Source of the DNA: Anoxybacillus tengchongensis
Lineage (GTDB): Bacteria; Bacillota; Bacilli; Bacillales; Anoxybacillaceae
Reading direction: 5' to 3'
NCBI RefSeq assembly: GCF_014201585.1
Contig: NZ_JACHES010000013.1
Span: forward strand, 1 to 58,004
DNA length: 58,004 nt
A program made the position numbers and the translations under genes. Positions within the stretch are counted from its first letter, which is position 1, and each line of letters begins with the position of its first letter. Below are positions 1 to 58,004 of this stretch, piece after piece. The notes beneath the pieces were generated by a model that worked only from the letters and a program-made list of their open reading frames with translations, was not told where the DNA came from and did no database searches.

Positions 1-128
1 GTGGCAAACCCACAATGAGGGCAGCGTTCCTGTGTCTCTGTTTTCTCTACATGAATCGCATAACCATAGGAATGAAGTTCTTGTTTAATCACTTTCAATT
101 CTGGCAATCCTAGTGGTATCGAAAGCAC
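1..128 (-). CDS. ISL3-type transposase, N-terminal fragment (runs off window)
   Basis: Read on the minus strand, a GTG at 128-126 opens a frame that continues past the left edge. It is preceded at 8 nt by AAGGAGG. The visible 42 residues start V-L-S-I-P-L-G-L-P-E-L and contain E-R-C-P-H-C-G, the N-terminal zinc-ribbon-like CxxC of ISL3-family transposases (known family feature), which cut and paste their own element. The start codon and ribosome site lie inside an inverted repeat at 121-193. Only the N-terminus is visible, so intactness cannot be judged. The family call rests on the CPHCG motif and the upstream layout. Confidence 0.6.
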   Translation of the reverse strand, partial: MLSIPLGLPELKVIKQELHSYGYAIHVEKTETQERCPHCGFA

Positions 129-193
129 TTACGAGACCTCCTTAATGTTGATTTCACCACTAACATTATTGCCAGGATCTCGTCAGTGCTTTC
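121..193 (-). repeat. Inverted repeat spanning the ISL3 transposase start
   Basis: The plus-strand segment 121-138 (gaaagcacttacgagacc) matches the reverse complement of 176-193 at 16 of 18 positions. An inner stem pairs 143-149 with 162-168. A read-through transcript of the minus strand would place the GTG start in a paired arm and the Shine-Dalgarno in or beside an internal loop. The outer arm also contains the stop codon of the upstream HD gene, so the element's outer end probably lies at about 190-205. It could equally act as a terminator for the HD gene, although it lacks a clean U-run. Confidence 0.55.
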
Positions 194-1109
194 TCTTTTT
201 TGTCACTAAATCACAAAATTTGGTGATGAACCAAAATTCTAAGGAATCAATAAATTCAATAACAATTTTATTTAATGCATATCTTTCCCTAGATATTTGG
301 CCAGATAAAAAATCTTCCAAGAAATTATCTTTGATTTCATTGAAAAGACAATTGATTATTCTCTCTAAATTATCAATATTCTTATAATTAGGGTTAGATG
401 TTATACCTTCTAATATTAACGAAAGTATAGTATTTGAGTTTAAAATATTAGCAAATTGATTTCTACTAAAGAAACCCACCATGTCTTTTATATCGTAGAT
501 GGCATTAGAGATATCATCTGCGAGTTCAATTATATATTCTTCAATAACAGGTTGATTGTAAGTCTGGAGAATTTTATTTACAAAAATAGATGACTCCTGA
601 TAATATCCCTTAATTAAATTCGCTTCTTCTTCCCTTTTAAGAGGTATTACATTTTTATGTTTAAGAAGCGCGGCTACAGTTCTTAATGTAACATTATGAG
701 ATTCTTCAGTTACAATTCTTATTGTTTGAGCATTGGATTCAAATCCCCCAAAGCATTTCATTATATTATCAAGACTTCTTTCGGCACTATGACCAAAAGG
801 AGGATGTCCTATATCATGCGCAAAGGTTGCCGCATGAATAAGATTTAAATCAATAGTTGGTAAATCATTTTTTAACAAATGATTGTTTACTCTTTCAGTA
901 ATTATTTCTGCGATTTCGTTGACTTCCAAAGAATGAATCAATCTATTCCGTAAATTATGGTTATGAGGAAATGGAATAAGTTGTGTTTTAGTATGTAAAA
1001 TACGAAAGTATGGTGATCTTAGTATTCGTTGGTAATCGCATCTAAACTCTGAAATCGAAATCTTTTCTTGTTCTGGTGAAAATCTGCTTTTGTCATATTT
1101 TTTATACAT
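183..1109 (-). CDS. HD-domain dNTP triphosphohydrolase (dGTPase-like), short form, probably 3'-truncated
   Basis: Predicted to hydrolyse dNTPs, classically dGTP, to deoxynucleoside and triphosphate in the cytosol. Family residues are visible: R-N-R-L-I-H59-S-L-E-V, the HD pair H98-D99, H102, H107 and E110 in F-A-H-D-I-G-H-P-P-F-G-H-S-A-E, F-G-G-F-E-S-N-A-Q near 120-128, and the distal Asp in E-L-A-D-D near 195-199. All metal and catalytic positions are therefore present in the first 205 residues. Family members usually run about 430-500 residues; this one has 308 and ends inside the inverted repeat of the neighbouring ISL3 element, so I infer loss of the C-terminal region. The ATG at 1109 follows GGGAGAGG with short spacing. 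Upstream are a terminator, a guanine riboswitch and a consensus promoter. Some relatives are anti-phage nucleotide-depletion enzymes (established); that role here is speculation. Confidence 0.8.
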   Translation of the reverse strand: MYKKYDKSRFSPEQEKISISEFRCDYQRILRSPYFRILHTKTQLIPFPHNHNLRNRLIHSLEVNEIAEIITERVNNHLLKNDLPTIDLNLIHAATFAHDIGHPPFGHSAERSLDNIMKCFGGFESNAQTIRIVTEESHNVTLRTVAALLKHKNVIPLKREEEANLIKGYYQESSIFVNKILQTYNQPVIEEYIIELADDISNAIYDIKDMVGFFSRNQFANILNSNTILSLILEGITSNPNYKNIDNLERIINCLFNEIKDNFLEDFLSGQISRERYALNKIVIEFIDSLEFWFITKFCDLVTKKRKH

Positions 1110-1149
1110 TAACCTCTCCCACTCTACAAAAATAGTTTTCTGAATAAAT

Positions 1150-1214
1150 AGTAAAAACCCAAGAGGATAGGTTTCTATTAATGTTTCACGAGTGAAAACC
1201 TATCCTCTTGGGTT
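1150..1214 (-). terminator. Intrinsic terminator of the guanine riboswitch leader
   Basis: Perfect 19-bp arms at 1156-1174 and 1196-1214 enclose a 21-nt loop. On the minus strand the hairpin is followed by TTTTTACTATTT. The loop side of the 5' arm (1197-1188 read on minus) is exactly complementary over 10 nt to the 3' strand of aptamer helix P1 (1326-1317), which provides the competing antiterminator. The terminator sits 40 nt before the HD gene, so it can only control that gene. Confidence 0.88.
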
Positions 1215-1321
1215 GATGTCTTCGATACTATATGTACAACTTATAAATAGGTATATGAATCCCGTCCATATCCCTTCATCTTTCTTAATTACTGAATAAA
1301 ATGGACTTAGATTCACTTTCA

Positions 1322-1388
1322 CTCGTAGTCCAGCAATTTAAGGTTGCCGGGTAGAAACTCTCAGACCATATTTCTGAGGATATACGAG
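1322..1388 (-). promoter_or_regulatory. Purine riboswitch aptamer, guanine class
   Basis: On the minus strand P1 pairs CTCGTA (1388-1383) with TACGAG (1327-1322). P2 is closed by CCTCAGA/TCTGAGA with loop AATATGG. P3 is CCGGCAA/TTGCTGG with loop CCTTAAA. J2/3 reads GTTTCTACC. These are the canonical purine-riboswitch core and kissing loops. The discriminating J3/1 base is C (1328), which in the characterised family specifies guanine/hypoxanthine; U would give adenine. J2/3 has no 2'-deoxyguanosine-class changes. Ligand binding would hold P1 and release the terminator, so guanine should switch the gene off. Confidence 0.93.
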
Positions 1389-1422
1389 CAAGTTTTTATT
1401 AAAATATTCATTTTTATTAATA

Positions 1423-1451
1423 ATTATATAGATTGTAAAAATTTATGTCAA
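1423..1451 (-). promoter_or_regulatory. Consensus sigma-A promoter of the riboswitch-HD gene unit
   Basis: Minus strand TTGACA (1451-1446), 17-bp spacer, TATAAT (1428-1423): both hexamers match consensus perfectly. Predicted transcription starts near 1416, about 28 nt before the aptamer. A perfect promoter fits a unit whose output is set by attenuation. Confidence 0.85.
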
Positions 1452-1721
1452 CAAAAAATGGAATTATAACCCGTGGTACTAGATAAAATCGAGTAAGCAT
1501 AAAAATAGCCCTTGCCTGCGGATCTCCTGTAGAATGAAAGTGCTACCAAACATTCGAAAGGAGAATCCCCATGCAAGAGCACTTTCATTGTTTGAGTCAA
1601 GACTTTGTGGGAGATTTTTTTCTCGACCGATTTTATTGGTTATATATGGTTTTATGGACTTGTTTCATGTAAGCGCTTTTATCTACTCTTATCCTGTAGG
1701 TATGTGCCTATATCTGTGTTT

Positions 1722-3072
1722 TTAAAAACCTTTCAATGCTTGTAATACCTCGTAAATCGGTGTTCCTGAAGACTGATCGGTGTTCCTGAAGACTGACGGA
1801 AATACGGAATGTTGTCCCGAATCACTTCCTTCATTCGAGATGAGACGTGTTTCATTGCCTTTTTCACGATCGCTTCTCGTTTCGTTTCTTCTCGCTCTTC
1901 CACATGACATATGACTCCACGGCGTGTACGAATCGGTAACGTATCTTTGATGACGGTCATGGTCCGTAACATCGCATCAATTCCTGCATCCCTCCAACTT
2001 CGACCGTTTTTACTTCGCTTCGCAAACACATGCATCGTTCTTTCTGCACTGCCCATCGCTCGCATGTTCGTTGTATCTATCCCTTTTTCCTGCAGCCATA
2101 TGCGCGATAGTCACTCAAACATCCAGGTAGCTCTTCGATCCGACGAACAAGTGCCTGTAATTGCCGTTCTTTCTCTTCGTCTCCCAGTGTTCCCACGGCA
2201 CTTGTCAGCTCTTTTCATACCCCTTCTTCATCTTGTGAAGCCAGTGTTTTCCGTATCGCTCGGTATCCCGGATGATCACGAAACCATTGTCGGATATCCC
2301 TTGCAATATCCCCTCTATCTCCGAAATATTCACGACAACCTGTGATCCATGGGGCACCATCTCCATTGATGACGACCCAATCTTCTAGTGGATCATACCT
2401 ATATTCTTTCACTAAGAAGCTCTCGACAGCTTCCCAGATTGGCTCATTCGTTTGATGAACATAGTAGCGTCGGTTCACCAAAGAAACTCGTTTGCCGTTT
2501 TTCTCCCATCCTTGGTGAATCGTCACAATTTTCTCTTCTTTTCCTTTCATGCGGCTTCGTTGCCGTTTGACGTATAGTCCGTCTGCCTCAATGAAAAATA
2601 CCCGACCTTTTTTCTCCATCTTGCGGTGTCCAACGACTTCAGCCTCGACAATCAACTGACGAATCGTTTCGTGGCTCATGCACGCATATCCCACCAATTT
2701 CTCTAAGGACTGGGCAGCTTGTCGATACGATGAACCTGTCACTGCCAGATGAATCGCTATTTCTTCTAACAACGGACTGACTCCATGTGCCCCCTCAAAC
2801 TGAAGAAAAGCATCCAACAAGCAGATATACTCCTGTTTTTCCCGATCGAAGTAGTAGTTCCGCTTGACTTCCAATTCCCCAAACATCGTCTGCATCCGTA
2901 TCATCCGCTTATCTTTGAGCGCGTATCGTTTTTTATCTCGTTTTTCCGCCAATGTGCGGTCGATATCCTCCAACACCTGTTGAAGCAGTTGACCATATTC
3001 TTTTTGCATATGCCGAAACAAAGATTGTTCAATGTCTTTCCATGTGACTCCATTTGTGATATAATCCTGCAT
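1722..3072 (-). pseudogene. ISLre2 (UPF0236) transposase, inactivated by three lesions
   Basis: The frame from ATG 3072 (AAAGGAG at 8 nt) encodes a recognisable UPF0236/ISLre2 transposase, with Y-I-C-L-L-D-A-F-L near residue 80 and V-V-I-N-G-D-G-A-P-W-I near 240. An in-frame TGA interrupts it at about 2216. The same frame then continues with family sequence (K-E-L-T-S-A-V-G-T-L-G-D) until a shift near 2095. A second frame carries A-M-G-S-A-E-R-T-M-H-V-F-A-K-R. A 20-bp tandem duplication at 1756-1795 then throws off the C-terminus; the ancestral ending G-T-P-I-Y-E-V-L-Q-A-L-K-G-F survives in another frame and stops at 1722. An intact family member is about 450 residues, so the copy cannot be active. 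Confidence 0.88.
1756..1795. repeat. 20-bp tandem duplication inside the transposase remnant
   Basis: The 20-base unit starting at 1756 (atcggtgttcctgaagactg) is repeated exactly at 1776-1795. Twenty is not a multiple of three, so the duplication itself frameshifts the transposase C-terminus. Identical copies suggest a recent slippage event. Confidence 0.9.
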
Positions 3073-3162
3073 GGGCTCCACTCCTTTCTTTGGTTGTTTT
3101 TTTTCGCACTTTCTACCTTACAGGAGGAGAGCCCATTTTTCATCTATTTTGCTTACGTATGT

Positions 3163-3205
3163 GACAGGTTTCTAATTTGTATAAATCAGGAACCTGTCTT
3201 CTTTT
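3163..3205 (+). terminator. Possible terminator in the 3.1-3.36 kb gap
   Basis: gacaggtt (3163-3170) pairs with aacctgtc (3191-3198), followed by ttcttttct. The 20-nt loop makes it weaker than other terminators in the window. The rest of the gap to 3363 is very AT-rich; no other gene is visible, and it presumably carries the promoter of the next gene. Confidence 0.4.
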
Positions 3206-3363
3206 CTCCCACAAATATTTTACTCATACTAAGTGTTGTTTCATAACTAAACAATATAACAAATTTTCATATAAATAAAAATTCAAAATTTTATTTACTT
3301 TTTATTACTTTTTTTTTATAATTAAGGTGTTTTATAATAAATTTTAGAAAGGAAGGATAAATA

Positions 3364-3867
3364 ATGAAAAATTTACACCTATTCTTTTTATTTTTCATTC
3401 TTGTTTTTATATCCCCAATCTCTTCATTGGCTCAGAAACCCCAAGGAGATGACTCGGATTGTATCGTTTGTGGTGAAGCAACATATAAAGTTACAAAAAT
3501 TAGTGGTCCTTCTCTTGTTACTGAAAAGTTTCAAACTTATTTAACCTCAGCATGGGCCTACTCTGACCGCTATGTATGGTCAGAAACTACTACAACTACG
3601 TTACAAATTACAGGTGGAGCAACCTTTGATATCACTGAAGCTATTAAAAATCAACTTAACCTAAGTTGGTCGAAAAGCAAATCTTATTCTGTAGCTATTC
3701 AAATTCCTGCAGATAAAAATAAATACTCAAAGCTTGGATTATTTGGTGATTTTAATAAATACTATGTAAAAGTAGTAAAAGATAAATTTGGTCAAGAAAC
3801 AACCTCCCACCATGACGCATACGAGCCAACTTCAACTCATTATTTAAAAGTAGTTTACAAAAACTAA
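3364..3867 (+). CDS. Small secreted protein of unknown function
   Basis: I do not recognise a family. The 167-residue product starts M-K-N-L-H-L and has a hydrophobic segment to about residue 20 followed by S-S-L-A-Q, a typical Sec signal peptide with cleavage after Ala. The mature part has one CxxC (D-C-I-V-C-G, near residues 33-36), no membrane segment, and many alternating polar/hydrophobic stretches rich in Thr, Ser, Tyr and Lys, suggesting a beta-rich extracellular protein. AAAGGAAGGA precedes the ATG. It lies 20 nt ahead of a lipoprotein gene on the same strand, so the two are likely co-expressed at the envelope. The DNA is clearly more AT-rich than the core genes, which together with the nearby insertion sequences suggests acquisition. 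Confidence 0.7.
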   Translation: MKNLHLFFLFFILVFISPISSLAQKPQGDDSDCIVCGEATYKVTKISGPSLVTEKFQTYLTSAWAYSDRYVWSETTTTTLQITGGATFDITEAIKNQLNLSWSKSKSYSVAIQIPADKNKYSKLGLFGDFNKYYVKVVKDKFGQETTSHHDAYEPTSTHYLKVVYKN

Positions 3868-3887
3868 TCTAAAAGGTAGTAGTGCTT

Positions 3888-4664
3888 ATGATTAAAAAAT
3901 CTTTTCTCATTTTCTGTACACTCGTTAGTTTTCTTATTCTCGGATGCCAGTCGGAACACATAAAAGGATTTATTGTTTTTGGAAAATGGGACGGTGTATA
4001 TGTAGCCAAAAAAGATGATCCTTTCGTTCTTAATTTCATTTTATTAAGTGACAGCCCTCTAACAAACGTAACATCTATCGACTTTCCTGAAATCTCACAC
4101 GCAATCGAGGACATGCAATATGATCTTATCAAAGGTGATAAATATAAAGACTTTCAATTATTTAACATCGCTGTAAATTTACGTTTAAAAGAAACAAATA
4201 GCGCGACACTATCTAAAATAACTCTCATATTTGATCAAAAATATAAAGAGACATTCCCGATCGGTCAAATTAAGTTAGCTGTAGACGAGAAAGGAATATT
4301 TACTCCACAAAATGAGTATGTGACAGCTTATCCAAATACGCAATTTTTTCAAGCAAAGCTGAAAAACATTTCAAAGCATACGATCCAAATAAAGCGTGTA
4401 ACTGTAGAAAACACTTATTTACAGACAAAAGATGTAAAAATAAACGATAAATCGGAAAAACAGAGTGTAAGTCCAAACGAAACAATAAATATGTATTTTA
4501 CTCTTGCTGAAAAGACAGAACAAAACGCTCATTTTTATATTATTACACCAAAAATTGAATATGAATTAGCAGGAGAAGCATCAAGCACATATATTGATCC
4601 TGTTTTTTACGGTGTGACAAACCTTACCAAAGAAAAACTAGATGACATTTTGAAACAAAACTAA
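3888..4664 (+). CDS. Putative lipoprotein of unknown function
   Basis: The 258-residue product begins M-I-K-K-S-F-L-I-F and carries a lipobox-like I-L-G-C at residues 17-20, so it is probably diacylglyceryl-modified and anchored to the outer face of the membrane. The rest is soluble with no recognised domain; beta-strand-like segments such as N-I-S-K-H-T-I-Q-I-K-R-V-T-V occur near residues 160-175. ATG 3888 is chosen over GTG 3882 because AAAGG is better spaced and the signal then starts with Met-Ile-Lys-Lys. It follows the secreted-protein gene by 20 nt with no terminator between. The AT-rich composition matches its partner. Confidence 0.7.
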   Translation: MIKKSFLIFCTLVSFLILGCQSEHIKGFIVFGKWDGVYVAKKDDPFVLNFILLSDSPLTNVTSIDFPEISHAIEDMQYDLIKGDKYKDFQLFNIAVNLRLKETNSATLSKITLIFDQKYKETFPIGQIKLAVDEKGIFTPQNEYVTAYPNTQFFQAKLKNISKHTIQIKRVTVENTYLQTKDVKINDKSEKQSVSPNETINMYFTLAEKTEQNAHFYIITPKIEYELAGEASSTYIDPVFYGVTNLTKEKLDDILKQN

Positions 4665-4668
4665 ACTA

Positions 4669-4697
4669 TCCCCACCCGGAGCATGTCCGAGTGGGGA
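4669..4697. terminator. Hairpin between convergent units
   Basis: tccccac (4669-4675) pairs with gtgggga (4691-4697), and an inner cgga pairs with tccg. It sits between the lipoprotein gene and the convergent small gene ending at 4700. The U-tract is poor in both directions, so it is a likely but not strong bidirectional terminator. Confidence 0.5.
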
Positions 4698-4699
4698 AA

Positions 4700-4840
4700 T
4701 TATGTTTCATTATGATATTCTGCTTTCGCTTCTTGCCCTTTTTTCGCATTCCTTTGTTTCACTTCTTTTATCGGATCACCGAAATCTTTCGCATGCAACG
4801 TTTTTTGTTCTGGATTGTTTTGTTTCGAACGTTTTTTCAT
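4700..4840 (-). CDS. 46-residue Lys-rich small protein, unknown
   Basis: ATG 4840 follows AGGAGG at 6 nt, and the frame runs to TAA at 4700. The product is strongly hydrophilic and basic (M-K-K-R-S-K-Q-N-N-P-E-Q at the start, A-K-K-G-Q-E-A-K-A-E-Y later), with no Cys and no hydrophobic segment. Size and composition resemble small spore-associated proteins of Bacillaceae, but I cannot assign a family. Its ribosome site overlaps the end of ytzC, 10 nt upstream, so the two are almost certainly translated from one mRNA. Confidence 0.65.
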   Translation of the reverse strand: MKKRSKQNNPEQKTLHAKDFGDPIKEVKQRNAKKGQEAKAEYHNET

Positions 4841-4850
4841 CGTTTTCCTC

Positions 4851-5114
4851 CTAGTGACGAAGTAAAATCATATCGTTTTGTAATTGTTCAAGCTGCAGGC
4901 GCATGCGATGTAATTGTTCGCGCTGTTGGGCGTTACAACTTAACGAAAAATGCGCCAAATCGGTCACCGCATGTTCAAGCATTTGCTGTGCTTTTACATA
5001 TTCTGTATCGTTATAATGTTCAAGCTTGCTCGCTTCCGTATATTGCTCTTTCGCGTAGCGAAGCACATCTTCACAATGCTGCAAAAATTCATCCATCGAC
5101 TGTCTTGTTGCCAT
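4851..5114 (-). CDS. ytzC: YtzC-like small helical protein (DUF2524)
   Basis: The 87-residue product starts M-A-T-R-Q-S-M-D-E-F-L-Q-H-C and is almost entirely heptad-like helix (Y-A-K-E-Q-Y-T-E-A-S-K-L, later L-H-R-M-R-L-Q-L-E-Q-L), predicting a small coiled-coil cytosolic protein. Sequence style and position directly before ytqA match Bacillus YtzC (DUF2524), whose function is unknown. ATG 5114 is preferred over ATG 5120 because GGAAGGG is then about 7 nt away. It is divergent from ytqA and co-directional with the 46-residue gene. Confidence 0.75.
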   Translation of the reverse strand: MATRQSMDEFLQHCEDVLRYAKEQYTEASKLEHYNDTEYVKAQQMLEHAVTDLAHFSLSCNAQQREQLHRMRLQLEQLQNDMILLRH

Positions 5115-5238
5115 ACGCATCCCTTCCTTTCTTCTCTATCGCTTTATAGTTTGTACATTTTCTTGTCATTTATCACAGCACCATTGAGTTTCACGCTTGA
5201 AACGTGCTACAATGCTAAAATGATGCGAGGTGATAAAT

Positions 5239-6189
5239 ATGAATCCTTTTCCATATACAAACGACAATAAACGGTACCACACATGGAATTATCATTTACG
5301 CCAAACGTTCGGTGAAAAAGTGTTTAAAGTGTCGCTTGATGCAGGATTTGACTGTCCAAATCGCGACGGTACGGTCGCATACGGCGGTTGCACATTTTGT
5401 AGCGCTGCGGGTTCCGGTGACTTTGCTGGCAGACGAACGGACGATTTAGTGACACAATTTCATACGATTAAAGAAAAAATGCATACGAAATGGAGAGATG
5501 GCAAATACATTGCCTATTTTCAAGCGTTCACAAATACGCACGCTCCTGTTGACGTATTGCGTGAAAAATACGAAACCGTATTACATTTAGAAGGGGTCGT
5601 CGGTTTATCAATCGCGACACGACCTGACTGTTTGCCGGATGATGTCGTTGACTATTTAGCCGAATTGAATGAGCGAACGTATTTATGGGTCGAGCTTGGC
5701 TTGCAAACTGTTCATGAACAAACAGCTGCTTTAATTAACCGAGCACATGACTTTTCATGTTATGTAGAAGGGGTACAAAAGCTACGCAAACACGGCATTC
5801 GTGTTTGTGCTCATATTATTAACGGATTGCCGCTTGAAACGTACGACATGATGATGGAAACAGCAAAGGCGGTCGCGCATTTAGATGTGCAAGGGATTAA
5901 AATACATTTGCTTCATTTGTTAAAAGGAACACCAATGGTAAAACAATATGAAAAAGGAATGCTTCGCTTTTTAACGTTCGATGAGTATGTTCAACTCGTT
6001 TGCGATCAGTTAGAAGTATTGCCGCCAGAAATGATCGTTCATCGCATTACAGGAGATGGTCCAATCGATTTAATGATCGGTCCGATGTGGAGCGTCAACA
6101 AATGGGAAGTGTTAAACGCTATCGATGCTGAACTAGAGCGACGTAATAGTTATCAAGGAAAAAAATATGTGCGAAAGGAAGAAAGATGA
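5239..6189 (+). CDS. ytqA: Radical SAM protein YtqA (MnmL-type tRNA modification)
   Basis: A 316-residue radical SAM enzyme. The cluster-binding region reads D-C-P-N-R-D-G-T then G-G-C-T-F-C (about residues 31-49), the widely spaced Cys pattern of the YhcC/YtqA (TIGR01212) family rather than CxxxCxxC. Further family sequence includes E-L-G-L-Q-T and G-L-P-L-E-T. In B. subtilis, YtqA and the adjacent YtqB have been linked to the last steps of mnm5(s2)U synthesis at tRNA position 34 (MnmL/MnmM); the role here is transferred by homology and synteny. ATG 5239 is chosen since gaggtg lies about 6 nt upstream; GTG 5230 overlaps that site. The stop overlaps the ytqB start in ATGA. Confidence 0.88.
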   Translation: MNPFPYTNDNKRYHTWNYHLRQTFGEKVFKVSLDAGFDCPNRDGTVAYGGCTFCSAAGSGDFAGRRTDDLVTQFHTIKEKMHTKWRDGKYIAYFQAFTNTHAPVDVLREKYETVLHLEGVVGLSIATRPDCLPDDVVDYLAELNERTYLWVELGLQTVHEQTAALINRAHDFSCYVEGVQKLRKHGIRVCAHIINGLPLETYDMMMETAKAVAHLDVQGIKIHLLHLLKGTPMVKQYEKGMLRFLTFDEYVQLVCDQLEVLPPEMIVHRITGDGPIDLMIGPMWSVNKWEVLNAIDAELERRNSYQGKKYVRKEER

Positions 6190-6761
6190 TGAAACTAATG
6201 CGCATTTTACCGTTTGCGCGCTCGCTCATCGATTTAGCGGTCAAAGAAGGGGATATCGTCGTCGATGCAACGGTTGGTAACGGTCATGATACGCTTTACT
6301 TAGCTGAACGTGTCGGACCGTCTGGACATGTGTTCGGGTTCGACATTCAAGCACAAGCGATTGAAAACACGACAAAACGATTGCGCGAACATCATATGGA
6401 ATCACGGGTCACGCTTGTGCAAGCAAGCCACGCAGAACTTTATGTGCATATTCCCTCCGAATATAAAGGGCGCATTACCGGAGCGATGTTTAATCTCGGC
6501 TATTTGCCCGGGGGAGATAAACAAATTGTCACAAGGCCAAACTCAACGATTGCTGCCATTGAACAGTTGCTCGACATCATGGCTCCTGAAGGAGTCATTG
6601 TACTCGTGATTTACCACGGTCATCCTGAAGGAGCGATCGAACGGGATGCCCTTTTGCAATACGTCTCAGCAATCGATCAACAACGCGCGCATGTCATTCG
6701 ATACGAATTTATGAATCAAGTCAACTATCCACCGTTTATCGTCGCGATTGAGAAGAGGTAA
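6186..6761 (+). CDS. ytqB: SAM-dependent methyltransferase YtqB (MnmM-type)
   Basis: A 191-residue Rossmann methyltransferase. The SAM-binding motif I is V-D-A-T-V-G-N-G-H-D-T (about residues 27-37), followed by acidic loop F-G-F-D-I-Q and a family N-L-G-Y-L-P-G-G-D-K near residues 102-111, characteristic of the rRNA-methylase-like YtqB family. Homologues methylate nm5(s2)U34 of tRNA to mnm5(s2)U. The start lies in the ATGA overlap with ytqA, and AAAGGAAG precedes it; ATG 6189 is a possible alternative. Translational coupling to ytqA agrees with consecutive steps in one modification pathway. Confidence 0.88.
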   Translation: MMKLMRILPFARSLIDLAVKEGDIVVDATVGNGHDTLYLAERVGPSGHVFGFDIQAQAIENTTKRLREHHMESRVTLVQASHAELYVHIPSEYKGRITGAMFNLGYLPGGDKQIVTRPNSTIAAIEQLLDIMAPEGVIVLVIYHGHPEGAIERDALLQYVSAIDQQRAHVIRYEFMNQVNYPPFIVAIEKR

Positions 6762-6796
6762 AAAAGTAGCGATCGGTTCTCCCTATCGCTACTTTT
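6762..6796. terminator. Bidirectional terminator
   Basis: aaaagtagcgat (6762-6773) pairs perfectly with atcgctactttt (6785-6796). The A/T flanks give U-runs in both directions, serving ytqB and the convergent Uma2-family gene. Confidence 0.88.
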
Positions 6797-6802
6797 GTTT
6801 AG

Positions 6803-7366
6803 TTAGTGAAATATTTCTTCTAAATCAACAAACAAATCCGAAAAGTAAACAGATTGAACAATCCCTATGCTCACCTTAATATCTGCCTGCTCATACAACC
6901 CGTCTTCATTTAATGCATAAACGGTAACTGCTTGTTTCATCGGATTAACGATCCAATATTCTTTTACACCATATTCCATATATAAATTAAATTTCGTTAC
7001 TAAATCATGCGCTTGATTGGAAGGGCTCAATATTTCAACAATTAACGTTGGAACGCCAACATATTTTGTGTCTGTAAATCCTGATGGATCACAAATAATG
7101 CTTAAATCAGGAATGACAAGTTTTCGCTCAGAACATTTCTCACTCACTAATTCAATATCCGTTGGAGCCGCAAATACTTTACATGTCTTTCTTTTTAAAT
7201 AATTCCCAAATATCGTATGAAGATTGCTCGATACAAGTTGATGCTGAATGCTAGGCGAAGGAGTCATATAAACAACACCATTAATGTATTCTAACCTTTC
7301 ATCACTATTTTGGCGCATCATTAAATATTGTTCATACGTCACATGCGAAAAGCGAGGCAACGACAT
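6803..7366 (-). CDS. Uma2-family (DUF820) PD-(D/E)XK-like protein
   Basis: A 187-residue member of the Uma2/DUF820 family of restriction-endonuclease-fold proteins. Visible signatures are L-E-Y-I-N-G-V-V-Y-M near residue 25, V-I-P-D-L-S-I-I-C-D near residue 86, and P-T-L-I-V-E-I-L-S-P-S-N then K-F-N-L-Y-M-E-Y-G-V-K-E-Y-W-I-V (105-140), which hold the D...E-x-K-like acidic positions. Biological function is not established; copies are often scattered as selfish-looking genes. ATG 7366 is chosen because GAGGG is 6 nt upstream; ATG 7372 is the alternative. It interrupts otherwise B. subtilis-like order between ytqB and ytpB, suggesting insertion. Confidence 0.8.
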   Translation of the reverse strand: MSLPRFSHVTYEQYLMMRQNSDERLEYINGVVYMTPSPSIQHQLVSSNLHTIFGNYLKRKTCKVFAAPTDIELVSEKCSERKLVIPDLSIICDPSGFTDTKYVGVPTLIVEILSPSNQAHDLVTKFNLYMEYGVKEYWIVNPMKQAVTVYALNEDGLYEQADIKVSIGIVQSVYFSDLFVDLEEIFH

Positions 7367-7408
7367 GATCATCCCTCTTTTCTTTTCTTTCATTATATAG
7401 CAATTTTC

Positions 7409-8479
7409 TCATACATACATCCATCTTTGCCATTTTCGATACATTCTGCCGTTCCAATAAAAGAAGTGAGATGTCATGCCACCAGCGCGCAACAATTGTT
7501 TCGCTAGCTTACGAATGGTTTCTTGCCCATGCACTTTTTCATCTGATAAATATAATCCGAGCAAACCACGATGAATAAAGCGATGAAATTCACGATGCGG
7601 CAACTGCGCAATATGGCGTTCTGCTTCTTCAACGAAATGGCATAAACGAGCAAATAATGTCTCCTCATTTGGATAATAAAAACAAAAGTTTAAATCTCCA
7701 CCTTGCCGATCTTCTTCTTGATCAATGAAATAATCAAGCAAAATATGCAATCCTTGTACATATGGAAAATAGCTATTCCGTACCCGTTCAGCGAGACGAA
7801 TATCAAACGAGTCGTTATAAGCGTAAGCGACTAAACAAAAAATACCGAGCGTCGAACCAGAACAGGCGGAAAATTCGTACCACTCCATTTTCGGCAACGA
7901 TGCTTCATGCTTAGCGAACCATTGCTTCAAGCGCGGAATACGCTCTTCCTCTTTTACATGTTTATGTACTTGTAAGTCACAATAATATGATGCAAGTTCA
8001 TGTAAAAATGGAGCAATGACGTCATAATGTTTCACTTCTTGTAACATTTCTTGGCACGTATCGACAAGAGCATGCAAATAGCCACCGTCCTCTTGTTCGG
8101 CACGATAGCGATAATACGCCTCTTTTTTTGCGCCGATAGTTAACGCATGGATCATCGAATCGTGCAACGCACGAAAATCGGTCGGATCAAGCGACGTGCT
8201 GCGATCGCATAAATTATCTAAATAATCACTAATCGTTTGATAAGCAACGATAAAACGAATGCATCGCTCCATTTCTTTTCCTGCAAGTAAAGATAAAATG
8301 GCGCCTCCCTCACAATGAAACGTTTTTGTTGCGATGCTCGCTAACGCTTGTTTGCGCAATTCTTCATCTGGAATAGCTTCTGCTCTTTTTTTCCAAATAG
8401 CTAGTTCGCGGTGAACGAGCGGAAAAACACGACGGTATACAGCTCGCATGAGACTAAACGGATTTGTTGGAACGTTCAA
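7409..8479 (-). CDS. ytpB: Tetraprenyl-beta-curcumene synthase YtpB (DUF2600)
   Basis: A 356-residue DUF2600 protein. B. subtilis YtpB is a large terpene synthase converting heptaprenyl or tetraprenyl diphosphate to acyclic or monocyclic C35 products such as tetraprenyl-beta-curcumene. Asp-rich regions are visible as S-D-Y-L-D-N-L-C-D-R near residue 85 and L-D-Y-F-I-D-Q-E-E-D near residue 248; canonical DDxxD is absent, as in that family. TTG 8479 is preferred because AAAGGAG lies 8 nt upstream; GTG 8488 would abut the ribosome site. The start lies within the end of ytpA (26-bp overlap), so translation is probably coupled. Confidence 0.88.
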   Translation of the reverse strand: MNVPTNPFSLMRAVYRRVFPLVHRELAIWKKRAEAIPDEELRKQALASIATKTFHCEGGAILSLLAGKEMERCIRFIVAYQTISDYLDNLCDRSTSLDPTDFRALHDSMIHALTIGAKKEAYYRYRAEQEDGGYLHALVDTCQEMLQEVKHYDVIAPFLHELASYYCDLQVHKHVKEEERIPRLKQWFAKHEASLPKMEWYEFSACSGSTLGIFCLVAYAYNDSFDIRLAERVRNSYFPYVQGLHILLDYFIDQEEDRQGGDLNFCFYYPNEETLFARLCHFVEEAERHIAQLPHREFHRFIHRGLLGLYLSDEKVHGQETIRKLAKQLLRAGGMTSHFFYWNGRMYRKWQRWMYV

Positions 8480-9272
8480 TGAGTTCACTCCTTTGCAGTT
8501 GCAAAGTTAAAAACGTATGGGCATATAAAAATACTTGTTCACGTTCAAGTTCGTTAAAAATTTCGTGATATAGCTTTGGCCATTCTTTATACACTTTTTC
8601 GCTTACCGTCAGCTGATCAAACCATGATTTCACTGCACTTTTATCGACAATTTTGTCATCCCCCGCCTGCATGACAAGCATTGGCACGTCTGGCAAGTCT
8701 GCCATTTTTTCGTGCGCGATACGAATCGCCTTCACTAACTCGCGATACCAACGAACAGACACTTTTGTTACATATAATGAATCGTTTTTATCCATCTCAC
8801 GCACTTCTTCATTTCGTGTTGCCATTTCTACCGTTAATCCAGATGGAAACCGCTTTTTCGGATGAATGACATTTAAAATGCGCGAGGCGATTTCAAGTGC
8901 TTTGGACGGATAATGAACGAGCCCTAAACATGGAGAAGATAAAATGACACCGCGCACAGGAAGACGCTTTTCTTGCAATGTACGAATAACAATGAGCCCA
9001 CCCATGCTGTGACCGAGTAAAAAAATAGGCTGTTCATACACGCTTGCTTCATGAACCCAACTTGCGACTGCTTCAATATATTCGTCAAATGAATCGATAT
9101 GTCCTCTTCGACTGCGTGATGTCGTTCCTTGCCCCGGTAAATCTCCTGCAACAACGTGAAAACCGTGCATGCGAAACATTTCAATCAACCATTTATAACG
9201 ACCGTGATGCTCAGCTGCACCGTGAACGATCACGATCGTTCCTTTCGCGTTTTCTCCTTCCCATTTCCACAT
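8454..9272 (-). CDS. ytpA: Alpha/beta-hydrolase, lysophospholipase YtpA
   Basis: A 272-residue alpha/beta hydrolase of the monoacylglycerol lipase/lysophospholipase class. It shows V-H-G-A-A-E-H-H-G-R-Y (oxyanion region, about 16-26), the nucleophile elbow G-H-S-M-G-G (about 87-92), acid Q-A-G-D-D near residue 215 and catalytic His in Y-H-E-I-F-N-E near 240. In B. subtilis, YtpA generates a lysophospholipid antibiotic (bacilysocin). No signal peptide, so it acts inside or at the inner membrane face. AAAGGGGGG precedes ATG 9272 at 6 nt. It is first in a ytpA-ytpB operon. Confidence 0.88.
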   Translation of the reverse strand: MWKWEGENAKGTIVIVHGAAEHHGRYKWLIEMFRMHGFHVVAGDLPGQGTTSRSRRGHIDSFDEYIEAVASWVHEASVYEQPIFLLGHSMGGLIVIRTLQEKRLPVRGVILSSPCLGLVHYPSKALEIASRILNVIHPKKRFPSGLTVEMATRNEEVREMDKNDSLYVTKVSVRWYRELVKAIRIAHEKMADLPDVPMLVMQAGDDKIVDKSAVKSWFDQLTVSEKVYKEWPKLYHEIFNELEREQVFLYAHTFLTLQLQRSELIERSNKSV

Positions 9273-9354
9273 ATACTGCCCCCCTTTATATTTACGAATA
9301 GCCGAAAAATTTGTACACTAAATATAACAAATTGAAACGAAAGGAACGAGTCAA

Positions 9355-9885
9355 ATGATTTATCCTTATAAAGAACATACACCAAACATTGCACCTTCCG
9401 CCTTTATTGCAGATTATGTCACAATTACAGGCGATGTAACGATTGGAGAGGAAACGAGCGTTTGGTTTAACACGGTCATTCGCGGAGATGTCGCGCCGAC
9501 AATCATCGGTAACCGTGTAAACATTCAAGACAACTCTGTCCTTCATCAAAGTCCAAACAATCCACTCATCATTGAAGATGATGTCACCGTTGGTCATCAA
9601 GTCATTTTACATAGTGCGATCATTAGAAAAGGCGCTCTCGTCGGCATGGGTTCGATCGTTTTAGACGGTGCTGAAATTGGTGAAGGTGCGTTTATCGGTG
9701 CTGGCAGCCTCGTGCCTCAAGGGAAAAAAATCCCTCCTCGCACACTCGCATTCGGACGCCCAGCGAAAGTGATTCGTGAACTAACTGAAGAAGATGAGCG
9801 TGAAATGGCACGCATTCGCCGCGAATATGTTGAAAAAGGACAATATTATAAGTCGCTTCAATTAAACAAACCACGCAATAAATAA
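9355..9885 (+). CDS. ytoA: Gamma-class carbonic anhydrase-like hexapeptide protein YtoA
   Basis: A 176-residue left-handed beta-helix protein. Hexapeptide repeats such as I-T-G-D-V-T-I-G-E-E-T and I-G-E-G-A-F-I-G-A-G dominate residues 18-140. Trimer-interface zinc histidines of gamma-carbonic anhydrase-like proteins appear in S-V-L-H-Q-S and T-V-G-H-Q-V-I-L-H (about 61-85). A C-terminal helix follows. The usual annotation is YtoA/YrdA-like; true CO2 hydration activity is unproven for this subgroup. AAGGAACGAG precedes ATG 9355. The gene is divergent from ytpA and ends in its own terminator. Confidence 0.85.
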   Translation: MIYPYKEHTPNIAPSAFIADYVTITGDVTIGEETSVWFNTVIRGDVAPTIIGNRVNIQDNSVLHQSPNNPLIIEDDVTVGHQVILHSAIIRKGALVGMGSIVLDGAEIGEGAFIGAGSLVPQGKKIPPRTLAFGRPAKVIRELTEEDEREMARIRREYVEKGQYYKSLQLNKPRNK

Positions 9886-9902
9886 GAGCGTGGTATTTTT
9901 AC
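9871..9902 (+). terminator. Terminator of ytoA
   Basis: ccacgc (9871-9876) pairs with gcgtgg (9888-9893) followed by tattttta. The 5' arm lies inside the last codons of ytoA. Confidence 0.7.
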
Positions 9903-9960
9903 ATTGTTTTATTATTGACTTAACATATATATTTTATCATAAATTCAGGGGGATTTGCTT

Positions 9961-10479
9961 ATGTTACGAAAATGGTACGATTGGGAATGCAAGTTGTTTT
10001 ACAGCATTAATCGTTATTTTGATCGGAAATGGCTAAACGCCTATTTTCGTTCGATTACACACATCGGAGGCGCAACATTTTCAATTACAGCGGTTATGCT
10101 AGCCATTTGGTTATTGCATGATGAATGGCGCGATACTGCTATCGCAAGTGCGATCGCCTTAGCACTTAGCCATATTCCTGTCGCAATAATGAAAAAAATG
10201 TATCCTCGCAAACGACCGTATATTTCACTGCATAACACGAAAGTAACAAAAAACCCATTAACTGACCATTCATTTCCATCAGGACATACGACGGCCACAT
10301 TCTCTGTCGTTATTCCATTTTTATTATACGCTCCACCATTAATGATTTGGCTGTTGCCGATCGCATGTAGTGTCGCTGTTTCGCGCATTTATTTAGGGCT
10401 CCATTATCCGTCTGATGTGCTTGCTGGTTGTATGCTCGGTACGTTGTTTGGCGTCGCTTCATTTTCTGTCATTTTATAA
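9961..10479 (+). CDS. PAP2-family membrane phosphatase
   Basis: A 172-residue integral membrane phosphatase of the PAP2 superfamily, probably acting on undecaprenyl diphosphate or a phosphatidate/phosphatidylglycerol-phosphate-like lipid. All three motifs are visible: K-K-M-Y-P-R-K-R-P (about 75-83), P-S-G-H-T-T (about 105-110) and S-R-I-Y-L-G-L-H-Y-P-S-D (about 142-153). Hydrophobic segments lie around residues 35-50, 55-70, 115-135 and 150-170. ATG 9961 is preferred over TTG 9955 since GGGGG is 8 nt away. The glycosyltransferase gene starts 13 nt downstream, implying an operon. Substrate is unknown. Confidence 0.87.
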   Translation: MLRKWYDWECKLFYSINRYFDRKWLNAYFRSITHIGGATFSITAVMLAIWLLHDEWRDTAIASAIALALSHIPVAIMKKMYPRKRPYISLHNTKVTKNPLTDHSFPSGHTTATFSVVIPFLLYAPPLMIWLLPIACSVAVSRIYLGLHYPSDVLAGCMLGTLFGVASFSVIL

Positions 10480-10492
10480 GGGAGGAATGGGC

Positions 10493-11620
10493 ATGAAAAT
10501 TGCTTTATTCACTGACACATTCGCCCCTGAAGTAAACGGGGTAGCCCGTACATTAAAAAGATGGGTCGATTTTTTAGAAAACCACCAAGTTGAATACCGC
10601 GTTTTCGCTCCGGAAACGCGGTCAGAAGATGTTTCGACAAATTGTATTTATCACTTCAAAAGCTTTCGTTTTTTTCTTTATCCCGAATGTCGTTTGGCAA
10701 TCCCAAACATGATGACTATAAGAGAGCAGCTAGAGCAATTTCGACCAACGCTCATCCACATTGCTACTCCATTTAATATTGGTTTGTGTGGTTTGCATTA
10801 TGCCAAAAAAATGAATATCCCCTTCGTCGCTTCTTATCATACCCATTTTGATCAATACTTACACTACTACAACCTCGATTTTTTATCACCGTGGCTTTGG
10901 CGTTATATGCATTGGTTTCATCGTTCTGCCGAAAAAATTTTCATCCCTTCTGAAGAAACGCTCAATCACTTGCAACAGCGTGGCTTTACAAACTTACACA
11001 TTTGGTCGCGTGGCGTCGATTGCACAACGTTTTATCCGAGAGAAGACAACCAGCCATTTCGACAAGCATATGGCATTACTGAACCGTATATCGTTTTATA
11101 TGTCGGACGGTTAGCGCGGGAAAAAAATGTCGATTTACTCATCCAACTCGCCAAACAAATGCCATCTTCTATTCGTTGGATGATCGTTGGAGACGGACCG
11201 CTAAAAGGGCAATTACAACAAGTAGCTCCAAGCAATGTGACGTTTACAGGTTTTTTAAGCGGAGAGGCACTCGCTGAAGCATATGCATTCGCAGATGTAC
11301 TAGCATTTCCATCACCAACAGAAACGTTTGGCAATGTCGTATTAGAATCATTCGCATCAGGAACTCCTGTTGTTTGCGCAAATCGTGGTGGCGTAACAAC
11401 AATTGTGAAAGAGCAACAAACAGGTTTATTGTGCCCTCCTCATGATTTAAACGCTTGGCGAGCAGCAATTGAATATATGTTAGAAAATAAAGAAAAACGA
11501 AAACAAATGGGGAAAGCCGCTCGGGAATACGCAAAAACGAAAGACTGGAACAGCATATTCACCGAACTTCTTTCCCACTATGAACAAGTGATGCATAAAC
11601 GCGAGTCTCGTTACGCGTAA
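10493..11620 (+). CDS. GT4-family glycosyltransferase
   Basis: A 375-residue GT-B glycosyltransferase. The N-terminal acceptor domain begins M-K-I-A-L-F-T-D-T-F-A-P-E-V-N-G-V-A-R-T, typical of GT4 alpha-mannosyltransferase-like enzymes. The C-terminal domain shows Y-V-G-R-L-A-R-E-K-N (about residue 203), and the nucleotide-sugar signature P-S-P-T-E-T-F-G-N-V-V-L-E-S-F-A-S-G-T-P-V (split near residues 280-302) with the E-x7-E element. It acts in the cytosol or at the inner membrane face. Coupling with a PAP2 gene suggests glycolipid or polymer synthesis; donor and acceptor are not readable. ATG 10493 sits 8 nt after GGGAGG. Its last 10 bp are shared with asnB on the other strand. Confidence 0.85.
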   Translation: MKIALFTDTFAPEVNGVARTLKRWVDFLENHQVEYRVFAPETRSEDVSTNCIYHFKSFRFFLYPECRLAIPNMMTIREQLEQFRPTLIHIATPFNIGLCGLHYAKKMNIPFVASYHTHFDQYLHYYNLDFLSPWLWRYMHWFHRSAEKIFIPSEETLNHLQQRGFTNLHIWSRGVDCTTFYPREDNQPFRQAYGITEPYIVLYVGRLAREKNVDLLIQLAKQMPSSIRWMIVGDGPLKGQLQQVAPSNVTFTGFLSGEALAEAYAFADVLAFPSPTETFGNVVLESFASGTPVVCANRGGVTTIVKEQQTGLLCPPHDLNAWRAAIEYMLENKEKRKQMGKAAREYAKTKDWNSIFTELLSHYEQVMHKRESRYA

Positions 11621-13500
11621 GAGCGAAGAAGTGGAGATAGCTTTGCAAAATCGTACTTTTCTTCTACGTACACGGCATGCCAAACGATAAACATCAGTAC
11701 CGTCCATAATTTTCGACTATAATCGGCTTTTCCTGTCGCATGGTCATTAAGCAACTGCAAAAGAACATGCTTATGGAATAAATGATTCGTTTCACTTTGT
11801 TGGATCATCGTTTTTGCCCAATCGTACAACTCATCTTTTAACCAATGACGAATCGGAACAGGAAAACCGAGTTTTTTACGATGCAATACGTGATCTGGAA
11901 CAATGCCTTCTGCCACTTTCCGCAATATATACTTTGTTGTACCGTTAGCTGTTTTCAAGTGAGCAGGTATATGTTTAGCCACAGCGAACACTTCTTTATC
12001 TAAAAACGGGACACGCAACTCAAGCGAATGAGCCATCGTCATTTTGTCAGCCTTTAACAAAATATCTCCACATAACCACGTATGCAAATCGACATATTGC
12101 ATTTGTTCGACGGGATCGTATAACGCTGTTTCATCATATAAATGTTTCGTTACGTTCGTATATTTCCAATCGCTCTTGTATCCTTTTAATATAAGGGCTT
12201 TTTCTTTTTCCTCAAACATTTTTGCGTTGCCAATATATCTATCACGCAATGGTGTCGTACCGCGTTCAATAAAACTTTTTCCTTTCACTCCTTCTGGAAG
12301 AAGACGAGCGAGCATGCGTAATACATGCTTCATCGGCTGAGGGAGATGATTAAACAGGCGTAAAGAATGTGGTTCACGGTAAATATTGTAACCTCCAAAT
12401 AATTCATCTGCCCCTTCACCTGATAAAACGACCGTCACACGCTTTCTCGCTTCACGAGCGACAAAATAAAGCGGGACAGCGGCAGGATCAGCAAGTGGGT
12501 CATCCATATGCCACATAATACGTGGAAGTGCTTGTACGTATTCTTCTGGAGAAATAATATAGCTGTAATGTCGAACATGTAGCTGATCAGCTGTTTCTTT
12601 CGCCACATCTATTTCACTAAACCCTTCTCGGGCAAATCCAACCGAAAATGTCTCGAGCTGCGGATGAAATTGTTTAGCTATCGCAACAACAAGGGAAGAA
12701 TCAATCCCACCGGATAAAAAAGAACCGACAGGCACATCGCTACGCATATGCACTTCAATCGATTTGAATAGTGCATCGCGAATATCACTAATCCACTTTT
12801 CTTCTGATTGATGGATCGGCGTAAATGTTGGGGTAAAATAACGAACAAACATTGGTTGCTCGCCAATTTTTTTCTTGATATAATGCCCAGGCTTCAGTCT
12901 ACAAATATTTCCTGTCATTGTAAGTGGCTCTGGCACATATTGAAACGTTAAATAATGATGGAGTGCTTCTCTGTTGATATCTCCATCAATTGCTAATAAG
13001 AGGCTTTTCTTTTCCGAAGCAACGAGAAGACGATCATCTTCAATCGTATAAAAAAATGGCTTAATACCAAACGGATCGCGTGCAGCAAATACTATTTTTT
13101 CTTCTTTATCCCAAATGACGAAAGCAAACATACCGCGCAATTGCTGAACACAAGCCTCTTTTGTTTCAGCATATAACGCTAAAATAACTTCTGTATCTGA
13201 ATGTGTCGTAAATTTATATCCTTTTTGCTCAAGTTGCTCGCGCAGTTCAATATAGTTGTAAATTTCTCCATTAAAAATAATCCAATATCGATCATTTTCA
13301 TAGGAAAGCGGCTGATGACCTGCCTCTAAATCAATAATGCTCAGACGACGAAAAGCAAAATGCACATGCTCATCGAAAAAATATCCTTCGTCATCTGGTC
13401 CACGATGAATAATCGCATCATTCATCTGACGAAACGTTTGTTTCCATTCACCGCATATTTGATTTGGTTGATCATATATAACCCCAACAAAGCCACACAT
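11611..13500 (-). CDS. asnB: Asparagine synthase (glutamine-hydrolysing)
   Basis: Makes asparagine from aspartate, ATP and glutamine. The product is 629 residues. ATG 13500 gives M-C-G-F-V-G, placing the glutaminase nucleophile at Cys2 after Met removal, which decides the start. The class II amidotransferase domain includes H-R-G-P-D-D-E-G-Y and S-D-T-E-V-I-L. The synthetase domain carries the PP-loop S-F-L-S-G-G-I-D-S-S (about 255-264) and S-G-E-G-A-D-E-L-F-G-G-Y. It follows metK with a terminator-like hairpin between. The stop lies in palindrome ttacgcgtaa shared with the convergent glycosyltransferase gene. Confidence 0.95.
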   Translation of the reverse strand: MCGFVGVIYDQPNQICGEWKQTFRQMNDAIIHRGPDDEGYFFDEHVHFAFRRLSIIDLEAGHQPLSYENDRYWIIFNGEIYNYIELREQLEQKGYKFTTHSDTEVILALYAETKEACVQQLRGMFAFVIWDKEEKIVFAARDPFGIKPFFYTIEDDRLLVASEKKSLLLAIDGDINREALHHYLTFQYVPEPLTMTGNICRLKPGHYIKKKIGEQPMFVRYFTPTFTPIHQSEEKWISDIRDALFKSIEVHMRSDVPVGSFLSGGIDSSLVVAIAKQFHPQLETFSVGFAREGFSEIDVAKETADQLHVRHYSYIISPEEYVQALPRIMWHMDDPLADPAAVPLYFVAREARKRVTVVLSGEGADELFGGYNIYREPHSLRLFNHLPQPMKHVLRMLARLLPEGVKGKSFIERGTTPLRDRYIGNAKMFEEKEKALILKGYKSDWKYTNVTKHLYDETALYDPVEQMQYVDLHTWLCGDILLKADKMTMAHSLELRVPFLDKEVFAVAKHIPAHLKTANGTTKYILRKVAEGIVPDHVLHRKKLGFPVPIRHWLKDELYDWAKTMIQQSETNHLFHKHVLLQLLNDHATGKADYSRKLWTVLMFIVWHAVYVEEKYDFAKLSPLLRSYA

Positions 13501-13519
13501 GTTTTCACCCCGTTTCACT

Positions 13520-13554
13520 AACAAATAGAGAGAGCTACATGTCGTAACTCTCTC
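13520..13554 (-). terminator. Terminator of metK
   Basis: On the minus strand an 11-bp stem (13554-13544 with 13538-13528, one G-U pair) is followed by TATTTGTT. It separates metK from asnB; the T-run is modest, so some read-through into asnB is likely. Confidence 0.6.
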
Positions 13555-13562
13555 CCTTTTTC

Positions 13563-14768
13563 TTACTTCGCTAACTGTAACGCTTGTTGTTTTAATGCTT
13601 CTGCTTTATCAGTACGCTCCCAAGGAAGATCAATATCTGTGCGACCAAAGTGACCGTAAGCAGCTGTTTGTTTGTAAATTGGACGGCGAAGATCAAGCAT
13701 TTTGATGATGCCTGCTGGGCGAAGGTCAAAATTGTTGCGCACCACTTCAATTAATACATCTTCAGATACTTTACCTGTGCCGAACGTATCAATGGAAATT
13801 GATACTGGTTGCGCCACACCGATCGCATACGCTAACTGCACTTCACATTTATCTGCAAGACCTGCTGCAACGATGTTTTTCGCTACGTAACGAGCGGCAT
13901 ATGCTGCCGAACGGTCTACTTTCGTTGGGTCTTTTCCTGAGAATGCTCCACCACCGTGACGAGCATAACCACCGTACGTGTCAACGATAATTTTGCGTCC
14001 TGTTAACCCTGCATCACCTTGTGGGCCGCCGATAACGAAACGACCTGTTGGGTTAATGAAATATTTTGTGTTTTCATCGATCAACTCCGCTGGAACAACA
14101 GGTTGAATGACATGCTCTTTAATGTTGCGTACAATTTGATCTTGTGTAATTTCTGGATGATGTTGTGTAGAAACAACGATCGTATCGATACGTACAGGTT
14201 TGCCGTTTTCATCATACTCCACTGTCACTTGCGTTTTTCCGTCTGGACGTAAATAAGGTAAGATATCTTCTTTCCGCACTTCAGCTAGACGGCGCGCAAG
14301 TTTATGTGCGAGCGAAATTGGAAGCGGCATAAGCTCTTTCGTTTCGTTGCACGCGAAGCCAAACATTAATCCTTGGTCACCTGCACCGATCGCCTCGATT
14401 TCTTCATCTGTCATTTGCCCTTCACGAGCTTCTAACGCTTTGTCAACACCCATCGCAATATCTGGAGATTGCTCATCAATTGATGTTAATACAGCGCACG
14501 TATCTGCATCAAAGCCGTATTTTGCGCGCGTATAGCCAATTTCACGAATCGTTTCACGGACAATTTTCGGAATATCTACATATGTAGATGTTGTAATTTC
14601 CCCGCTCACTAAAACAAGCCCTGTTGTTACGCTCGTTTCACACGCAACACGCGCATTTGGATCATTCGCTAAAATCGCATCTAAAATCGCATCGGAAATT
14701 TGGTCACAAATTTTATCCGGATGCCCTTCCGTTACAGATTCAGACGTAAACAGACGACGTTTAGGCAT
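13563..14768 (-). CDS. metK: S-adenosylmethionine synthetase
   Basis: Forms S-adenosylmethionine from methionine and ATP. The 401-residue length is typical. Signatures are [13 protein letters not shown] (ATP/Mg site, about 7-19), [10 protein letters not shown] (about 122-131), [13 protein letters not shown] (about 252-264) and [12 protein letters not shown] (about 276-287). The leader contains a SAM riboswitch with terminator, so the product SAM represses its own synthesis. AGGAGG precedes ATG 14768. It is divergent from pckA, as in B. subtilis. Confidence 0.97.
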
Positions 14769-14837
14769 TCAAACATTCCTCCTCAATAATAATGACAAAT
14801 GATACGGTACTCATCCCTCTTATTATGGTCTATCGTG

Positions 14838-14869
14838 AAAAAAACCTTTCCTTCAGAGGAAAGGTTTTT
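14838..14869 (-). terminator. Riboswitch-controlled terminator upstream of metK
   Basis: On the minus strand AAAACCTTTCC pairs with GGAAAGGTTTT around 14869-14841 and is followed by a T-run. It lies between the SAM aptamer and the metK start. Confidence 0.85.
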
Positions 14870-14889
14870 GCATTTGTCTGCGCCTTTCA

Positions 14890-14998
14890 CTCTTATCGTT
14901 CAAGGGCGTTCCCTTGCCACAGGTTAGCACCTTTTCACATACGTGACGGTTGCTGGGTTTCATCGGGCCTGTCTCCCTCCACCAACTCGGGATAAGAG
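14890..14998 (-). promoter_or_regulatory. SAM-I (S-box) riboswitch
   Basis: P1 is CTCTTATC (14998-14991) paired with GATAAGAG (14897-14890). The conserved core reads GTTGGTGGAGGGA, then CGATGAAACCCAGCAACC, then AAGGTGCTAACCTGTGGCAA. These match the S-box consensus. SAM binding should stabilise P1 and let the downstream terminator form, shutting off metK. Confidence 0.96.
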
Positions 14999-15015
14999 TA
15001 TCCGTTCATCTCAGC

Positions 15016-15045
15016 ATCATATCACATATATCATCAGCGAGTCAA
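15016..15045 (-). promoter_or_regulatory. metK promoter
   Basis: Minus strand TTGACT (15045-15040), 18-bp spacer, TATGAT (15021-15016) preceded by TG (extended -10). Transcription would begin about 10 nt before the SAM riboswitch. Confidence 0.75.
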
Positions 15046-15172
15046 CGTTTTTTCTACTGTAATGATTTTGAAAATAAATTCAAGAAAAATACACGAATTA
15101 GTATGGACTATTTATTAAAATGTGTTATACTTTTTACATAAAGATAAATCAAACAAAGGTAGGTTTTGTCCA

Positions 15173-16759
15173 ATGAATTCCATTGAACTGACAAACAAAT
15201 TATCGACACTCTTACAAAGGGATGGGGTTTTTCATAACTTATCTGTACCACGACTAGTAGAGAAGGTATTAACTCGGAAAGAAGGCATTCTTACTTTATC
15301 AGGAGCGATTTGTGCAACAACAGGAAAATATACAGGTCGCTCCCCGAAAGATAAATATATTGTCGAAGAGCCATCCGTGAAACATAAAATTGATTGGGGA
15401 ACTGTCAATCAGCCAATTTCTGAAGAAGTATTTGATAAACTTTACAACAAAGTGATCGATTATTTAATGACAAAGGAAGAACTGTTTGTATTTAATGGCT
15501 TTGCAGGCGCTGATCCAGCTTATCGTTTGCCAATTCAAGTTGTCAACGAATTTGCTTGGCATAACTTATTCGCCCATCAGTTGTTCATTCGTCCAACACA
15601 GGAAGAATTACAAGCGCATGAGTCACAATTTACAGTCATTTCTGCTCCAACATTTAAAGCCGATCCAGCTGTTGACGGCACGCGTTCGGAAACGTTTATT
15701 ATCATCTCATTTGAACGTCGCACTGTGCTAATTGGTGGGACAGAATATGCAGGCGAAATGAAAAAATCAATTTTCTCAGTCATGAACTTCTTATTGCCAG
15801 AGCAAGGAATCTTCCCGATGCACTGCTCAGCAAACGTTGGTCAAGAAGGAGATGTCGCGCTCTTTTTCGGTTTATCAGGCACAGGAAAGACGACGCTCTC
15901 TGCCGATCCAAACCGTCGCTTAATTGGCGATGATGAGCACGGTTGGTCAAACAACGGTGTCTTTAATATTGAAGGCGGATGTTATGCTAAGTGCATTAAC
16001 TTATCACGTGAAAAAGAGCCACAAATTTTTGACGCGATTCGCTTCGGTTCCGTATTAGAAAACGTCATGATTGACCCAGATACGCGCATACCAAACTATG
16101 ACGATGCGACGTTAACTGAAAATACACGTGCCGCATACCCGCTTGAAGCAATGGATAACATCGTTCAGCCAAGCGTTGCTGGCCACCCGCATACAATTGT
16201 CTTTTTAACAGCAGATGCGTTCGGTGTATTGCCACCAATTAGCAAACTAACAAAAGAGCAAGCAATGTATCATTTCTTAAGCGGGTATACAAGCAAGTTA
16301 GCGGGTACAGAGCGCGGAATTACAGCACCAGAAGCAACGTTCTCTACATGCTTCGGCTCGCCGTTTCTACCGCTTCCAGCAACACGATATGCAGACATGC
16401 TCGGACAAAAAATCGATGCTCACGACGTTCAAGTCTTTTTAGTGAACACCGGTTGGACTGGTGGTGGATACGGCGTTGGTGAACGAATGAAGCTGTCGTA
16501 TACGCGCGCAATGGTGAAAGCAGCATTAGAAGGAGAGTTAAATAACGTAGAAACCATTCAAGATCCTATTTTTGGATTACACATTCCACTTCACGTCCCA
16601 GGTGTCCCTGATGAAGTGCTACAACCAAAAAGCACATGGGCGGATCAAGCAGAGTACGAACAAAAAGCAAAAGAACTTGCGGCGAAGTTCCGCGAAAACT
16701 TCAAGAAATTCAAAAACGTTGACCCACGCATTGAACAGTTCGGTGGACCAATTGGATAA
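15173..16759 (+). CDS. pckA: Phosphoenolpyruvate carboxykinase (ATP)
   Basis: Converts oxaloacetate and ATP to PEP and CO2, the gluconeogenic entry step. The 528-residue length is typical. Motifs include T-G-R-S-P-K-D-K-Y (about 52-60), the kinase-1a loop [11 protein letters not shown] (about 236-246), the metal/ATP segment L-I-G-D-D-E-H-G-W and [15 protein letters not shown] 15173 follows AAAGGTAGG; longer upstream frames would start in the promoter. A -10 TATACT lies at 15126-15131. A strong terminator follows. Confidence 0.96.
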
Positions 16760-16763
16760 ACGA

Positions 16764-16796
16764 CAAAAGCTGCCTGCTTATTCGGCAGCTTTTTTC
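16764..16796 (+). terminator. Terminator of pckA
   Basis: aaaagctgcc pairs with ggcagctttt and is followed by a T-run (ttttttcattttt). Confidence 0.92.
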
Positions 16797-16876
16797 ATTT
16801 TTAATGACTTCGTACAAACCATTTTTACTATGAAACATATAGTAGTATATAGAAATGAACAAAAGGAGGATACAAA

Positions 16877-17854
16877 ATGAATGGACTATTGGCTCTCCCG
16901 CAATTAAAAGATATACGCCATCTTCTCCCTACTCGTTCTGGACAGTCGTACAAAAAAACAACATTGCAGCAAAAAACACATATTATTATTCATCATAGTT
17001 TAACGAAAACAGGCTCGGCATTTGCATTTGCTAATTATCATGTTAGCAAGGGGTGGCCAGGAATCGGATACCATTTTGTTATTGAACAAGACGGAACGAT
17101 TCATTTTTGCAACGATTTAGAAACAATTAGCTACCACGTTGGCAATCATAATTCATACTGCATTGGCATTTGTTTAACAGGGGATTTTCGCACACAACAA
17201 CCGACAAATGAGCAAAAACAATCATTGAAAGCATTATACAAAACACTTGTCAGCATCTTGCCGAACTATAAAGATGTAAAAGGACACAACGAGCTGAAAG
17301 GATATGAATGGAAACAATGTCCGTGCTTTAACTACTTAGAAGTACTAAATGAAAAAGAAAACGTCACTGTTCAGATCAAAGAAGAAGTAAAACAATATAC
17401 CGTTCAACAAGGAGATACGTTATGGGCAATTAGCCAAAAAACAGGAGTAAGTGTAAAAACGTTACTTCGTCTAAATCCAGACATCAATCCTCGAACATTA
17501 CAGCCTAGCCAACAAATAATTATCGAAAAGAGAGTAAACAAATCAGAAGTCAAGTCTCCATCTCAATCGTTCAATCAACCACTAAAACAGCAAAATCCAA
17601 TTGAACAACTAATAAGCAAACTTCCGAATAGAGTATTACGATACGGTGATCGTGGTGAAGACGTGCGCATCTTACAACAAGCACTAAACGCAATCAATTT
17701 CAAATGTGGAGCAGAAGACGGGATATTCGGTAAAAAAACGTTAGATGCTGTGAAACGAGTCAATCTCATGTTTTCTGGTGGAAATAAAAATGGTGTTTAT
17801 GACGAAAAGACGAAAAATTATGTAATAAGTAAGCTAAAAGAAAAAATAAAATAG
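16877..17854 (+). CDS. N-acetylmuramoyl-L-alanine amidase with LysM and peptidoglycan-binding domains
   Basis: A 325-residue three-module peptidoglycan hydrolase. An amidase_2 domain (about 30-150) has the zinc ligand region I-I-I-H-H-S, then Y-H-F-V-I and V-K-G-H-N-E-L-K with C-P-C-F. A LysM repeat (about 173-216) reads Y-T-V-Q-Q-G-D-T-L-W-A-I-S. A PG_binding_1 domain (about 255-322) reads L-R-Y-G-D-R-G-E-D-V-R-I-L-Q. No signal peptide is visible, as in some phage-like or sporulation amidases (CwlA-like), so export may need mother-cell lysis, a holin or another route. AAAGGAGG sits 7 nt before ATG 16877. Confidence 0.88.
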   Translation: MNGLLALPQLKDIRHLLPTRSGQSYKKTTLQQKTHIIIHHSLTKTGSAFAFANYHVSKGWPGIGYHFVIEQDGTIHFCNDLETISYHVGNHNSYCIGICLTGDFRTQQPTNEQKQSLKALYKTLVSILPNYKDVKGHNELKGYEWKQCPCFNYLEVLNEKENVTVQIKEEVKQYTVQQGDTLWAISQKTGVSVKTLLRLNPDINPRTLQPSQQIIIEKRVNKSEVKSPSQSFNQPLKQQNPIEQLISKLPNRVLRYGDRGEDVRILQQALNAINFKCGAEDGIFGKKTLDAVKRVNLMFSGGNKNGVYDEKTKNYVISKLKEKIK

Positions 17855-17905
17855 CTTTTCATCGTACATCTCCCCTATAATAAAACATGAGGGGGGATAT
17901 TAGCG

Positions 17906-18871
17906 ATGCATATGGCAGATGCGCTCATTTCACCTACGGTAGGAATGGCGATGTGGGGGGCTACAGCAGGTATAGCAGGCTACTCATTAAAAAAATTGAA
18001 CATTGAAGCTGATGAAAAAAAGCTGCCACTTATGGGAGTGCTCGGAGCATTTGTATTTGCCGCGCAAATGATTAACTTTGCTATTCCAGGTACAGGATCG
18101 AGCGGACATTTAGGAGGCGGACTGTTGCTTGCCGTTTTGCTCGGTCCGTATGCAGCATTTTTAACGTTATCCGTCGTTTTATTTATACAAGCACTCTTTT
18201 TCGCAGATGGTGGACTGTTAGCTTTCGGATGTAACGTGCTTAATCTCGGCTTTTACACATGTTTTATCGCGTATCCGTTATATAAGCAGCTCATTCGTCG
18301 AACGAACATATGGTTCGCCTCCATCATCGCTGCTGTCGTTGGATTACAACTCGGTGCATTTAGTGTCGTCGTTCAAACATTGTTGTCAGGCAAAGTCGAG
18401 CTTCCATTTACAACTTTCACATTATTTATGCAACCTATTCACTTAGCGATTGGCATTGTAGAAGGAATAGCTACAGCTACTGTTATCTCCTTTGTTACAA
18501 AAACAAAACCAGAGCTTTCACCAACAATAGAGGCACCAATGAATCGCCTCATCGGGACGCTCGGTTTGCTCGCTCTCATCATTGGTGGCATTTTTTCATC
18601 CATCGCTTCTTCTAAGCCAGATGGATTAGAGTGGTCTATTTTTCATACGATCGGTACGGATGAACTGCATGCAACAACAGCAATTCATCACGCGTTTGAA
18701 CGTCTCCAGCAATCGCTTGCTTTGCTTCCTGACTACAATCTGAAAAGCGGAGGCGCATCGATCGGATGGTTAGATATCGGGACAAGTATTTCTGGTATTA
18801 TCGGTGCATTCATTGTTGCTGTAGCAATCATGGCGCCATACATTATTAAAAAATGGAGAAGAGAAGCTTGA
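17906..18871 (+). CDS. cbiM: CbiM-type ECF transporter substrate component with C-terminal PDGLE (CbiN-like) region
   Basis: A 321-residue membrane protein that binds and imports Co2+ or Ni2+ with the CbiQ/CbiO module. The N-terminus M-H-M-A-D-A-L-I-S provides the conserved metal-binding Met-His motif and sets the start. About seven hydrophobic segments span residues 10-205. The C-terminal part contains K-P-D-G-L-E-W-S (about 243-250) flanked by two hydrophobic segments, the PDGLE module supplied elsewhere by separate CbiN/NikN. It is therefore a natural M-N fusion. GGGGGGATA precedes the ATG. No cobalamin riboswitch is in the 51-nt gap upstream. Co versus Ni cannot be decided. Confidence 0.88.
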   Translation: MHMADALISPTVGMAMWGATAGIAGYSLKKLNIEADEKKLPLMGVLGAFVFAAQMINFAIPGTGSSGHLGGGLLLAVLLGPYAAFLTLSVVLFIQALFFADGGLLAFGCNVLNLGFYTCFIAYPLYKQLIRRTNIWFASIIAAVVGLQLGAFSVVVQTLLSGKVELPFTTFTLFMQPIHLAIGIVEGIATATVISFVTKTKPELSPTIEAPMNRLIGTLGLLALIIGGIFSSIASSKPDGLEWSIFHTIGTDELHATTAIHHAFERLQQSLALLPDYNLKSGGASIGWLDIGTSISGIIGAFIVAVAIMAPYIIKKWRREA

Positions 18872-19602
18872 TCTATCCACATATGCTAAACATTGTGCAA
18901 CGACGTAATATTCATCCGCTAAGTACACTAATTATAACGTTTACATACATCTTCGTCGTTGCATCATTTCATTCATATGCTTTTATTGAAATGATACCGT
19001 TATCGCTTTACCCGATCGCCATGATCATCTTTTGTCGCCTTTCCATTCGTCATATAAAACACGTACTCATCGCTTCATTGCCATTTGCTACAGTCATAGG
19101 AGTTTCGCAATTGCTTTTTATTGATGAACATATATTATTTTTCCATTGGTACATCGAAGCAAGATGGATGGCATTTTCTACATTTGTTTTAAAAAACACA
19201 CTTGCAATACTTGCAGCAACCGTTTTATTTTTAACTACACCGATTGAACAACTTGCTGGTGCGCTCCTTTCTTTGCGCATTCCACGCTTTCTCGTTATTC
19301 AATTGCTTTTGACACATCGATACATTTTTTTATTTTTAGAGGAAGCAAAACGCCTTCGCGAGGCGTACATGTTGCGAGCCCCACGCCATCGCGCTATCAA
19401 ACTATCCGTTTGGGGATCGCTCGTTGGACATTTACTTTTACGAACTTTCGATCGCGCTGAGCGCGTGTATGAAGCAATGACGTTGCGAGGCTTTTCTATT
19501 CAACATATGCATATAAAAATAAAACGATGGACAACGGAAGAGATGATATATACATATGTAACGGTTATATTGTTCATCGTTTATCGTTTGGTGGTCATAT
19601 GA
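18868..19602 (+). CDS. cbiQ: ECF transporter transmembrane component CbiQ
   Basis: A 244-residue coupling permease. Five to six hydrophobic segments occur, and the cytoplasmic coupling helices with the A-R-G motif variants show as Y-M-L-R-A-P-R (about 168) and M-T-L-R-G-F (about 207), the contact sites for the ATPase. TTG 18868 is chosen because GGAGA lies about 8 nt upstream and the codon overlaps the cbiM stop in TTGA; ATG 18853 lacks a ribosome site. The stop overlaps the cbiO start (ATGA). Confidence 0.87.
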   Translation: MIYPHMLNIVQRRNIHPLSTLIITFTYIFVVASFHSYAFIEMIPLSLYPIAMIIFCRLSIRHIKHVLIASLPFATVIGVSQLLFIDEHILFFHWYIEARWMAFSTFVLKNTLAILAATVLFLTTPIEQLAGALLSLRIPRFLVIQLLLTHRYIFLFLEEAKRLREAYMLRAPRHRAIKLSVWGSLVGHLLLRTFDRAERVYEAMTLRGFSIQHMHIKIKRWTTEEMIYTYVTVILFIVYRLVVI

Positions 19603-20327
19603 TGATAAGTGTATCGAATGTTTTCTACGTATATCCAGATGGTCATGAAGCCATTCGCGATCTTTCCTTTTCGGTTCAAAAGGGAGAAAGCATTGGAATT
19701 ATTGGAGCAAACGGGGCAGGGAAATCAACGTTATTAAAACTGCTCGTCGGATTATATACACCACAAAGTGGATGCATTGTCATTGACAACATGCGCATGT
19801 CAAAACAAACGTTACGACATATTCGTCAAATTGTCGGCTTTACATTTCAACAAGCAGACGATCAATTATTTATGCCGACTGTCTACGATGATGTCGCATT
19901 CGCACTTCGCAATGACGGCATAAATGAAAATGAAGTAAACCAACGGGTAGCAAATGCTTTAACGATTGTTGGTGCTATGCATTTAAAAGATCGTCCACCT
20001 TATCGTTTGTCTGAAGGGGAAAAACGACTCGTCACTATAGCAACTGTGCTTGCAATGAAACCAAAAATTTTGCTGATGGATGAACCGACGGCGGCGTTAG
20101 ATCCAAAAGCGCGGCGAACGCTCATTCACCTCGTTCAAGAGTTGCCACACACAAAAATTGTAACGACACATGACCTTGACTTTGTACTTGAGTGTTGTGA
20201 GCGAACGATTGTACTTGCAAACGGAACGATCGTATACGACGGTCCGACAGAAAACGTATTAACGAACGAACCGTTTTTACATGAACATCACTTAGAGCTC
20301 CCTCTTATGCTCCAAAAGAAAAAATAA
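19599..20327 (+). CDS. cbiO: ECF transporter ATP-binding protein CbiO
   Basis: A 242-residue ABC ATPase energising the Co/Ni importer. Walker A is G-A-N-G-A-G-K-S-T (about 38-46), Q-loop F-T-F-Q-Q-A-D-D-Q, signature L-S-E-G-E-K-R (variant of LSGGQ, about 137-143), Walker B I-L-L-M-D-E-P-T with switch His in T-T-H-D. ATG 19599 overlaps the cbiQ stop; ATG 19602 has better spacing from ggtgg and is an equal alternative. A hairpin at 20324-20353 ends the operon. Confidence 0.9.
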   Translation: MMISVSNVFYVYPDGHEAIRDLSFSVQKGESIGIIGANGAGKSTLLKLLVGLYTPQSGCIVIDNMRMSKQTLRHIRQIVGFTFQQADDQLFMPTVYDDVAFALRNDGINENEVNQRVANALTIVGAMHLKDRPPYRLSEGEKRLVTIATVLAMKPKILLMDEPTAALDPKARRTLIHLVQELPHTKIVTTHDLDFVLECCERTIVLANGTIVYDGPTENVLTNEPFLHEHHLELPLMLQKKK

Positions 20328-20360
20328 GGCGTGGCTCATTGCCCACGTCTTATCTTTATT
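20324..20360 (+). terminator. Terminator of the cbiMQO operon
   Basis: ataaggcgtggc (20324-20335) pairs with gcccacgtcttat (20341-20353) with one G-U pair, then ctttattct. The 5' arm includes the cbiO stop codon. Confidence 0.7.
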
Positions 20361-20392
20361 CTACAAACAAAAAAAGCGCCCATATATGACGC

Positions 20393-21472
20393 TTATTTTT
20401 GTTTGACCATTTTTTCTAAAACATTTTCTTTCACTTTATGAGAAAGATCATTTATATTCAATCCATTTCCGAGCGTTCCGTATACGTATCCTTCGCGTGG
20501 TTCGATGAGTTCTGTTTGCTCATGATAAAGCCGCGGCGTTTTCCATAGGGCAATCAATGCTTTTGTCATCGGCATTTCATGATAACGATCCGGCCATAGT
20601 TGCTTAATATATTGTTTAACTAGCGGATAATATTTTGAACTCATTGCTGGGAATAAATGATGTTCTGTATGGTGTGAAAAGTTAAAATGCAACACATCAA
20701 CCCATTTCGGCACAATAACTGTTAAGCTATTAGCTAGCGGATCGTTAACCGGAACGAGTGGATTTAAGCGATGATTCGTTGAAATGTACCCCATAACGAT
20801 CGCATTTCCAATAAGCAATGGAAGAACGAACGCAAAAAGCCATTTTTCCACTCCGATCATCAACAATAACCCAATCCATATCGACCAAGGTAATACAAAC
20901 TGCCAAAATACAGCCCGACGACTGCCCCGTTCAAACTCCTTCCAAAAGTGAAGAAGCATATGAAGTGAATGAACCGTAAACATCCCTGCTAAAGACAAAA
21001 ATGAGAAAAACGCACGAATCGGAAACGGAATGCGGTAAATCCAGCGAAGAAAACGACTTTGAGCTAAACGTTTGATCGTCGGCCACGCATCTGGGTCGAG
21101 CTCCTCATGTTGAGTATGCACATGATGCGTTGCGTTATGCCACTTTCTCCATAACTTTGGACCTGTGCAAAGTGGCAAAAATGCGATACCACCTAATAAA
21201 TCACGAAGCCATGCTCTCTTTACGACCGTTCCATGCAAAATTTCATGTCCTAAAAACCCTAAACCTGCAAAACAAAACCCAATAACAATCGAAAGCAATC
21301 CGTTCCATAACCAATGTAGATCAAATAAAGAAATCGTGACAATGCTACTAACTAAAACGAGCATGTAAGCAAGGCCACCGAACAGACGAGATGGAACAGG
21401 ACGGAACGCTTCCTCAGGCAAATACGGGGCAATGCGAGCCGCGTACCACCCAAATGAATGAAATTGTTTCAT
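20393..21472 (-). CDS. Membrane fatty acid desaturase
   Basis: A 359-residue integral membrane di-iron desaturase. All three histidine boxes are present: G-H-E-I-L-H (about 83-88), H-N-A-T-H-H (about 119-124) and H-T-E-H-H (about 261-265), between hydrophobic segments at about 35-75 and 190-235. It introduces double bonds into membrane acyl chains, probably for fluidity control; regiospecificity is not readable. ATG 21472 is preferred over ATG 21493, which lacks a ribosome site; GGGGAG is about 11 nt from ATG and 8 nt from TTG 21475. A weak hairpin with a strong U-run at 20371-20394 ends it. Confidence 0.88.
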   Translation of the reverse strand: MKQFHSFGWYAARIAPYLPEEAFRPVPSRLFGGLAYMLVLVSSIVTISLFDLHWLWNGLLSIVIGFCFAGLGFLGHEILHGTVVKRAWLRDLLGGIAFLPLCTGPKLWRKWHNATHHVHTQHEELDPDAWPTIKRLAQSRFLRWIYRIPFPIRAFFSFLSLAGMFTVHSLHMLLHFWKEFERGSRRAVFWQFVLPWSIWIGLLLMIGVEKWLFAFVLPLLIGNAIVMGYISTNHRLNPLVPVNDPLANSLTVIVPKWVDVLHFNFSHHTEHHLFPAMSSKYYPLVKQYIKQLWPDRYHEMPMTKALIALWKTPRLYHEQTELIEPREGYVYGTLGNGLNINDLSHKVKENVLEKMVKQK

Positions 21473-21556
21473 CAATAAAAAAACTCCCCTCATACGTAAA
21501 CACTTCGCTTCAAAAAGAAATGAATATTCTAATATCTCTTTTTAAAGCTTATTGCC

Positions 21557-21607
21557 ATCGTATCATTTACATTCTTGTCCTGTCAACAGAATTTATTACT
21601 AGGTAAT
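21557..21607 (-). promoter_or_regulatory. Desaturase promoter with adjacent palindrome
   Basis: Minus strand TTGACA (21586-21581), 18-bp spacer, TACGAT (21562-21557) with TG before the -10. Just upstream of the -35 lies ATTAC-TAG-GTAAT (21595-21607), a perfect 5-bp inverted repeat, which is a candidate operator or activator site. The remaining gap to 21704 is AT-rich with nothing else recognised. Confidence 0.6.
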
Positions 21608-21704
21608 ATGATTTATTTATATTATGTAGTTACAAAATATGAAATGTAGTTGTGTAATTGTCATAAATGTGTTTCAATGAAGGTAAAAATGTGGGGTGAT
21701 CCAT

Positions 21705-21947
21705 ATGGGTATGCCGTTAGAGATTCAAACGATGATCGTCACGAACGGAAAAGAAAAACGAATCGAACATAATCTATTCACTTTGCAAAAAGAAGGCTAT
21801 CGTCTATATCCGCTTGATATCCCATTAGAAGTAAGACGAACAAAACACGGAGAAGCAACAGGGCAAGCTGTTGTCAAAAAACTTGTTCTTGAAAACGAGA
21901 CAACGATCGTTACATATGAATTGATTTCCTTACATTCGATTAATTAA
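21705..21947 (+). CDS. ytmB: YtmB-like small protein (DUF2584)
   Basis: An 80-residue cytosolic protein (M-G-M-P-L-E-I-Q-T-M-I-V-T) with predicted beta strands and a basic middle. Sequence and its position just before ytlA match Bacillus YtmB/DUF2584, function unknown. ATG 21705 is chosen because GGGGTGAT precedes it; GTG 21696 overlaps that site. A terminator follows. Confidence 0.75.
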   Translation: MGMPLEIQTMIVTNGKEKRIEHNLFTLQKEGYRLYPLDIPLEVRRTKHGEATGQAVVKKLVLENETTIVTYELISLHSIN

Positions 21948-21980
21948 ACCGTCGTGTCATCTGTCACGGCGGTTTTCTTT
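21946..21980 (+). terminator. Terminator of ytmB
   Basis: aaaccgtcgtg (21946-21956) pairs with cacggcggttt (21965-21975, one G-U pair), followed by tctttttc. Confidence 0.85.
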
Positions 21981-22047
21981 TTCGGGCATTCACACATTTT
22001 TATTAGGCGCATACGATAAAGCAAACGAAAGGAAAGAGGGGAAGAAG

Positions 22048-23025
22048 ATGCGAAAATGGGGGTTTTTGCTCATTGTTTTGACGTTTTTACTCGCGGCTTG
22101 CTCATCAAATGATGTAAAAACGTTGCGCATTGCCGAAGTCACTCGATCAATTTTTTACGCTCCACAATACGTGGCAATTGAGAAAGGTTTTTTTGCTGAA
22201 GAAGGGCTTCATATTGAGCTAAATACAACGTGGGGCGGCGATAAAACAATGACGACGCTTTTATCGAACGGAGCAGATATTGCACTTGTCGGTTCCGAAA
22301 CATCTATTTACGTATACAGTCAAGGAGCCGTTGATCCGGTCATCAATTTCGCGCAATTGACACAAACCGATGGTACATTTTTAGTTTCCCGCGAACCAAT
22401 CGCCAACTTCACTTGGGATCAACTGAAAGGAAGGACATTTTTAGGGCAACGAAAAGGCGGTATGCCGCAAATGGTCGGAGAGTATGTCTTGAAGCAACAC
22501 GGAATCGATCCACATAAAGACTTACATCTCATTCAAAATATTGAATTCGCAAATATCGCCAATGCATTTGCGAGCGGCACAGGCGATTTCGTCCAACTAT
22601 TTGAGCCCACTGCTAGCATTTTTGAACAAGAAGGAAAAGGGTATATTGTCGCTTCGTTCGGAACAGAATCTGGACACCTCCCGTACACAACATTTATGGC
22701 AAAACAAAGTTTTATTGACGAAAATAAAGATGTCATCGAAAAATTTACACGTGCCCTCTATAAAGCACAGAAATGGGTGCAAACACACGATGCAAAGGAA
22801 ATTGCAACAGTCATTCGGCCATACTTTGAAAATACGGATATCGCTCTTATTGAAAAAGTCGTCGAGCGCTATAAAAATCAAGGCTCATATGCAACTGATC
22901 CGATTTTAGACGAAGAAGAGTGGAACCATCTTCAAAACGTGATGAAAGAAGCAAATGAGTTACCATCTTACATTGATCACTCGATTTTAGTGAATACATC
23001 GTTCGCTGAAAAAGCAAAAAAGTAG
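22048..23025 (+). CDS. ytlA: ABC transporter substrate-binding lipoprotein YtlA (NMT1/SsuA-like)
   Basis: A 325-residue lipoprotein. The signal ends in lipobox L-L-A-A-C (Cys18). The mature domain is the periplasmic-binding fold of the NMT1/SsuA group: Y-A-P-Q-Y-V-A-I-E-K-G-F-F-A-E-E-G-L (about 37-54) and D-I-A-L-V-G-S-E (about 76-83). Such proteins capture pyrimidine/thiamin precursors, taurine or sulfonates; the ligand here is unknown, and no TPP riboswitch precedes the operon. GAGGGGAAGAAG leads to ATG 22048. It heads ytlA-ytlC-ytlD. Confidence 0.87.
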   Translation: MRKWGFLLIVLTFLLAACSSNDVKTLRIAEVTRSIFYAPQYVAIEKGFFAEEGLHIELNTTWGGDKTMTTLLSNGADIALVGSETSIYVYSQGAVDPVINFAQLTQTDGTFLVSREPIANFTWDQLKGRTFLGQRKGGMPQMVGEYVLKQHGIDPHKDLHLIQNIEFANIANAFASGTGDFVQLFEPTASIFEQEGKGYIVASFGTESGHLPYTTFMAKQSFIDENKDVIEKFTRALYKAQKWVQTHDAKEIATVIRPYFENTDIALIEKVVERYKNQGSYATDPILDEEEWNHLQNVMKEANELPSYIDHSILVNTSFAEKAKK

Positions 23026-23034
23026 GTGAACATC

Positions 23035-23805
23035 ATGCCCATTTTAACAATTGATCAAGTGATGCACGCCTACGTCACAAATCAATCTGCCGTATTAGCG
23101 CTTGACCATTTATCGCTCAATGTCGAGAGGGGAGAATTTCTCTCCTTCCTCGGCCCAAGCGGCTGTGGAAAAACGACGCTTCTTTCCATTGTTGCTGGAT
23201 TGATCACCCCGACAAAAGGGCGTGTGCTGATCGAAGGAAAAGAGATACACACAATGCGCCAAACGATTGGATATATGCTCCAACATGATTATTTGTTCCC
23301 GTGGAAAACGATTGAACAAAACGTCACACTCGGATTAAAACTAACGGGCAAATATAGCGAGAAAACGAAGAAACAAACGCTCGCCTTATTGCACCAAATC
23401 GGTCTGCGCGATGTCGATGACCGCTATCCGAATGAATTGTCAGGAGGAATGCGCCAGCGTGCCGCCCTCGTACGTACACTTGCAACCGATCCGAAAATAT
23501 TGTTGTTAGATGAACCTTTTTCTGCGCTCGATTATCAAACAAAACTTAAACTAGAAGATCTCGTATGGGAGACGTTAAAACAATATAGAAAAACGGCACT
23601 TCTCGTCACGCACGATATTGGTGAAGCCATTGCAATGAGCGATCGGATCGTTTTATTTACCGCTAGACCAGGAAAAATTCAAAAAATCGTTACCGTTCCA
23701 GATTCATTAAGAGCTTGTACACCGTTTCAAGCTCGTCAACATCCAGATTTTCCACCGCTCTTTCAAATGATTTGGAAGGAGTTAGAGAGCATTGAACAAA
23801 CATGA
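23035..23805 (+). CDS. ytlC: ABC transporter ATP-binding protein YtlC
   Basis: A 256-residue nitrate/sulfonate-type ABC ATPase. Walker [10 protein letters not shown] (about 40-48), Q-loop [10 protein letters not shown], signature L-S-G-G-M-R-Q-R (about 134-141), Walker B I-L-L-L-D-E-P-F and switch T-H-D. ATG 23035 is preferred over GTG 23026 because AGGTG is then 6 nt upstream. It follows ytlA by 9 nt and its end overlaps ytlD by 14 bp. Confidence 0.9.
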
Positions 23806-24598
23806 ATGGTTGCAACGTATATACGATCAGTATATGGCATATGAAAAACGTGAAAAACGGATTGTCCGCTTTTTTCAAACGATCATTGTCATTGCATTTT
23901 TCAGCTTATGGGAAATCGCAAGCCGTTTTCATTGGATCGATCCTCTTTTATTTAGCTCACCGTCCTCAATTTGGCATTTGTTTATGACAAAAATACGCGA
24001 TCACACATTGCTTTCACATACAACTGTCACATTAACAGAAACCATACTCGGCTTTATTGTTGGCACGATGATTGGCGTTTGTTTTGCTGCAATACTTTGG
24101 TGGTTTCCTCGCGTCTCAAAAATTGTTGATCCGTACTTAGTCATTTTAAACGCCATGCCAAAAGTAGCACTTGGCCCGATTTTCATCGTCGCACTCGGTC
24201 CAAATATGACATCGATTGTCGCGATGGGAGCGATCATTTCGATCATTATTACAACGATTGTCGTTTACACCTCGTTTACAGAAGTAGATGCAAATTATAT
24301 GAAAGTACTTCAAACGTTCGGTGCAACGAAGCGACAATGGTTTACAGAAGCCATTTTACCTGCTTCCTTTCCGACCATTATTTCAACGCTAAAAGTGAAC
24401 GTTGGCTTATCTTGGGTCGGTGTCATCGTCGGTGAATTTCTTGTTTCGAAACAAGGGCTCGGCTATATGATTATTTACGGATTCCAAGTGTTTAACTTTA
24501 CGCTCGTTTTATTAAGTTTGCTTATGATCGCTTTACTCTCTAGCATCATGTACCAGCTTGTCGGTTGGCTTGAAAAAAAATTAATAAAACGCGCATAA
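23792..24598 (+). CDS. ytlD: ABC transporter permease YtlD
   Basis: A 268-residue membrane permease with six hydrophobic segments (about 28-45, 75-97, 105-165, 200-262). The cytoplasmic EAA loop is visible as [17 protein letters not shown] (about 176-192). TTG 23792 is taken as start because AAGGAG lies about 10 nt upstream and the next Met comes later without a site. With YtlA and YtlC it forms a complete importer of unassigned substrate. Confidence 0.88.
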
Positions 24599-24632
24599 CC
24601 CCACGCACAAAGAAAAAGCGGTGGGGTTTTAA
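24597..24632 (+). terminator. Terminator of ytlACD
   Basis: aaccccac (24597-24604) pairs with gtggggtt (24621-24628), followed by ttaaat. The 3' arm runs up to the convergent ytkD stop codon. Confidence 0.72.
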
Positions 24633-25102
24633 ATCATTCCCCGCCGCTGTAACTCTTGTTTCGTATATGCCCATACGCCATCTTTCATAATAAAACTAAA
24701 CCGTCCGTCTGTCGTTACATCATCTGGTATGTGCTCGATTTGTACAGGACCGTTTGTTTCAAAATACGACTCTCTCTGTTCAAGAAAAGCTACGTAGGCA
24801 AAATAAATATTTTTTACGATCGTTTCATTTGGGCGTTTCACTTCATACTGTCCGATATACGTGATCGTTTGAACAATGCCCCCTGCTTCTTCTCTTACCT
24901 CGCGAATGGCAGCCTGTTCCGCCGTTTCTCCTTCTTCTACTTTGCCACCTGGAAACTCCCAGCCGCGTATTTCGTGATTTGTCAACAGCCAATGGTTATC
25001 GTAACGGCAAATGACAAATACATGTTTCGGGTGTCTTGAAAAAGGATGGTCAGAAAAAGAAAGGCGAACATCATATCCGTAATAATCTTGAAATACTATC
25101 AT
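24629..25102 (-). CDS. ytkD: NUDIX hydrolase YtkD
   Basis: A 157-residue NUDIX pyrophosphohydrolase. The Nudix box [19 protein letters not shown] (about 52-74) matches Gx5Ex7REUxEEXGU. B. subtilis YtkD acts on (8-oxo-)purine nucleoside triphosphates and is linked to oxidative mutagenesis control and sporulation. ATG 25102 follows GAGGG at 9 nt. It is convergent with ytlD and lies upstream of dps, as in B. subtilis. Confidence 0.88.
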
Positions 25103-25165
25103 CACCGTCTACCCTCAACTGCATGTTTTCTTTATTGTACCACACAGTTCAATCGCTGACAGCTT

Positions 25166-25474
25166 TTATAGCTCTATCACACCCATCGTTTCAATTTGCC
25201 TTTTCGCTTCTTCATCTCCAAGTTCATAAATGAGCTCGTACACTTTTTTCATTGCATGATCATAACCATCATTTGGACGGTCATAATGGTATTGCACATA
25301 TGGCACATGTGCGCGCCAAAATGATTGCCAATCGGATGAATACATTTCATCAAAATACTCACGTAGTTGAATGATTTCTTCATCTGTCGCCTCAATTCGA
25401 AATTCCCACGGCGAAGCCGTTTTCACTTGTGAAATTTCGCCATGCGCCACCGAAACATAATACGTTTTTTTCAT
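25166..25474 (-). CDS. Conserved-looking 102-residue protein, unknown
   Basis: ATG 25474 follows AGAGGTGGGG. The product (M-K-K-T-Y-Y-V-S-V-A-H-G-E-I at the start) has an N-terminal beta-hairpin-like region, then acidic helices (T-D-E-E-I-I-Q-L-R-E-Y-F, K-K-V-Y-E-L-I-Y-E-L-G-D-E-E-A-K) and a central aromatic/His-rich segment H-V-P-Y-V-Q-Y-H-Y-D. No signal peptide or known motif. It lies between dps and ytkD on the same strand; the dps terminator separates it from dps. I do not recognise a function. Confidence 0.7.
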   Translation of the reverse strand: MKKTYYVSVAHGEISQVKTASPWEFRIEATDEEIIQLREYFDEMYSSDWQSFWRAHVPYVQYHYDRPNDGYDHAMKKVYELIYELGDEEAKRQIETMGVIEL

Positions 25475-25564
25475 CGCCCCACCTCTTTTCGATTTGTTAC
25501 GGTTAGTGTGAGTCGATCCATTTCTTTTCATGCAACGAAAGCATAAAACGCTCGACAAAACACA

Positions 25565-25587
25565 AAAAGGTGGGATTCCCCACCTTA
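25565..25587 (-). terminator. Terminator of dps
   Basis: On the minus strand AAGGTGGG (25585-25578) pairs with CCCACCTT (25574-25567), followed by TTTGTGTTTTG. The arm contains the end of dps. Confidence 0.85.
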
Positions 25588-26022
25588 TCCAAGAAACGAT
25601 TTTAACATCCATACGTGCTTTTCTAAACTTTGATGAATGCCTAAAAGCATATCACCTGTCGTTTCATCATCAATTTCTCCCGCATAGTTCATGCCATCTT
25701 TTAACTCTTGAATCATCGTTTCAAAATCGCGAACGATTTCTTCCACCATTTCTTCTGCTGTTTCATTTCCTTTTGCTTCATGTACAGAAGCTGCCGCTAA
25801 ATAATCTTTCATCGTCGCTAACGGTTTTCCGCCTAACGCCAACAGACGCTCAGCCAACTCGTCGATATGTAGCGCTGCTTCATTGTATAACTCTTCAAAT
25901 TTTGTGTGCAATGTAAAAAACTGTGGTCCTTTCACATACCAATGATAGTTGTGTAGCTTCACATAAAGCACGTTCCAATTTGCAATTTGTTTATTAACTA
26001 TGTCAATTAATTTCTCTTTCAC
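25585..26022 (-). CDS. dps: Dps-family ferritin-like DNA-protection protein
   Basis: A 145-residue miniferritin forming dodecamers that oxidise and store iron. Ferroxidase residues appear in [10 protein letters not shown] (His about 28) and [11 protein letters not shown] (about 39-49), followed by [11 protein letters not shown] 26022 follows AAGGAGG at 8 nt. A -10-like TACAAT precedes it; no clear PerR box was found. Its position matches ytkB/dps of B. subtilis. Confidence 0.9.
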
Positions 26023-26114
26023 GCTTATTCCCTCCTTAACTATAAACTTTCCCCTTCTTCATTGTAGCAAACAAAAAAATTTTTGGAAAATGAAACGTAC
26101 TGTATTATTTTATA

Positions 26115-26146
26115 AAAAAGCTCAGGAAAAAATCCTGAACTTTTTA
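26115..26146 (-). terminator. Terminator of luxS
   Basis: Minus strand GTTCAGGA/TCCTGAGC stem followed by TTTTTTATAAAA, directly after the luxS stop. Confidence 0.82.
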
Positions 26147-26617
26147 ACCGAACACTTTTTTCAATTCTTCTTTTGGCTGCGATAGCCAATAGCGCATAAG
26201 CCGTTTGGCTCCTTCTAAATCATGCAATTTCGCTTGACCGCACTCTTTTTCTGTTGCGGCTGGCACTTCTGTAACCATCGATGCCTCGTTCATTGTCGCC
26301 TCAAGCAAGTCAATAATTTCTTCGACTGTTGGTGTACCACTAACAACTAAATAATAACCTGTTTGACATCCCATTGGGGAAATGTCGATAATATCGAAAT
26401 GATCATATTTTTCGGCATGCTTACGAATGTGCACCGCTAACAAATGCTCAAGCGTATGAATGGCTGCTGGCTGCATTGCTTCTTTATTTGGCTGACAAAA
26501 GCGAATATCAAATTTATTCACAACACCGTCACTGCCGACTTGATGGACACCACAATGGCGAACGTACGGTGCCTTGACCGCACAATGGTCCAGCTCAAAG
26601 CTTTCTACTGAAGGCAT
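26144..26617 (-). CDS. luxS: S-ribosylhomocysteine lyase LuxS
   Basis: Cleaves S-ribosylhomocysteine to homocysteine and the AI-2 precursor in the activated methyl cycle. The 157-residue product has the metal site H-T-L-E-H (about 54-58) and Cys in G-C-Q-T-G-Y (about 84) and E-C-G-Q (about 126), all conserved. ATG 26617 follows AAAGAGGTGGG and gives [11 protein letters not shown], the family start; the longer upstream frame is promoter DNA. A -10 TATGAT lies upstream on the minus strand. Confidence 0.95.
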
Positions 26618-26746
26618 ATGTCCCACCTCTTTTTTAATTGTTACGTTTTTATCATACACAAAAGTCCGACTTTTTTCATCTTTTTTTGTTGGAATGGATT
26701 TATACATCTATGTTACAATAAGAAAAAATAGGGGGAGGTGTATGAT

Positions 26747-26971
26747 ATGAAGCATATATTCATTTTACTCATTCGCTTTTATCAACGATTTATTTCCCCT
26801 TTAAAACCGCCAACATGCCGCTTTTATCCAACTTGTTCTCATTATGGATTAGAAGCTATTCGTCGCTTCGGTGCGCTTAAAGGAGGCTATTTAACAATAA
26901 AACGCATTTTAAAATGCCATCCGTTTCATCCCGGTGGATTTGATCCTGTACCAGAGAAAGAGGAAAAATAA
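26747..26971 (+). CDS. yidD: Membrane protein insertion efficiency factor YidD
   Basis: A 74-residue YidD-family protein (ytjA in B. subtilis) that assists YidC/Sec-dependent membrane insertion. Family residues are [10 protein letters not shown] (about 10-19), [10 protein letters not shown] (about 24-33) and [13 protein letters not shown]. An amphipathic N-terminal helix is visible. ATG 26747 is chosen because GGGGGAGG lies 8 nt upstream; GTG 26738 overlaps it. Confidence 0.92.
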
Positions 26972-27031
26972 TTGCCCTTTCTCTTCTTTTTCGGTATGAT
27001 AAACGATGTAAATCGTAATAATTACGTTTTA
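26972..27031 (+). promoter_or_regulatory. Zur-controlled promoter of the zinc GTPase gene
   Basis: TTGCCC (26972-26977), 17-bp spacer, TATGAT (26995-27000). The Zur box lies at 27009-27031 as inverted repeat aaatcgtaat-a-attacgtttt, one base short of a perfect palindrome. It covers the start site, so zinc-loaded Zur would block initiation (established mechanism in B. subtilis). Confidence 0.88.
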
Positions 27032-27046
27032 AGAAAGGAGAATAAT

Positions 27047-28231
27047 ATGATGAAAGTTCCTGTCACCGTATTAAGTGGGTATTTAGGCTCTGGGAAAACA
27101 ACGTTGCTTAATCATATTTTAAACAATCGGGAAGGATTAAAAATTGCTGTCATCGTCAATGACATGAGCGAGGTCAATATTGATGCCGAACTCATTCAAC
27201 AAGGTGGCTTTTCACGCACCGAAGAAAAACTTGTACAAATTCAAAACGGCTGTATTTGCTGTACATTGCGGGAAGATTTAATGAAAGAAGTTGAAAAACT
27301 TGTTGATGCAGGAAATATTGATTATATCGTTATCGAATCATCCGGTATTAGCGAACCGATTCCTGTCGCTCAAACGTTTACTTACATTGACGAAGAGTTC
27401 GGGATCGACTTAACGTCAAAATGTCGATTAGATACGATGGTGACTGTCGTAGATGCTAATCGTTTTTGGCATGATTTCGCTTCAGGTGAAACGTTATTGG
27501 ATCGTAAACAAGCGATCGATGAAACGGATACACGCGAAGTCGTTGATCTATTAATTGATCAAATTGAATTTGCGAACGTGCTTATTTTAAATAAAATCGA
27601 TTGTATTTCAAAAGAAGATGCAGACGAATTAGAAACTCTTTTGCGCAAATTAAATCCAGAAGCGAAAATCATTCGGACGACATATGGAAAAGTAGCGCTC
27701 CATGATATTTTAAATACGCGCTTATTTGACTTTGAAAAAGCAAGTCAATCGGCTGGATGGATCAAAGAACTAAATGAAGAACATACACCAGAGACAGAGG
27801 AATATGGCATTTCTTCTTTTGTATATCGCCGCCGTCGACCGTTTCACCCTGAGCGTTTGATGCATTGGCTTGAACATTGGCCTGTGGAAGTCGTTCGTGC
27901 AAAAGGCTTTTTCTGGCTCGCTTCGCGCAACAATATGTGTGGACTTCTTTCGCAAGCTGGACCGTCCATTATGATTCAGGGGGCTGGCGAATGGATTGCG
28001 ACATATCCTCCACATGAACGTGAACGCATTTTGCAAGAAGAGCAAGAATTGCGCGCAAAATGGGACGATACGTATGGTGACCGCATGACGGAACTCGTGT
28101 TTATCGGTATCGATATGGATGAACAAGAAATTTCTTCTTCACTCGATACATGCTTGTTAACGGATGAAGAAATGGACAAAGATTGGTCAACATTTGTCGA
28201 CCCGCTTCCGCCATTTGTTAGTTTTTCATAG
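27047..28231 (+). CDS. zagA: Zinc-responsive COG0523 GTPase (ZagA/YciC type)
   Basis: A 394-residue G3E-family metallochaperone GTPase induced by zinc starvation. Walker A G-S-G-K-T-T (about 14-19), metal motif C-I-C-C-T-L-R (CxCC, about 69-75), Walker B I-E-S-S-G-I-S-E-P and N-K-I-D base specificity motif (about 185). The C-terminal CobW_C domain includes Y-R-R-R-R-P-F-H-P-E-R. Length matches B. subtilis ZagA/YciC. A Zur box overlaps the transcription start. ATG 27047 follows AAAGGAG; ATG 27050 is adjacent. A second Zur box and a znuA-type gene follow. Confidence 0.9.
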   Translation: MMKVPVTVLSGYLGSGKTTLLNHILNNREGLKIAVIVNDMSEVNIDAELIQQGGFSRTEEKLVQIQNGCICCTLREDLMKEVEKLVDAGNIDYIVIESSGISEPIPVAQTFTYIDEEFGIDLTSKCRLDTMVTVVDANRFWHDFASGETLLDRKQAIDETDTREVVDLLIDQIEFANVLILNKIDCISKEDADELETLLRKLNPEAKIIRTTYGKVALHDILNTRLFDFEKASQSAGWIKELNEEHTPETEEYGISSFVYRRRRPFHPERLMHWLEHWPVEVVRAKGFFWLASRNNMCGLLSQAGPSIMIQGAGEWIATYPPHERERILQEEQELRAKWDDTYGDRMTELVFIGIDMDEQEISSSLDTCLLTDEEMDKDWSTFVDPLPPFVSFS

Positions 28232-28260
28232 TTTTCAAATCGTAACGATTACGATATAAT
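28232..28260 (+). promoter_or_regulatory. Zur-controlled promoter of znuA
   Basis: The Zur box lies at 28236-28258 with inverted core AATCGTAA-C-GATTACGAT. It overlaps a TATAAT -10 (28255-28260) and a weak TTTTCA -35 (28232-28237, 17-bp spacer). Initiation near 28267 is inferred. The terminator-like hairpin at 28273-28310 then lies inside the leader. Confidence 0.82.
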
Positions 28261-28272
28261 AAGACGAGAGAA

Positions 28273-28310
28273 AAGGATGTTTTCTGTTTTTCAGAGACAT
28301 CCTTCTTTTT
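28273..28310 (+). terminator. Terminator-like hairpin in the znuA leader
   Basis: aaggatgt (28273-28280) pairs with acatcctt (28297-28304), with an inner ctg/cag extension and ctttttgg after it. It could end zagA transcripts, but the znuA promoter lies upstream of it, so znuA transcripts must cross it too. The znuA ribosome site begins right after. Confidence 0.75.
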
Positions 28311-28325
28311 GGAAGGAGGAAAAAA

Positions 28326-29327
28326 ATGAGGTTGAACATCATTTTATCAATCATTCTTACGATCACACTAACATTATTTGGATGTAATAAACAAGAACAA
28401 CTAGCGCCGTCAACGACCGAGAAAACAAACAACAAACTTATCATTTATACAACTGTATACCCACTTCAAGATTTTGCTCAAAAAATCGGCGGCGAGCACG
28501 TTCAAGTGGAAAGCGTATACCCTCCTGGTGTCGATGTTCACACATATGAACCGACAGCAAAAACGATGCAACAAATCGCAGATGCTGACGCTTTCATTTA
28601 CATCGGTCAAGGTATGGAAGGATTTGTTGAACGCATCGTCAAAACGCTAGAAAATGAGCGAGTCAAGTTCATGGAAGCAACCGCAGGAATGGATTTACTT
28701 CGATCCAATCATACTCATGAAGATGAGCATGCTCACGAAAACGAACATGCGCATGAAGATGAACATGCGCATGAAGATGAACAAAAAGACGAACATGATC
28801 ACGGAAATGTAGATCCTCACATTTGGCTGGATCCGATTTATTCCATTCAAATGGCTGAAACAATTAAACAAACACTAATAGAACTAAAACCTGAGGCGAA
28901 ACAAGATTTTGAACAAAACTTTGCTTCGTTAAAACAGCAGCTTGAACAGCTCGATAGCCAGTTTCAACAATTGATAAAAGACGCGAAAACAAAAGAAATT
29001 CTTGTTGCTCATGCCGCATACGGCTATTGGGAAAAACGATACGGCTTAAAACAAATAAGTGTAACGGGGCTATCACCAACAAACGAACCGTCACAAAAAC
29101 AACTTGCTTCAATCATTCAAACAGCAAAAGAGCATGACATACGCTATATCTTTTTTGAACAAAACGTGACATCCAAAATTGCTGAAGTTGTAAAAAATGA
29201 AATTGGGGCTGATGTGCTTATTCTTCACAACTTAGAAGCTCGTACAAATAATGATATTGCAAACAACAAAGATTACTTTGCAATTATGAATGACAATATA
29301 TCCGCATTAAAAAAAGCACTACAATAA
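28326..29327 (+). CDS. znuA: Zinc ABC transporter substrate-binding lipoprotein (ZnuA/AdcA type)
   Basis: A 333-residue cluster A-I zinc-binding lipoprotein. Signal peptide with lipobox-like L-F-G-C (Cys20). Metal ligands: His in G-V-D-V-H-T-Y-E-P (about 73), His in D-P-H-I-W-L-D-P (about 164), His in V-A-H-A-A-Y-G-Y (about 228) and a late acidic ligand near F-E-Q-N. A His/Glu/Asp-rich loop (about 129-158) contains H-A-H-E-D-E repeats typical of zinc-specific members. AAGGAGG precedes ATG 28326. The permease and ATPase are not in the window, so the rest of the importer lies elsewhere. Zur box upstream. Confidence 0.9.
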   Translation: MRLNIILSIILTITLTLFGCNKQEQLAPSTTEKTNNKLIIYTTVYPLQDFAQKIGGEHVQVESVYPPGVDVHTYEPTAKTMQQIADADAFIYIGQGMEGFVERIVKTLENERVKFMEATAGMDLLRSNHTHEDEHAHENEHAHEDEHAHEDEQKDEHDHGNVDPHIWLDPIYSIQMAETIKQTLIELKPEAKQDFEQNFASLKQQLEQLDSQFQQLIKDAKTKEILVAHAAYGYWEKRYGLKQISVTGLSPTNEPSQKQLASIIQTAKEHDIRYIFFEQNVTSKIAEVVKNEIGADVLILHNLEARTNNDIANNKDYFAIMNDNISALKKALQ

Positions 29328-29357
29328 GCGATCGTAACGGTCGCTTATTTTTTTTTG
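29323..29357 (+). terminator. Terminator of znuA
   Basis: aataagcga (29323-29331) pairs with tcgcttatt (29341-29349), followed by an uninterrupted T-run. It overlaps the znuA stop. Confidence 0.9.
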
Positions 29358-29424
29358 CATATTTTTTCTCTTTTCACATCAAACTATGAAACGACAATGT
29401 ATGGAAAGGAATGAACATTTCGGT

Positions 29425-30753
29425 ATGGATCACGTATTAACAGCAAGAACGCTCTTTGGCACAACGATGGCGTTTCACATTATTTTTGCGACGCTCGGAG
29501 TTGGTATTCCGCTTATGATTTTATTAGCTGAGTTGCTATATCAAAAAACAAAAGACAATGACTATGCACTCATGGCAAATCGTTGGACGAAAGCGCTCGC
29601 CATTTTGCTTGGCGTAGCAATCCCGTCTGGAACGATTGCGGGCGTACAGCTTTCTCTTTTATGGCCAGGGTTTATGGAAGTGATCGGAAAAGTGATGGCA
29701 CTCCCATTTCAAATTGAGATTTATGCGTTTTTCGTTGAAGCGTTGTTTTTATCCATTTACGTATATGCCGCTAACCGCATTTCTCCAACGATGCGCATCG
29801 TGAGCTTGGCGTTTGTTGCCATTGGGGCAGCCGCTTCTGCCATTTTAATTACGAACGTACATGCCTTTGAAGGTACGCCGACAGGCTTTCGGATCGAAAA
29901 TGGACAAATTGTCGACGTCGACCCATGGAAGGCGTTTTTTAATCCGAGCTTCGCAGTTACAGCTACACACGTTGTTTTATCAGCTTATATGACCGGAGCT
30001 TTTACGATTGCTTCCATCGCTGCCTATAAGATGTTGAAAAATAAACATAACGAGCGCATTCAGCTTTTTCATAAAAAAGCACTGATGCTCGGGCTAACAG
30101 TCGGCGGTGTGTTTTCTCTATTAACGGCGATCAACGGACATGAATCAGCGCAACTCCTTCATGAGTATCAACCTGAAAAATTAGCCGCTGCCGAAGGATT
30201 GTTTGAAACACAGTCGCACGCCCCCCTCGTTATCGGTGGTTTTACAGATCGCGAAACACAAACGGTAAAATGGGGCATTGAAATTCCGTGGCTGCTTAGC
30301 TTTTTAGCTGGTAATCGATTCGATACCGTCGTTGTCGGGTTAAATGATTTCCCTGAAGAATGGTGGCCTCCGTTATTCGTCCATACACTTTTTAACGCAA
30401 TGGTCGGGATTGGCATGTTTCTGCTCCTTCTTTCGATCGTCGGATTCATTTGGCATCGAGTAAAAAAACAACACATATTTCCGAACTGGTTTATGTGGAC
30501 GATCGTTACCGCCGGTCCCCTCTCCCTTCTCGGCATTGAATTTGGTTGGATTTTTGCTTGCACAGGCAGGCAACCGTGGGTTATTTATCGCATGATGACA
30601 ACTGCAGAAGCTGTGACTCAATCAACAAATTTAGGAACACTTTTTCTTTTATTTACGTCCATTTACGTATTTTTACTTGTAGCCGTCGTGCTCGTCTTAC
30701 GTTCGTACTTCCGCCGTCATCCGATTGAACAACATTTATCTACACACATGTAG
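29425..30753 (+). CDS. ythA: Cytochrome bd-type oxidase subunit I, YthA type
   Basis: A 442-residue cytochrome bd-family subunit I that oxidises quinol and carries haem. About nine hydrophobic segments occur; near the N-terminus F-H-I-I-F-A-T-L-G-V-G-I-P supplies the first haem-ligand His, and T-G-R-Q-P-W (about 390) is the family signature. The quinol loop is short. ATG 29425 gives M-D-H-V-L-T-A-R-T-L-F, aligning with the B. subtilis YthA N-terminus; ATG 29401 or 29386 would add unconserved residues, and GGAAAGGA is rather far (about 14 nt), so the start is moderately uncertain. It pairs with ythB. Confidence 0.85.
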   Translation: MDHVLTARTLFGTTMAFHIIFATLGVGIPLMILLAELLYQKTKDNDYALMANRWTKALAILLGVAIPSGTIAGVQLSLLWPGFMEVIGKVMALPFQIEIYAFFVEALFLSIYVYAANRISPTMRIVSLAFVAIGAAASAILITNVHAFEGTPTGFRIENGQIVDVDPWKAFFNPSFAVTATHVVLSAYMTGAFTIASIAAYKMLKNKHNERIQLFHKKALMLGLTVGGVFSLLTAINGHESAQLLHEYQPEKLAAAEGLFETQSHAPLVIGGFTDRETQTVKWGIEIPWLLSFLAGNRFDTVVVGLNDFPEEWWPPLFVHTLFNAMVGIGMFLLLLSIVGFIWHRVKKQHIFPNWFMWTIVTAGPLSLLGIEFGWIFACTGRQPWVIYRMMTTAEAVTQSTNLGTLFLLFTSIYVFLLVAVVLVLRSYFRRHPIEQHLSTHM

Positions 30754-30764
30754 AAAGGAGCAAG

Positions 30765-31805
30765 ATGATGACAGATGAATTAATTGCTATTTCGATTTTA
30801 TGGGGATTTATTTTTATTTACGCCGTCATGGCGACGATGGACTTTGGAGCTGGTTTTTGGTCGATGGTATATATGAACCGCCCTCAAACGAAAGCGACGA
30901 AAATTGCCAATCGATATTTGTCGCCGACATGGGAAGTGACAAATGTATTTATCGTCGCGATCGTCGTGGCGCTCGTTAGCTTTTTTCCAGGAGCAACGTT
31001 TATGCTCGGCACGATTTTACTCATTCCTGGAAGCATCATTTTACTTTTGCTCACTATTCGCAGTGCGTTTCTCGTTTTTTCACACGTTGCTCCTAAGTAT
31101 GAAAAAGTGCTCGTTTACATTTCTGGTATAAGCGGTTTGCTTATTCCAGCCTTTTTAATTAGCGTCTTACCCATTACACATGGATCTTTCGTTGAAACGG
31201 TTAATAGCGTCAGTCACCTTCGTCTAGACCGTCTATTTACAAGCCCACACGAATATGCATTCATTGCCTTTGCTATAACAAGCACACTTTTTCTTTCTTC
31301 ACTTTTATTGGCGGATTACTCGAACGAAGCAAATGAAACCGAAGCCTATGCAATTTATCGTCGCGATGCGCTCATTATCGGGCCATTTGCTCTCCTCTCT
31401 TCAATTTTAATTATGATCACGATGCGAAGCGAAGCGCGTTGGTTGTATGATGGGATGATTGCGTATTGGCCATGGCTTGCCGCTTCTGTCGCACTATTTC
31501 TCGCGGCTGGTTTAGCTCTTTTTCTTCCTTCATGGAAAAAGAAAAACGGACGTGGAATGCCCCGCCTTGCAGTTGTAGCAATTGTATTACAATATTTTTG
31601 TGCAAGTTACGCATATGGAAAAGCTCATTTACCATACATGATTTATCCAGATATAACAATCGAGTCTGGATTTACACATCCGAATACGTTTCGCGCCCTT
31701 TTCGTGACGTATATTGTCGGCTTTGCAATTTTATTTCCAGGTTTCATTTATTTTTGGCGACTGTTTATGAAAGATCGGCGCTACTTAGCAAATGATGAAA
31801 AATAA
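30765..31805 (+). CDS. ythB: Cytochrome bd-type oxidase subunit II, YthB type
   Basis: A 346-residue membrane protein, partner of YthA. Eight or nine hydrophobic segments are visible, with the subunit II N-terminal pattern W-G-F-I-F-I-Y-A-V-M-A-T-M-D-F-G-A-G-F-W (residues 11-30). AAAGGAG lies 4 nt before ATG 30765 and 7 nt before ATG 30768; the latter may be the true start. The gene follows ythA by 11 nt. No clear terminator follows. Confidence 0.85.
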   Translation: MMTDELIAISILWGFIFIYAVMATMDFGAGFWSMVYMNRPQTKATKIANRYLSPTWEVTNVFIVAIVVALVSFFPGATFMLGTILLIPGSIILLLLTIRSAFLVFSHVAPKYEKVLVYISGISGLLIPAFLISVLPITHGSFVETVNSVSHLRLDRLFTSPHEYAFIAFAITSTLFLSSLLLADYSNEANETEAYAIYRRDALIIGPFALLSSILIMITMRSEARWLYDGMIAYWPWLAASVALFLAAGLALFLPSWKKKNGRGMPRLAVVAIVLQYFCASYAYGKAHLPYMIYPDITIESGFTHPNTFRALFVTYIVGFAILFPGFIYFWRLFMKDRRYLANDEK

Positions 31806-31897
31806 TGATTGCAAATGTTGAAATTTTTCGTTATAGTTTTAAACGTAAACCTTTTTTATACAATATATTGTGATAAAAAAACAAAAAGTAACTATAT

Positions 31898-32190
31898 ATT
31901 GAAACCAGCAAGTGAAGGTGTCCCAATGGACTTAATAGGGAATCTGGTGCGAATCCAGAGCTGTCCCCGCAACTGTGTGCGCAGACGAAATGGAAACAAC
32001 ACCACTGTATACGTCAGCTGTTTGTGGCACGTATATGGGAAGGAATCCAAAGTAGGAAGAAGCGCAAGTCAGGAGACCTGCCTTCCTTGTATCGTTTCAT
32101 ATTCTTCGGGGATTGAGAAGATGAAACGATGGTGAAAGCACGCCTTTTTCCATCGTTTCATCCGCTCAACTAGGGCGGATTTTTATTTTT
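31898..32190 (+). promoter_or_regulatory. Cobalamin riboswitch with three-way expression platform
   Basis: Core elements: AAGGTGTCCC (about 31914), GAATCTGGTGCGAATCCAGA then GCTGTCCCCGCAACTG, and the B12 box AGCGCAAGTCAGGAGACCTG (32061-32080). The platform contains segment A (atcgtttcat, 32091-32100), B (atgaaacgat, 32121-32130) and C (a second atcgtttcat, 32152-32161). A can pair with B, or B with C (13 bp, 32120-32132 with 32150-32162). C overlaps the 5' arm of terminator stem 32160-32167/32173-32180, which is followed by a T-rich tail. So B:C acts as antiterminator and A:B frees the terminator. B12 is expected to repress. Confidence 0.92.
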
Positions 32191-32208
32191 TAGGGGAAGG
32201 GATGTTGG

Positions 32209-34488
32209 ATGATGCACATAAAAGAGCAGCAGGAAGTAAATGAAGAGACGATTCGAACTTTGTTATTTCATATTTTCAAAGACTTTCCACACTTATCAAG
32301 CGAGCGATACGTTGAACGTACCGTACGCTCGCTTGTCCACACGCGAAATTACAACGACATAATAAATAAACTTATTTTAAATGCGCTTGACGAAATTACC
32401 GTGGAGCAACCTGATTGGACGTTTGTTGCAGCACGTCTTTATTTACAACAATTATACAATGAAGCTGCTATAAATCGCGGCTACGATCGATTCGAAACAT
32501 ATGGCTACTTTTATGAGTTGCAAACACAGCTCGTCGATCTCGGCATTTACGATCCTTTTGTACTTGAACGGTATACGAAAGAGGAACTACAAGAAGCAGG
32601 GACATGGATCGATCCGAAAAAAGACGAGCAATTTACATACATCGGGTTAAAAACACTTGTTGATCGTTATTTAGCAAAAGGTTATAGCGGTGAAATTTAC
32701 GAACTGCCTCAAGAGCGTTTTTTAACCATCGCGTTAACATTAATGGCACATGAACAGCCAACGAAACGAATGGCGCTCGCTAAAGAAGCGTATTGGGCAT
32801 TATCCAATCAATATATGACGGTGGCTACACCAACATACGCAAACGCAGGAAAATCATACGGACAGTTATCCAGTTGTTTTATTGATACGGTAGATGACAG
32901 TTTAATCGGTATTTATGAATCGAATACAGACATCGCTCGTTTATCTAAAGGCGGTGGCGGAATTGGTGTATATTTAGGAAAAATTCGCGCGCGTAACTCG
33001 GATATTAAAGGTTTTAAAGGGGTATCGTCTGGCGTCATTCCATGGATGCGCCAATTAAACAATACGGCTGTATCGGTGGACCAACTTGGTACACGTCAAG
33101 GGTCTATCGCTGTATATTTAGACGTTTGGCATAAAGATATTTTCTCTTTTTTAGATGCCAAATTAAACAACGGGGATGAACGTCAAAAATGCCACGACTT
33201 ATTTTATGGCGTCTGCATTCCTGACTTATTTATGGAACAAGTCGAAAAACGCGGGGATTGGTATTTATTTGATCCACACGAAGTGAAAATGGTGATGGGT
33301 TGGAAAGATAAAAATGGCAATCCGTTAGGTCTTGAAGATTTTTACGATGAACAAAGAGGACGTGGTTCCTTCCGCGAAAAATATGAGGAGTGCGTCAATC
33401 ATCCACAATTAACGAAAGAGCGCGTTCCTGCGATTGAAGTGATGAAACGAATTATGAAATCTCAATTAGAGACAGGAACACCTTATATGTTTTATCGCGA
33501 TGAAGCGAACCGAATGAATCCAAACAAACATGCAGGCATGATTTATTCGAGCAATTTATGTACAGAAATTATGCAAAATATGAGTCCAACAACCGTCACA
33601 AAAGAATATACACAAGATGGCGAAATTATTATCCATAAAAAACCTGGCGATTTTGTTGTCTGCAACTTATCTAGTATTCATCTTGCTCGCGCGGTTCAAG
33701 ACGGTGTACTCGAACGACTCATTCCGATTCAAGTGCGCATGTTAGATAACGTGATCGACTTAAACGAACATCGAATTGAAGTGTTGCAAGCGGTGATGAC
33801 AAATAAAAAATATCGCGCCATCGGTTTAGGGGCGTTTTCTTGGCATCATTTATTAGCGTTAAAAGGGATCAAATGGAATAGCGAAGAAAGTGTTCATCTT
33901 GCGGATCAATTGTTTGAAAAAATCGCTTATTTAACGATTCAAGCAAGCATGGAATTGGCAAAAGAAAAAGGAGCCTATCCAGCTTTTGAGGGATCTGATT
34001 GGCATACAGGAACATATTTTGAGCTTCGCGGTTATCATTCGCATGATGATTTAGACTGGGATGGTTTAAAACAACAAGTGATGAAGCATGGTATTCGTAA
34101 CGGTTATTTAATGGCTCCTGCGCCAAATGCTTCGACTTCCGTTTTAGCCAATGGAACAGCGTCATGCGACCCTGTATTCAATCGTTTATATTTTGAGGAA
34201 AAGAAAAATTACAAGATTCCTGTGACTGTACCAGATTTAAATGCAAAAACATTTTGGTTTTACGAAAATGCCTATGAAGTCGATCAAAAAATGAGCATTC
34301 GTCAGAACGCAGCAAGACAAAAACATGTCGATCAGTCTTTAAGCTTTAATCTTTATGTCTATAACACCATTAAAGCAAAAGATTTGTTAGATTTGCACTT
34401 AACGGCATGGAAAGAGCGTTTAAAATCAACGTATTACGTTCGCAGTACCGCCGTAACAATTGAAGAATGCGACGTTTGCTCATCGTAG
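32209..34488 (+). CDS. nrdA: Class I ribonucleotide reductase, large (alpha) subunit
   Basis: A 759-residue catalytic subunit reducing ribonucleotides. Active-site residues are readable: Cys in L-S-S-C-F-I-D (about 223), N-L-C-T-E-I with Asn, Cys and Glu (about 448-452), the second redox Cys in V-C-N-L-S-S (about 485), radical-path tyrosines in S-T-Y-Y-V-R-S (about 740) and C-terminal reducing pair C754/C757. No canonical full ATP-cone is obvious at the N-terminus, and allosteric class is uncertain. It resembles class Ia more than B. subtilis NrdE. GGAAGGG precedes ATG 32209. A cobalamin riboswitch controls it although the enzyme needs no B12. Confidence 0.9.
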   Translation: MMHIKEQQEVNEETIRTLLFHIFKDFPHLSSERYVERTVRSLVHTRNYNDIINKLILNALDEITVEQPDWTFVAARLYLQQLYNEAAINRGYDRFETYGYFYELQTQLVDLGIYDPFVLERYTKEELQEAGTWIDPKKDEQFTYIGLKTLVDRYLAKGYSGEIYELPQERFLTIALTLMAHEQPTKRMALAKEAYWALSNQYMTVATPTYANAGKSYGQLSSCFIDTVDDSLIGIYESNTDIARLSKGGGGIGVYLGKIRARNSDIKGFKGVSSGVIPWMRQLNNTAVSVDQLGTRQGSIAVYLDVWHKDIFSFLDAKLNNGDERQKCHDLFYGVCIPDLFMEQVEKRGDWYLFDPHEVKMVMGWKDKNGNPLGLEDFYDEQRGRGSFREKYEECVNHPQLTKERVPAIEVMKRIMKSQLETGTPYMFYRDEANRMNPNKHAGMIYSSNLCTEIMQNMSPTTVTKEYTQDGEIIIHKKPGDFVVCNLSSIHLARAVQDGVLERLIPIQVRMLDNVIDLNEHRIEVLQAVMTNKKYRAIGLGAFSWHHLLALKGIKWNSEESVHLADQLFEKIAYLTIQASMELAKEKGAYPAFEGSDWHTGTYFELRGYHSHDDLDWDGLKQQVMKHGIRNGYLMAPAPNASTSVLANGTASCDPVFNRLYFEEKKNYKIPVTVPDLNAKTFWFYENAYEVDQKMSIRQNAARQKHVDQSLSFNLYVYNTIKAKDLLDLHLTAWKERLKSTYYVRSTAVTIEECDVCSS

Positions 34489-34499
34489 GGGGAAAAATT

Positions 34500-34991
34500 A
34501 TGAACGTTCTCATTTGCTATACATCGAAAACAGGAAACACGAAAGAAGTCGCCTTGTTGATTGAGGAAGCTTTTCATTCACATGGACATGCCGTGAAAAC
34601 GATGAATATTGACCATGTTTTTGCTATCGAATCACTCATCCATGAAGCGCATCTCCTTCTATTCGGTTCGTATACATGGGGAAATGGACAACTTCCACAT
34701 GAAATGAGGAGAATGCTTCGTTTTCTTATTAAAGAACGAAAACTTACTCTGCCTCCTGTTGCGCTATTTGGTACAGGAGATCAAATGTGGCCATATTATT
34801 GCCGTGCAGTTGATGAAATGGCATACCATTTACGAAAAGTCACACCAGTGCTCGGCATGCTAAAAATTGAGCAATCGCCACGCGGACATCAACAACATTT
34901 GCCGGCTTTGTTCGTACAACGACTACTAGAGGAGGTCGAACGTTTTGTTATTGACGAAAGTAAAGTTGTTGGAACCGTCGCATCCAAATAA
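34500..34991 (+). CDS. Flavodoxin embedded in the RNR operon
   Basis: A 163-residue flavodoxin. The FMN phosphate loop is T-S-K-T-G-N-T-K-E (about 7-15), followed by the isoalloxazine loops G-S-Y-T-W-G-N-G (about 57-64) and F-G-T-G-D-Q-M-W-P-Y-Y-C (about 92-103). The full flavodoxin size and loops differ from compact NrdI, but its place between alpha and beta subunits suggests a similar job, such as activating the beta metal cofactor or donating electrons (inference). GGGGGA precedes ATG 34500; the longer frame from 34467 lies within nrdA. Its end overlaps nrdB by 47 bp. Confidence 0.85.
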   Translation: MNVLICYTSKTGNTKEVALLIEEAFHSHGHAVKTMNIDHVFAIESLIHEAHLLLFGSYTWGNGQLPHEMRRMLRFLIKERKLTLPPVALFGTGDQMWPYYCRAVDEMAYHLRKVTPVLGMLKIEQSPRGHQQHLPALFVQRLLEEVERFVIDESKVVGTVASK

Positions 34992-35982
34992 AGCAACAAG
35001 CATTATCAATGGAAAAGCAAGCGGCATTTTAAACTGGAATGATATTAAGTATAGTCACTTTTATGACATATATAAAATGCTGCTAGCAAACTTTTGGACA
35101 CCATTTGAAATTAACATGTCTGACGATATTAAACAATGGCACGCGTTAAGCGAGCGAGAGCGCGATGCGTTTTTACACATTATCGGCCTGCTTTCAATTT
35201 TAGACTCTGTTCAACCGAACTTTATTGGAGCGATGAAAGAATATATTACTGATCCGAGCGTCAAAGCTATTTTTTCGATTATCGAACAGCAAGAAGTGGT
35301 CCATAATCAATCATACTCGTACGTCCTTGCTTCGATCGAAAAATTATCCGAGCAACATCGCGCTTTTGAAATGGCACGTACGAATCCGCACATTTATAAA
35401 CGAAATGAGCACGTGATTCGCGTATATGAAGCATTTCGTGAACAACCGACTATTGAAACATTTTGCCGAGCCCTCGTCGCTTCACTCGTATTAGAAGGAA
35501 TTAATTTTTACTCTGGTTTCGCCTTTTTTTACAATTTAGCCCGAAATCAAAAAATGTTAAAAACATCAACAATGATTAGTTATATTAATAAAGATGAGCT
35601 ATGCCATAGCTACTTTATTTCTCAACTCGTACGCGCTGTCCTATGGGAAAATCCACATATTGATGAAGATGGAGCGTTTTCTGCGTGGATATATGAGTAT
35701 ATCGATGAAGCGATTCGTTACGAAATAGAATGGTCACGCTTTGTGTTGCGCGATATGGATGGCATTGATGTCATTGAAATGGAAAAATATATTGAATATC
35801 TTGGAAATAAGCGGTTGCGTATGCTCGGCTTAGATGATCGATACGATGCAGATGAAAATAGCATGCCTTGGATTCGTGTCTTTAGTGATGAAAATGTGAA
35901 CTTAGGCAAAACGGACTTTTTCGAAGCACGTCCACGTTCATATACAAAAACGACAGATATTAATGGATTTGATGAATTGTAA
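34945..35982 (+). CDS. nrdB: Class I ribonucleotide reductase, small (beta) subunit
   Basis: A 345-residue ferritin-like radical subunit. Dimetal ligands are complete: D87 (S-I-L-D-S), E117 and H120 (Q-E-V-V-H-N-Q-S-Y), E184 (L-E-G-I-N), E218 and H221 (D-E-L-C-H). The radical tyrosine is Y124 in the H-x3-Y spacing. The metal-free or Y-less class I subtypes are therefore excluded; Fe2 versus Mn2 cannot be read. TTG 34945 is chosen because GGAGG lies 9 nt upstream, inside the flavodoxin gene, implying translational coupling. Confidence 0.92.
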   Translation: MLLTKVKLLEPSHPNKATSIINGKASGILNWNDIKYSHFYDIYKMLLANFWTPFEINMSDDIKQWHALSERERDAFLHIIGLLSILDSVQPNFIGAMKEYITDPSVKAIFSIIEQQEVVHNQSYSYVLASIEKLSEQHRAFEMARTNPHIYKRNEHVIRVYEAFREQPTIETFCRALVASLVLEGINFYSGFAFFYNLARNQKMLKTSTMISYINKDELCHSYFISQLVRAVLWENPHIDEDGAFSAWIYEYIDEAIRYEIEWSRFVLRDMDGIDVIEMEKYIEYLGNKRLRMLGLDDRYDADENSMPWIRVFSDENVNLGKTDFFEARPRSYTKTTDINGFDEL

Positions 35983-36008
35983 AAACCGGGTGAATCACCC
36001 GGTTTTTT
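35982..36008. terminator. Bidirectional terminator
   Basis: aaaaccgggtg pairs perfectly with cacccggtttt around triplet aat, with A/T runs on both sides. It ends the nrd operon and the convergent Fur-controlled operon; the stop codon of the latter lies in the stem. Confidence 0.92.
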
Positions 36009-36447
36009 TACAATATGTTTCACTTGCAAACGTAACATACGATAAACGGTTTTTCATTATATGATATATTCGTACTGTTTTCGGTTTTTGACCGAAATGA
36101 TTTTCAAATTGTTGGAATGCATCGAACAAAGAAATACGATCAACAACAAAAACGTCCATACATAACGGTGCAACTCCTATGTGAGACGTACATGATGCGG
36201 TAATAAAGGCATCACGAGCATCTAATATGTGAACAAAGGACTGATCGTTCGCAACGAAACGAAGCAAGTAATCTGTCATTTGTGCAATCGTTTTATAATA
36301 TGTAACGGGAGAATCAAAAGAAGCGATCGAAAACGATGATGTTGCCCGTTCAATTCCTTTTAGCAACGTAAGCGATGAACGATGAGGTGAACATATGCTG
36401 TAATGATAAGCTAACACTTCATTCAAAAACGATTGCCACAATGTCAT
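35995..36447 (-). CDS. Unknown protein, second gene of a Fur-box operon
   Basis: A 150-residue cytosolic protein starting M-T-L-W-Q-S-F-L-N-E-V-L-A-Y-H-Y. I recognise no family. Visible features are Cys in S-I-C-S-P-H-R, an I-T-A-S-C-T-S-H segment, G-V-A-P-L-C-M-D, and a His/Cys content that could bind metal (inference). ATG 36447 overlaps the upstream DUF2325 stop in ATGA and follows GGGGGAAGTGAG. It shares the Fur-type promoter at 36776-36805. The stop is inside the shared terminator with the RNR operon. Confidence 0.75.
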   Translation of the reverse strand: MTLWQSFLNEVLAYHYSICSPHRSSLTLLKGIERATSSFSIASFDSPVTYYKTIAQMTDYLLRFVANDQSFVHILDARDAFITASCTSHIGVAPLCMDVFVVDRISLFDAFQQFENHFGQKPKTVRIYHIMKNRLSYVTFASETYCKKTG

Positions 36448-36734
36448 CTCACTTCCCCCATTTGCTGAATGACGGATTGGATGGAACTCCATGAACGTTT
36501 CACAAAATAAATTGGCTTATGTTGGTCTTTTGCTTTTTGTTTAATGACTTTGGCTAAATTATGGTTAATATAATCCGTCATAACAAATACAATATCAACG
36601 TGCTCAGGAATTTGTCGTTTCACCATATTCACTTTCCTGCCATCTAAATGAATAATCTCCTTAAATCCTGAGTTTTTTAATTTATCGGTAATGTTTCCTA
36701 AATGATCTGCTCCAACAACTAATAATGATGACAT
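36444..36734 (-). CDS. DUF2325-domain protein under a Fur-type promoter
   Basis: A 96-residue protein matching the DUF2325 pattern: M-S-S-L-L-V-V-G-A-D-H-L-G-N-I at the N-terminus, H-L-D-G-R-K near residue 29, I-V-F-V-M-T-D-Y-I-N-H-N (about 48-59) and a basic C-terminal half. The fold appears Rossmann-like, small and alpha/beta; function is unknown. GGAGGGAG precedes ATG 36734. The promoter spacer holds a Fur box, so iron limitation probably induces it. Co-translated with the orphan downstream. Confidence 0.82.
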   Translation of the reverse strand: MSSLLVVGADHLGNITDKLKNSGFKEIIHLDGRKVNMVKRQIPEHVDIVFVMTDYINHNLAKVIKQKAKDQHKPIYFVKRSWSSIQSVIQQMGEVR

Positions 36735-36775
36735 GTAACTCCCTCCAAATTTTTTGTTTTATATTCCATAATCTC

Positions 36776-36805
36776 ATTCTAATTGAGAATGATTATCTAT
36801 GTCAA
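36776..36805 (-). promoter_or_regulatory. Fur-type promoter of the DUF2325 operon
   Basis: Minus strand TTGACA (36805-36800), 18-bp spacer, TAGAAT (36781-36776). The spacer contains TGAGAATGATTATCT (plus strand 36784-36798), 12 of 14 matches to the 7-1-7 Fur core TGATAATnATTATCA. Bound Fur would occlude RNA polymerase. Confidence 0.8.
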
Positions 36806-36909
36806 TATTTAATGATAAAAATTCTCAATAATGTTGTTCATTTTTTCATGTTATGTCTTGCCAATGTTTTGTCTACACTAACATCAGCATAAAGAAAGGG
36901 GGGATAATC

Positions 36910-37065
36910 GTGGCTAAAGATGTACTTTGTGAAGTGCAAAACTGTCAGTTTTGGTCGCAAGGCAACCGATGTAGTGCAGACGCCATCTACGTTGTAAGTC
37001 ATGCAGGCTCAACAGCGACAAGTTCGACAGAGACAGACTGTAAAACGTTCCAACCGAGCGAATAA
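36910..37065 (+). CDS. DUF1540-domain small Cys protein
   Basis: A 51-residue protein read from GTG 36910 (M-A-K-D-V-L-C-E-V-Q-N-C), with GGGGGAT upstream. Four Cys (residues 7, 12, 20 and 43) fit the DUF1540 pattern CxxxxC...C...C, probably a small metal-binding fold. Families of this type are common in spore-formers; function unknown. A longer frame from 36853 has no ribosome site. A hairpin at 37073-37095 follows. Confidence 0.78.
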   Translation: MAKDVLCEVQNCQFWSQGNRCSADAIYVVSHAGSTATSSTETDCKTFQPSE

Positions 37066-37072
37066 ACAATAT

Positions 37073-37105
37073 ACCCCTTGTATCGAGCAAGGGGTTTCCA
37101 TCTTT
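37073..37105 (+). terminator. Terminator of the DUF1540 gene
   Basis: accccttg (37073-37080) pairs with caaggggt (37088-37095), followed by ttccatctttatt. Confidence 0.75.
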
Positions 37106-37245
37106 ATTACGTTAAAAACTATGTATAGACACATTTTTTTTAAAATATCGCCACAGTTTCGCAACATTTCTCTCACCTCTTCTTCACGTGTTAGCGTTAC
37201 TCTTATACATATATAAAATATATTTCGAATGTTGGAGGGAGACTT

Positions 37246-38595
37246 ATGAGCGACGTGCTTTTGCTTAGCCGTTTTCAATTTGCGATTACGGTTTTTTATC
37301 ATTTCTTATTTGTTCCGTTAACCATTGGGCTTATTGTCTTAATTGCATGGATGGAAACACAACATGTGCGAACAAAAAACCCACTTTATCGACAAATGGC
37401 AGACTTTTGGGGGAAACTATTTGCCATTAACTTCGTTCTCGGTGTAGTTACAGGTATCACGATGGAATTTCAATTTGGGACAAACTGGTCTGAGTATTCG
37501 AAATATATGGGGGACATTTTCGGCTCTCCTCTCGCTATTGAAGCGCTCGTTGCTTTCTTTTTAGAATCAACATTTATGGGTATTTGGCTGTTCGGAAAGG
37601 ATAAAATTTCACCGAAGCTTCGTGCATTTTCTATTTGGATGGTTGCGCTCGGTACAAATATTTCAGCACTTTGGATTATTACAGCAAACGGCTTTATGCA
37701 AAATCCAGTTGGGTATATTGAAAGAAACGGACGTATCGAACTACAAAACTTTTGGGAAGTTGTAACAAACCCATATGCTTGGCATATGTTTGTACACACT
37801 GTTGTCAGCTGTTATATCGTTGGAGCGTTTTTTGTCATGGCGGTTAGTGCATGGCATTTATTACGTAAACAACATGTCGAGTTTTTCAAAAAATCGTTTA
37901 AATATGGCCTCATTTTAGGACTAATCGCAGCAACAGCGACACCGTTTATTGGTCATAAATCAGCGTCGTTTGCAGCAAAAATGCAACCAGCTAAAGGGGC
38001 TGCACTTGAAGCAGTTTGGGAAACAAAAGAAAGTTTACCATTTCACATTATTCAAATTCCAGACCCAGAAAATGAGCGAAATATCGTTGAATTTTTAACG
38101 ATCCCAAAACTCGGCAGTTATTTTTATACACATTCTTTTGATGGAAAAGTCGTTGGATTCGATCAAATTCCAAAAGATGAACGTCCAAATGTCAATATCG
38201 TCTTCTATTCGTTTCGTTTAATGGTCGCGCTCGGTTTATATTTTGTCGCTCTATTTTGGTACGGATTTTACTTATATCGCAAAAATAAACTATTGGAATC
38301 ACGACGTTTCTTAAAACTTGTGATGTATTCTGTGTTACTGCCGTATGTGGCTATTAATGCTGGATGGGTTGTTGCCGAAGTTGGTCGCCAACCTTGGACA
38401 GTGTACGGATTAATGCGCACAGCTGAGGCGGTATCACCAATTTCACTTTCGCAAATCATTTTCTCACTTGTTAGCCTCGTGTTGTTTTATACCATTTTAC
38501 TTATTGCTGACGTGTACTTAATGTTAAAGTATGCGAAAAAAGGACCATACACATCCACAGCTACGAAAGGTGGGGAAGTTCAACATGTCTCATGA
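37246..38595 (+). CDS. cydA: Cytochrome bd ubiquinol oxidase subunit I
   Basis: A 449-residue subunit I of cytochrome bd, a terminal oxidase reducing O2 with menaquinol. The first haem ligand His19 is in V-F-Y-H-F-L-F-V-P-L. Family stretches include F-G-T-N-W (about 77), F-F-L-E-S-T-F-M-G (about 103) with its conserved Glu, and V-G-R-Q-P-W (about 382). Short quinol loop, as in Bacillus. GGAGGGAG precedes ATG 37246; an AT-rich promoter region with TATAAAATATATT lies upstream. Overlaps cydB by 11 bp. Confidence 0.93.
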   Translation: MSDVLLLSRFQFAITVFYHFLFVPLTIGLIVLIAWMETQHVRTKNPLYRQMADFWGKLFAINFVLGVVTGITMEFQFGTNWSEYSKYMGDIFGSPLAIEALVAFFLESTFMGIWLFGKDKISPKLRAFSIWMVALGTNISALWIITANGFMQNPVGYIERNGRIELQNFWEVVTNPYAWHMFVHTVVSCYIVGAFFVMAVSAWHLLRKQHVEFFKKSFKYGLILGLIAATATPFIGHKSASFAAKMQPAKGAALEAVWETKESLPFHIIQIPDPENERNIVEFLTIPKLGSYFYTHSFDGKVVGFDQIPKDERPNVNIVFYSFRLMVALGLYFVALFWYGFYLYRKNKLLESRRFLKLVMYSVLLPYVAINAGWVVAEVGRQPWTVYGLMRTAEAVSPISLSQIIFSLVSLVLFYTILLIADVYLMLKYAKKGPYTSTATKGGEVQHVS

Positions 38596-39613
38596 AACAG
38601 TGGCGATCATTTGGTTTGGTCTATGGGGACTCATTTGGACGGTATACTTCGTTTTAGATGGATATACACTAGGCACCGGGATGTTGTTTCCGTTTTTAGC
38701 GAAAAATCGACAAGAGCGAAATCAACTACAAGAAGCTGTCGGACCGTTTTGGGGTGGCAATGAAGTATGGTTAATCACAGCCGGCGGAGCTACATTTGCT
38801 GCCTTTCCAGCCGTTTATGCAGATTTATTTAGCTTCTTATATACGCCAATGATGCTTATTTTATTCGCGCTGTTTTTCCGCGCTGCTGGATTGGAATTTA
38901 TGCATAAAGACGATTCACCGATTTGGCAAAAAAGCTGGAAATGGGCATTTACAATTAGCAGTTTTGCTTTAGCACTTTTATTTGGCGTTGCGTTTGCGAA
39001 TTTGTTTTACGGTTTAAAAATTGGTCCGTCCGGATATGAAGGAACGTTTTTTAGCTTGCTTCATCCGTACGGTCTATTAGGCGGATTGGTGTTCATGAGT
39101 TTATTTATCGTCTCTGGTGCTCTATGGGTAATGCTGAAAACCGTTGGAGAGGTAGCGGAACGGGCATATACAGTCGCGCGCCCATCTGCTGTTGTTGCGG
39201 TTGTCACACTATCTATTTTCTTTGTTGCAACAAGTAATCGCACATCACTACTGAACAATTTCACAAAATTCCCTATTCTTTGGATCATCCCAGCGCTTGC
39301 TTTCGTATGTGCATTACTTATGTTATTGTTCGTTTGGCAAAAACGTATTGGACTTGCGTTTACAAACATTTGTTTGACAATTTTCACACTTATGGCAACT
39401 GGTTTTATCGGCATGTTCCCAAATATGCTTCCTTCGCGCATCAACGATGAATATAGCACAACGCTTTTTGAAGCGGCAGGAAGCGAATTGAACTTAAAAA
39501 TTATGCTCGGCGTCGCTATTGTCATGGTACCGATCGTCGTAGGCTATCAACTTTGGAGCTATAAACTGTTCAAAGAAAAAATTACGAAAGAAACAGCAAA
39601 AGGATATCAATAA
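38585..39613 (+). CDS. cydB: Cytochrome bd ubiquinol oxidase subunit II
   Basis: A 342-residue membrane subunit II with eight hydrophobic segments. The N-terminal signature is V-L-D-G-Y-T-L-G-T-G-M-L-F-P (about 22-35), with F-W-G-G-N-E-V-W-L (about 56-64). ATG 38585 lies inside the end of cydA and follows GGTGGGGAAG. The haem-assembly exporter genes cydC and cydD, which follow in B. subtilis, are absent here; menE follows convergently instead. Confidence 0.92.
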   Translation: MSHETVAIIWFGLWGLIWTVYFVLDGYTLGTGMLFPFLAKNRQERNQLQEAVGPFWGGNEVWLITAGGATFAAFPAVYADLFSFLYTPMMLILFALFFRAAGLEFMHKDDSPIWQKSWKWAFTISSFALALLFGVAFANLFYGLKIGPSGYEGTFFSLLHPYGLLGGLVFMSLFIVSGALWVMLKTVGEVAERAYTVARPSAVVAVVTLSIFFVATSNRTSLLNNFTKFPILWIIPALAFVCALLMLLFVWQKRIGLAFTNICLTIFTLMATGFIGMFPNMLPSRINDEYSTTLFEAAGSELNLKIMLGVAIVMVPIVVGYQLWSYKLFKEKITKETAKGYQ

Positions 39614-39620
39614 ATTAAGA

Positions 39621-39652
39621 AAGAGGAGGCTTTTTACGCCTCCTCGATCCAT
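39621..39652. terminator. Terminator between cydAB and menE
   Basis: gaggaggc (39623-39630) pairs with gcctcctc (39638-39645), and T-rich tracts follow on both strands. It overlaps the last codons of menE. Confidence 0.75.
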
Positions 39653-41064
39653 TTTTTTAGCTTATGGCGCATCAGTTTGTTTGTAGCATTGCGCGGCAAA
39701 TGGTCAACGATATAAATTCGCTTTGGAACTTTATATTTAGCTAATTTACTCATACAAAACAACTTTAATTGTTCTTCCGTTGCTATTTGATCATGTAATA
39801 CAACAAACGCATATGGTACTTGTCCCCATGTTTCATCAGCAACTCCAATGACGCCTGCTTCTTTTACTGCCCTATGTTCCAAAAGTACCGACTCAATTTC
39901 AGCAGGATATATATTTTCTCCGCCAGAAATAATTAAATCTGAACGACGGTCAAGAACATATAAAAATCCTTCTTCGTCCATATATCCAATGTCTCCAGTA
40001 TATAACCAACCATCTTTTAAAACCGCATTCGTTTCCTTTTCGTTTTGCCAATACCCTTTCATAACACTCGGGCCTTTTACAACAATCTCTCCTACTTCAT
40101 TTGCATTCATTTGGTGCTCATCTTTTTCAATGCGAATGCTCATATGAAACAGCGGTTTTCCTGCTGAACCATGTTTATGACGAGCATCTGGAGGCAATGT
40201 AGCCACTTGAGAAGCGGTTTCTGTCATACCATACGTTTGATATACAGGTATATTCCAATCGACACATGATTGTAATAATGGCTGAGAAACAGGTCCTCCT
40301 CCCACGAGCATACAACGAAATGACGAAGGATACGGCTCTTTTAGTTGTTGAATCATTTGTTGCACCATTGTGCTGACAGCGGACATCATCGTAATTTTCC
40401 CTTGGTAAATCAGTTCATTAACGCGTTTCGCATCAAACGATGGCATAATATAAATCCTCATGCCGTAAATGACACTCCGCATTAAAATCGACAAACCACT
40501 CACATGAAAAAATGGAACGGCCGCAAGCCAACAATCATCTTCACGCAATCCAAGGTTTAAAGCAGAACCAATTGCACCCCACCAATGATTTCCATACGTT
40601 TGCATAACACCTTTTGGTTTTCCTGTCGTCCCTGATGTATACATGATGGTTGCTACATCATCAAGATTGTACATCGTTTGCCATTCTCCATCTCGTTCAT
40701 CGAACCTCATAAATTCGTTCCATTCAATTGCTCGTTCATCCGGAAACGACTCATCACAAATGACGAAACGTGCTCCGCTATGTTCTAGTTGCCACTTCAC
40801 TTCTTCAACAGATAAACGTACATTTTGTAACAAAACAATTGCACCAATATAATGAAGAGCGTGAATAACTTCGACCATATGTACACTATTTTTCATCAAA
40901 ACGGCTACAACGTCTCCTTTTTTTACACCAAGATATGCAAATTGCCTTGCTCGTTTTACCGTCCGCTCATGAAGCTCAGCAAATGAAATCTCTTGCGTAT
41001 CATCGTATAGCGCCACGCGATCCGGAGTTAAATATGCACGTTGACGTAACCAATTTGGGATCAT
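39634..41064 (-). CDS. menE: o-Succinylbenzoate-CoA ligase
   Basis: Activates o-succinylbenzoate with CoA in menaquinone synthesis. A 476-residue ANL adenylating enzyme: P-loop M-Y-T-S-G-T-T-G-K-P-K-G (about 141-152), Y-G-M-T-E-T (about 272-277), Y-T-G-D-I-G (about 355) and the C-terminal catalytic Lys in N-A-T-N-K (about 463). ATG 41064 follows AAGGTGG at 7 nt; GTG 41070 is within that spacing. A hairpin separates it from menB, so its expression may be partly attenuated. Confidence 0.93.
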   Translation of the reverse strand: MIPNWLRQRAYLTPDRVALYDDTQEISFAELHERTVKRARQFAYLGVKKGDVVAVLMKNSVHMVEVIHALHYIGAIVLLQNVRLSVEEVKWQLEHSGARFVICDESFPDERAIEWNEFMRFDERDGEWQTMYNLDDVATIMYTSGTTGKPKGVMQTYGNHWWGAIGSALNLGLREDDCWLAAVPFFHVSGLSILMRSVIYGMRIYIMPSFDAKRVNELIYQGKITMMSAVSTMVQQMIQQLKEPYPSSFRCMLVGGGPVSQPLLQSCVDWNIPVYQTYGMTETASQVATLPPDARHKHGSAGKPLFHMSIRIEKDEHQMNANEVGEIVVKGPSVMKGYWQNEKETNAVLKDGWLYTGDIGYMDEEGFLYVLDRRSDLIISGGENIYPAEIESVLLEHRAVKEAGVIGVADETWGQVPYAFVVLHDQIATEEQLKLFCMSKLAKYKVPKRIYIVDHLPRNATNKLMRHKLKKWIEEA

Positions 41065-41082
41065 CTTCACACCACCTTCAAA

Positions 41083-41116
41083 AAAACAGCTTGATGTGCA
41101 TACATCAAGCTGTTTT
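41083..41116 (-). terminator. Terminator between menB and menE
   Basis: Perfect 15-bp stem: aaaacagcttgatgt (41083-41097) with acatcaagctgtttt (41102-41116), with T-runs. It would end menFDHB transcripts before menE. Confidence 0.88.
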
Positions 41117-41121
41117 TATTT

Positions 41122-41940
41122 TTACGGAAAACGCGGGAACTGCTTGAAGTCCGGTTTCCGTTTTTCTTTAAATGCATCGCGTCCTTCTTTTGCCTCATCT
41201 GTCGTATAGTAAAGAAGCGTCGCATCTCCGGCTAGTTGTTGAATGCCTGCCAATCCGTCTGTATCTGCATTAAACGCAGCTTTTAAGAAACGAATAGCTG
41301 TCGGGCTTTTTTCTAAAATTTCTTCCGCCCATTTCACCGTTTCTTCCTCTAACTGTTCAAGCGGAACAACTTTATTGACTAATCCCATTTCTAACGCTTC
41401 TTGTGCATTGTATTGACGACATAAATACCAAATTTCGCGCGCCTTTTTATGACCGACAATACGCGCTAAATAACCAGCACCGTACCCACCATCAAAGCTG
41501 CCCACTTTCGGTCCTGTTTGTCCAAAAATCGCGTTGTCTGCTGCAATCGTTAAATCACATACGACATGCAACACATGGCCGCCACCAATCGCATAACCTG
41601 CAACCATCGCAATGACAGGCTTCGGAATAACACGAATTAAACGTTGCAAGTCTAATACGTTTAAGCGTGGGATTTGATCTTCGCCAACATATCCACCATG
41701 TCCACGCACTTTTTGGTCGCCACCCGAGCAAAACGCTTTACCGCCTGCCCCTGTTAAAATGATGACGCCAATATTTGCATCGTCACGCGCGTATGCAAAC
41801 GCATCAATTAATTCCATTACTGTTTTTGGACGAAATGCATTATGTACTTCAGGACGATTAATTGTAATTTTTGCAATGCCATTGTACGTTTCGTACAAAA
41901 TATCTTCATATTCCCTCTCTTTTACCCATTCAATCGCCAT
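41122..41940 (-). CDS. menB: 1,4-Dihydroxy-2-naphthoyl-CoA synthase
   Basis: Ring-closing crotonase-fold enzyme of menaquinone synthesis. The 272-residue length is typical. It shows [15 protein letters not shown] (about 70-84), oxyanion region [12 protein letters not shown] (about 114-125) and [14 protein letters not shown] (about 141-154). The start overlaps the menH end by 11 bp, with AGGAGG inside menH. Confidence 0.96.
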
Positions 41941-42757
41941 GCAATGAACCTCCTTTTAGAACAAATTGTTGAACAAGCGTACCAAATCGCTCACGTTGCT
42001 CCATATGCACAACGTGCCCGGCATGCGGAACGGTGATAAGCGTTCCGTTTGGTAATAATTGTACCATTTCTGACGCAATTCGACAAAACTTTTCATCATC
42101 TTCTCCACAAATCAACAATGTCGGCATATTTAACTGATGCAATGCCTCCCACCAAGAAGGTTGTGCGCCTGTCCCCATGCCACGCAAACTATTGGCTAAT
42201 CCAATAGCTGTATGTTGTAATCGTTCTTCTCGCAACCTTTGTTGCACATCTTTTGGCAATCGTTGAAGCGAAGAAAATAAAGGGATTTTCTCCCATTTAT
42301 CAACAAACGATGCAACCCCATGTTGTTCAATAAACTGCGCTAATCGTTCATCTTCTTCCCGACGTTTCACTCGTTCTTCTTCCGTCCGTAAACCCGGAGA
42401 GCTACTTTCCAATATGAGCGTTTGAACGTACTGTGGATAGCGAATCGCAAATGTCAGCGCAAGTCGTCCCCCCATGGAATATCCTAATATGTGCGCTTTT
42501 TTTATTTCTAATTGCTTAAATAACGTAACAATATCTTGAGCAACGATCTCGATGTCATATCGCTGCACATCTGAAGGGGCATCCGTTTGTCCGTGACCAA
42601 GAATATCAACAGCGATGCATTGCATATGTTGGCTCCAAGTCGACATAAACGAATGCCACGTTTGACAGCTGCCCGTAAATCCGTGTAGTAACAACAGCGG
42701 TTGCCCGTTTCCGCACATTTCCACATAATACGTTTGCCCTTGAACGACAAGCCTCAT
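41930..42757 (-). CDS. menH: SHCHC synthase-type alpha/beta hydrolase
   Basis: A 275-residue alpha/beta hydrolase assigned to 2-succinyl-6-hydroxy-2,4-cyclohexadiene-1-carboxylate synthase, which removes pyruvate from the MenD product. It shows L-L-H-G-F-T-G-S (about 23-30), nucleophile elbow G-Y-S-M-G-G (about 92-97) and catalytic His in H-A-G-H (about 248). Position between menD and menB supports the call. GGGGAATAAGC precedes ATG 42757. Confidence 0.92.
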
Positions 42758-42759
42758 GC

Positions 42760-44493
42760 TTATTCCCCTTTATTCAACAAGTTGGACATTTCCTGGGAAA
42801 CATCTTTCCACAATTTCCGATGAATTTTGACATTATATTCACGTGATATCGGAACTTCAATAACGTTTAATGTTGGTCGGGCTAGGGCGTCTATCATCGC
42901 AAAACGAAATTGCTCCCACGTTTCTACTTTTTCGTAATGTCCATCATACATATTTACGACATGCTCAAACGATAAATCGGTCGGCGTACCAAATAATCGT
43001 TCAAAATGTTTTGGTTCATTCGCTTGTGGCAAGAACGAAAAAATGCCCCCACCGTTATTGTTTAGCACGATGATGGTCGCATGCAGCTTTTGTAATTTTG
43101 CTGCCAACAAACCATTTAAATCGTGATAAAATGACAAGTCACCGATAACTAACACAAGTGGTTGAGCAACGTAGCTTGCCCCTAGAGCGCTTGATACAAC
43201 TCCGTCAATCCCGTTTGCCCCACGATTCGCTAATAAACGAATGCGTTTATGGGAGGACATAAAAAACGTATCCGCATCACGAATAGGCATACTATTGCCA
43301 ACATAAAGCGTCGCTTCATCCGGTAATATGTGGGCAAGCTCGATAAATACTTTCCCTTCAAACATCTCTTTCTCATCTTTTGCTTGTAGCAATATTTGTT
43401 TCGCATGCTCATTCATTTGCTTCCATTGGCTTACCCATTGTGACGAACGAGTAGCAGTAGAAGCGCGTTTAGCTAACTCATGACAAAATTGCACCTCGTT
43501 CGCCTCAACGAGCGCATGAAGCGATAATGTCGGATCGCGCCATTGTCCAGCTTCATCGACAACAATTTGTTTCACTTGTTTATGATGCTGCAACCAGAGA
43601 TAAAGCGATTTGGATATAGGCATCGCTCCGAAGCGAACAACGACATCCGGAACAAATTGATTCGCAAACATTTCATTTTTTAACATCGCATCATACGATT
43701 CAATAATAACTTGTTTCTCATGTGTACCTGTACGCAATGGAGAAAGAGGATCTGCTAAAATAGGATATTGCAATGCTTCTGCTAACCTCACAACTGCGTC
43801 AGAAAACCCTTCGATATGCAAATCTCCACATATAATGATCCCTTTTTCGACACCGCTCAATTCCGCATACAACTCGTCAATCATTTCTTCACAAAGATGT
43901 TTGTTTCCTTTATACACGATGCGAGCTGGAAGAGATGGCGAAAACAGCGATTCGTTGATATTTGGAACGAGCGGTTCACGCAACGGAACGTTAATATGCA
44001 CCGGTCCTTTTGGAACAGACGATGCAACGGATACAGCGCGAGCGGCAACCATCTCTGCATAACGAAGCATCCGCTCGTTTCCTTCTGGAAGCGCCATATC
44101 AACAAACCATTTTACATATGAACCGTATATATGCAGCTGATCAATTGCTTGCGGAGCACCGACATCACGCAGTTCATGAGGTCGGTCGGCCGTAATAACA
44201 ACGAGCGGAACACGTGCATAATAAGCTTCAACGATTGCTGGATAGTAATTAGCTACTGCTGTTCCTGATGTACAAACAAGAGCAACCGGATTTCTAGAAG
44301 CTTTCGCCATACCTAACGCAAAAAAAGCCGCAGAACGTTCGTCAATATGAACATGAATATTTAGCATCGGATGTTCAGCCATCACCATTGCAAGAGGGGT
44401 AGAGCGAGATCCAGGACTAATCACAACTTGTTGAACGCCCATATGAGCTAACTGGTTAACAAATGCTCCAACATATGCGGTCATTTCATTCAT
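42760..44493 (-). CDS. menD: SEPHCHC synthase (MenD)
   Basis: ThDP-dependent enzyme joining isochorismate and 2-oxoglutarate. 577 residues. N-terminal S-P-G-S-R-S-T-P-L (about 25-33), acidic I-D-E-R-S-A-A-F-F-A-L-G (about 52-63), and the ThDP/Mg site G-D-L-S-F-Y-H-D-L-N-G (about 442-452) with N-N-N-G-G-G-I-F. ATG 44493 overlaps the menF stop (ATGA) and follows GAGGGGGG. Confidence 0.96.
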   Translation of the reverse strand: MNEMTAYVGAFVNQLAHMGVQQVVISPGSRSTPLAMVMAEHPMLNIHVHIDERSAAFFALGMAKASRNPVALVCTSGTAVANYYPAIVEAYYARVPLVVITADRPHELRDVGAPQAIDQLHIYGSYVKWFVDMALPEGNERMLRYAEMVAARAVSVASSVPKGPVHINVPLREPLVPNINESLFSPSLPARIVYKGNKHLCEEMIDELYAELSGVEKGIIICGDLHIEGFSDAVVRLAEALQYPILADPLSPLRTGTHEKQVIIESYDAMLKNEMFANQFVPDVVVRFGAMPISKSLYLWLQHHKQVKQIVVDEAGQWRDPTLSLHALVEANEVQFCHELAKRASTATRSSQWVSQWKQMNEHAKQILLQAKDEKEMFEGKVFIELAHILPDEATLYVGNSMPIRDADTFFMSSHKRIRLLANRGANGIDGVVSSALGASYVAQPLVLVIGDLSFYHDLNGLLAAKLQKLHATIIVLNNNGGGIFSFLPQANEPKHFERLFGTPTDLSFEHVVNMYDGHYEKVETWEQFRFAMIDALARPTLNVIEVPISREYNVKIHRKLWKDVSQEMSNLLNKGE

Positions 44494-45845
44494 TCTCGTC
44501 CCCCCTCTAACGCTAATAACATCGGCTTGAACTTTACATTCGTTTCCTCGTATTCGCTATGTGGATCAGAATGAGCAACAATGCCACATCCAGCAAACAA
44601 ATGTGCTTCGTTGTCTCCAAGCAATGCAGAACGAATCGCTACCGCAAACTCTCCATTTCCATTCGCATCAACCCAACCGATTGGAGCGGCGTACCATCCA
44701 CGATCAAGTGGCTCAATCTCCCGAATCGTCTGTACCGCCTTTTCTTTCGGAAATCCCCCGAGTGCAGGGGTTGGATGAAGGCGTTCAACGAGTGAGAAAA
44801 TCGAGATCCCTTCTCTCGTTTTTGCCTGAACAGGTGTATATAAATGTTGAATATGTCTCATTTTTAAAAGGGTCGGTTCACTCGGAACGACGACTTCGGT
44901 ACATACCTCATTCATCGCTCGTTCAATCATGTCAACAACAAATGCATGCTCGCGACGATTTTTATCGTCTTGAAGTAACCAACGTCCGAGTTCTTCATCT
45001 TCTTTAATTGTACGTCCACGACGAATCGATCCGGCCAGACAAGCTGTTTCACACACGCGCCCGTTCTTTCTCACAAGTTGCTCTGGGGAAGCCCCAATGA
45101 AGCAAGTAGAGCCATTTTCAAAAGCAAAAATGTAGCTCATCGGTTGTTGCTCACGTAAAGCACGTAACACATGAGAACGATCAACTTGATGAGAAAAAGA
45201 AAGAAATAATTCGCGTGCTAAAACGACCTTTTCAATCGCTTTATTTTGAATGAGATCCGTTGCATAATGAACAGCACGAATCCATTGGTCACGTGCGACT
45301 TCTTCTTTTTTGACGACGTAAGCGTGATGCCATTCCCCCTCATCACGTATGTGAAATAAGGAATCGATCATTTCTTCAAGCCGATCGAGCGATTCATGAA
45401 CAACATTGACTGTTAACCATGTGTCATCTCGCTGCTTTGTTAACAAGAATGTAGGTACAACAAATTGGGCAGCAGGATATTCACTCCAATGTTCATCCGA
45501 TCGTTTTAGCGGGTCAAAGGCAAATCCTCCAAACATCAGTGGCCCTTGACCTTCGATGAAAGCGCCTTCTACAATTTGTTTCCATTCTCGTTCGACTTCA
45601 CGAAATCGCTTTTTCGTCTTTTCTTCGCTTTTTATAACGTGCGCATGACCTAGTCCAACGAACGTTTGTTCTTGAAAGTAATCTGACCAATAAAAACGTT
45701 GTCCATGAAATAACGTTTCACCCGCAGCGAAAAAATCAAGCGGATCGATTTGCTCCATTTTTATGGTGACACTAACCATATGCTGTTTTTTCTTCAATAC
45801 ATCACGCAATTGGTCAATAACTTTGTTTTGATATAAAGTAACCAC
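44490..45845 (-). CDS. menF: Isochorismate synthase
   Basis: Converts chorismate to isochorismate, the committed step to menaquinone. 451 residues; chorismate-binding domain with K-V-V-L-A-R-E (about 212-218), T-A-C-L-A-G-S-I-R-R-G (about 284), H-L-Y-T-P-V (about 344), P-T-P-A-L-G-G-F-P (about 364-372) and E-R with Y-E-E-T-N near the end. The start is uncertain: GTG 45845 overlaps the AAAAGG site, and TTG 45809 is the next in-frame option. First gene of menFDHB; a TATAAT lies at 45891-45886 on the minus strand. Confidence 0.93.
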   Translation of the reverse strand: MVTLYQNKVIDQLRDVLKKKQHMVSVTIKMEQIDPLDFFAAGETLFHGQRFYWSDYFQEQTFVGLGHAHVIKSEEKTKKRFREVEREWKQIVEGAFIEGQGPLMFGGFAFDPLKRSDEHWSEYPAAQFVVPTFLLTKQRDDTWLTVNVVHESLDRLEEMIDSLFHIRDEGEWHHAYVVKKEEVARDQWIRAVHYATDLIQNKAIEKVVLARELFLSFSHQVDRSHVLRALREQQPMSYIFAFENGSTCFIGASPEQLVRKNGRVCETACLAGSIRRGRTIKEDEELGRWLLQDDKNRREHAFVVDMIERAMNEVCTEVVVPSEPTLLKMRHIQHLYTPVQAKTREGISIFSLVERLHPTPALGGFPKEKAVQTIREIEPLDRGWYAAPIGWVDANGNGEFAVAIRSALLGDNEAHLFAGCGIVAHSDPHSEYEETNVKFKPMLLALEGGRE

Positions 45846-45935
45846 CTTTTATCACGCCTATACTTAAACTTTTTGTCCCTTTTTCATTATAATATTGTTT
45901 TTTAGAGATAGGAAACAATTTATATTGTCAAGACA

Positions 45936-45964
45936 TTGACACATTTTCCCCACTTCCCTAAACT
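45936..45964 (+). promoter_or_regulatory. menA promoter
   Basis: TTGACA (45936-45941), 17-bp spacer, TAAACT (45959-45964), about 38 nt before the menA start. The divergent menF promoter uses the other half of this 157-nt gap. Confidence 0.72.
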
Positions 45965-46002
45965 TATTGTGAACGACATTTTACTTAAAGGAGAAGAATA
46001 GT

Positions 46003-46938
46003 ATGCCGACACCAGTACGTTCAAATACTCAAACGGTTCATTATAAACGAGACTGGCGTGTTTGGTGGCGATTATTGCGTCCACATACGCTTACTGCAGC
46101 GTTCGTTCCTGTGTCCATTGGTACTGTGCTTGCAGTAGATGAAACGCCAATTCACTTCCCCTTATTTTTTGCCATGCTCGTAGCTTCATTATTTATCCAA
46201 GCGGCGACAAATATGTTTAATGAATATTACGACTATAAACGTGGACTAGATACACCTGAATCCGTCGGAATCGGTGGAGCGATTGTCCGTGATGGCATCT
46301 CTCCAAAAACGGTCTTACTACTTGCTTGGTCTTTTTTCGCTATTGCTATGCTACTTGGTGTTTATATTTGCGTTCATAGCAGTTGGTGGCTCGCTGTGAT
46401 CGGCACTATTTGTATGGCAGCAGGATATTTTTACACAGGGGGACCCGTTCCGATCGCATATACCCCGTTTGGTGAATTGGCAGCCGGCTTTTTCATGGGG
46501 CTTACCATTATTTTAATTTCGTTTTTTATTCAAACAGGTACAATTACATCAACGCCTATTCTTGTTTCTGTTCCCATCTCTATTCTAGTCGGCGCTATTT
46601 TATTAGCCAATAACATTCGCGACTTAGAGGGGGACAAAAAAAGTGGTCGAAAAACGTTAGCCATTTTACTCGGTAGAAAACGGGCCATTTCGTTATTAGG
46701 TGGCATGTTTGTCACATCATTTTTATGGGTTGTATTGCTTGTTTTCGCTAAAACGATTTCGCCATGGACATTGCTCGTATTTTTAAGTGTTCCAAAAGCA
46801 TGGCAAGCAACAAAAGGATTCATCGGAAAAACAAGACCAATCGACATGATGCCAGCAATGAAAGCAACAGCTCAAACGAACACGCAGTTTGGATTTTTAC
46901 TCGTTGCCGGTCTATTTATTCATTATTGGATGCAATAA
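46003..46938 (+). CDS. menA: 1,4-Dihydroxy-2-naphthoate polyprenyltransferase
   Basis: A 311-residue UbiA-family membrane enzyme attaching the polyprenyl chain to dihydroxynaphthoate. First Asp-rich motif N-M-F-N-E-Y-Y-D-Y-K-R-G-L-D (about 70-83), second N-N-I-R-D-L-E-G-D (about 204-212), with about eight hydrophobic segments. AAAGGAG precedes ATG 46003. Divergent from menF with its own promoter and terminator. Confidence 0.95.
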   Translation: MPTPVRSNTQTVHYKRDWRVWWRLLRPHTLTAAFVPVSIGTVLAVDETPIHFPLFFAMLVASLFIQAATNMFNEYYDYKRGLDTPESVGIGGAIVRDGISPKTVLLLAWSFFAIAMLLGVYICVHSSWWLAVIGTICMAAGYFYTGGPVPIAYTPFGELAAGFFMGLTIILISFFIQTGTITSTPILVSVPISILVGAILLANNIRDLEGDKKSGRKTLAILLGRKRAISLLGGMFVTSFLWVVLLVFAKTISPWTLLVFLSVPKAWQATKGFIGKTRPIDMMPAMKATAQTNTQFGFLLVAGLFIHYWMQ

Positions 46939-46945
46939 TTGTTAA

Positions 46946-46982
46946 GAAAAACCATAGCCTTGGTGCTATGGTTTTTTCTTTT
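46946..46982 (+). terminator. Terminator of menA
   Basis: aaaaccatagc (46948-46958) pairs with gctatggtttt (46965-46975), followed by ttctttttag. Confidence 0.9.
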
Positions 46983-47024
46983 TAGTTCATACTATGCATA
47001 GTCGAATATAAAGGAGGGGTTATA

Positions 47025-47756
47025 TTGGTAAACTTATCAGATTGGCGTGAACGGCTATTACAAGAAAAGCAGCAAATCATGCAACGGTTAAAACAAAATG
47101 ACCATTTCGGTCTCACGCGAACATCTGCCCATGACTCAGTTGGGGAGCTTTCAAACTATGACAATCACCCTGCCGACAGCGGAACAGAACTATATGAACG
47201 GGAAAAAGATATTGCTTTAAATGAACATACAGAAAGAGAGCTTCACGATATTGAACGTGCGCTACAAGCGATGGAAAATGGGACGTACGGAATTTGCCAA
47301 ATATGTGGAGAAGCAATCCCTCTCGAACGTCTTGAGGCCATTCCAACAACAATGTTTTGTAAACAGCATAGTGCGGATCAAGTTGTTTCACAACAGCGTC
47401 CAATTGAAGAGAGTGTTTTGTCTCCTCCATTTGGTGAATTTGTCGTTCATGAAGATATAGAAACATTTGATGCTGAAGATAGCTGGCAAAAGGTCGCTCG
47501 TTTCGGTACATCAGAAACACCTTCAGATGTTCAAGAAGATACGGTACATTATGATCGAATGTATATCGATGCCGGCGAACAAATCGGTTACGTCGAACCG
47601 CTTGAAACATTTGCAGCAACAGATCTCTACGGCACAGGTATTACAATTTATCCAAACATTATTCATGAACAATATGAACAAATGCTCGATGACGAACAAT
47701 TAATGTCTCCGCTTGGTGATCTTCCAGCTTACGAAAAAGATCCTTATACTTCATAA
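47025..47756 (+). CDS. yteA: YteA-type DksA/TraR zinc-finger protein
   Basis: A 243-residue protein of the YteA subgroup, found in spore-formers. N-terminal coiled region L-L-Q-E-K-Q-Q-I-M-Q-R-L, then the TraR/DksA-like zinc finger C-Q-I-C-G-E-A-I-P with F-C-K-Q-H (about 91-116), then an acidic tail of about 120 residues. TTG 47025 follows AAAGGAGGGG; no better start exists. In B. subtilis it is sporulation-expressed (sigma-K); I could not confirm a sigma-K promoter here. Exact target unknown. Confidence 0.86.
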   Translation: MVNLSDWRERLLQEKQQIMQRLKQNDHFGLTRTSAHDSVGELSNYDNHPADSGTELYEREKDIALNEHTERELHDIERALQAMENGTYGICQICGEAIPLERLEAIPTTMFCKQHSADQVVSQQRPIEESVLSPPFGEFVVHEDIETFDAEDSWQKVARFGTSETPSDVQEDTVHYDRMYIDAGEQIGYVEPLETFAATDLYGTGITIYPNIIHEQYEQMLDDEQLMSPLGDLPAYEKDPYTS

Positions 47757-47759
47757 GAA

Positions 47760-47795
47760 AGTCCTGTGAGCATATGCTTACAGGACTAACTTTTT
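47760..47795. terminator. Bidirectional terminator yteA/glgP
   Basis: agtcctgtgagcat (47760-47773) is nearly self-complementary to atgcttacaggact (47774-47787). The 3' side has aacttttta for yteA; the other side gives TTCTTAT for glgP. Confidence 0.82.
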
Positions 47796-47796
47796 A

Positions 47797-50184
47797 TTAG
47801 CGAATATGCCAAATGTCGTGAGCGTATTCTTCAATCGTTCGATCGCTTGAGAAATATCCAGAACAAGCGATATTCGTCACGCTCATTTCTAACCATTTTC
47901 TCTCATTTTCATACGCTGCTCCCAACCGTTGTTGAGCATCGGCATACGATGCAAAATCGCGTAAAACAAAATATTGATCGTTGTGGGCAAGCAACGAATC
48001 GTAAATCGGTTCAAAATGATCGTACGCATCTGGAAAAAAGCCATTCACAAGTTGATTTACGACTTGATGAATCCGTTGATCATGATGATAATATTCATAC
48101 GAATGATATCCACCGTTTGCATAATAGTGCAACACTTCTTCTGCCGTCAACCCAAAAATAAACATATTGTCATGACCGACACGTTCTAAAATTTCAATAT
48201 TTGCTCCATCTAGTGTCCCAATTGTCACGGCTCCATTCATCATAAATTTCATGTTTCCTGTTCCCGATGCTTCTTTACTAGCTGTTGAAATTTGCTCACT
48301 TACATCCGCAGCAGGGAAAATTTTTTCTGCCAACGAGACACGGTAATTTTCTAAGAAAATAACTTTTAACCGTCCGTTAATTTGCTCATCGCTATTCACT
48401 TTTTGTGCAACGGAATTAATTAACTTAATGATCCGTTTCGCATAATGATATCCTGGCGATGCTTTAGCGCCAAAAATAAACGTTCGTGGATGCATATCGA
48501 AATGCTCATCTTCTTTTAATCGGTTATATAAATGCATAATATGGAGTACATTTAATAGCTGTCTTTTATAGGCGTGTAATCGTTTCACTTGCACATCAAA
48601 AATCGATGAGTCGTCTACAGTCACCCCTGTTTTTTCGTAAATATATTTGGCCAACTTCTGTTTATGGTCATGTTTCACTTTTGCTAATTGTTCTTGGAAT
48701 GCATGATCGGTTGCATATTTTTTTAGTTGAATCAGCTGCTCTGGTTGCTTGATCCATTCTGTCCCAATGGCCTCATTAATAAGGGAAGTGAGCCCTTTGT
48801 TTGCTTTTAACAACCAACGGCGATGTGTAATACCGTTCGTTTTATTGTTAAACTTTTCTGGAAAGTATTCGTAAAATAATTTCATTTCCCGATGCTTTAA
48901 AATTTCAGAATGTATTTTCGCGACACCATTCACACTATAGCTTCCTACAATCGCTAAATGAGCCATTTTCACAAGCCCATGAGCAATAATGGCCATCTCC
49001 TCGATTCTTTTCCAATCACCAGGATATCGATTCCATAAATCGCGACAAAACCGTTCATTAATTTCTTGCACAATCATATAAATTCGCGGCAATAACGGTT
49101 GGAAAATGTAAATAGGCCATTTTTCCAACGCTTCAGACAATGTTGTATGATTTGTATAAGAGATCGTGTTTGTCGTAATGTGCCACGCTTCGTCCCATCC
49201 CATTCCTTCCTCATCTAACAAAATGCGCATCAGCTCGGGAATAGCCAACACAGGATGTGTGTCATTCACATGAATAGCTACGTGCCGATGGAAATGTTGT
49301 AAATGACCGTAGCGTTGTCTATAATCACGTACAATACTTCCGAGGCTGGCTGCAACGAGAAAATATTGCTGTTTTAACCTTAAAATTTTTCCTTCATCGT
49401 TCGTATCGTCCGGATATAAAAATTCAGAAATAGCTTCCGTTTCTCGCTTATACTGCATGACGTGTTTATGAAGCGGAAATTTTGCGGGTTCAGCACTCCA
49501 TAATCGTAGCGTGTTGACAGTTGTCGTATCGTACCCGATGACAGGCATATCATAAGGAACTGCCATCACTTTTTCTGTATCATAATGTCGAAACGTTAAA
49601 CGCCCATCTTGTTCGTAACATTCTACTTTCCCCCAAAAATTGACCTCTACCGCTAAATCTTCTTTTTTTACTTCCCAAACGTTTCCATGACGCAACCATT
49701 GTTCTGGGAGCTCGACTTGATAACCATTCACTATTTTTTGATCAAATAAACCATGCTTATATCGAATGCCTTGCCCATGTCCGGGTAAGTCGAGAGAAGC
49801 AAGGGAATCTAAAAAACAAGCAGCCAATCGACCGAGTCCCCCGTTTCCGAGACCTGCATCCATTTCTACTTCTTCAATATGAGCTAACTCAATGCCTAGC
49901 TCTTTTAGTCCTTCTTCCACAACCTCTCGTATACCGAGATTCATTAAATTACTACCTAGCAAGCGACCTAACAAAAATTCAATTGACAAATAATATACTT
50001 GCTTTTTATGTTCGGCACGGTATCGTTCGTTCGTTTGAATCCAATGCTTACTAATATACTCGCGAATCATATTCCCTAGCGTATTGTATTGATCAAGGAC
50101 AGTCGATTCCCAAAACCGCTTCCCATACATCATTTCTAACCGTTTCAAAAACGTTTGCTTAAACTCTTCCTTATTCGTGAACAT
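47797..50184 (-). CDS. glgP: Glycogen phosphorylase
   Basis: Releases glucose-1-phosphate from glycogen. 795 residues with pyridoxal phosphate; the family motif is [14 protein letters not shown] (about 642-655), the attachment Lys being in N-M-K. N-terminal [10 protein letters not shown] is present. ATG 50184 is chosen because GGGAG lies 8 nt upstream; GTG 50193 overlaps the site. Its start lies inside the glgA end. Last gene of glgBCDAP. Confidence 0.95.
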
Positions 50185-51625
50185 AGATGCCACTCCCAGC
50201 CATTAGTTCGTCGTATAGTTGATTGTATTTAAACGCTGATTTTGCCCAACTGTAATCCCGACTCATTGCCTGTTTCATAATTCCTTCCCATATTTCTTTT
50301 TGTTCATAAAATGAACGGGCACGCTGGATGGTATATAACATATCATGCGCATTAAAGTTTTTAAACGTGAACCCTGTCCCTTCTTTCGTAAATTCGTTAA
50401 ATGACTGCACTGTATCGTTTAATCCGCCCGTTTCTCGAACGATTGGCACAGCCCCATAACGCATGGCAATCATTTGCCCGAGACCACACGGTTCAAATTT
50501 AGATGGCATTAAAAACATGTCCGCCCCCGCATAAATTTGATGTGCAAGCTGCTCCGAAAAGCCAATATATACACGCACACGATCCGGATATGTTATCGCC
50601 ATTTCATGAAAGAAATGTTCAAACTCCCATTCCCCTGTTCCAAGGATAATCATTTGCACGTTTTCCGCTATCATTTCATGGAATACACATTTCACTAAAT
50701 CTAATCCTTTTTGTTTTGTTAACCGCGACACAATAGCAATAACAGGAACATCTTCTTCTGATGGCAATGAAAAATGTTGTTGAAGAGCTCGTTTGTTAAT
50801 ACTTTTGCGCGCAATTGTCGTTACATCGTACGGCACTGCAATATGTGGATCTTTTTTCGGATTGTATATTTCATCGTCAATTCCGTTTAAAATTCCAACT
50901 AAATGTGAACTTCTTGCCCGCAATAACCCGTCAAGCCGCTCTCCATAATATGGCGTTTGAATTTCCTCTTTATATGTTGGGCTGACCGTTGTAATCATAT
51001 GCGCTGATACAAGCGCTCCTTTCATAAAGCTGACATTTCCATAAAACTCTAAATGTTCGATAGAAAAATAGCGGTCGCTTAAATTTAGTAAGTCTCCTAA
51101 AATTTCGCGTGGGAAAATGCCTTGAAATTGTAAATTATGAATCGTAAATACGGTTTTCATTCGTGCGTAAAATGAATTGTTCATATATTCTTCACGCAGC
51201 AAAAATGGAATCATACCTGTATGCCAGTCATGGCAGTGAATCACACTCGGTTGAAAATCAATGACCGGGAGGGAATCGAGCACAGCGCGACAAAAATATG
51301 AAAAACGCTCGCCGTCATCGTAATGACCATATAACGAATCTCGCTTAAAGTAATACTCATTGTCGACAAAATAATATGTAATTCCTTCATATTCCAATTG
51401 TTCAATTCCACAATATTGTCTTCTCCAACCAACGCGAACAACAAGCTCAGCAATTTTATTCATTTTTTGGCGCATATGTTGTGGGATCAAGCCATACTTC
51501 GGTAACATAACACGCACATCTGTCCCAAGCTTTTTCAACTCTTTTGGCAATGCACCAGCCACATCAGCTAAACCGCCTGTTTTTACGAATGGTACACATT
51601 CTGATACAACAAATAATACTTTCAC
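50171..51625 (-). CDS. glgA: Glycogen synthase (ADP-glucose)
   Basis: Adds glucose from ADP-glucose to the growing chain. 484 residues, GT5 GT-B fold; N-terminal [14 protein letters not shown] (about 15-28, K-T-G-G-L donor motif), C-terminal [11 protein letters not shown] (about 374-384) and R-E-T-G-G-L. GTG 51625 overlaps the glgD stop (GTGA); AGGAG is about 12 nt away. Confidence 0.95.
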
Positions 51626-52644
51626 GATTTCATCAGCGCTCCTTGTATTGTTCCTTTTCGAATGACGATTGGTTTTTTTGGTGTTCCCATTAACTTTACC
51701 CCGTCACCAATCCGCGCATCTTTATCAACGATTACATACGAAAGATGACAATTTTCCCCAATTTGACTTTTTTGCATAATGACACTGTTTTGAACGACAG
51801 TCCCTTTTCCGATTTTCACAGCCCTTGAAATGATGCTATTTTCAATTTCCCCTTCGATGACGCATCCGTTCGCAATCATTGCATTCCGAACGGATGCATG
51901 CGATGTATATTTGGTCGGCGGTTCATCTTTTACTTTTGTATAAATCGGTCTCCCTTTTAAAAACAATTGTTTCCACACATCTGGTTGGAGAAGTTCTAAA
52001 CTATGATGAAAATAACGTTCGATACTATCAATGACCGCAACATATCCATCATATTCATAATCACATACTGTTAATCCGTTCGTTTGATCATTAACAACAT
52101 CAACAATACTTTGATAATGATTTCTTTGTTGGTTAGCGATCAAATCGAGCAACAACGATGTTTCTAAAATAAACATGTCGAGCGATTGACCACGATGACA
52201 TATACGAGTAATATCACACTCGTTCGTAATATGGCGGCGCAACACTTCCTCATAGTCAATATTGCACACAGTATAACTGTTACAAATAAGAGCGTACTTT
52301 TGTGTACTCCGCAAAAAATAGTCAATATGTTGTTGAAAATGTTGAAACGATCCAATATGAGAAATCGGGAGATCAGGCGAAGGGAAAAAAAACAATCCAT
52401 CACGTTTTCGGTTTAAATCCCAATTTTTACCCGAACCAAGATGGTCCATTAATGAGCGATATTGATATTTCGGGAAAATAGCAACACTTTCAATACTTGA
52501 ATTAACCATATTAGATAAAACAAAATCAATTAATCGATAACGTCCAGCAAACGGAACAGCGGCGATGGAACGTTGAATCGTCAAATCACTCATTTCTGGC
52601 TTATATGTTGTTGCATCAATGACCCCAAGCATTAATTTTCCCAC
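51622..52644 (-). CDS. glgD: Glucose-1-phosphate adenylyltransferase-like subunit GlgD
   Basis: A 340-residue GlgC paralogue. It keeps [14 protein letters not shown] but has lost the N-terminal G-G-x-G-x-R loop, replaced by [11 protein letters not shown]; in Bacillaceae GlgD is a regulatory partner raising GlgC activity. The C-terminal beta-helix carries [16 protein letters not shown] 52644 aligns with the B. subtilis start; it overlaps the end of glgC by 13 bp. Confidence 0.92.
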
Positions 52645-53804
52645 GTTTTTTCATCCTCTCTCTCAGAAAAATGTCCCAAAAGCTCTTCTGTCACAAGAAT
52701 GACTTCCCCATCATATGAATCGGCACAAATGAACGTTCCATCGGGAATTTCTATGTTCGGTGGGACAATCGCTTTTTCAATGTATACATTTTTCCCAATC
52801 ACTGCATTAGGCATAACAACGCAATCTTTTACTGTCGTACCTTGTGAAATGTACACCCCTTGGAACAATACAGAATGTTCTACATTTCCTTCAACGATGC
52901 ATCCTTCATTTACTAAAGACTCTTTTACTTGCGCATATGGGGCAATATATTGCGGCGGCTCATTTGGATTTACAGAATAAATGCGCCACGTATGATCGAA
53001 TAAATTTAATGCCGGGGTATCTGCGAGTAAATCCATATTTGCTTCCCATAAACTTTTTACTGTTCCAACGTCTTTCCAATACCCTTTAAATGGATAAGCA
53101 ATCAGTCGTTTTTTTTCATCAATAAGCAGAGGAATAATATCTTTGCCGAAATCATGGCTCGAGCGATCATTTCGATTATCCATTTCCAAATATTCTTTCA
53201 AAATAGACCATTTAAAAATGTAAATGCCCATAGACGCTAAATTGTTTTTCGGATGCGCCGGTTTTTCTTCAAACTCTATAATTTCCATATCTTCATTTGT
53301 ATTCATAATTCCAAAACGGCTCGCTTCTTCCCATGGTACTTCAATAACGGAAATCGTCACATCCGCCTTTTTCTCAATATGATATTGCAACATATCTGCA
53401 TAGTTCATTTTGTAAATATGATCGCCAGAAAGAATGAGTACATACTCTGGATCATACTGCTTTAAATAGTTTAAATTTTGATAAATTGCATTTGCGGTTC
53501 CTTTATACCATCGCATTTCTGACGACTCGGCATATGGAGGGAGAACAGTTACCCCGCCATTTTTCCGATCTAAGTCCCATGCGCTTCCAATTCCAATATA
53601 CGTATTTAACTCTAGCGGCTGATATTGCGTGAGCACCCCAACAGTATCAATGCCGGAATTAGCGCAATTGCTTAGTGTAAAATCAATAATGCGATACTTT
53701 CCTCCGAACGGAACGGCCGGTTTAGCTAAATTTTTTGTTAATGAACTTAATCTACTCCCTTGCCCCCCTGCGAGTAGCATAGCGACGCACTTTTTTCGTA
53801 CCAT
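52632..53804 (-). CDS. glgC: Glucose-1-phosphate adenylyltransferase
   Basis: Makes ADP-glucose from glucose-1-phosphate and ATP. 390 residues; nucleotide loop A-G-G-Q-G-S-R-L (about 12-19), [15 protein letters not shown] (about 27-41), G-D-H-I-Y-K-M-N-Y (about 126-134) and a C-terminal hexapeptide helix. AAGGAAAGCC precedes ATG 53804. The gene starts 53 bp inside glgB. Confidence 0.95.
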
Positions 53805-55686
53805 GGCTTTCCTTCCCTTCTCTTCTTCTTGTTGGTCGTAAAATCGTTATAGCATACGGCGGAATCGTCATGCGAATATGATATGGTTTTCCGTGATATG
53901 GTTCTTCATATGCGACAAGCAATTTTTTGTTTATATGACCTGCACCACCGTACATCACATCATCACTATTGAATACTTCTCGATACGACGTAAGAAGTGG
54001 CACACCAATTTTGTAATCATCGTACACGACATTTGTAAAATTACAAACAACAATCAACATATCTTCTTCTTTTTTACCTCGCCGAATAAAAGAAAAAATA
54101 CTTTGTTCAGCGTTGTTCACATCAATCCACTCAAAGCCACTTGGATCATGATCACATTCATACAATGCTTTTTGTTTTTTATAAAAATGCGTGAGAGATT
54201 TCACGTAATCGTCCATTTTGCGATGCATGTCAAAATCAAACAACACCCAATCGAGCTGTTCTAAATCTTTCCATTCATCAAATTGCCCAAACTCTCCCCC
54301 CATAAACAATAGTTTTTTTCCTGGATGTGTCATGAAATATCCATAAAGTAGACGAAGTTGAGCAAATTTATCCCAATAATCGCCCGGCATTTTATTTAGT
54401 AATGATTTTTTTCCATGCACTACTTCATCATGGGATAAAGGCAAAATAAAATTTTCCGTATAAGCATATAACAATGAAAACGTCATTTTATGATGCATAT
54501 GTTTTCGTTCATTGACGCTCGTTTCCATATAACTTAATACATCGTTCATCCAGCCCATATTCCATTTGTAGTTAAATCCTAAACCTCCATCGTACGTCGG
54601 TGCAGTCACTTTTGGCCAATCCGTTGAGTCTTCAGCGATCATTAATACGTTTGGATCAAAAGCAAACACAACTTCGTTTAATTTTTTTAAAAATGAAATC
54701 GCATATGGGTTCGGATGTAGCACATCGCTATTTGGCCAATAAAGCATATTTGCAACCGCATCAACACGAAAACCGTCAATATGGTAATACTCTAACCAAA
54801 ATAAAGCGTTTGAAATTAAAAAGCTATGCACTTCCGGTTTTCCTAAATCAAAGTTGGCTGTTCCCCACACAATATTTTCACGATCTTGCATATTCATATA
54901 TTCATATGTCGGTTGACCATCAAACATATATAATCCATGTGCATCTTTACAAAAATGCCCAGGTACCCAATCTAAAATAACACCAATTCCTTCTTGGTGA
55001 CAGCGATCAATGAAATACATCAGATCACGGGGCGTTCCGTAACGGCTCGTCGCAGCATAATAGCCTGTTCCTTGATATCCCCATGAGCGATCGAGCGGAT
55101 GCTCAATAAGCGGTAATAGTTCAATATGAGTAAATCCGTGCTCAACAACATAAGGAATTAACTCATCTGCCATCTCCGCATATGTATAAAATTGCCCGTT
55201 TTCTTTCTTTTTCCATGTACCAAGATGAACTTCATAAATAAACACTGGTTGTTCATAAATCGTTTTTCGCTTCTTTTTTCTTTGCCACGTTTGATCATTC
55301 CATTTATATCCATCTAACTGATATACAATAGAGGCTGTGTGGGGGCGTTCTTCAGCATAAAAAGCATATGGATCTGCTTTAAGAAGAGTGCGTCCATCTT
55401 TTGTTGTCATTTCGTATTTATATAAATGCCCTTCTAAATTTTTTGGGACAACAATCATCCATACTCCTTGGTCGTTTATTTTTGTTAATTCATGCTTCTC
55501 TCCGTTCCAGTCGTTAAACGTCCCAACAAGTCGAACTTTTTCGGCATGTGGAGCCCATACACAAAAACGTGTTTCTACTCCCCCATCTTGTTTCACAAGA
55601 TGGGCCCCGAATAAATGGTAGCTTTTATAAAACGTTCCTTCGTGAAATAAATGCAACTGCAAATCGGTTGGACTCATCGTTAGCAA
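53752..55686 (-). CDS. glgB: 1,4-Alpha-glucan branching enzyme
   Basis: Introduces alpha-1,6 branches in glycogen. 644 residues; CBM48 domain (about 25-110), then a GH13 barrel with [10 protein letters not shown] (nucleophile Asp, about 306), I-A-E-D-S-T (acid Glu, about 350) and [10 protein letters not shown] (about 412-421). The basic C-terminal tail (R-P-T-R-R-R-E-G...R-R-G-A-R-E) is encoded in the overlap with glgC. TTG 55686 is chosen: AAGGA lies 7 nt upstream and the N-terminus then aligns with B. subtilis GlgB. First gene of the operon. Confidence 0.94.
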
Positions 55687-55863
55687 ATGTTCATCCTTCC
55701 TTTCTTTAAAGGGTACAGAAATAATTCCGTACTGAATATATTACACTAGGTCATATAAAATTCCTGTAAGAAAATTAAGATATTTTTCGACAATGTTCAA
55801 CAAATCACATGCTAAATATGACGAAATGAAAATCAATACGAACATCCATAAAATTGTCGATTG

Positions 55864-55879
55864 ATTATCAAATGATAAT
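55864..55879. promoter_or_regulatory. Palindrome upstream of the cation efflux gene
   Basis: ATTATC-AAAT-GATAAT, a perfect 6-bp inverted repeat, in the 265-base gap between glgB and the efflux gene. It may be an operator for a metal-responsive repressor. No promoter for glgB is convincing in this very AT-rich gap, although that operon must start here. Confidence 0.4.
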
Positions 55880-55951
55880 TATATAGAATATTTTATAGTA
55901 ATTATTATATATACTTTTTTATATTTATTTTAAATAATGAGGAGAGTTTAT

Positions 55952-56932
55952 ATGTACGATTTTCATCATTTACCGCATATGAAAGTACAGACGACGTCAA
56001 AGAAAGCACTTTGGACGACATTGTTGTTAACAACTTTTTTTACGATTGTAGAGATAGTAGGAGGCATTTTATCTAACTCTCTTGCTTTATTATCAGACTC
56101 AGCGCATATGGCTTCCGATGTGATCGCATTAGGACTAAGCATGATTGCTATTTATTTAGCTTCTCGTCCACCAAATAAAAAATTCACATTCGGTTATTTA
56201 CGATTTGAAATTATCGCCTCATTTTTAAATGGGCTTGCGCTTATCATTATTGCTATTTGGATTTTCATCGAAGGAATTCGTCGTTTCATTCATCCTGAAG
56301 CTATTCAATTTTCCTTCATGCTAACCATCGCAACGATTGGATTTGTTGTCAATCTCGTATTAACCATCGTTTTAAGCAAAAGTATGAAAGAAGAAGAAAA
56401 TTTAAATGTAAAAAGCGCGTTATGGCACTTTATTGGTGACCTACTCAGCTCTATCGGTGTTATTATTTCAGCTATTTTAATTTACTTTACAGGAATATAT
56501 ATATTTGATCCGCTTATTAGTATGGTTATTGGCAGCATTATCTTTATAGGTGGAGCAAAAATTGTTCGAGAATCGTATTTTATTTTAATGGACGCAGTTC
56601 CGCACGAATTTGATATCGAACGCATTCGAACCGATATTCTATCTATTGAAGGCGTTGAGGATGTACACGAATTGCATATATGGTCCATTTCAACAGATCA
56701 TTATTCTTTAACTGCACATGTTCTCATTCATGAGCACATTCAACCATTTTGTGTCATTTTAGCAATTAATGAAATGTTAAAAGAAAAATACAATCTCTCC
56801 CATGTCACCGTTCAAGTTGAACATCCATCTATTCATCAACACGGAGAGTATGGAAAAAAATTTTTAGAACGGAAAAGTAAAATGCATACAGGTGAAGAAG
56901 AAGTATATAAAAACGTTACTCACATTGAGTAG
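55952..56932 (+). CDS. czcD: Cation diffusion facilitator (CzcD/ZitB-like)
   Basis: A 326-residue cation efflux protein exchanging Zn2+, Co2+ or Cd2+ for protons. Six hydrophobic segments; transport-site motifs L-L-S-D-S-A-H-M-A-S-D (about 48-58, HxxxD) in TM2 and W-H-F-I-G-D (about 163-168, HxxxD) in TM5, and a C-terminal metal-sensing domain with V-H-E-L-H-I-W-S-I. A short N-terminal His-rich stretch Y-D-F-H-H-L-P-H is present. ATG 55952 follows AGGAGAG; ATG 55937 overlaps it. Exact metal cannot be read. Confidence 0.9.
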   Translation: MYDFHHLPHMKVQTTSKKALWTTLLLTTFFTIVEIVGGILSNSLALLSDSAHMASDVIALGLSMIAIYLASRPPNKKFTFGYLRFEIIASFLNGLALIIIAIWIFIEGIRRFIHPEAIQFSFMLTIATIGFVVNLVLTIVLSKSMKEEENLNVKSALWHFIGDLLSSIGVIISAILIYFTGIYIFDPLISMVIGSIIFIGGAKIVRESYFILMDAVPHEFDIERIRTDILSIEGVEDVHELHIWSISTDHYSLTAHVLIHEHIQPFCVILAINEMLKEKYNLSHVTVQVEHPSIHQHGEYGKKFLERKSKMHTGEEEVYKNVTHIE

Positions 56933-56948
56933 CGTTTCTTCTTTTTTA
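56911..56948 (+). terminator. Terminator of the efflux gene
   Basis: aaacgttactca (56911-56922) pairs with tgagtagcgttt (56926-56937, one G-U pair), followed by cttctttttt. The stop codon lies in the stem. Confidence 0.85.
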
Positions 56949-57085
56949 TGCTCTATAGATGAAAACAATGTATCAATGTGTTAAAGTGAAGCATTGGGGT
57001 CAATATGATGTGGGGATGGTAATACTTTTTTACAATTTGTTCTTAAAGCAAAACAGAACAAATTCCTGGTTTTGTACAAATAAAA

Positions 57086-57120
57086 AAAGGACATCTCATG
57101 ATAGGAGATGTCCTTTTTAT
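57086..57120 (-). terminator. Terminator of the tRNA operon
   Basis: On the minus strand AAAGGACATCTC (57116-57105) pairs with GAGATGTCCTTT (57097-57086), followed by TTTTATTTG. It closes the tRNA cluster. Confidence 0.93.
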
Positions 57121-57123
57121 TAG

Positions 57124-57195
57124 TGACCCGTACGGGATTCGAACCCGTGTTACCGCCGTGAAAGGGCGGTGTCTTAACCACTTGACCAACGGGCC
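57124..57195 (-). tRNA. tRNA-Glu (UUC)
   Basis: 72 nt. Acceptor GGCCCGT pairs with ACGGGTC (one G-U), discriminator A. Anticodon loop CTTTCAC gives UUC. T-loop GGTTCGAATCC is canonical. CCA not encoded. Confidence 0.96.
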
Positions 57196-57209
57196 ATATG
57201 TGGCAATGG

Positions 57210-57298
57210 CGGAGAAGGCGGGATTTGAACCCGCGCGCCGCAAAACGCGACCTAACGGTTTAGCAAACCGTCCCCTTCAGCCACTTGGGTACTTCTCC
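57210..57298 (-). tRNA. tRNA-Ser (GCU)
   Basis: 89 nt with the long variable arm of class II tRNAs (about 20 nt containing GTCGCGTTTTGCGGC). Anticodon GCT within TTTGCTAAA. Discriminator G followed by encoded CCA. Confidence 0.95.
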
Positions 57299-57304
57299 AA
57301 ATGG

Positions 57305-57376
57305 CTCCGCAGGTAGGATTCGAACCTACGACCGCTCGGTTAACAGCCGAGTGCTCTACCACTGAGCTACTGCGGA
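57305..57376 (-). tRNA. tRNA-Asn (GUU)
   Basis: 72 nt. Acceptor TCCGCAG/CTGCGGA, anticodon loop CTGTTAA gives GUU, discriminator G followed by encoded CCA. Confidence 0.95.
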
Positions 57377-57395
57377 ATAAAAGTACAAAAACAAA

Positions 57396-57469
<74 letters not shown>

Positions 57470-57474
57470 ATGTA

Positions 57475-57545
57475 AGCGGGTGATGGGAATCGAACCCACG
57501 ACATCAGCTTGGAAGGCTGAGGTTTTACCACTAAACTACACCCGC
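57475..57545 (-). tRNA. tRNA-Gly (UCC)
   Basis: 71 nt. Acceptor GCGGGTG pairs with CACCCGC, anticodon loop CTTCCAA gives UCC, discriminator U. Its first 31 nt plus one flanking base are duplicated at 57677-57708. Confidence 0.95.
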
Positions 57546-57676
57546 ATGATCGACTAAACTCTCCATAAACAATACTACTCGCTACACCTAATCATGCCTC
57601 TTCCTCTACTCGCAAACTCAATGATGATTGATGCGTCGAGGCAACTCGTAGCTTATTCAACAGATGCGTTGCTCGT

Positions 57677-57708
57677 GGCTGAGGTTTTACCACTAAACTA
57701 CACCCGCA
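57677..57708 (-). pseudogene. Duplicated 5' half of tRNA-Gly (UCC)
   Basis: 32 bases identical to 57515-57546: one upstream base plus tRNA positions 1 to about 31, ending in the 5' anticodon stem. The rest of the tRNA is missing, so it cannot be functional. It lies in the spacer between tRNA-His and the intact tRNA-Gly. The 130 bases between the copies contain no recognised gene. Confidence 0.9.
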
Positions 57709-57726
57709 CAGTTAAAACGAATGTTA

Positions 57727-57803
57727 TGGGGCGACTAGTGGGAATCGAACCCACGAATGCCAGAGCCACAATCTGGTGCGTTAACCACTTCGCCATAGCC
57801 GCC
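57727..57803 (-). tRNA. tRNA-His (GUG)
   Basis: Acceptor GCGGCTA/TAGTCGC with encoded G-1 opposite C73, the identity element of tRNA-His. Anticodon loop TTGTGGC gives GUG. CCA is encoded (57729-57727). Confidence 0.95.
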
Positions 57804-57810
57804 ACAATGA

Positions 57811-57883
<73 letters not shown>

Positions 57884-57913
57884 ATGACAAACAACAACTG
57901 AGACTATATATGG

Positions 57914-58003
57914 CGGAGGAGGAGGGATTCGAACCCCCGCGCGCCTTTCGACGCCTCTCGGTTTTCAAGACCGACCCCTTCAGCCAGACTTGGGTACTCC
58001 TCC
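57914..58003 (-). tRNA. tRNA-Ser (UGA)
   Basis: 90 nt class II tRNA with a long variable arm (GGCGTCGAAAGGCGC). Anticodon loop CTTGAAA gives UGA. Discriminator G plus encoded CCA. First tRNA of the visible cluster; the promoter lies outside the window. Confidence 0.95.
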
Positions 58004-58004
58004 G

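Follow-up and report, generated by a model that had tools for sequence, protein, structure and literature searches.

A guanine riboswitch before a truncated dGTPase-type gene leads to a conserved cytochrome P450 operon in related genomes

Introduction

Guanine-I (G-box) riboswitches, grouped in Rfam as RF00167, include those of xpt-pbuX and of the pur operon. According to the main text of PMC9295807, their usual targets are genes for purine synthesis, salvage or uptake. Why, then, should such a switch stand in front of a gene of the dGTP triphosphohydrolase type? This question is raised by a locus of Anoxybacillus tengchongensis that lies near the start of the window, i.e. the whole stretch of 58,004 nucleotides analysed here (contig NZ_JACHES010000013.1). 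The other four aptamers of this genome precede what we read as a pur operon and other purine genes. A preliminary description of the locus had proposed that the cell makes a dGTP-degrading enzyme only when guanine is scarce, either to recycle dGTP into guanine or as a nucleotide-depletion defence. Here, the locus is compared with its relatives in other genomes (L and G numbers are our own handles for loci and genomes), and the comparison leads away from the dGTPase and towards a cytochrome P450.

Results

A complete guanine-class riboswitch, predicted to be OFF with guanine

The features of the locus are collected in Table 1. The aptamer of the window matches RF00167 with an E value of 9e-16, against a gathering score of 37, and its core reads CTACC...GACTACG with a C at the specificity position; we take U51 and C74 to be the guanine-type core positions in these aptamers. 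With this canonical core, an aptamer of the 2'-deoxyguanosine or xanthine variant type was rejected. Promoter, aptamer, antiterminator and terminator had all been proposed from the letters of the window, and each holds on closer reading. The 10-nt antiterminator pairing (1326-1317 with 1197-1188) is exact in the sequence, and the computed duplex is longer, with 19 pairs, two bulges and an energy of -20.4 kcal/mol that was reached by none of 300 mononucleotide shuffles. This duplex extends into the GGATAGG of the terminator 5' arm, and its second half is the 5' arm and loop of the terminator hairpin.

Table 1. Features of the locus, in window coordinates
Feature	Position	Strand	Basis
Sigma-70-type promoter: TTGACA (1451-1446), 17-nt spacer, TATAAT (1428-1423)	1423..1451	-	sequence reading
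Guanine-class purine riboswitch aptamer	1306..1407	-	Rfam RF00167, 92.5 bits, entire model (1-102)
3' strand of P1 with its flank, forming the upstream antiterminator half	1302..1327	-	TACGAGTGAAAGTGAATCTAAGTCCA; duplex with terminator arm and loop
Intrinsic terminator hairpin (about 1214-1156), then T run	1156..1214	-	dG -32.1; hairpin present in the computed fold
Native 5' part of HD-domain dGTPase-type gene, 292 of about 407 codons	233..1109	-	TIGR01353, PADLOC; DNA identity to L027-L029
Foreign tail of the frame, last residues and stop	183..232	-	junction; match to repeated sequence
Foreign DNA with ISLre2/UPF0236-type transposase frame (2215-3081)	1482..3233	.	bounds the native island at 1481

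The aptamers of 14 relatives score between 79.9 and 92.5 bits with the same model, and the guanine core (CTACC and GACTACG) is found in 15 of the 15 aptamers compared. An antiterminator duplex between the P1 3' strand with its flank and the 5' arm or apex of the terminator was found in each of the 12 leaders tested, a set from which L027, L028 and L029 were excluded; energies range from -14.3 to -20.4 kcal/mol, and at most 3 of 300 shuffles were as low. A leader's own pairing is stronger than its cross-family mean in 11 of these 12, the exception being L073; in L072, one pairing with a leader of another family (-15.9) is stronger than its own (-14.3); since leaders inside one family are near copies, these duplex tests are not independent of one another. 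In the folding competition, 13 of 14 leaders disfavour P1 without ligand, the penalty being 0.9 to 7.7 kcal/mol; L072 does not (ddG -0.1). L072 and L073 each have one non-standard pair among the five that were forced in P1, and the downstream pairing is absent from the free fold of L080 and L081. Terminator and antiterminator are predicted by such folding to be mutually exclusive, with the switch OFF in the presence of guanine: binding would let P1 form and leave the terminator to halt transcription, and without guanine the P1 3' strand and its flank would pair with the terminator 5' arm, so that the genes downstream would be transcribed.

The dGTPase-type gene of the window lacks its last quarter

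The HD-type gene described behind the aptamer is real. Its frame (1109-183, minus strand, 308 aa) reaches 175.6 bits with the TIGR01353 dGTP triphosphohydrolase model, whose cut-off is 152.35, and the residues of the metal-binding H...HD...D motif (H61, H100, D101 and D200) are invariant in an alignment of eight sequences (A9). Among its relatives, L028 scores 180.8, above this cut-off, and L030 scores 147.4, just under it.

What the preliminary description had overlooked is that the gene is cut short. DNA identity between the window and L027-L029 amounts to 99.8-100% and ends at position 233; the sequence common to the relatives stops there, so 292 codons are native. Protein matches extend to residue 293-294, and a search of 61 genomes, including this one, found three others at 99% identity over residues 1-294 of the 308 only. 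Sequence matching the last stretch of the frame recurs in related genomes, and we take this tail to be IS DNA. A contig scan with the window gene returned one locus, in Anoxybacillus mongoliensis. Full-length relatives of the protein have 407-410 aa, the C-terminal part being whole in L028 and L030. Measured against these relatives, the window gene is a 3'-truncated relic whose last quarter is missing. It lies in a native island of 1.25 kb (233-1481) with foreign DNA at both ends, and the window retains the promoter, the switch and about 72% of this first gene.

The aptamer heads a P450 operon in four families

Orthologues of one cytochrome P450 were found in 15 genomes from four families, and the gene order that recurs around them is aptamer, dGTPase (where present), P450, dienelactone-hydrolase (DLH)-type hydrolase, MFS transporter and a fifth protein that is confined to families other than that of the window. 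In all 14 orthologue operons with enough contig sequence ahead of them, a purine aptamer precedes the first gene in the same orientation; the remaining orthologue, in G420, lies 156 nt from its contig start and was excluded from this count. In 11 of these 14 operons, which come from three families, a dGTPase gene directly follows the aptamer, either whole (G025, G057, G211, G259, G280, G360, G379, G419 and G117) or interrupted, and the leaders of 10 of these 11 operons are insert-free, L028 carrying a 193-nt insert. In L074, L080 and L081 the P450 itself comes next to the aptamer, and because these three operons do without the dGTPase, the P450 looks like the core. Where the distances could be compared, dGTPase and P450 are 14-29 nt apart (9/9 operons) and the MFS and fifth genes overlap by 11-56 nt (12/12, first start codon taken). 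Between L028 and L030, protein identity is 69% for the P450, 45% for the MFS transporter and 38% for both the dGTPase and the hydrolase. The pairing of riboswitch and dGTPase is conserved in another family at 38% protein identity. Taken together, the compared loci show what the complete unit consists of: guanine-I aptamer with attenuator, [dGTPase], P450, serine hydrolase of the DLH type, MFS transporter and, in families other than that of the window, the fifth protein.

The unit is patchily distributed. With a profile made from two P450s, an orthologue was found in 10 of 397 genomes of the order sample at 817-920 bits, the next best match scoring 242 (at most four candidates scored per genome). 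Searches within families brought the total to the 15 genomes given above, with 8/19, 3/80 and 1/16 genomes positive in three other families, and 3/41 in the window's own family. In the phylum sample, none of 398 genomes had a P450 match at 1e-70, which is weak as evidence of absence. The dGTPase clade is found in 10 of the 397 genomes at 419 bits or more, six other matches reaching at most 141 (again with at most four candidates scored per genome); nine of these ten genomes also hold the P450, and the tenth match is the remnant in the window. G404, which has the P450, gave no dGTPase match at 1e-20; in G827 and G831 the dGTPase was looked for at the operon locus only. The P450 had no match in plasmids at 1e-60, nor in viral contigs in a scan limited to two short patterns. 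No phage record reaches 80% coverage of the dGTPase; 12 plasmid records do so, none at 60% identity or more.

The preliminary description had proposed a covariance search for purine aptamers near dGTPase genes. At selected loci, a covariance model built from 13 operon aptamers scored 100-115 bits at 6/6 operon loci outside the model, and 0/9 other-clade dGTPase genes had a purine aptamer (L031-L034 with wide flanks, L093-L097 with 1.5 kb). Within 5-kb flanks, the same model found none at 20 other P450 loci and none at 15 other MFS loci, the nearest relatives of the operon transporter. The sole stray match among the controls (L130, 19.3 bits, E 0.48, on the strand opposite to the P450) is at chance level. 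An Rfam search with flanks of 1.5 kb, which would miss an aptamer one or more genes away, gave no match at 10 other-clade dGTPase loci (9 genes, L013 and L098 being the same gene), 20 P450 loci and 15 MFS loci.

These comparisons bear on two readings of the window itself. An insertion sequence could have joined riboswitch and dGTPase by accident, as a small native island with foreign DNA on either side might suggest; the first place held by the dGTPase in 11/14 operons of three families speaks against this, and with the order conserved in other families we rejected such an accident as hardly conceivable. The scenario under which the switch belonged to a lost purine permease and an IS-mediated deletion brought in the dNTPase is contradicted by the same relatives. 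Anti-phage depletion of dNTPs gated by the purine state could draw on the score of the window gene with the PADLOC dGTPase model (191.4 bits); the NCBIfam anti-phage dGTPase model NF041026 gives it 154 against a cut-off of 400. Furthermore, the enzyme sits inside a metabolic operon and is missing from three of the operons, and the switch is tied to guanine, not to infection. An anti-phage dGTPase was rejected because of the score far below cut-off and the metabolic context, and the defence that had been suggested finds no support and is very improbable.

The P450 is slowly evolving and has an unusual I-helix

The P450 belongs to PF00067, and its heme cysteine motif and ExxR are present in 13/13 orthologues compared, of the 15 known. 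All 13 read GGHKIPQ in the I-helix, at a position that normally holds an acid-alcohol pair for oxygen activation; this canonical pair is thus absent from the operon P450. Related P450s read [AG]GHETT in 18 of 20 loci, L057 and L061 being without a read-out. After the heme cysteine, the operon P450 reads CIAA. Its best solved relatives, PDB 5l90 and 4rm4, which we take to be CYP109 enzymes, score about 190 bits, versus at least 817 among the first ten orthologues, and the best NCBIfam model (cyclodipeptide-associated P450) reaches 198.6, far below its cut-off of 500. A structure model of the P450 was poor (pLDDT 54.5) and was left out.

Simple Nei-Gojobori estimates on chosen pairs, some with high dS and none including G006, G007 or G025, give the P450 the lowest dN/dS of the operon genes, 0.024-0.082 (7 pairs). 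The corresponding values are 0.07-0.15 for the MFS transporter (7), 0.17-0.26 for the dGTPase (5), 0.18-0.28 for the hydrolase (7) and 0.20-0.35 for the fifth gene (7), so that all five genes stay below 0.36 in the pairs compared. Judged by its motifs and conservation, this P450 represents a subfamily of its own, highly conserved and marked by an unusual I-helix.

Hydrolase, transporter and fifth protein

The hydrolase is of the dienelactone-hydrolase type (PF01738), with a GxSxGAT serine motif in 13/13 sequences. The transporter belongs to PF12832 and is also matched by Pfam Nuc_H_symport; among proteins of solved structure, it comes closest to the nucleoside transporter YegT and to lactose permease. 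The efflux pump NorA matches more weakly, which makes export possible. With the NCBIfam 3-phenylpropionate MFS model NF008346 (cut-off 259), L028 scores 266.2 and L030 scores 244, and this name speaks against a purine cargo. The operon could handle a non-purine such as an aromatic acid, guanine acting only as a gate that reports the general growth state, and the DLH-type hydrolase, whose family is named for aromatic degradation, would suit this as well as the MFS score of L028 does. Aromatic degradation leaves unexplained, however, the aptamer found in 14/14 operons and the deoxynucleotide triphosphohydrolase found in 11/14; moreover, the MFS family is broad, with matches in 89 of 397 genomes at 1e-50, and none of the 15 close relatives searched has a purine aptamer within 5 kb. 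We therefore regard a non-purine substrate as improbable.

The fifth protein (141-160 aa) is predicted to be all-beta (model pLDDT 74.6). Foldseek gives a best E of 3.7e-3 with a TM score of about 0.4 and names no function, and no useful match was found in PDB sequences, Pfam or NCBIfam. No trace of its gene is present in L027-L029 or in the window (best tblastn E 0.11).

Decay of the operon in the family of the window

All four copies in this family hold insertions, each at different sites. In the window, foreign DNA follows codon 292. In L027, the dGTPase is broken after about residue 347, the P450 frame is broken near its start by one stop, and two transposon-sized ORFs separate promoter and aptamer. 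L029 is broken after about residue 366; its promoter is identical to that of the window. The genes of L028 are whole, a 154-bp insert lies between promoter and aptamer and the 193-nt insert lies in the terminator loop, so the promoter is displaced by insertions in L027 and L028. Given insertions in all four copies, the operon may be useless or costly in this family, and the near-identity of the copies across two genera suggests recent transfer.

In the genome of the window, a DNA search with 4.4 kb of L028 (dGTPase to MFS) matched only the 877 native bases of the dGTPase, and a protein search of the 29-contig assembly, in which the window begins at a contig end and a gap is possible, returned no P450 orthologue. 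With its dGTPase truncated and the other genes not found in the assembly, the window copy, as far as can be read from it, can no longer perform the function of the operon.

Discussion

A proposed purine-acquisition operon and the main rival reading

What does the complete operon do? A switch predicted to be OFF with guanine, joined to a symporter-like protein, an oxidase, a hydrolase and a triphosphohydrolase, fits the acquisition of purines from an unusual source. Our preferred reading, to which we give a probability of about 0.4, is that the window preserves, in decayed form, the first part of an operon for P450-based purine acquisition under repression by guanine. The operon would serve purine acquisition under guanine shortage: the MFS protein, a distant kin of nucleoside and lactose proton symporters, would take up a purine nucleoside or conjugate, to be stripped oxidatively by the P450 and hydrolytically by the hydrolase, and the dGTPase, where present, would convert dGTP to deoxyguanosine, which enters the same pool. 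Against acquisition stands the P450 itself, since an enzyme that lacks the usual acid-alcohol pair would be unexpected for simple dealkylation. A tentative, rather doubtful possibility is that this P450, in which the standard pair for proton delivery has been replaced, has a guanine nucleoside or guanine derivative as its substrate, in an oxidative purine branch or in a hidden nucleoside-antimetabolite pathway that the dGTPase feeds with deoxyguanosine.

The main rival turns the operon around: it would make a specialised metabolite, antimetabolite or signal, derived from a purine or deoxyguanosine, with the HD enzyme dephosphorylating a nucleotide intermediate, the P450 tailoring it, the MFS protein exporting the product and the riboswitch tying production to the purine state. 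A distinct and conserved P450 subfamily with an unusual I-helix would suit such a pathway, and so would the patchy distribution (10/397 in the order, with at most four candidates scored per genome, and 8/19 in one family). Slowest-evolving tailoring genes are less usual in antibiotic clusters, and here the P450 is the slowest-evolving gene. A guanine-OFF switch would, moreover, have a guanine-derived compound made during guanine scarcity, and no self-resistance or extra tailoring gene is evident by eye in the ORF lists of four families. A precedent for the HD phosphohydrolase does exist: such an enzyme takes part in making a nucleoside antibiotic in Bacillus megaterium (PMC8177086 and PMC7074753). 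On balance we consider production of a metabolite a doubtful reading.

A clean-up pathway, in which a toxic purine analogue is transported, oxidised and hydrolysed, its triphosphate being removed by the HD enzyme and the whole switched on by guanine shortage, would account for an HD triphosphohydrolase beside an oxidase, a hydrolase and a transporter, as well as for the patchy distribution. Binding of a guanine analogue would, however, turn such an operon OFF and not on, and the HD enzyme is missing in three operons, which makes detoxification unlikely.

Returning to purine acquisition, the first proposal for this locus survives in part. Production of the dGTPase only when guanine is scarce agrees with the predicted OFF direction of the switch; the dGTPase does not appear to be the point of the system, being the first of four or five genes, absent in three operons and truncated in the window. 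Recycling of dGTP to guanine is compatible with the operon and would be only part of it.

Significance

The fuller copies in other families suggest an undescribed, guanine-repressed handling of purines. No title or abstract in the open-licence literature was found to describe an operon joining a guanine or purine riboswitch to a P450 or dGTPase, in agreement with the earlier remark that the pairing was not known as a regulon member; neither dGTP nor P450 is present in the main text of PMC9295807 or in the available part of PMC3766115. With a guanine switch before the P450 operon in four families, the chemistry of an uncharacterised P450 is pointed towards purines. The sequence of the P450 alone could not have done so, and riboswitches can in this way hint at the pathway of the genes behind them. 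Should the P450 act on a purine, guanine-controlled metabolism would extend beyond synthesis, salvage and uptake; the enzyme is also a direct test case for the role of the unusual I-helix. More generally, the locus shows how the remnant of a gene can point the way to an operon that is conserved in other genomes.

Comparison with known systems

The switch resembles other guanine-I riboswitches in its aptamer core, its terminator/antiterminator layout and its predicted OFF direction, and differs in preceding a P450 operon that is usually headed by a dGTPase. It shares the three-stem scaffold of the 2'-deoxyguanosine and xanthine riboswitch variants, whereas the changes given for these variants in the main text of PMC9295807 are absent here. 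The operon dGTPases belong to the HD family of TIGR01353 and share its H...HD...D motif, and they form a separate clade behind a riboswitch. With ordinary bacterial P450s (5l90, 4rm4), the operon enzyme has in common PF00067, the heme cysteine and ExxR, and it departs from them in GGHKIPQ and CIAA. In the oxetanocin A pathway, as described in PMC8177086 and PMC7074753, the HD phosphohydrolase OxsA works on nucleotides beside the radical enzyme OxsB, whereas the present operon has, instead of a radical SAM gene, a P450, a DLH-type hydrolase and an MFS transporter.

Insertions in the leader of a related operon copy

In L028, the operon copy with whole genes from the window's own family, the leader is intact apart from two insertions of 193 and 154 nt. 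The longer one might leave attenuation in place or alter it through the extended terminator loop. The shorter one carries the terminal sequence GGTTCATCACCA, which also ends the element cutting the dGTPase gene of the window; because this end is common to both, the 154-nt insertion may be a small relative of that element.

Coordinates of the features
Feature	Location	Remarks
Insert 1, L028	10452-10644	193 nt, self-complementary; within terminator loop
Insert 2, L028	10876-11029	154 nt; between promoter and aptamer
Shared terminal sequence	window 214-232; L028:10876-10895	
Cobalamin riboswitch	window 31899-32099	107.7 bits, above gathering score
SAM riboswitch	window 14890-14998	71.5 bits, above gathering score
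tRNA cluster	window 57124-58003	eight matches; contig end
154-aa gene	L068:10701-11165	no assigned family; downstream of operon, best populated family
Acetoacetate--CoA ligase gene	L068:2933-4912	divergent; upstream of operon, most loci of best populated family
dGTPase gene of G211	L069:6045-7277	

Other riboswitches, operon neighbors and the dGTPase motif

Four further purine aptamers occur in the window's own genome, at loci L035, L036 and L037. They lie ahead of the apparent pur operon, an adenine-deaminase-like gene, guaA and a permease gene of the NCS2 purine type; these names are our own reading of the sequences and not database assignments.

On inspection by eye, the ORFs listed for the other families include neither of the two genes that flank the operon in its best populated family. 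Finally, the dGTPase of genome G211, which carries an operon copy outside the window's family, reads AHDIGHPPYGH, versus AHDIGHPPFGH in the eight other dGTPases compared.
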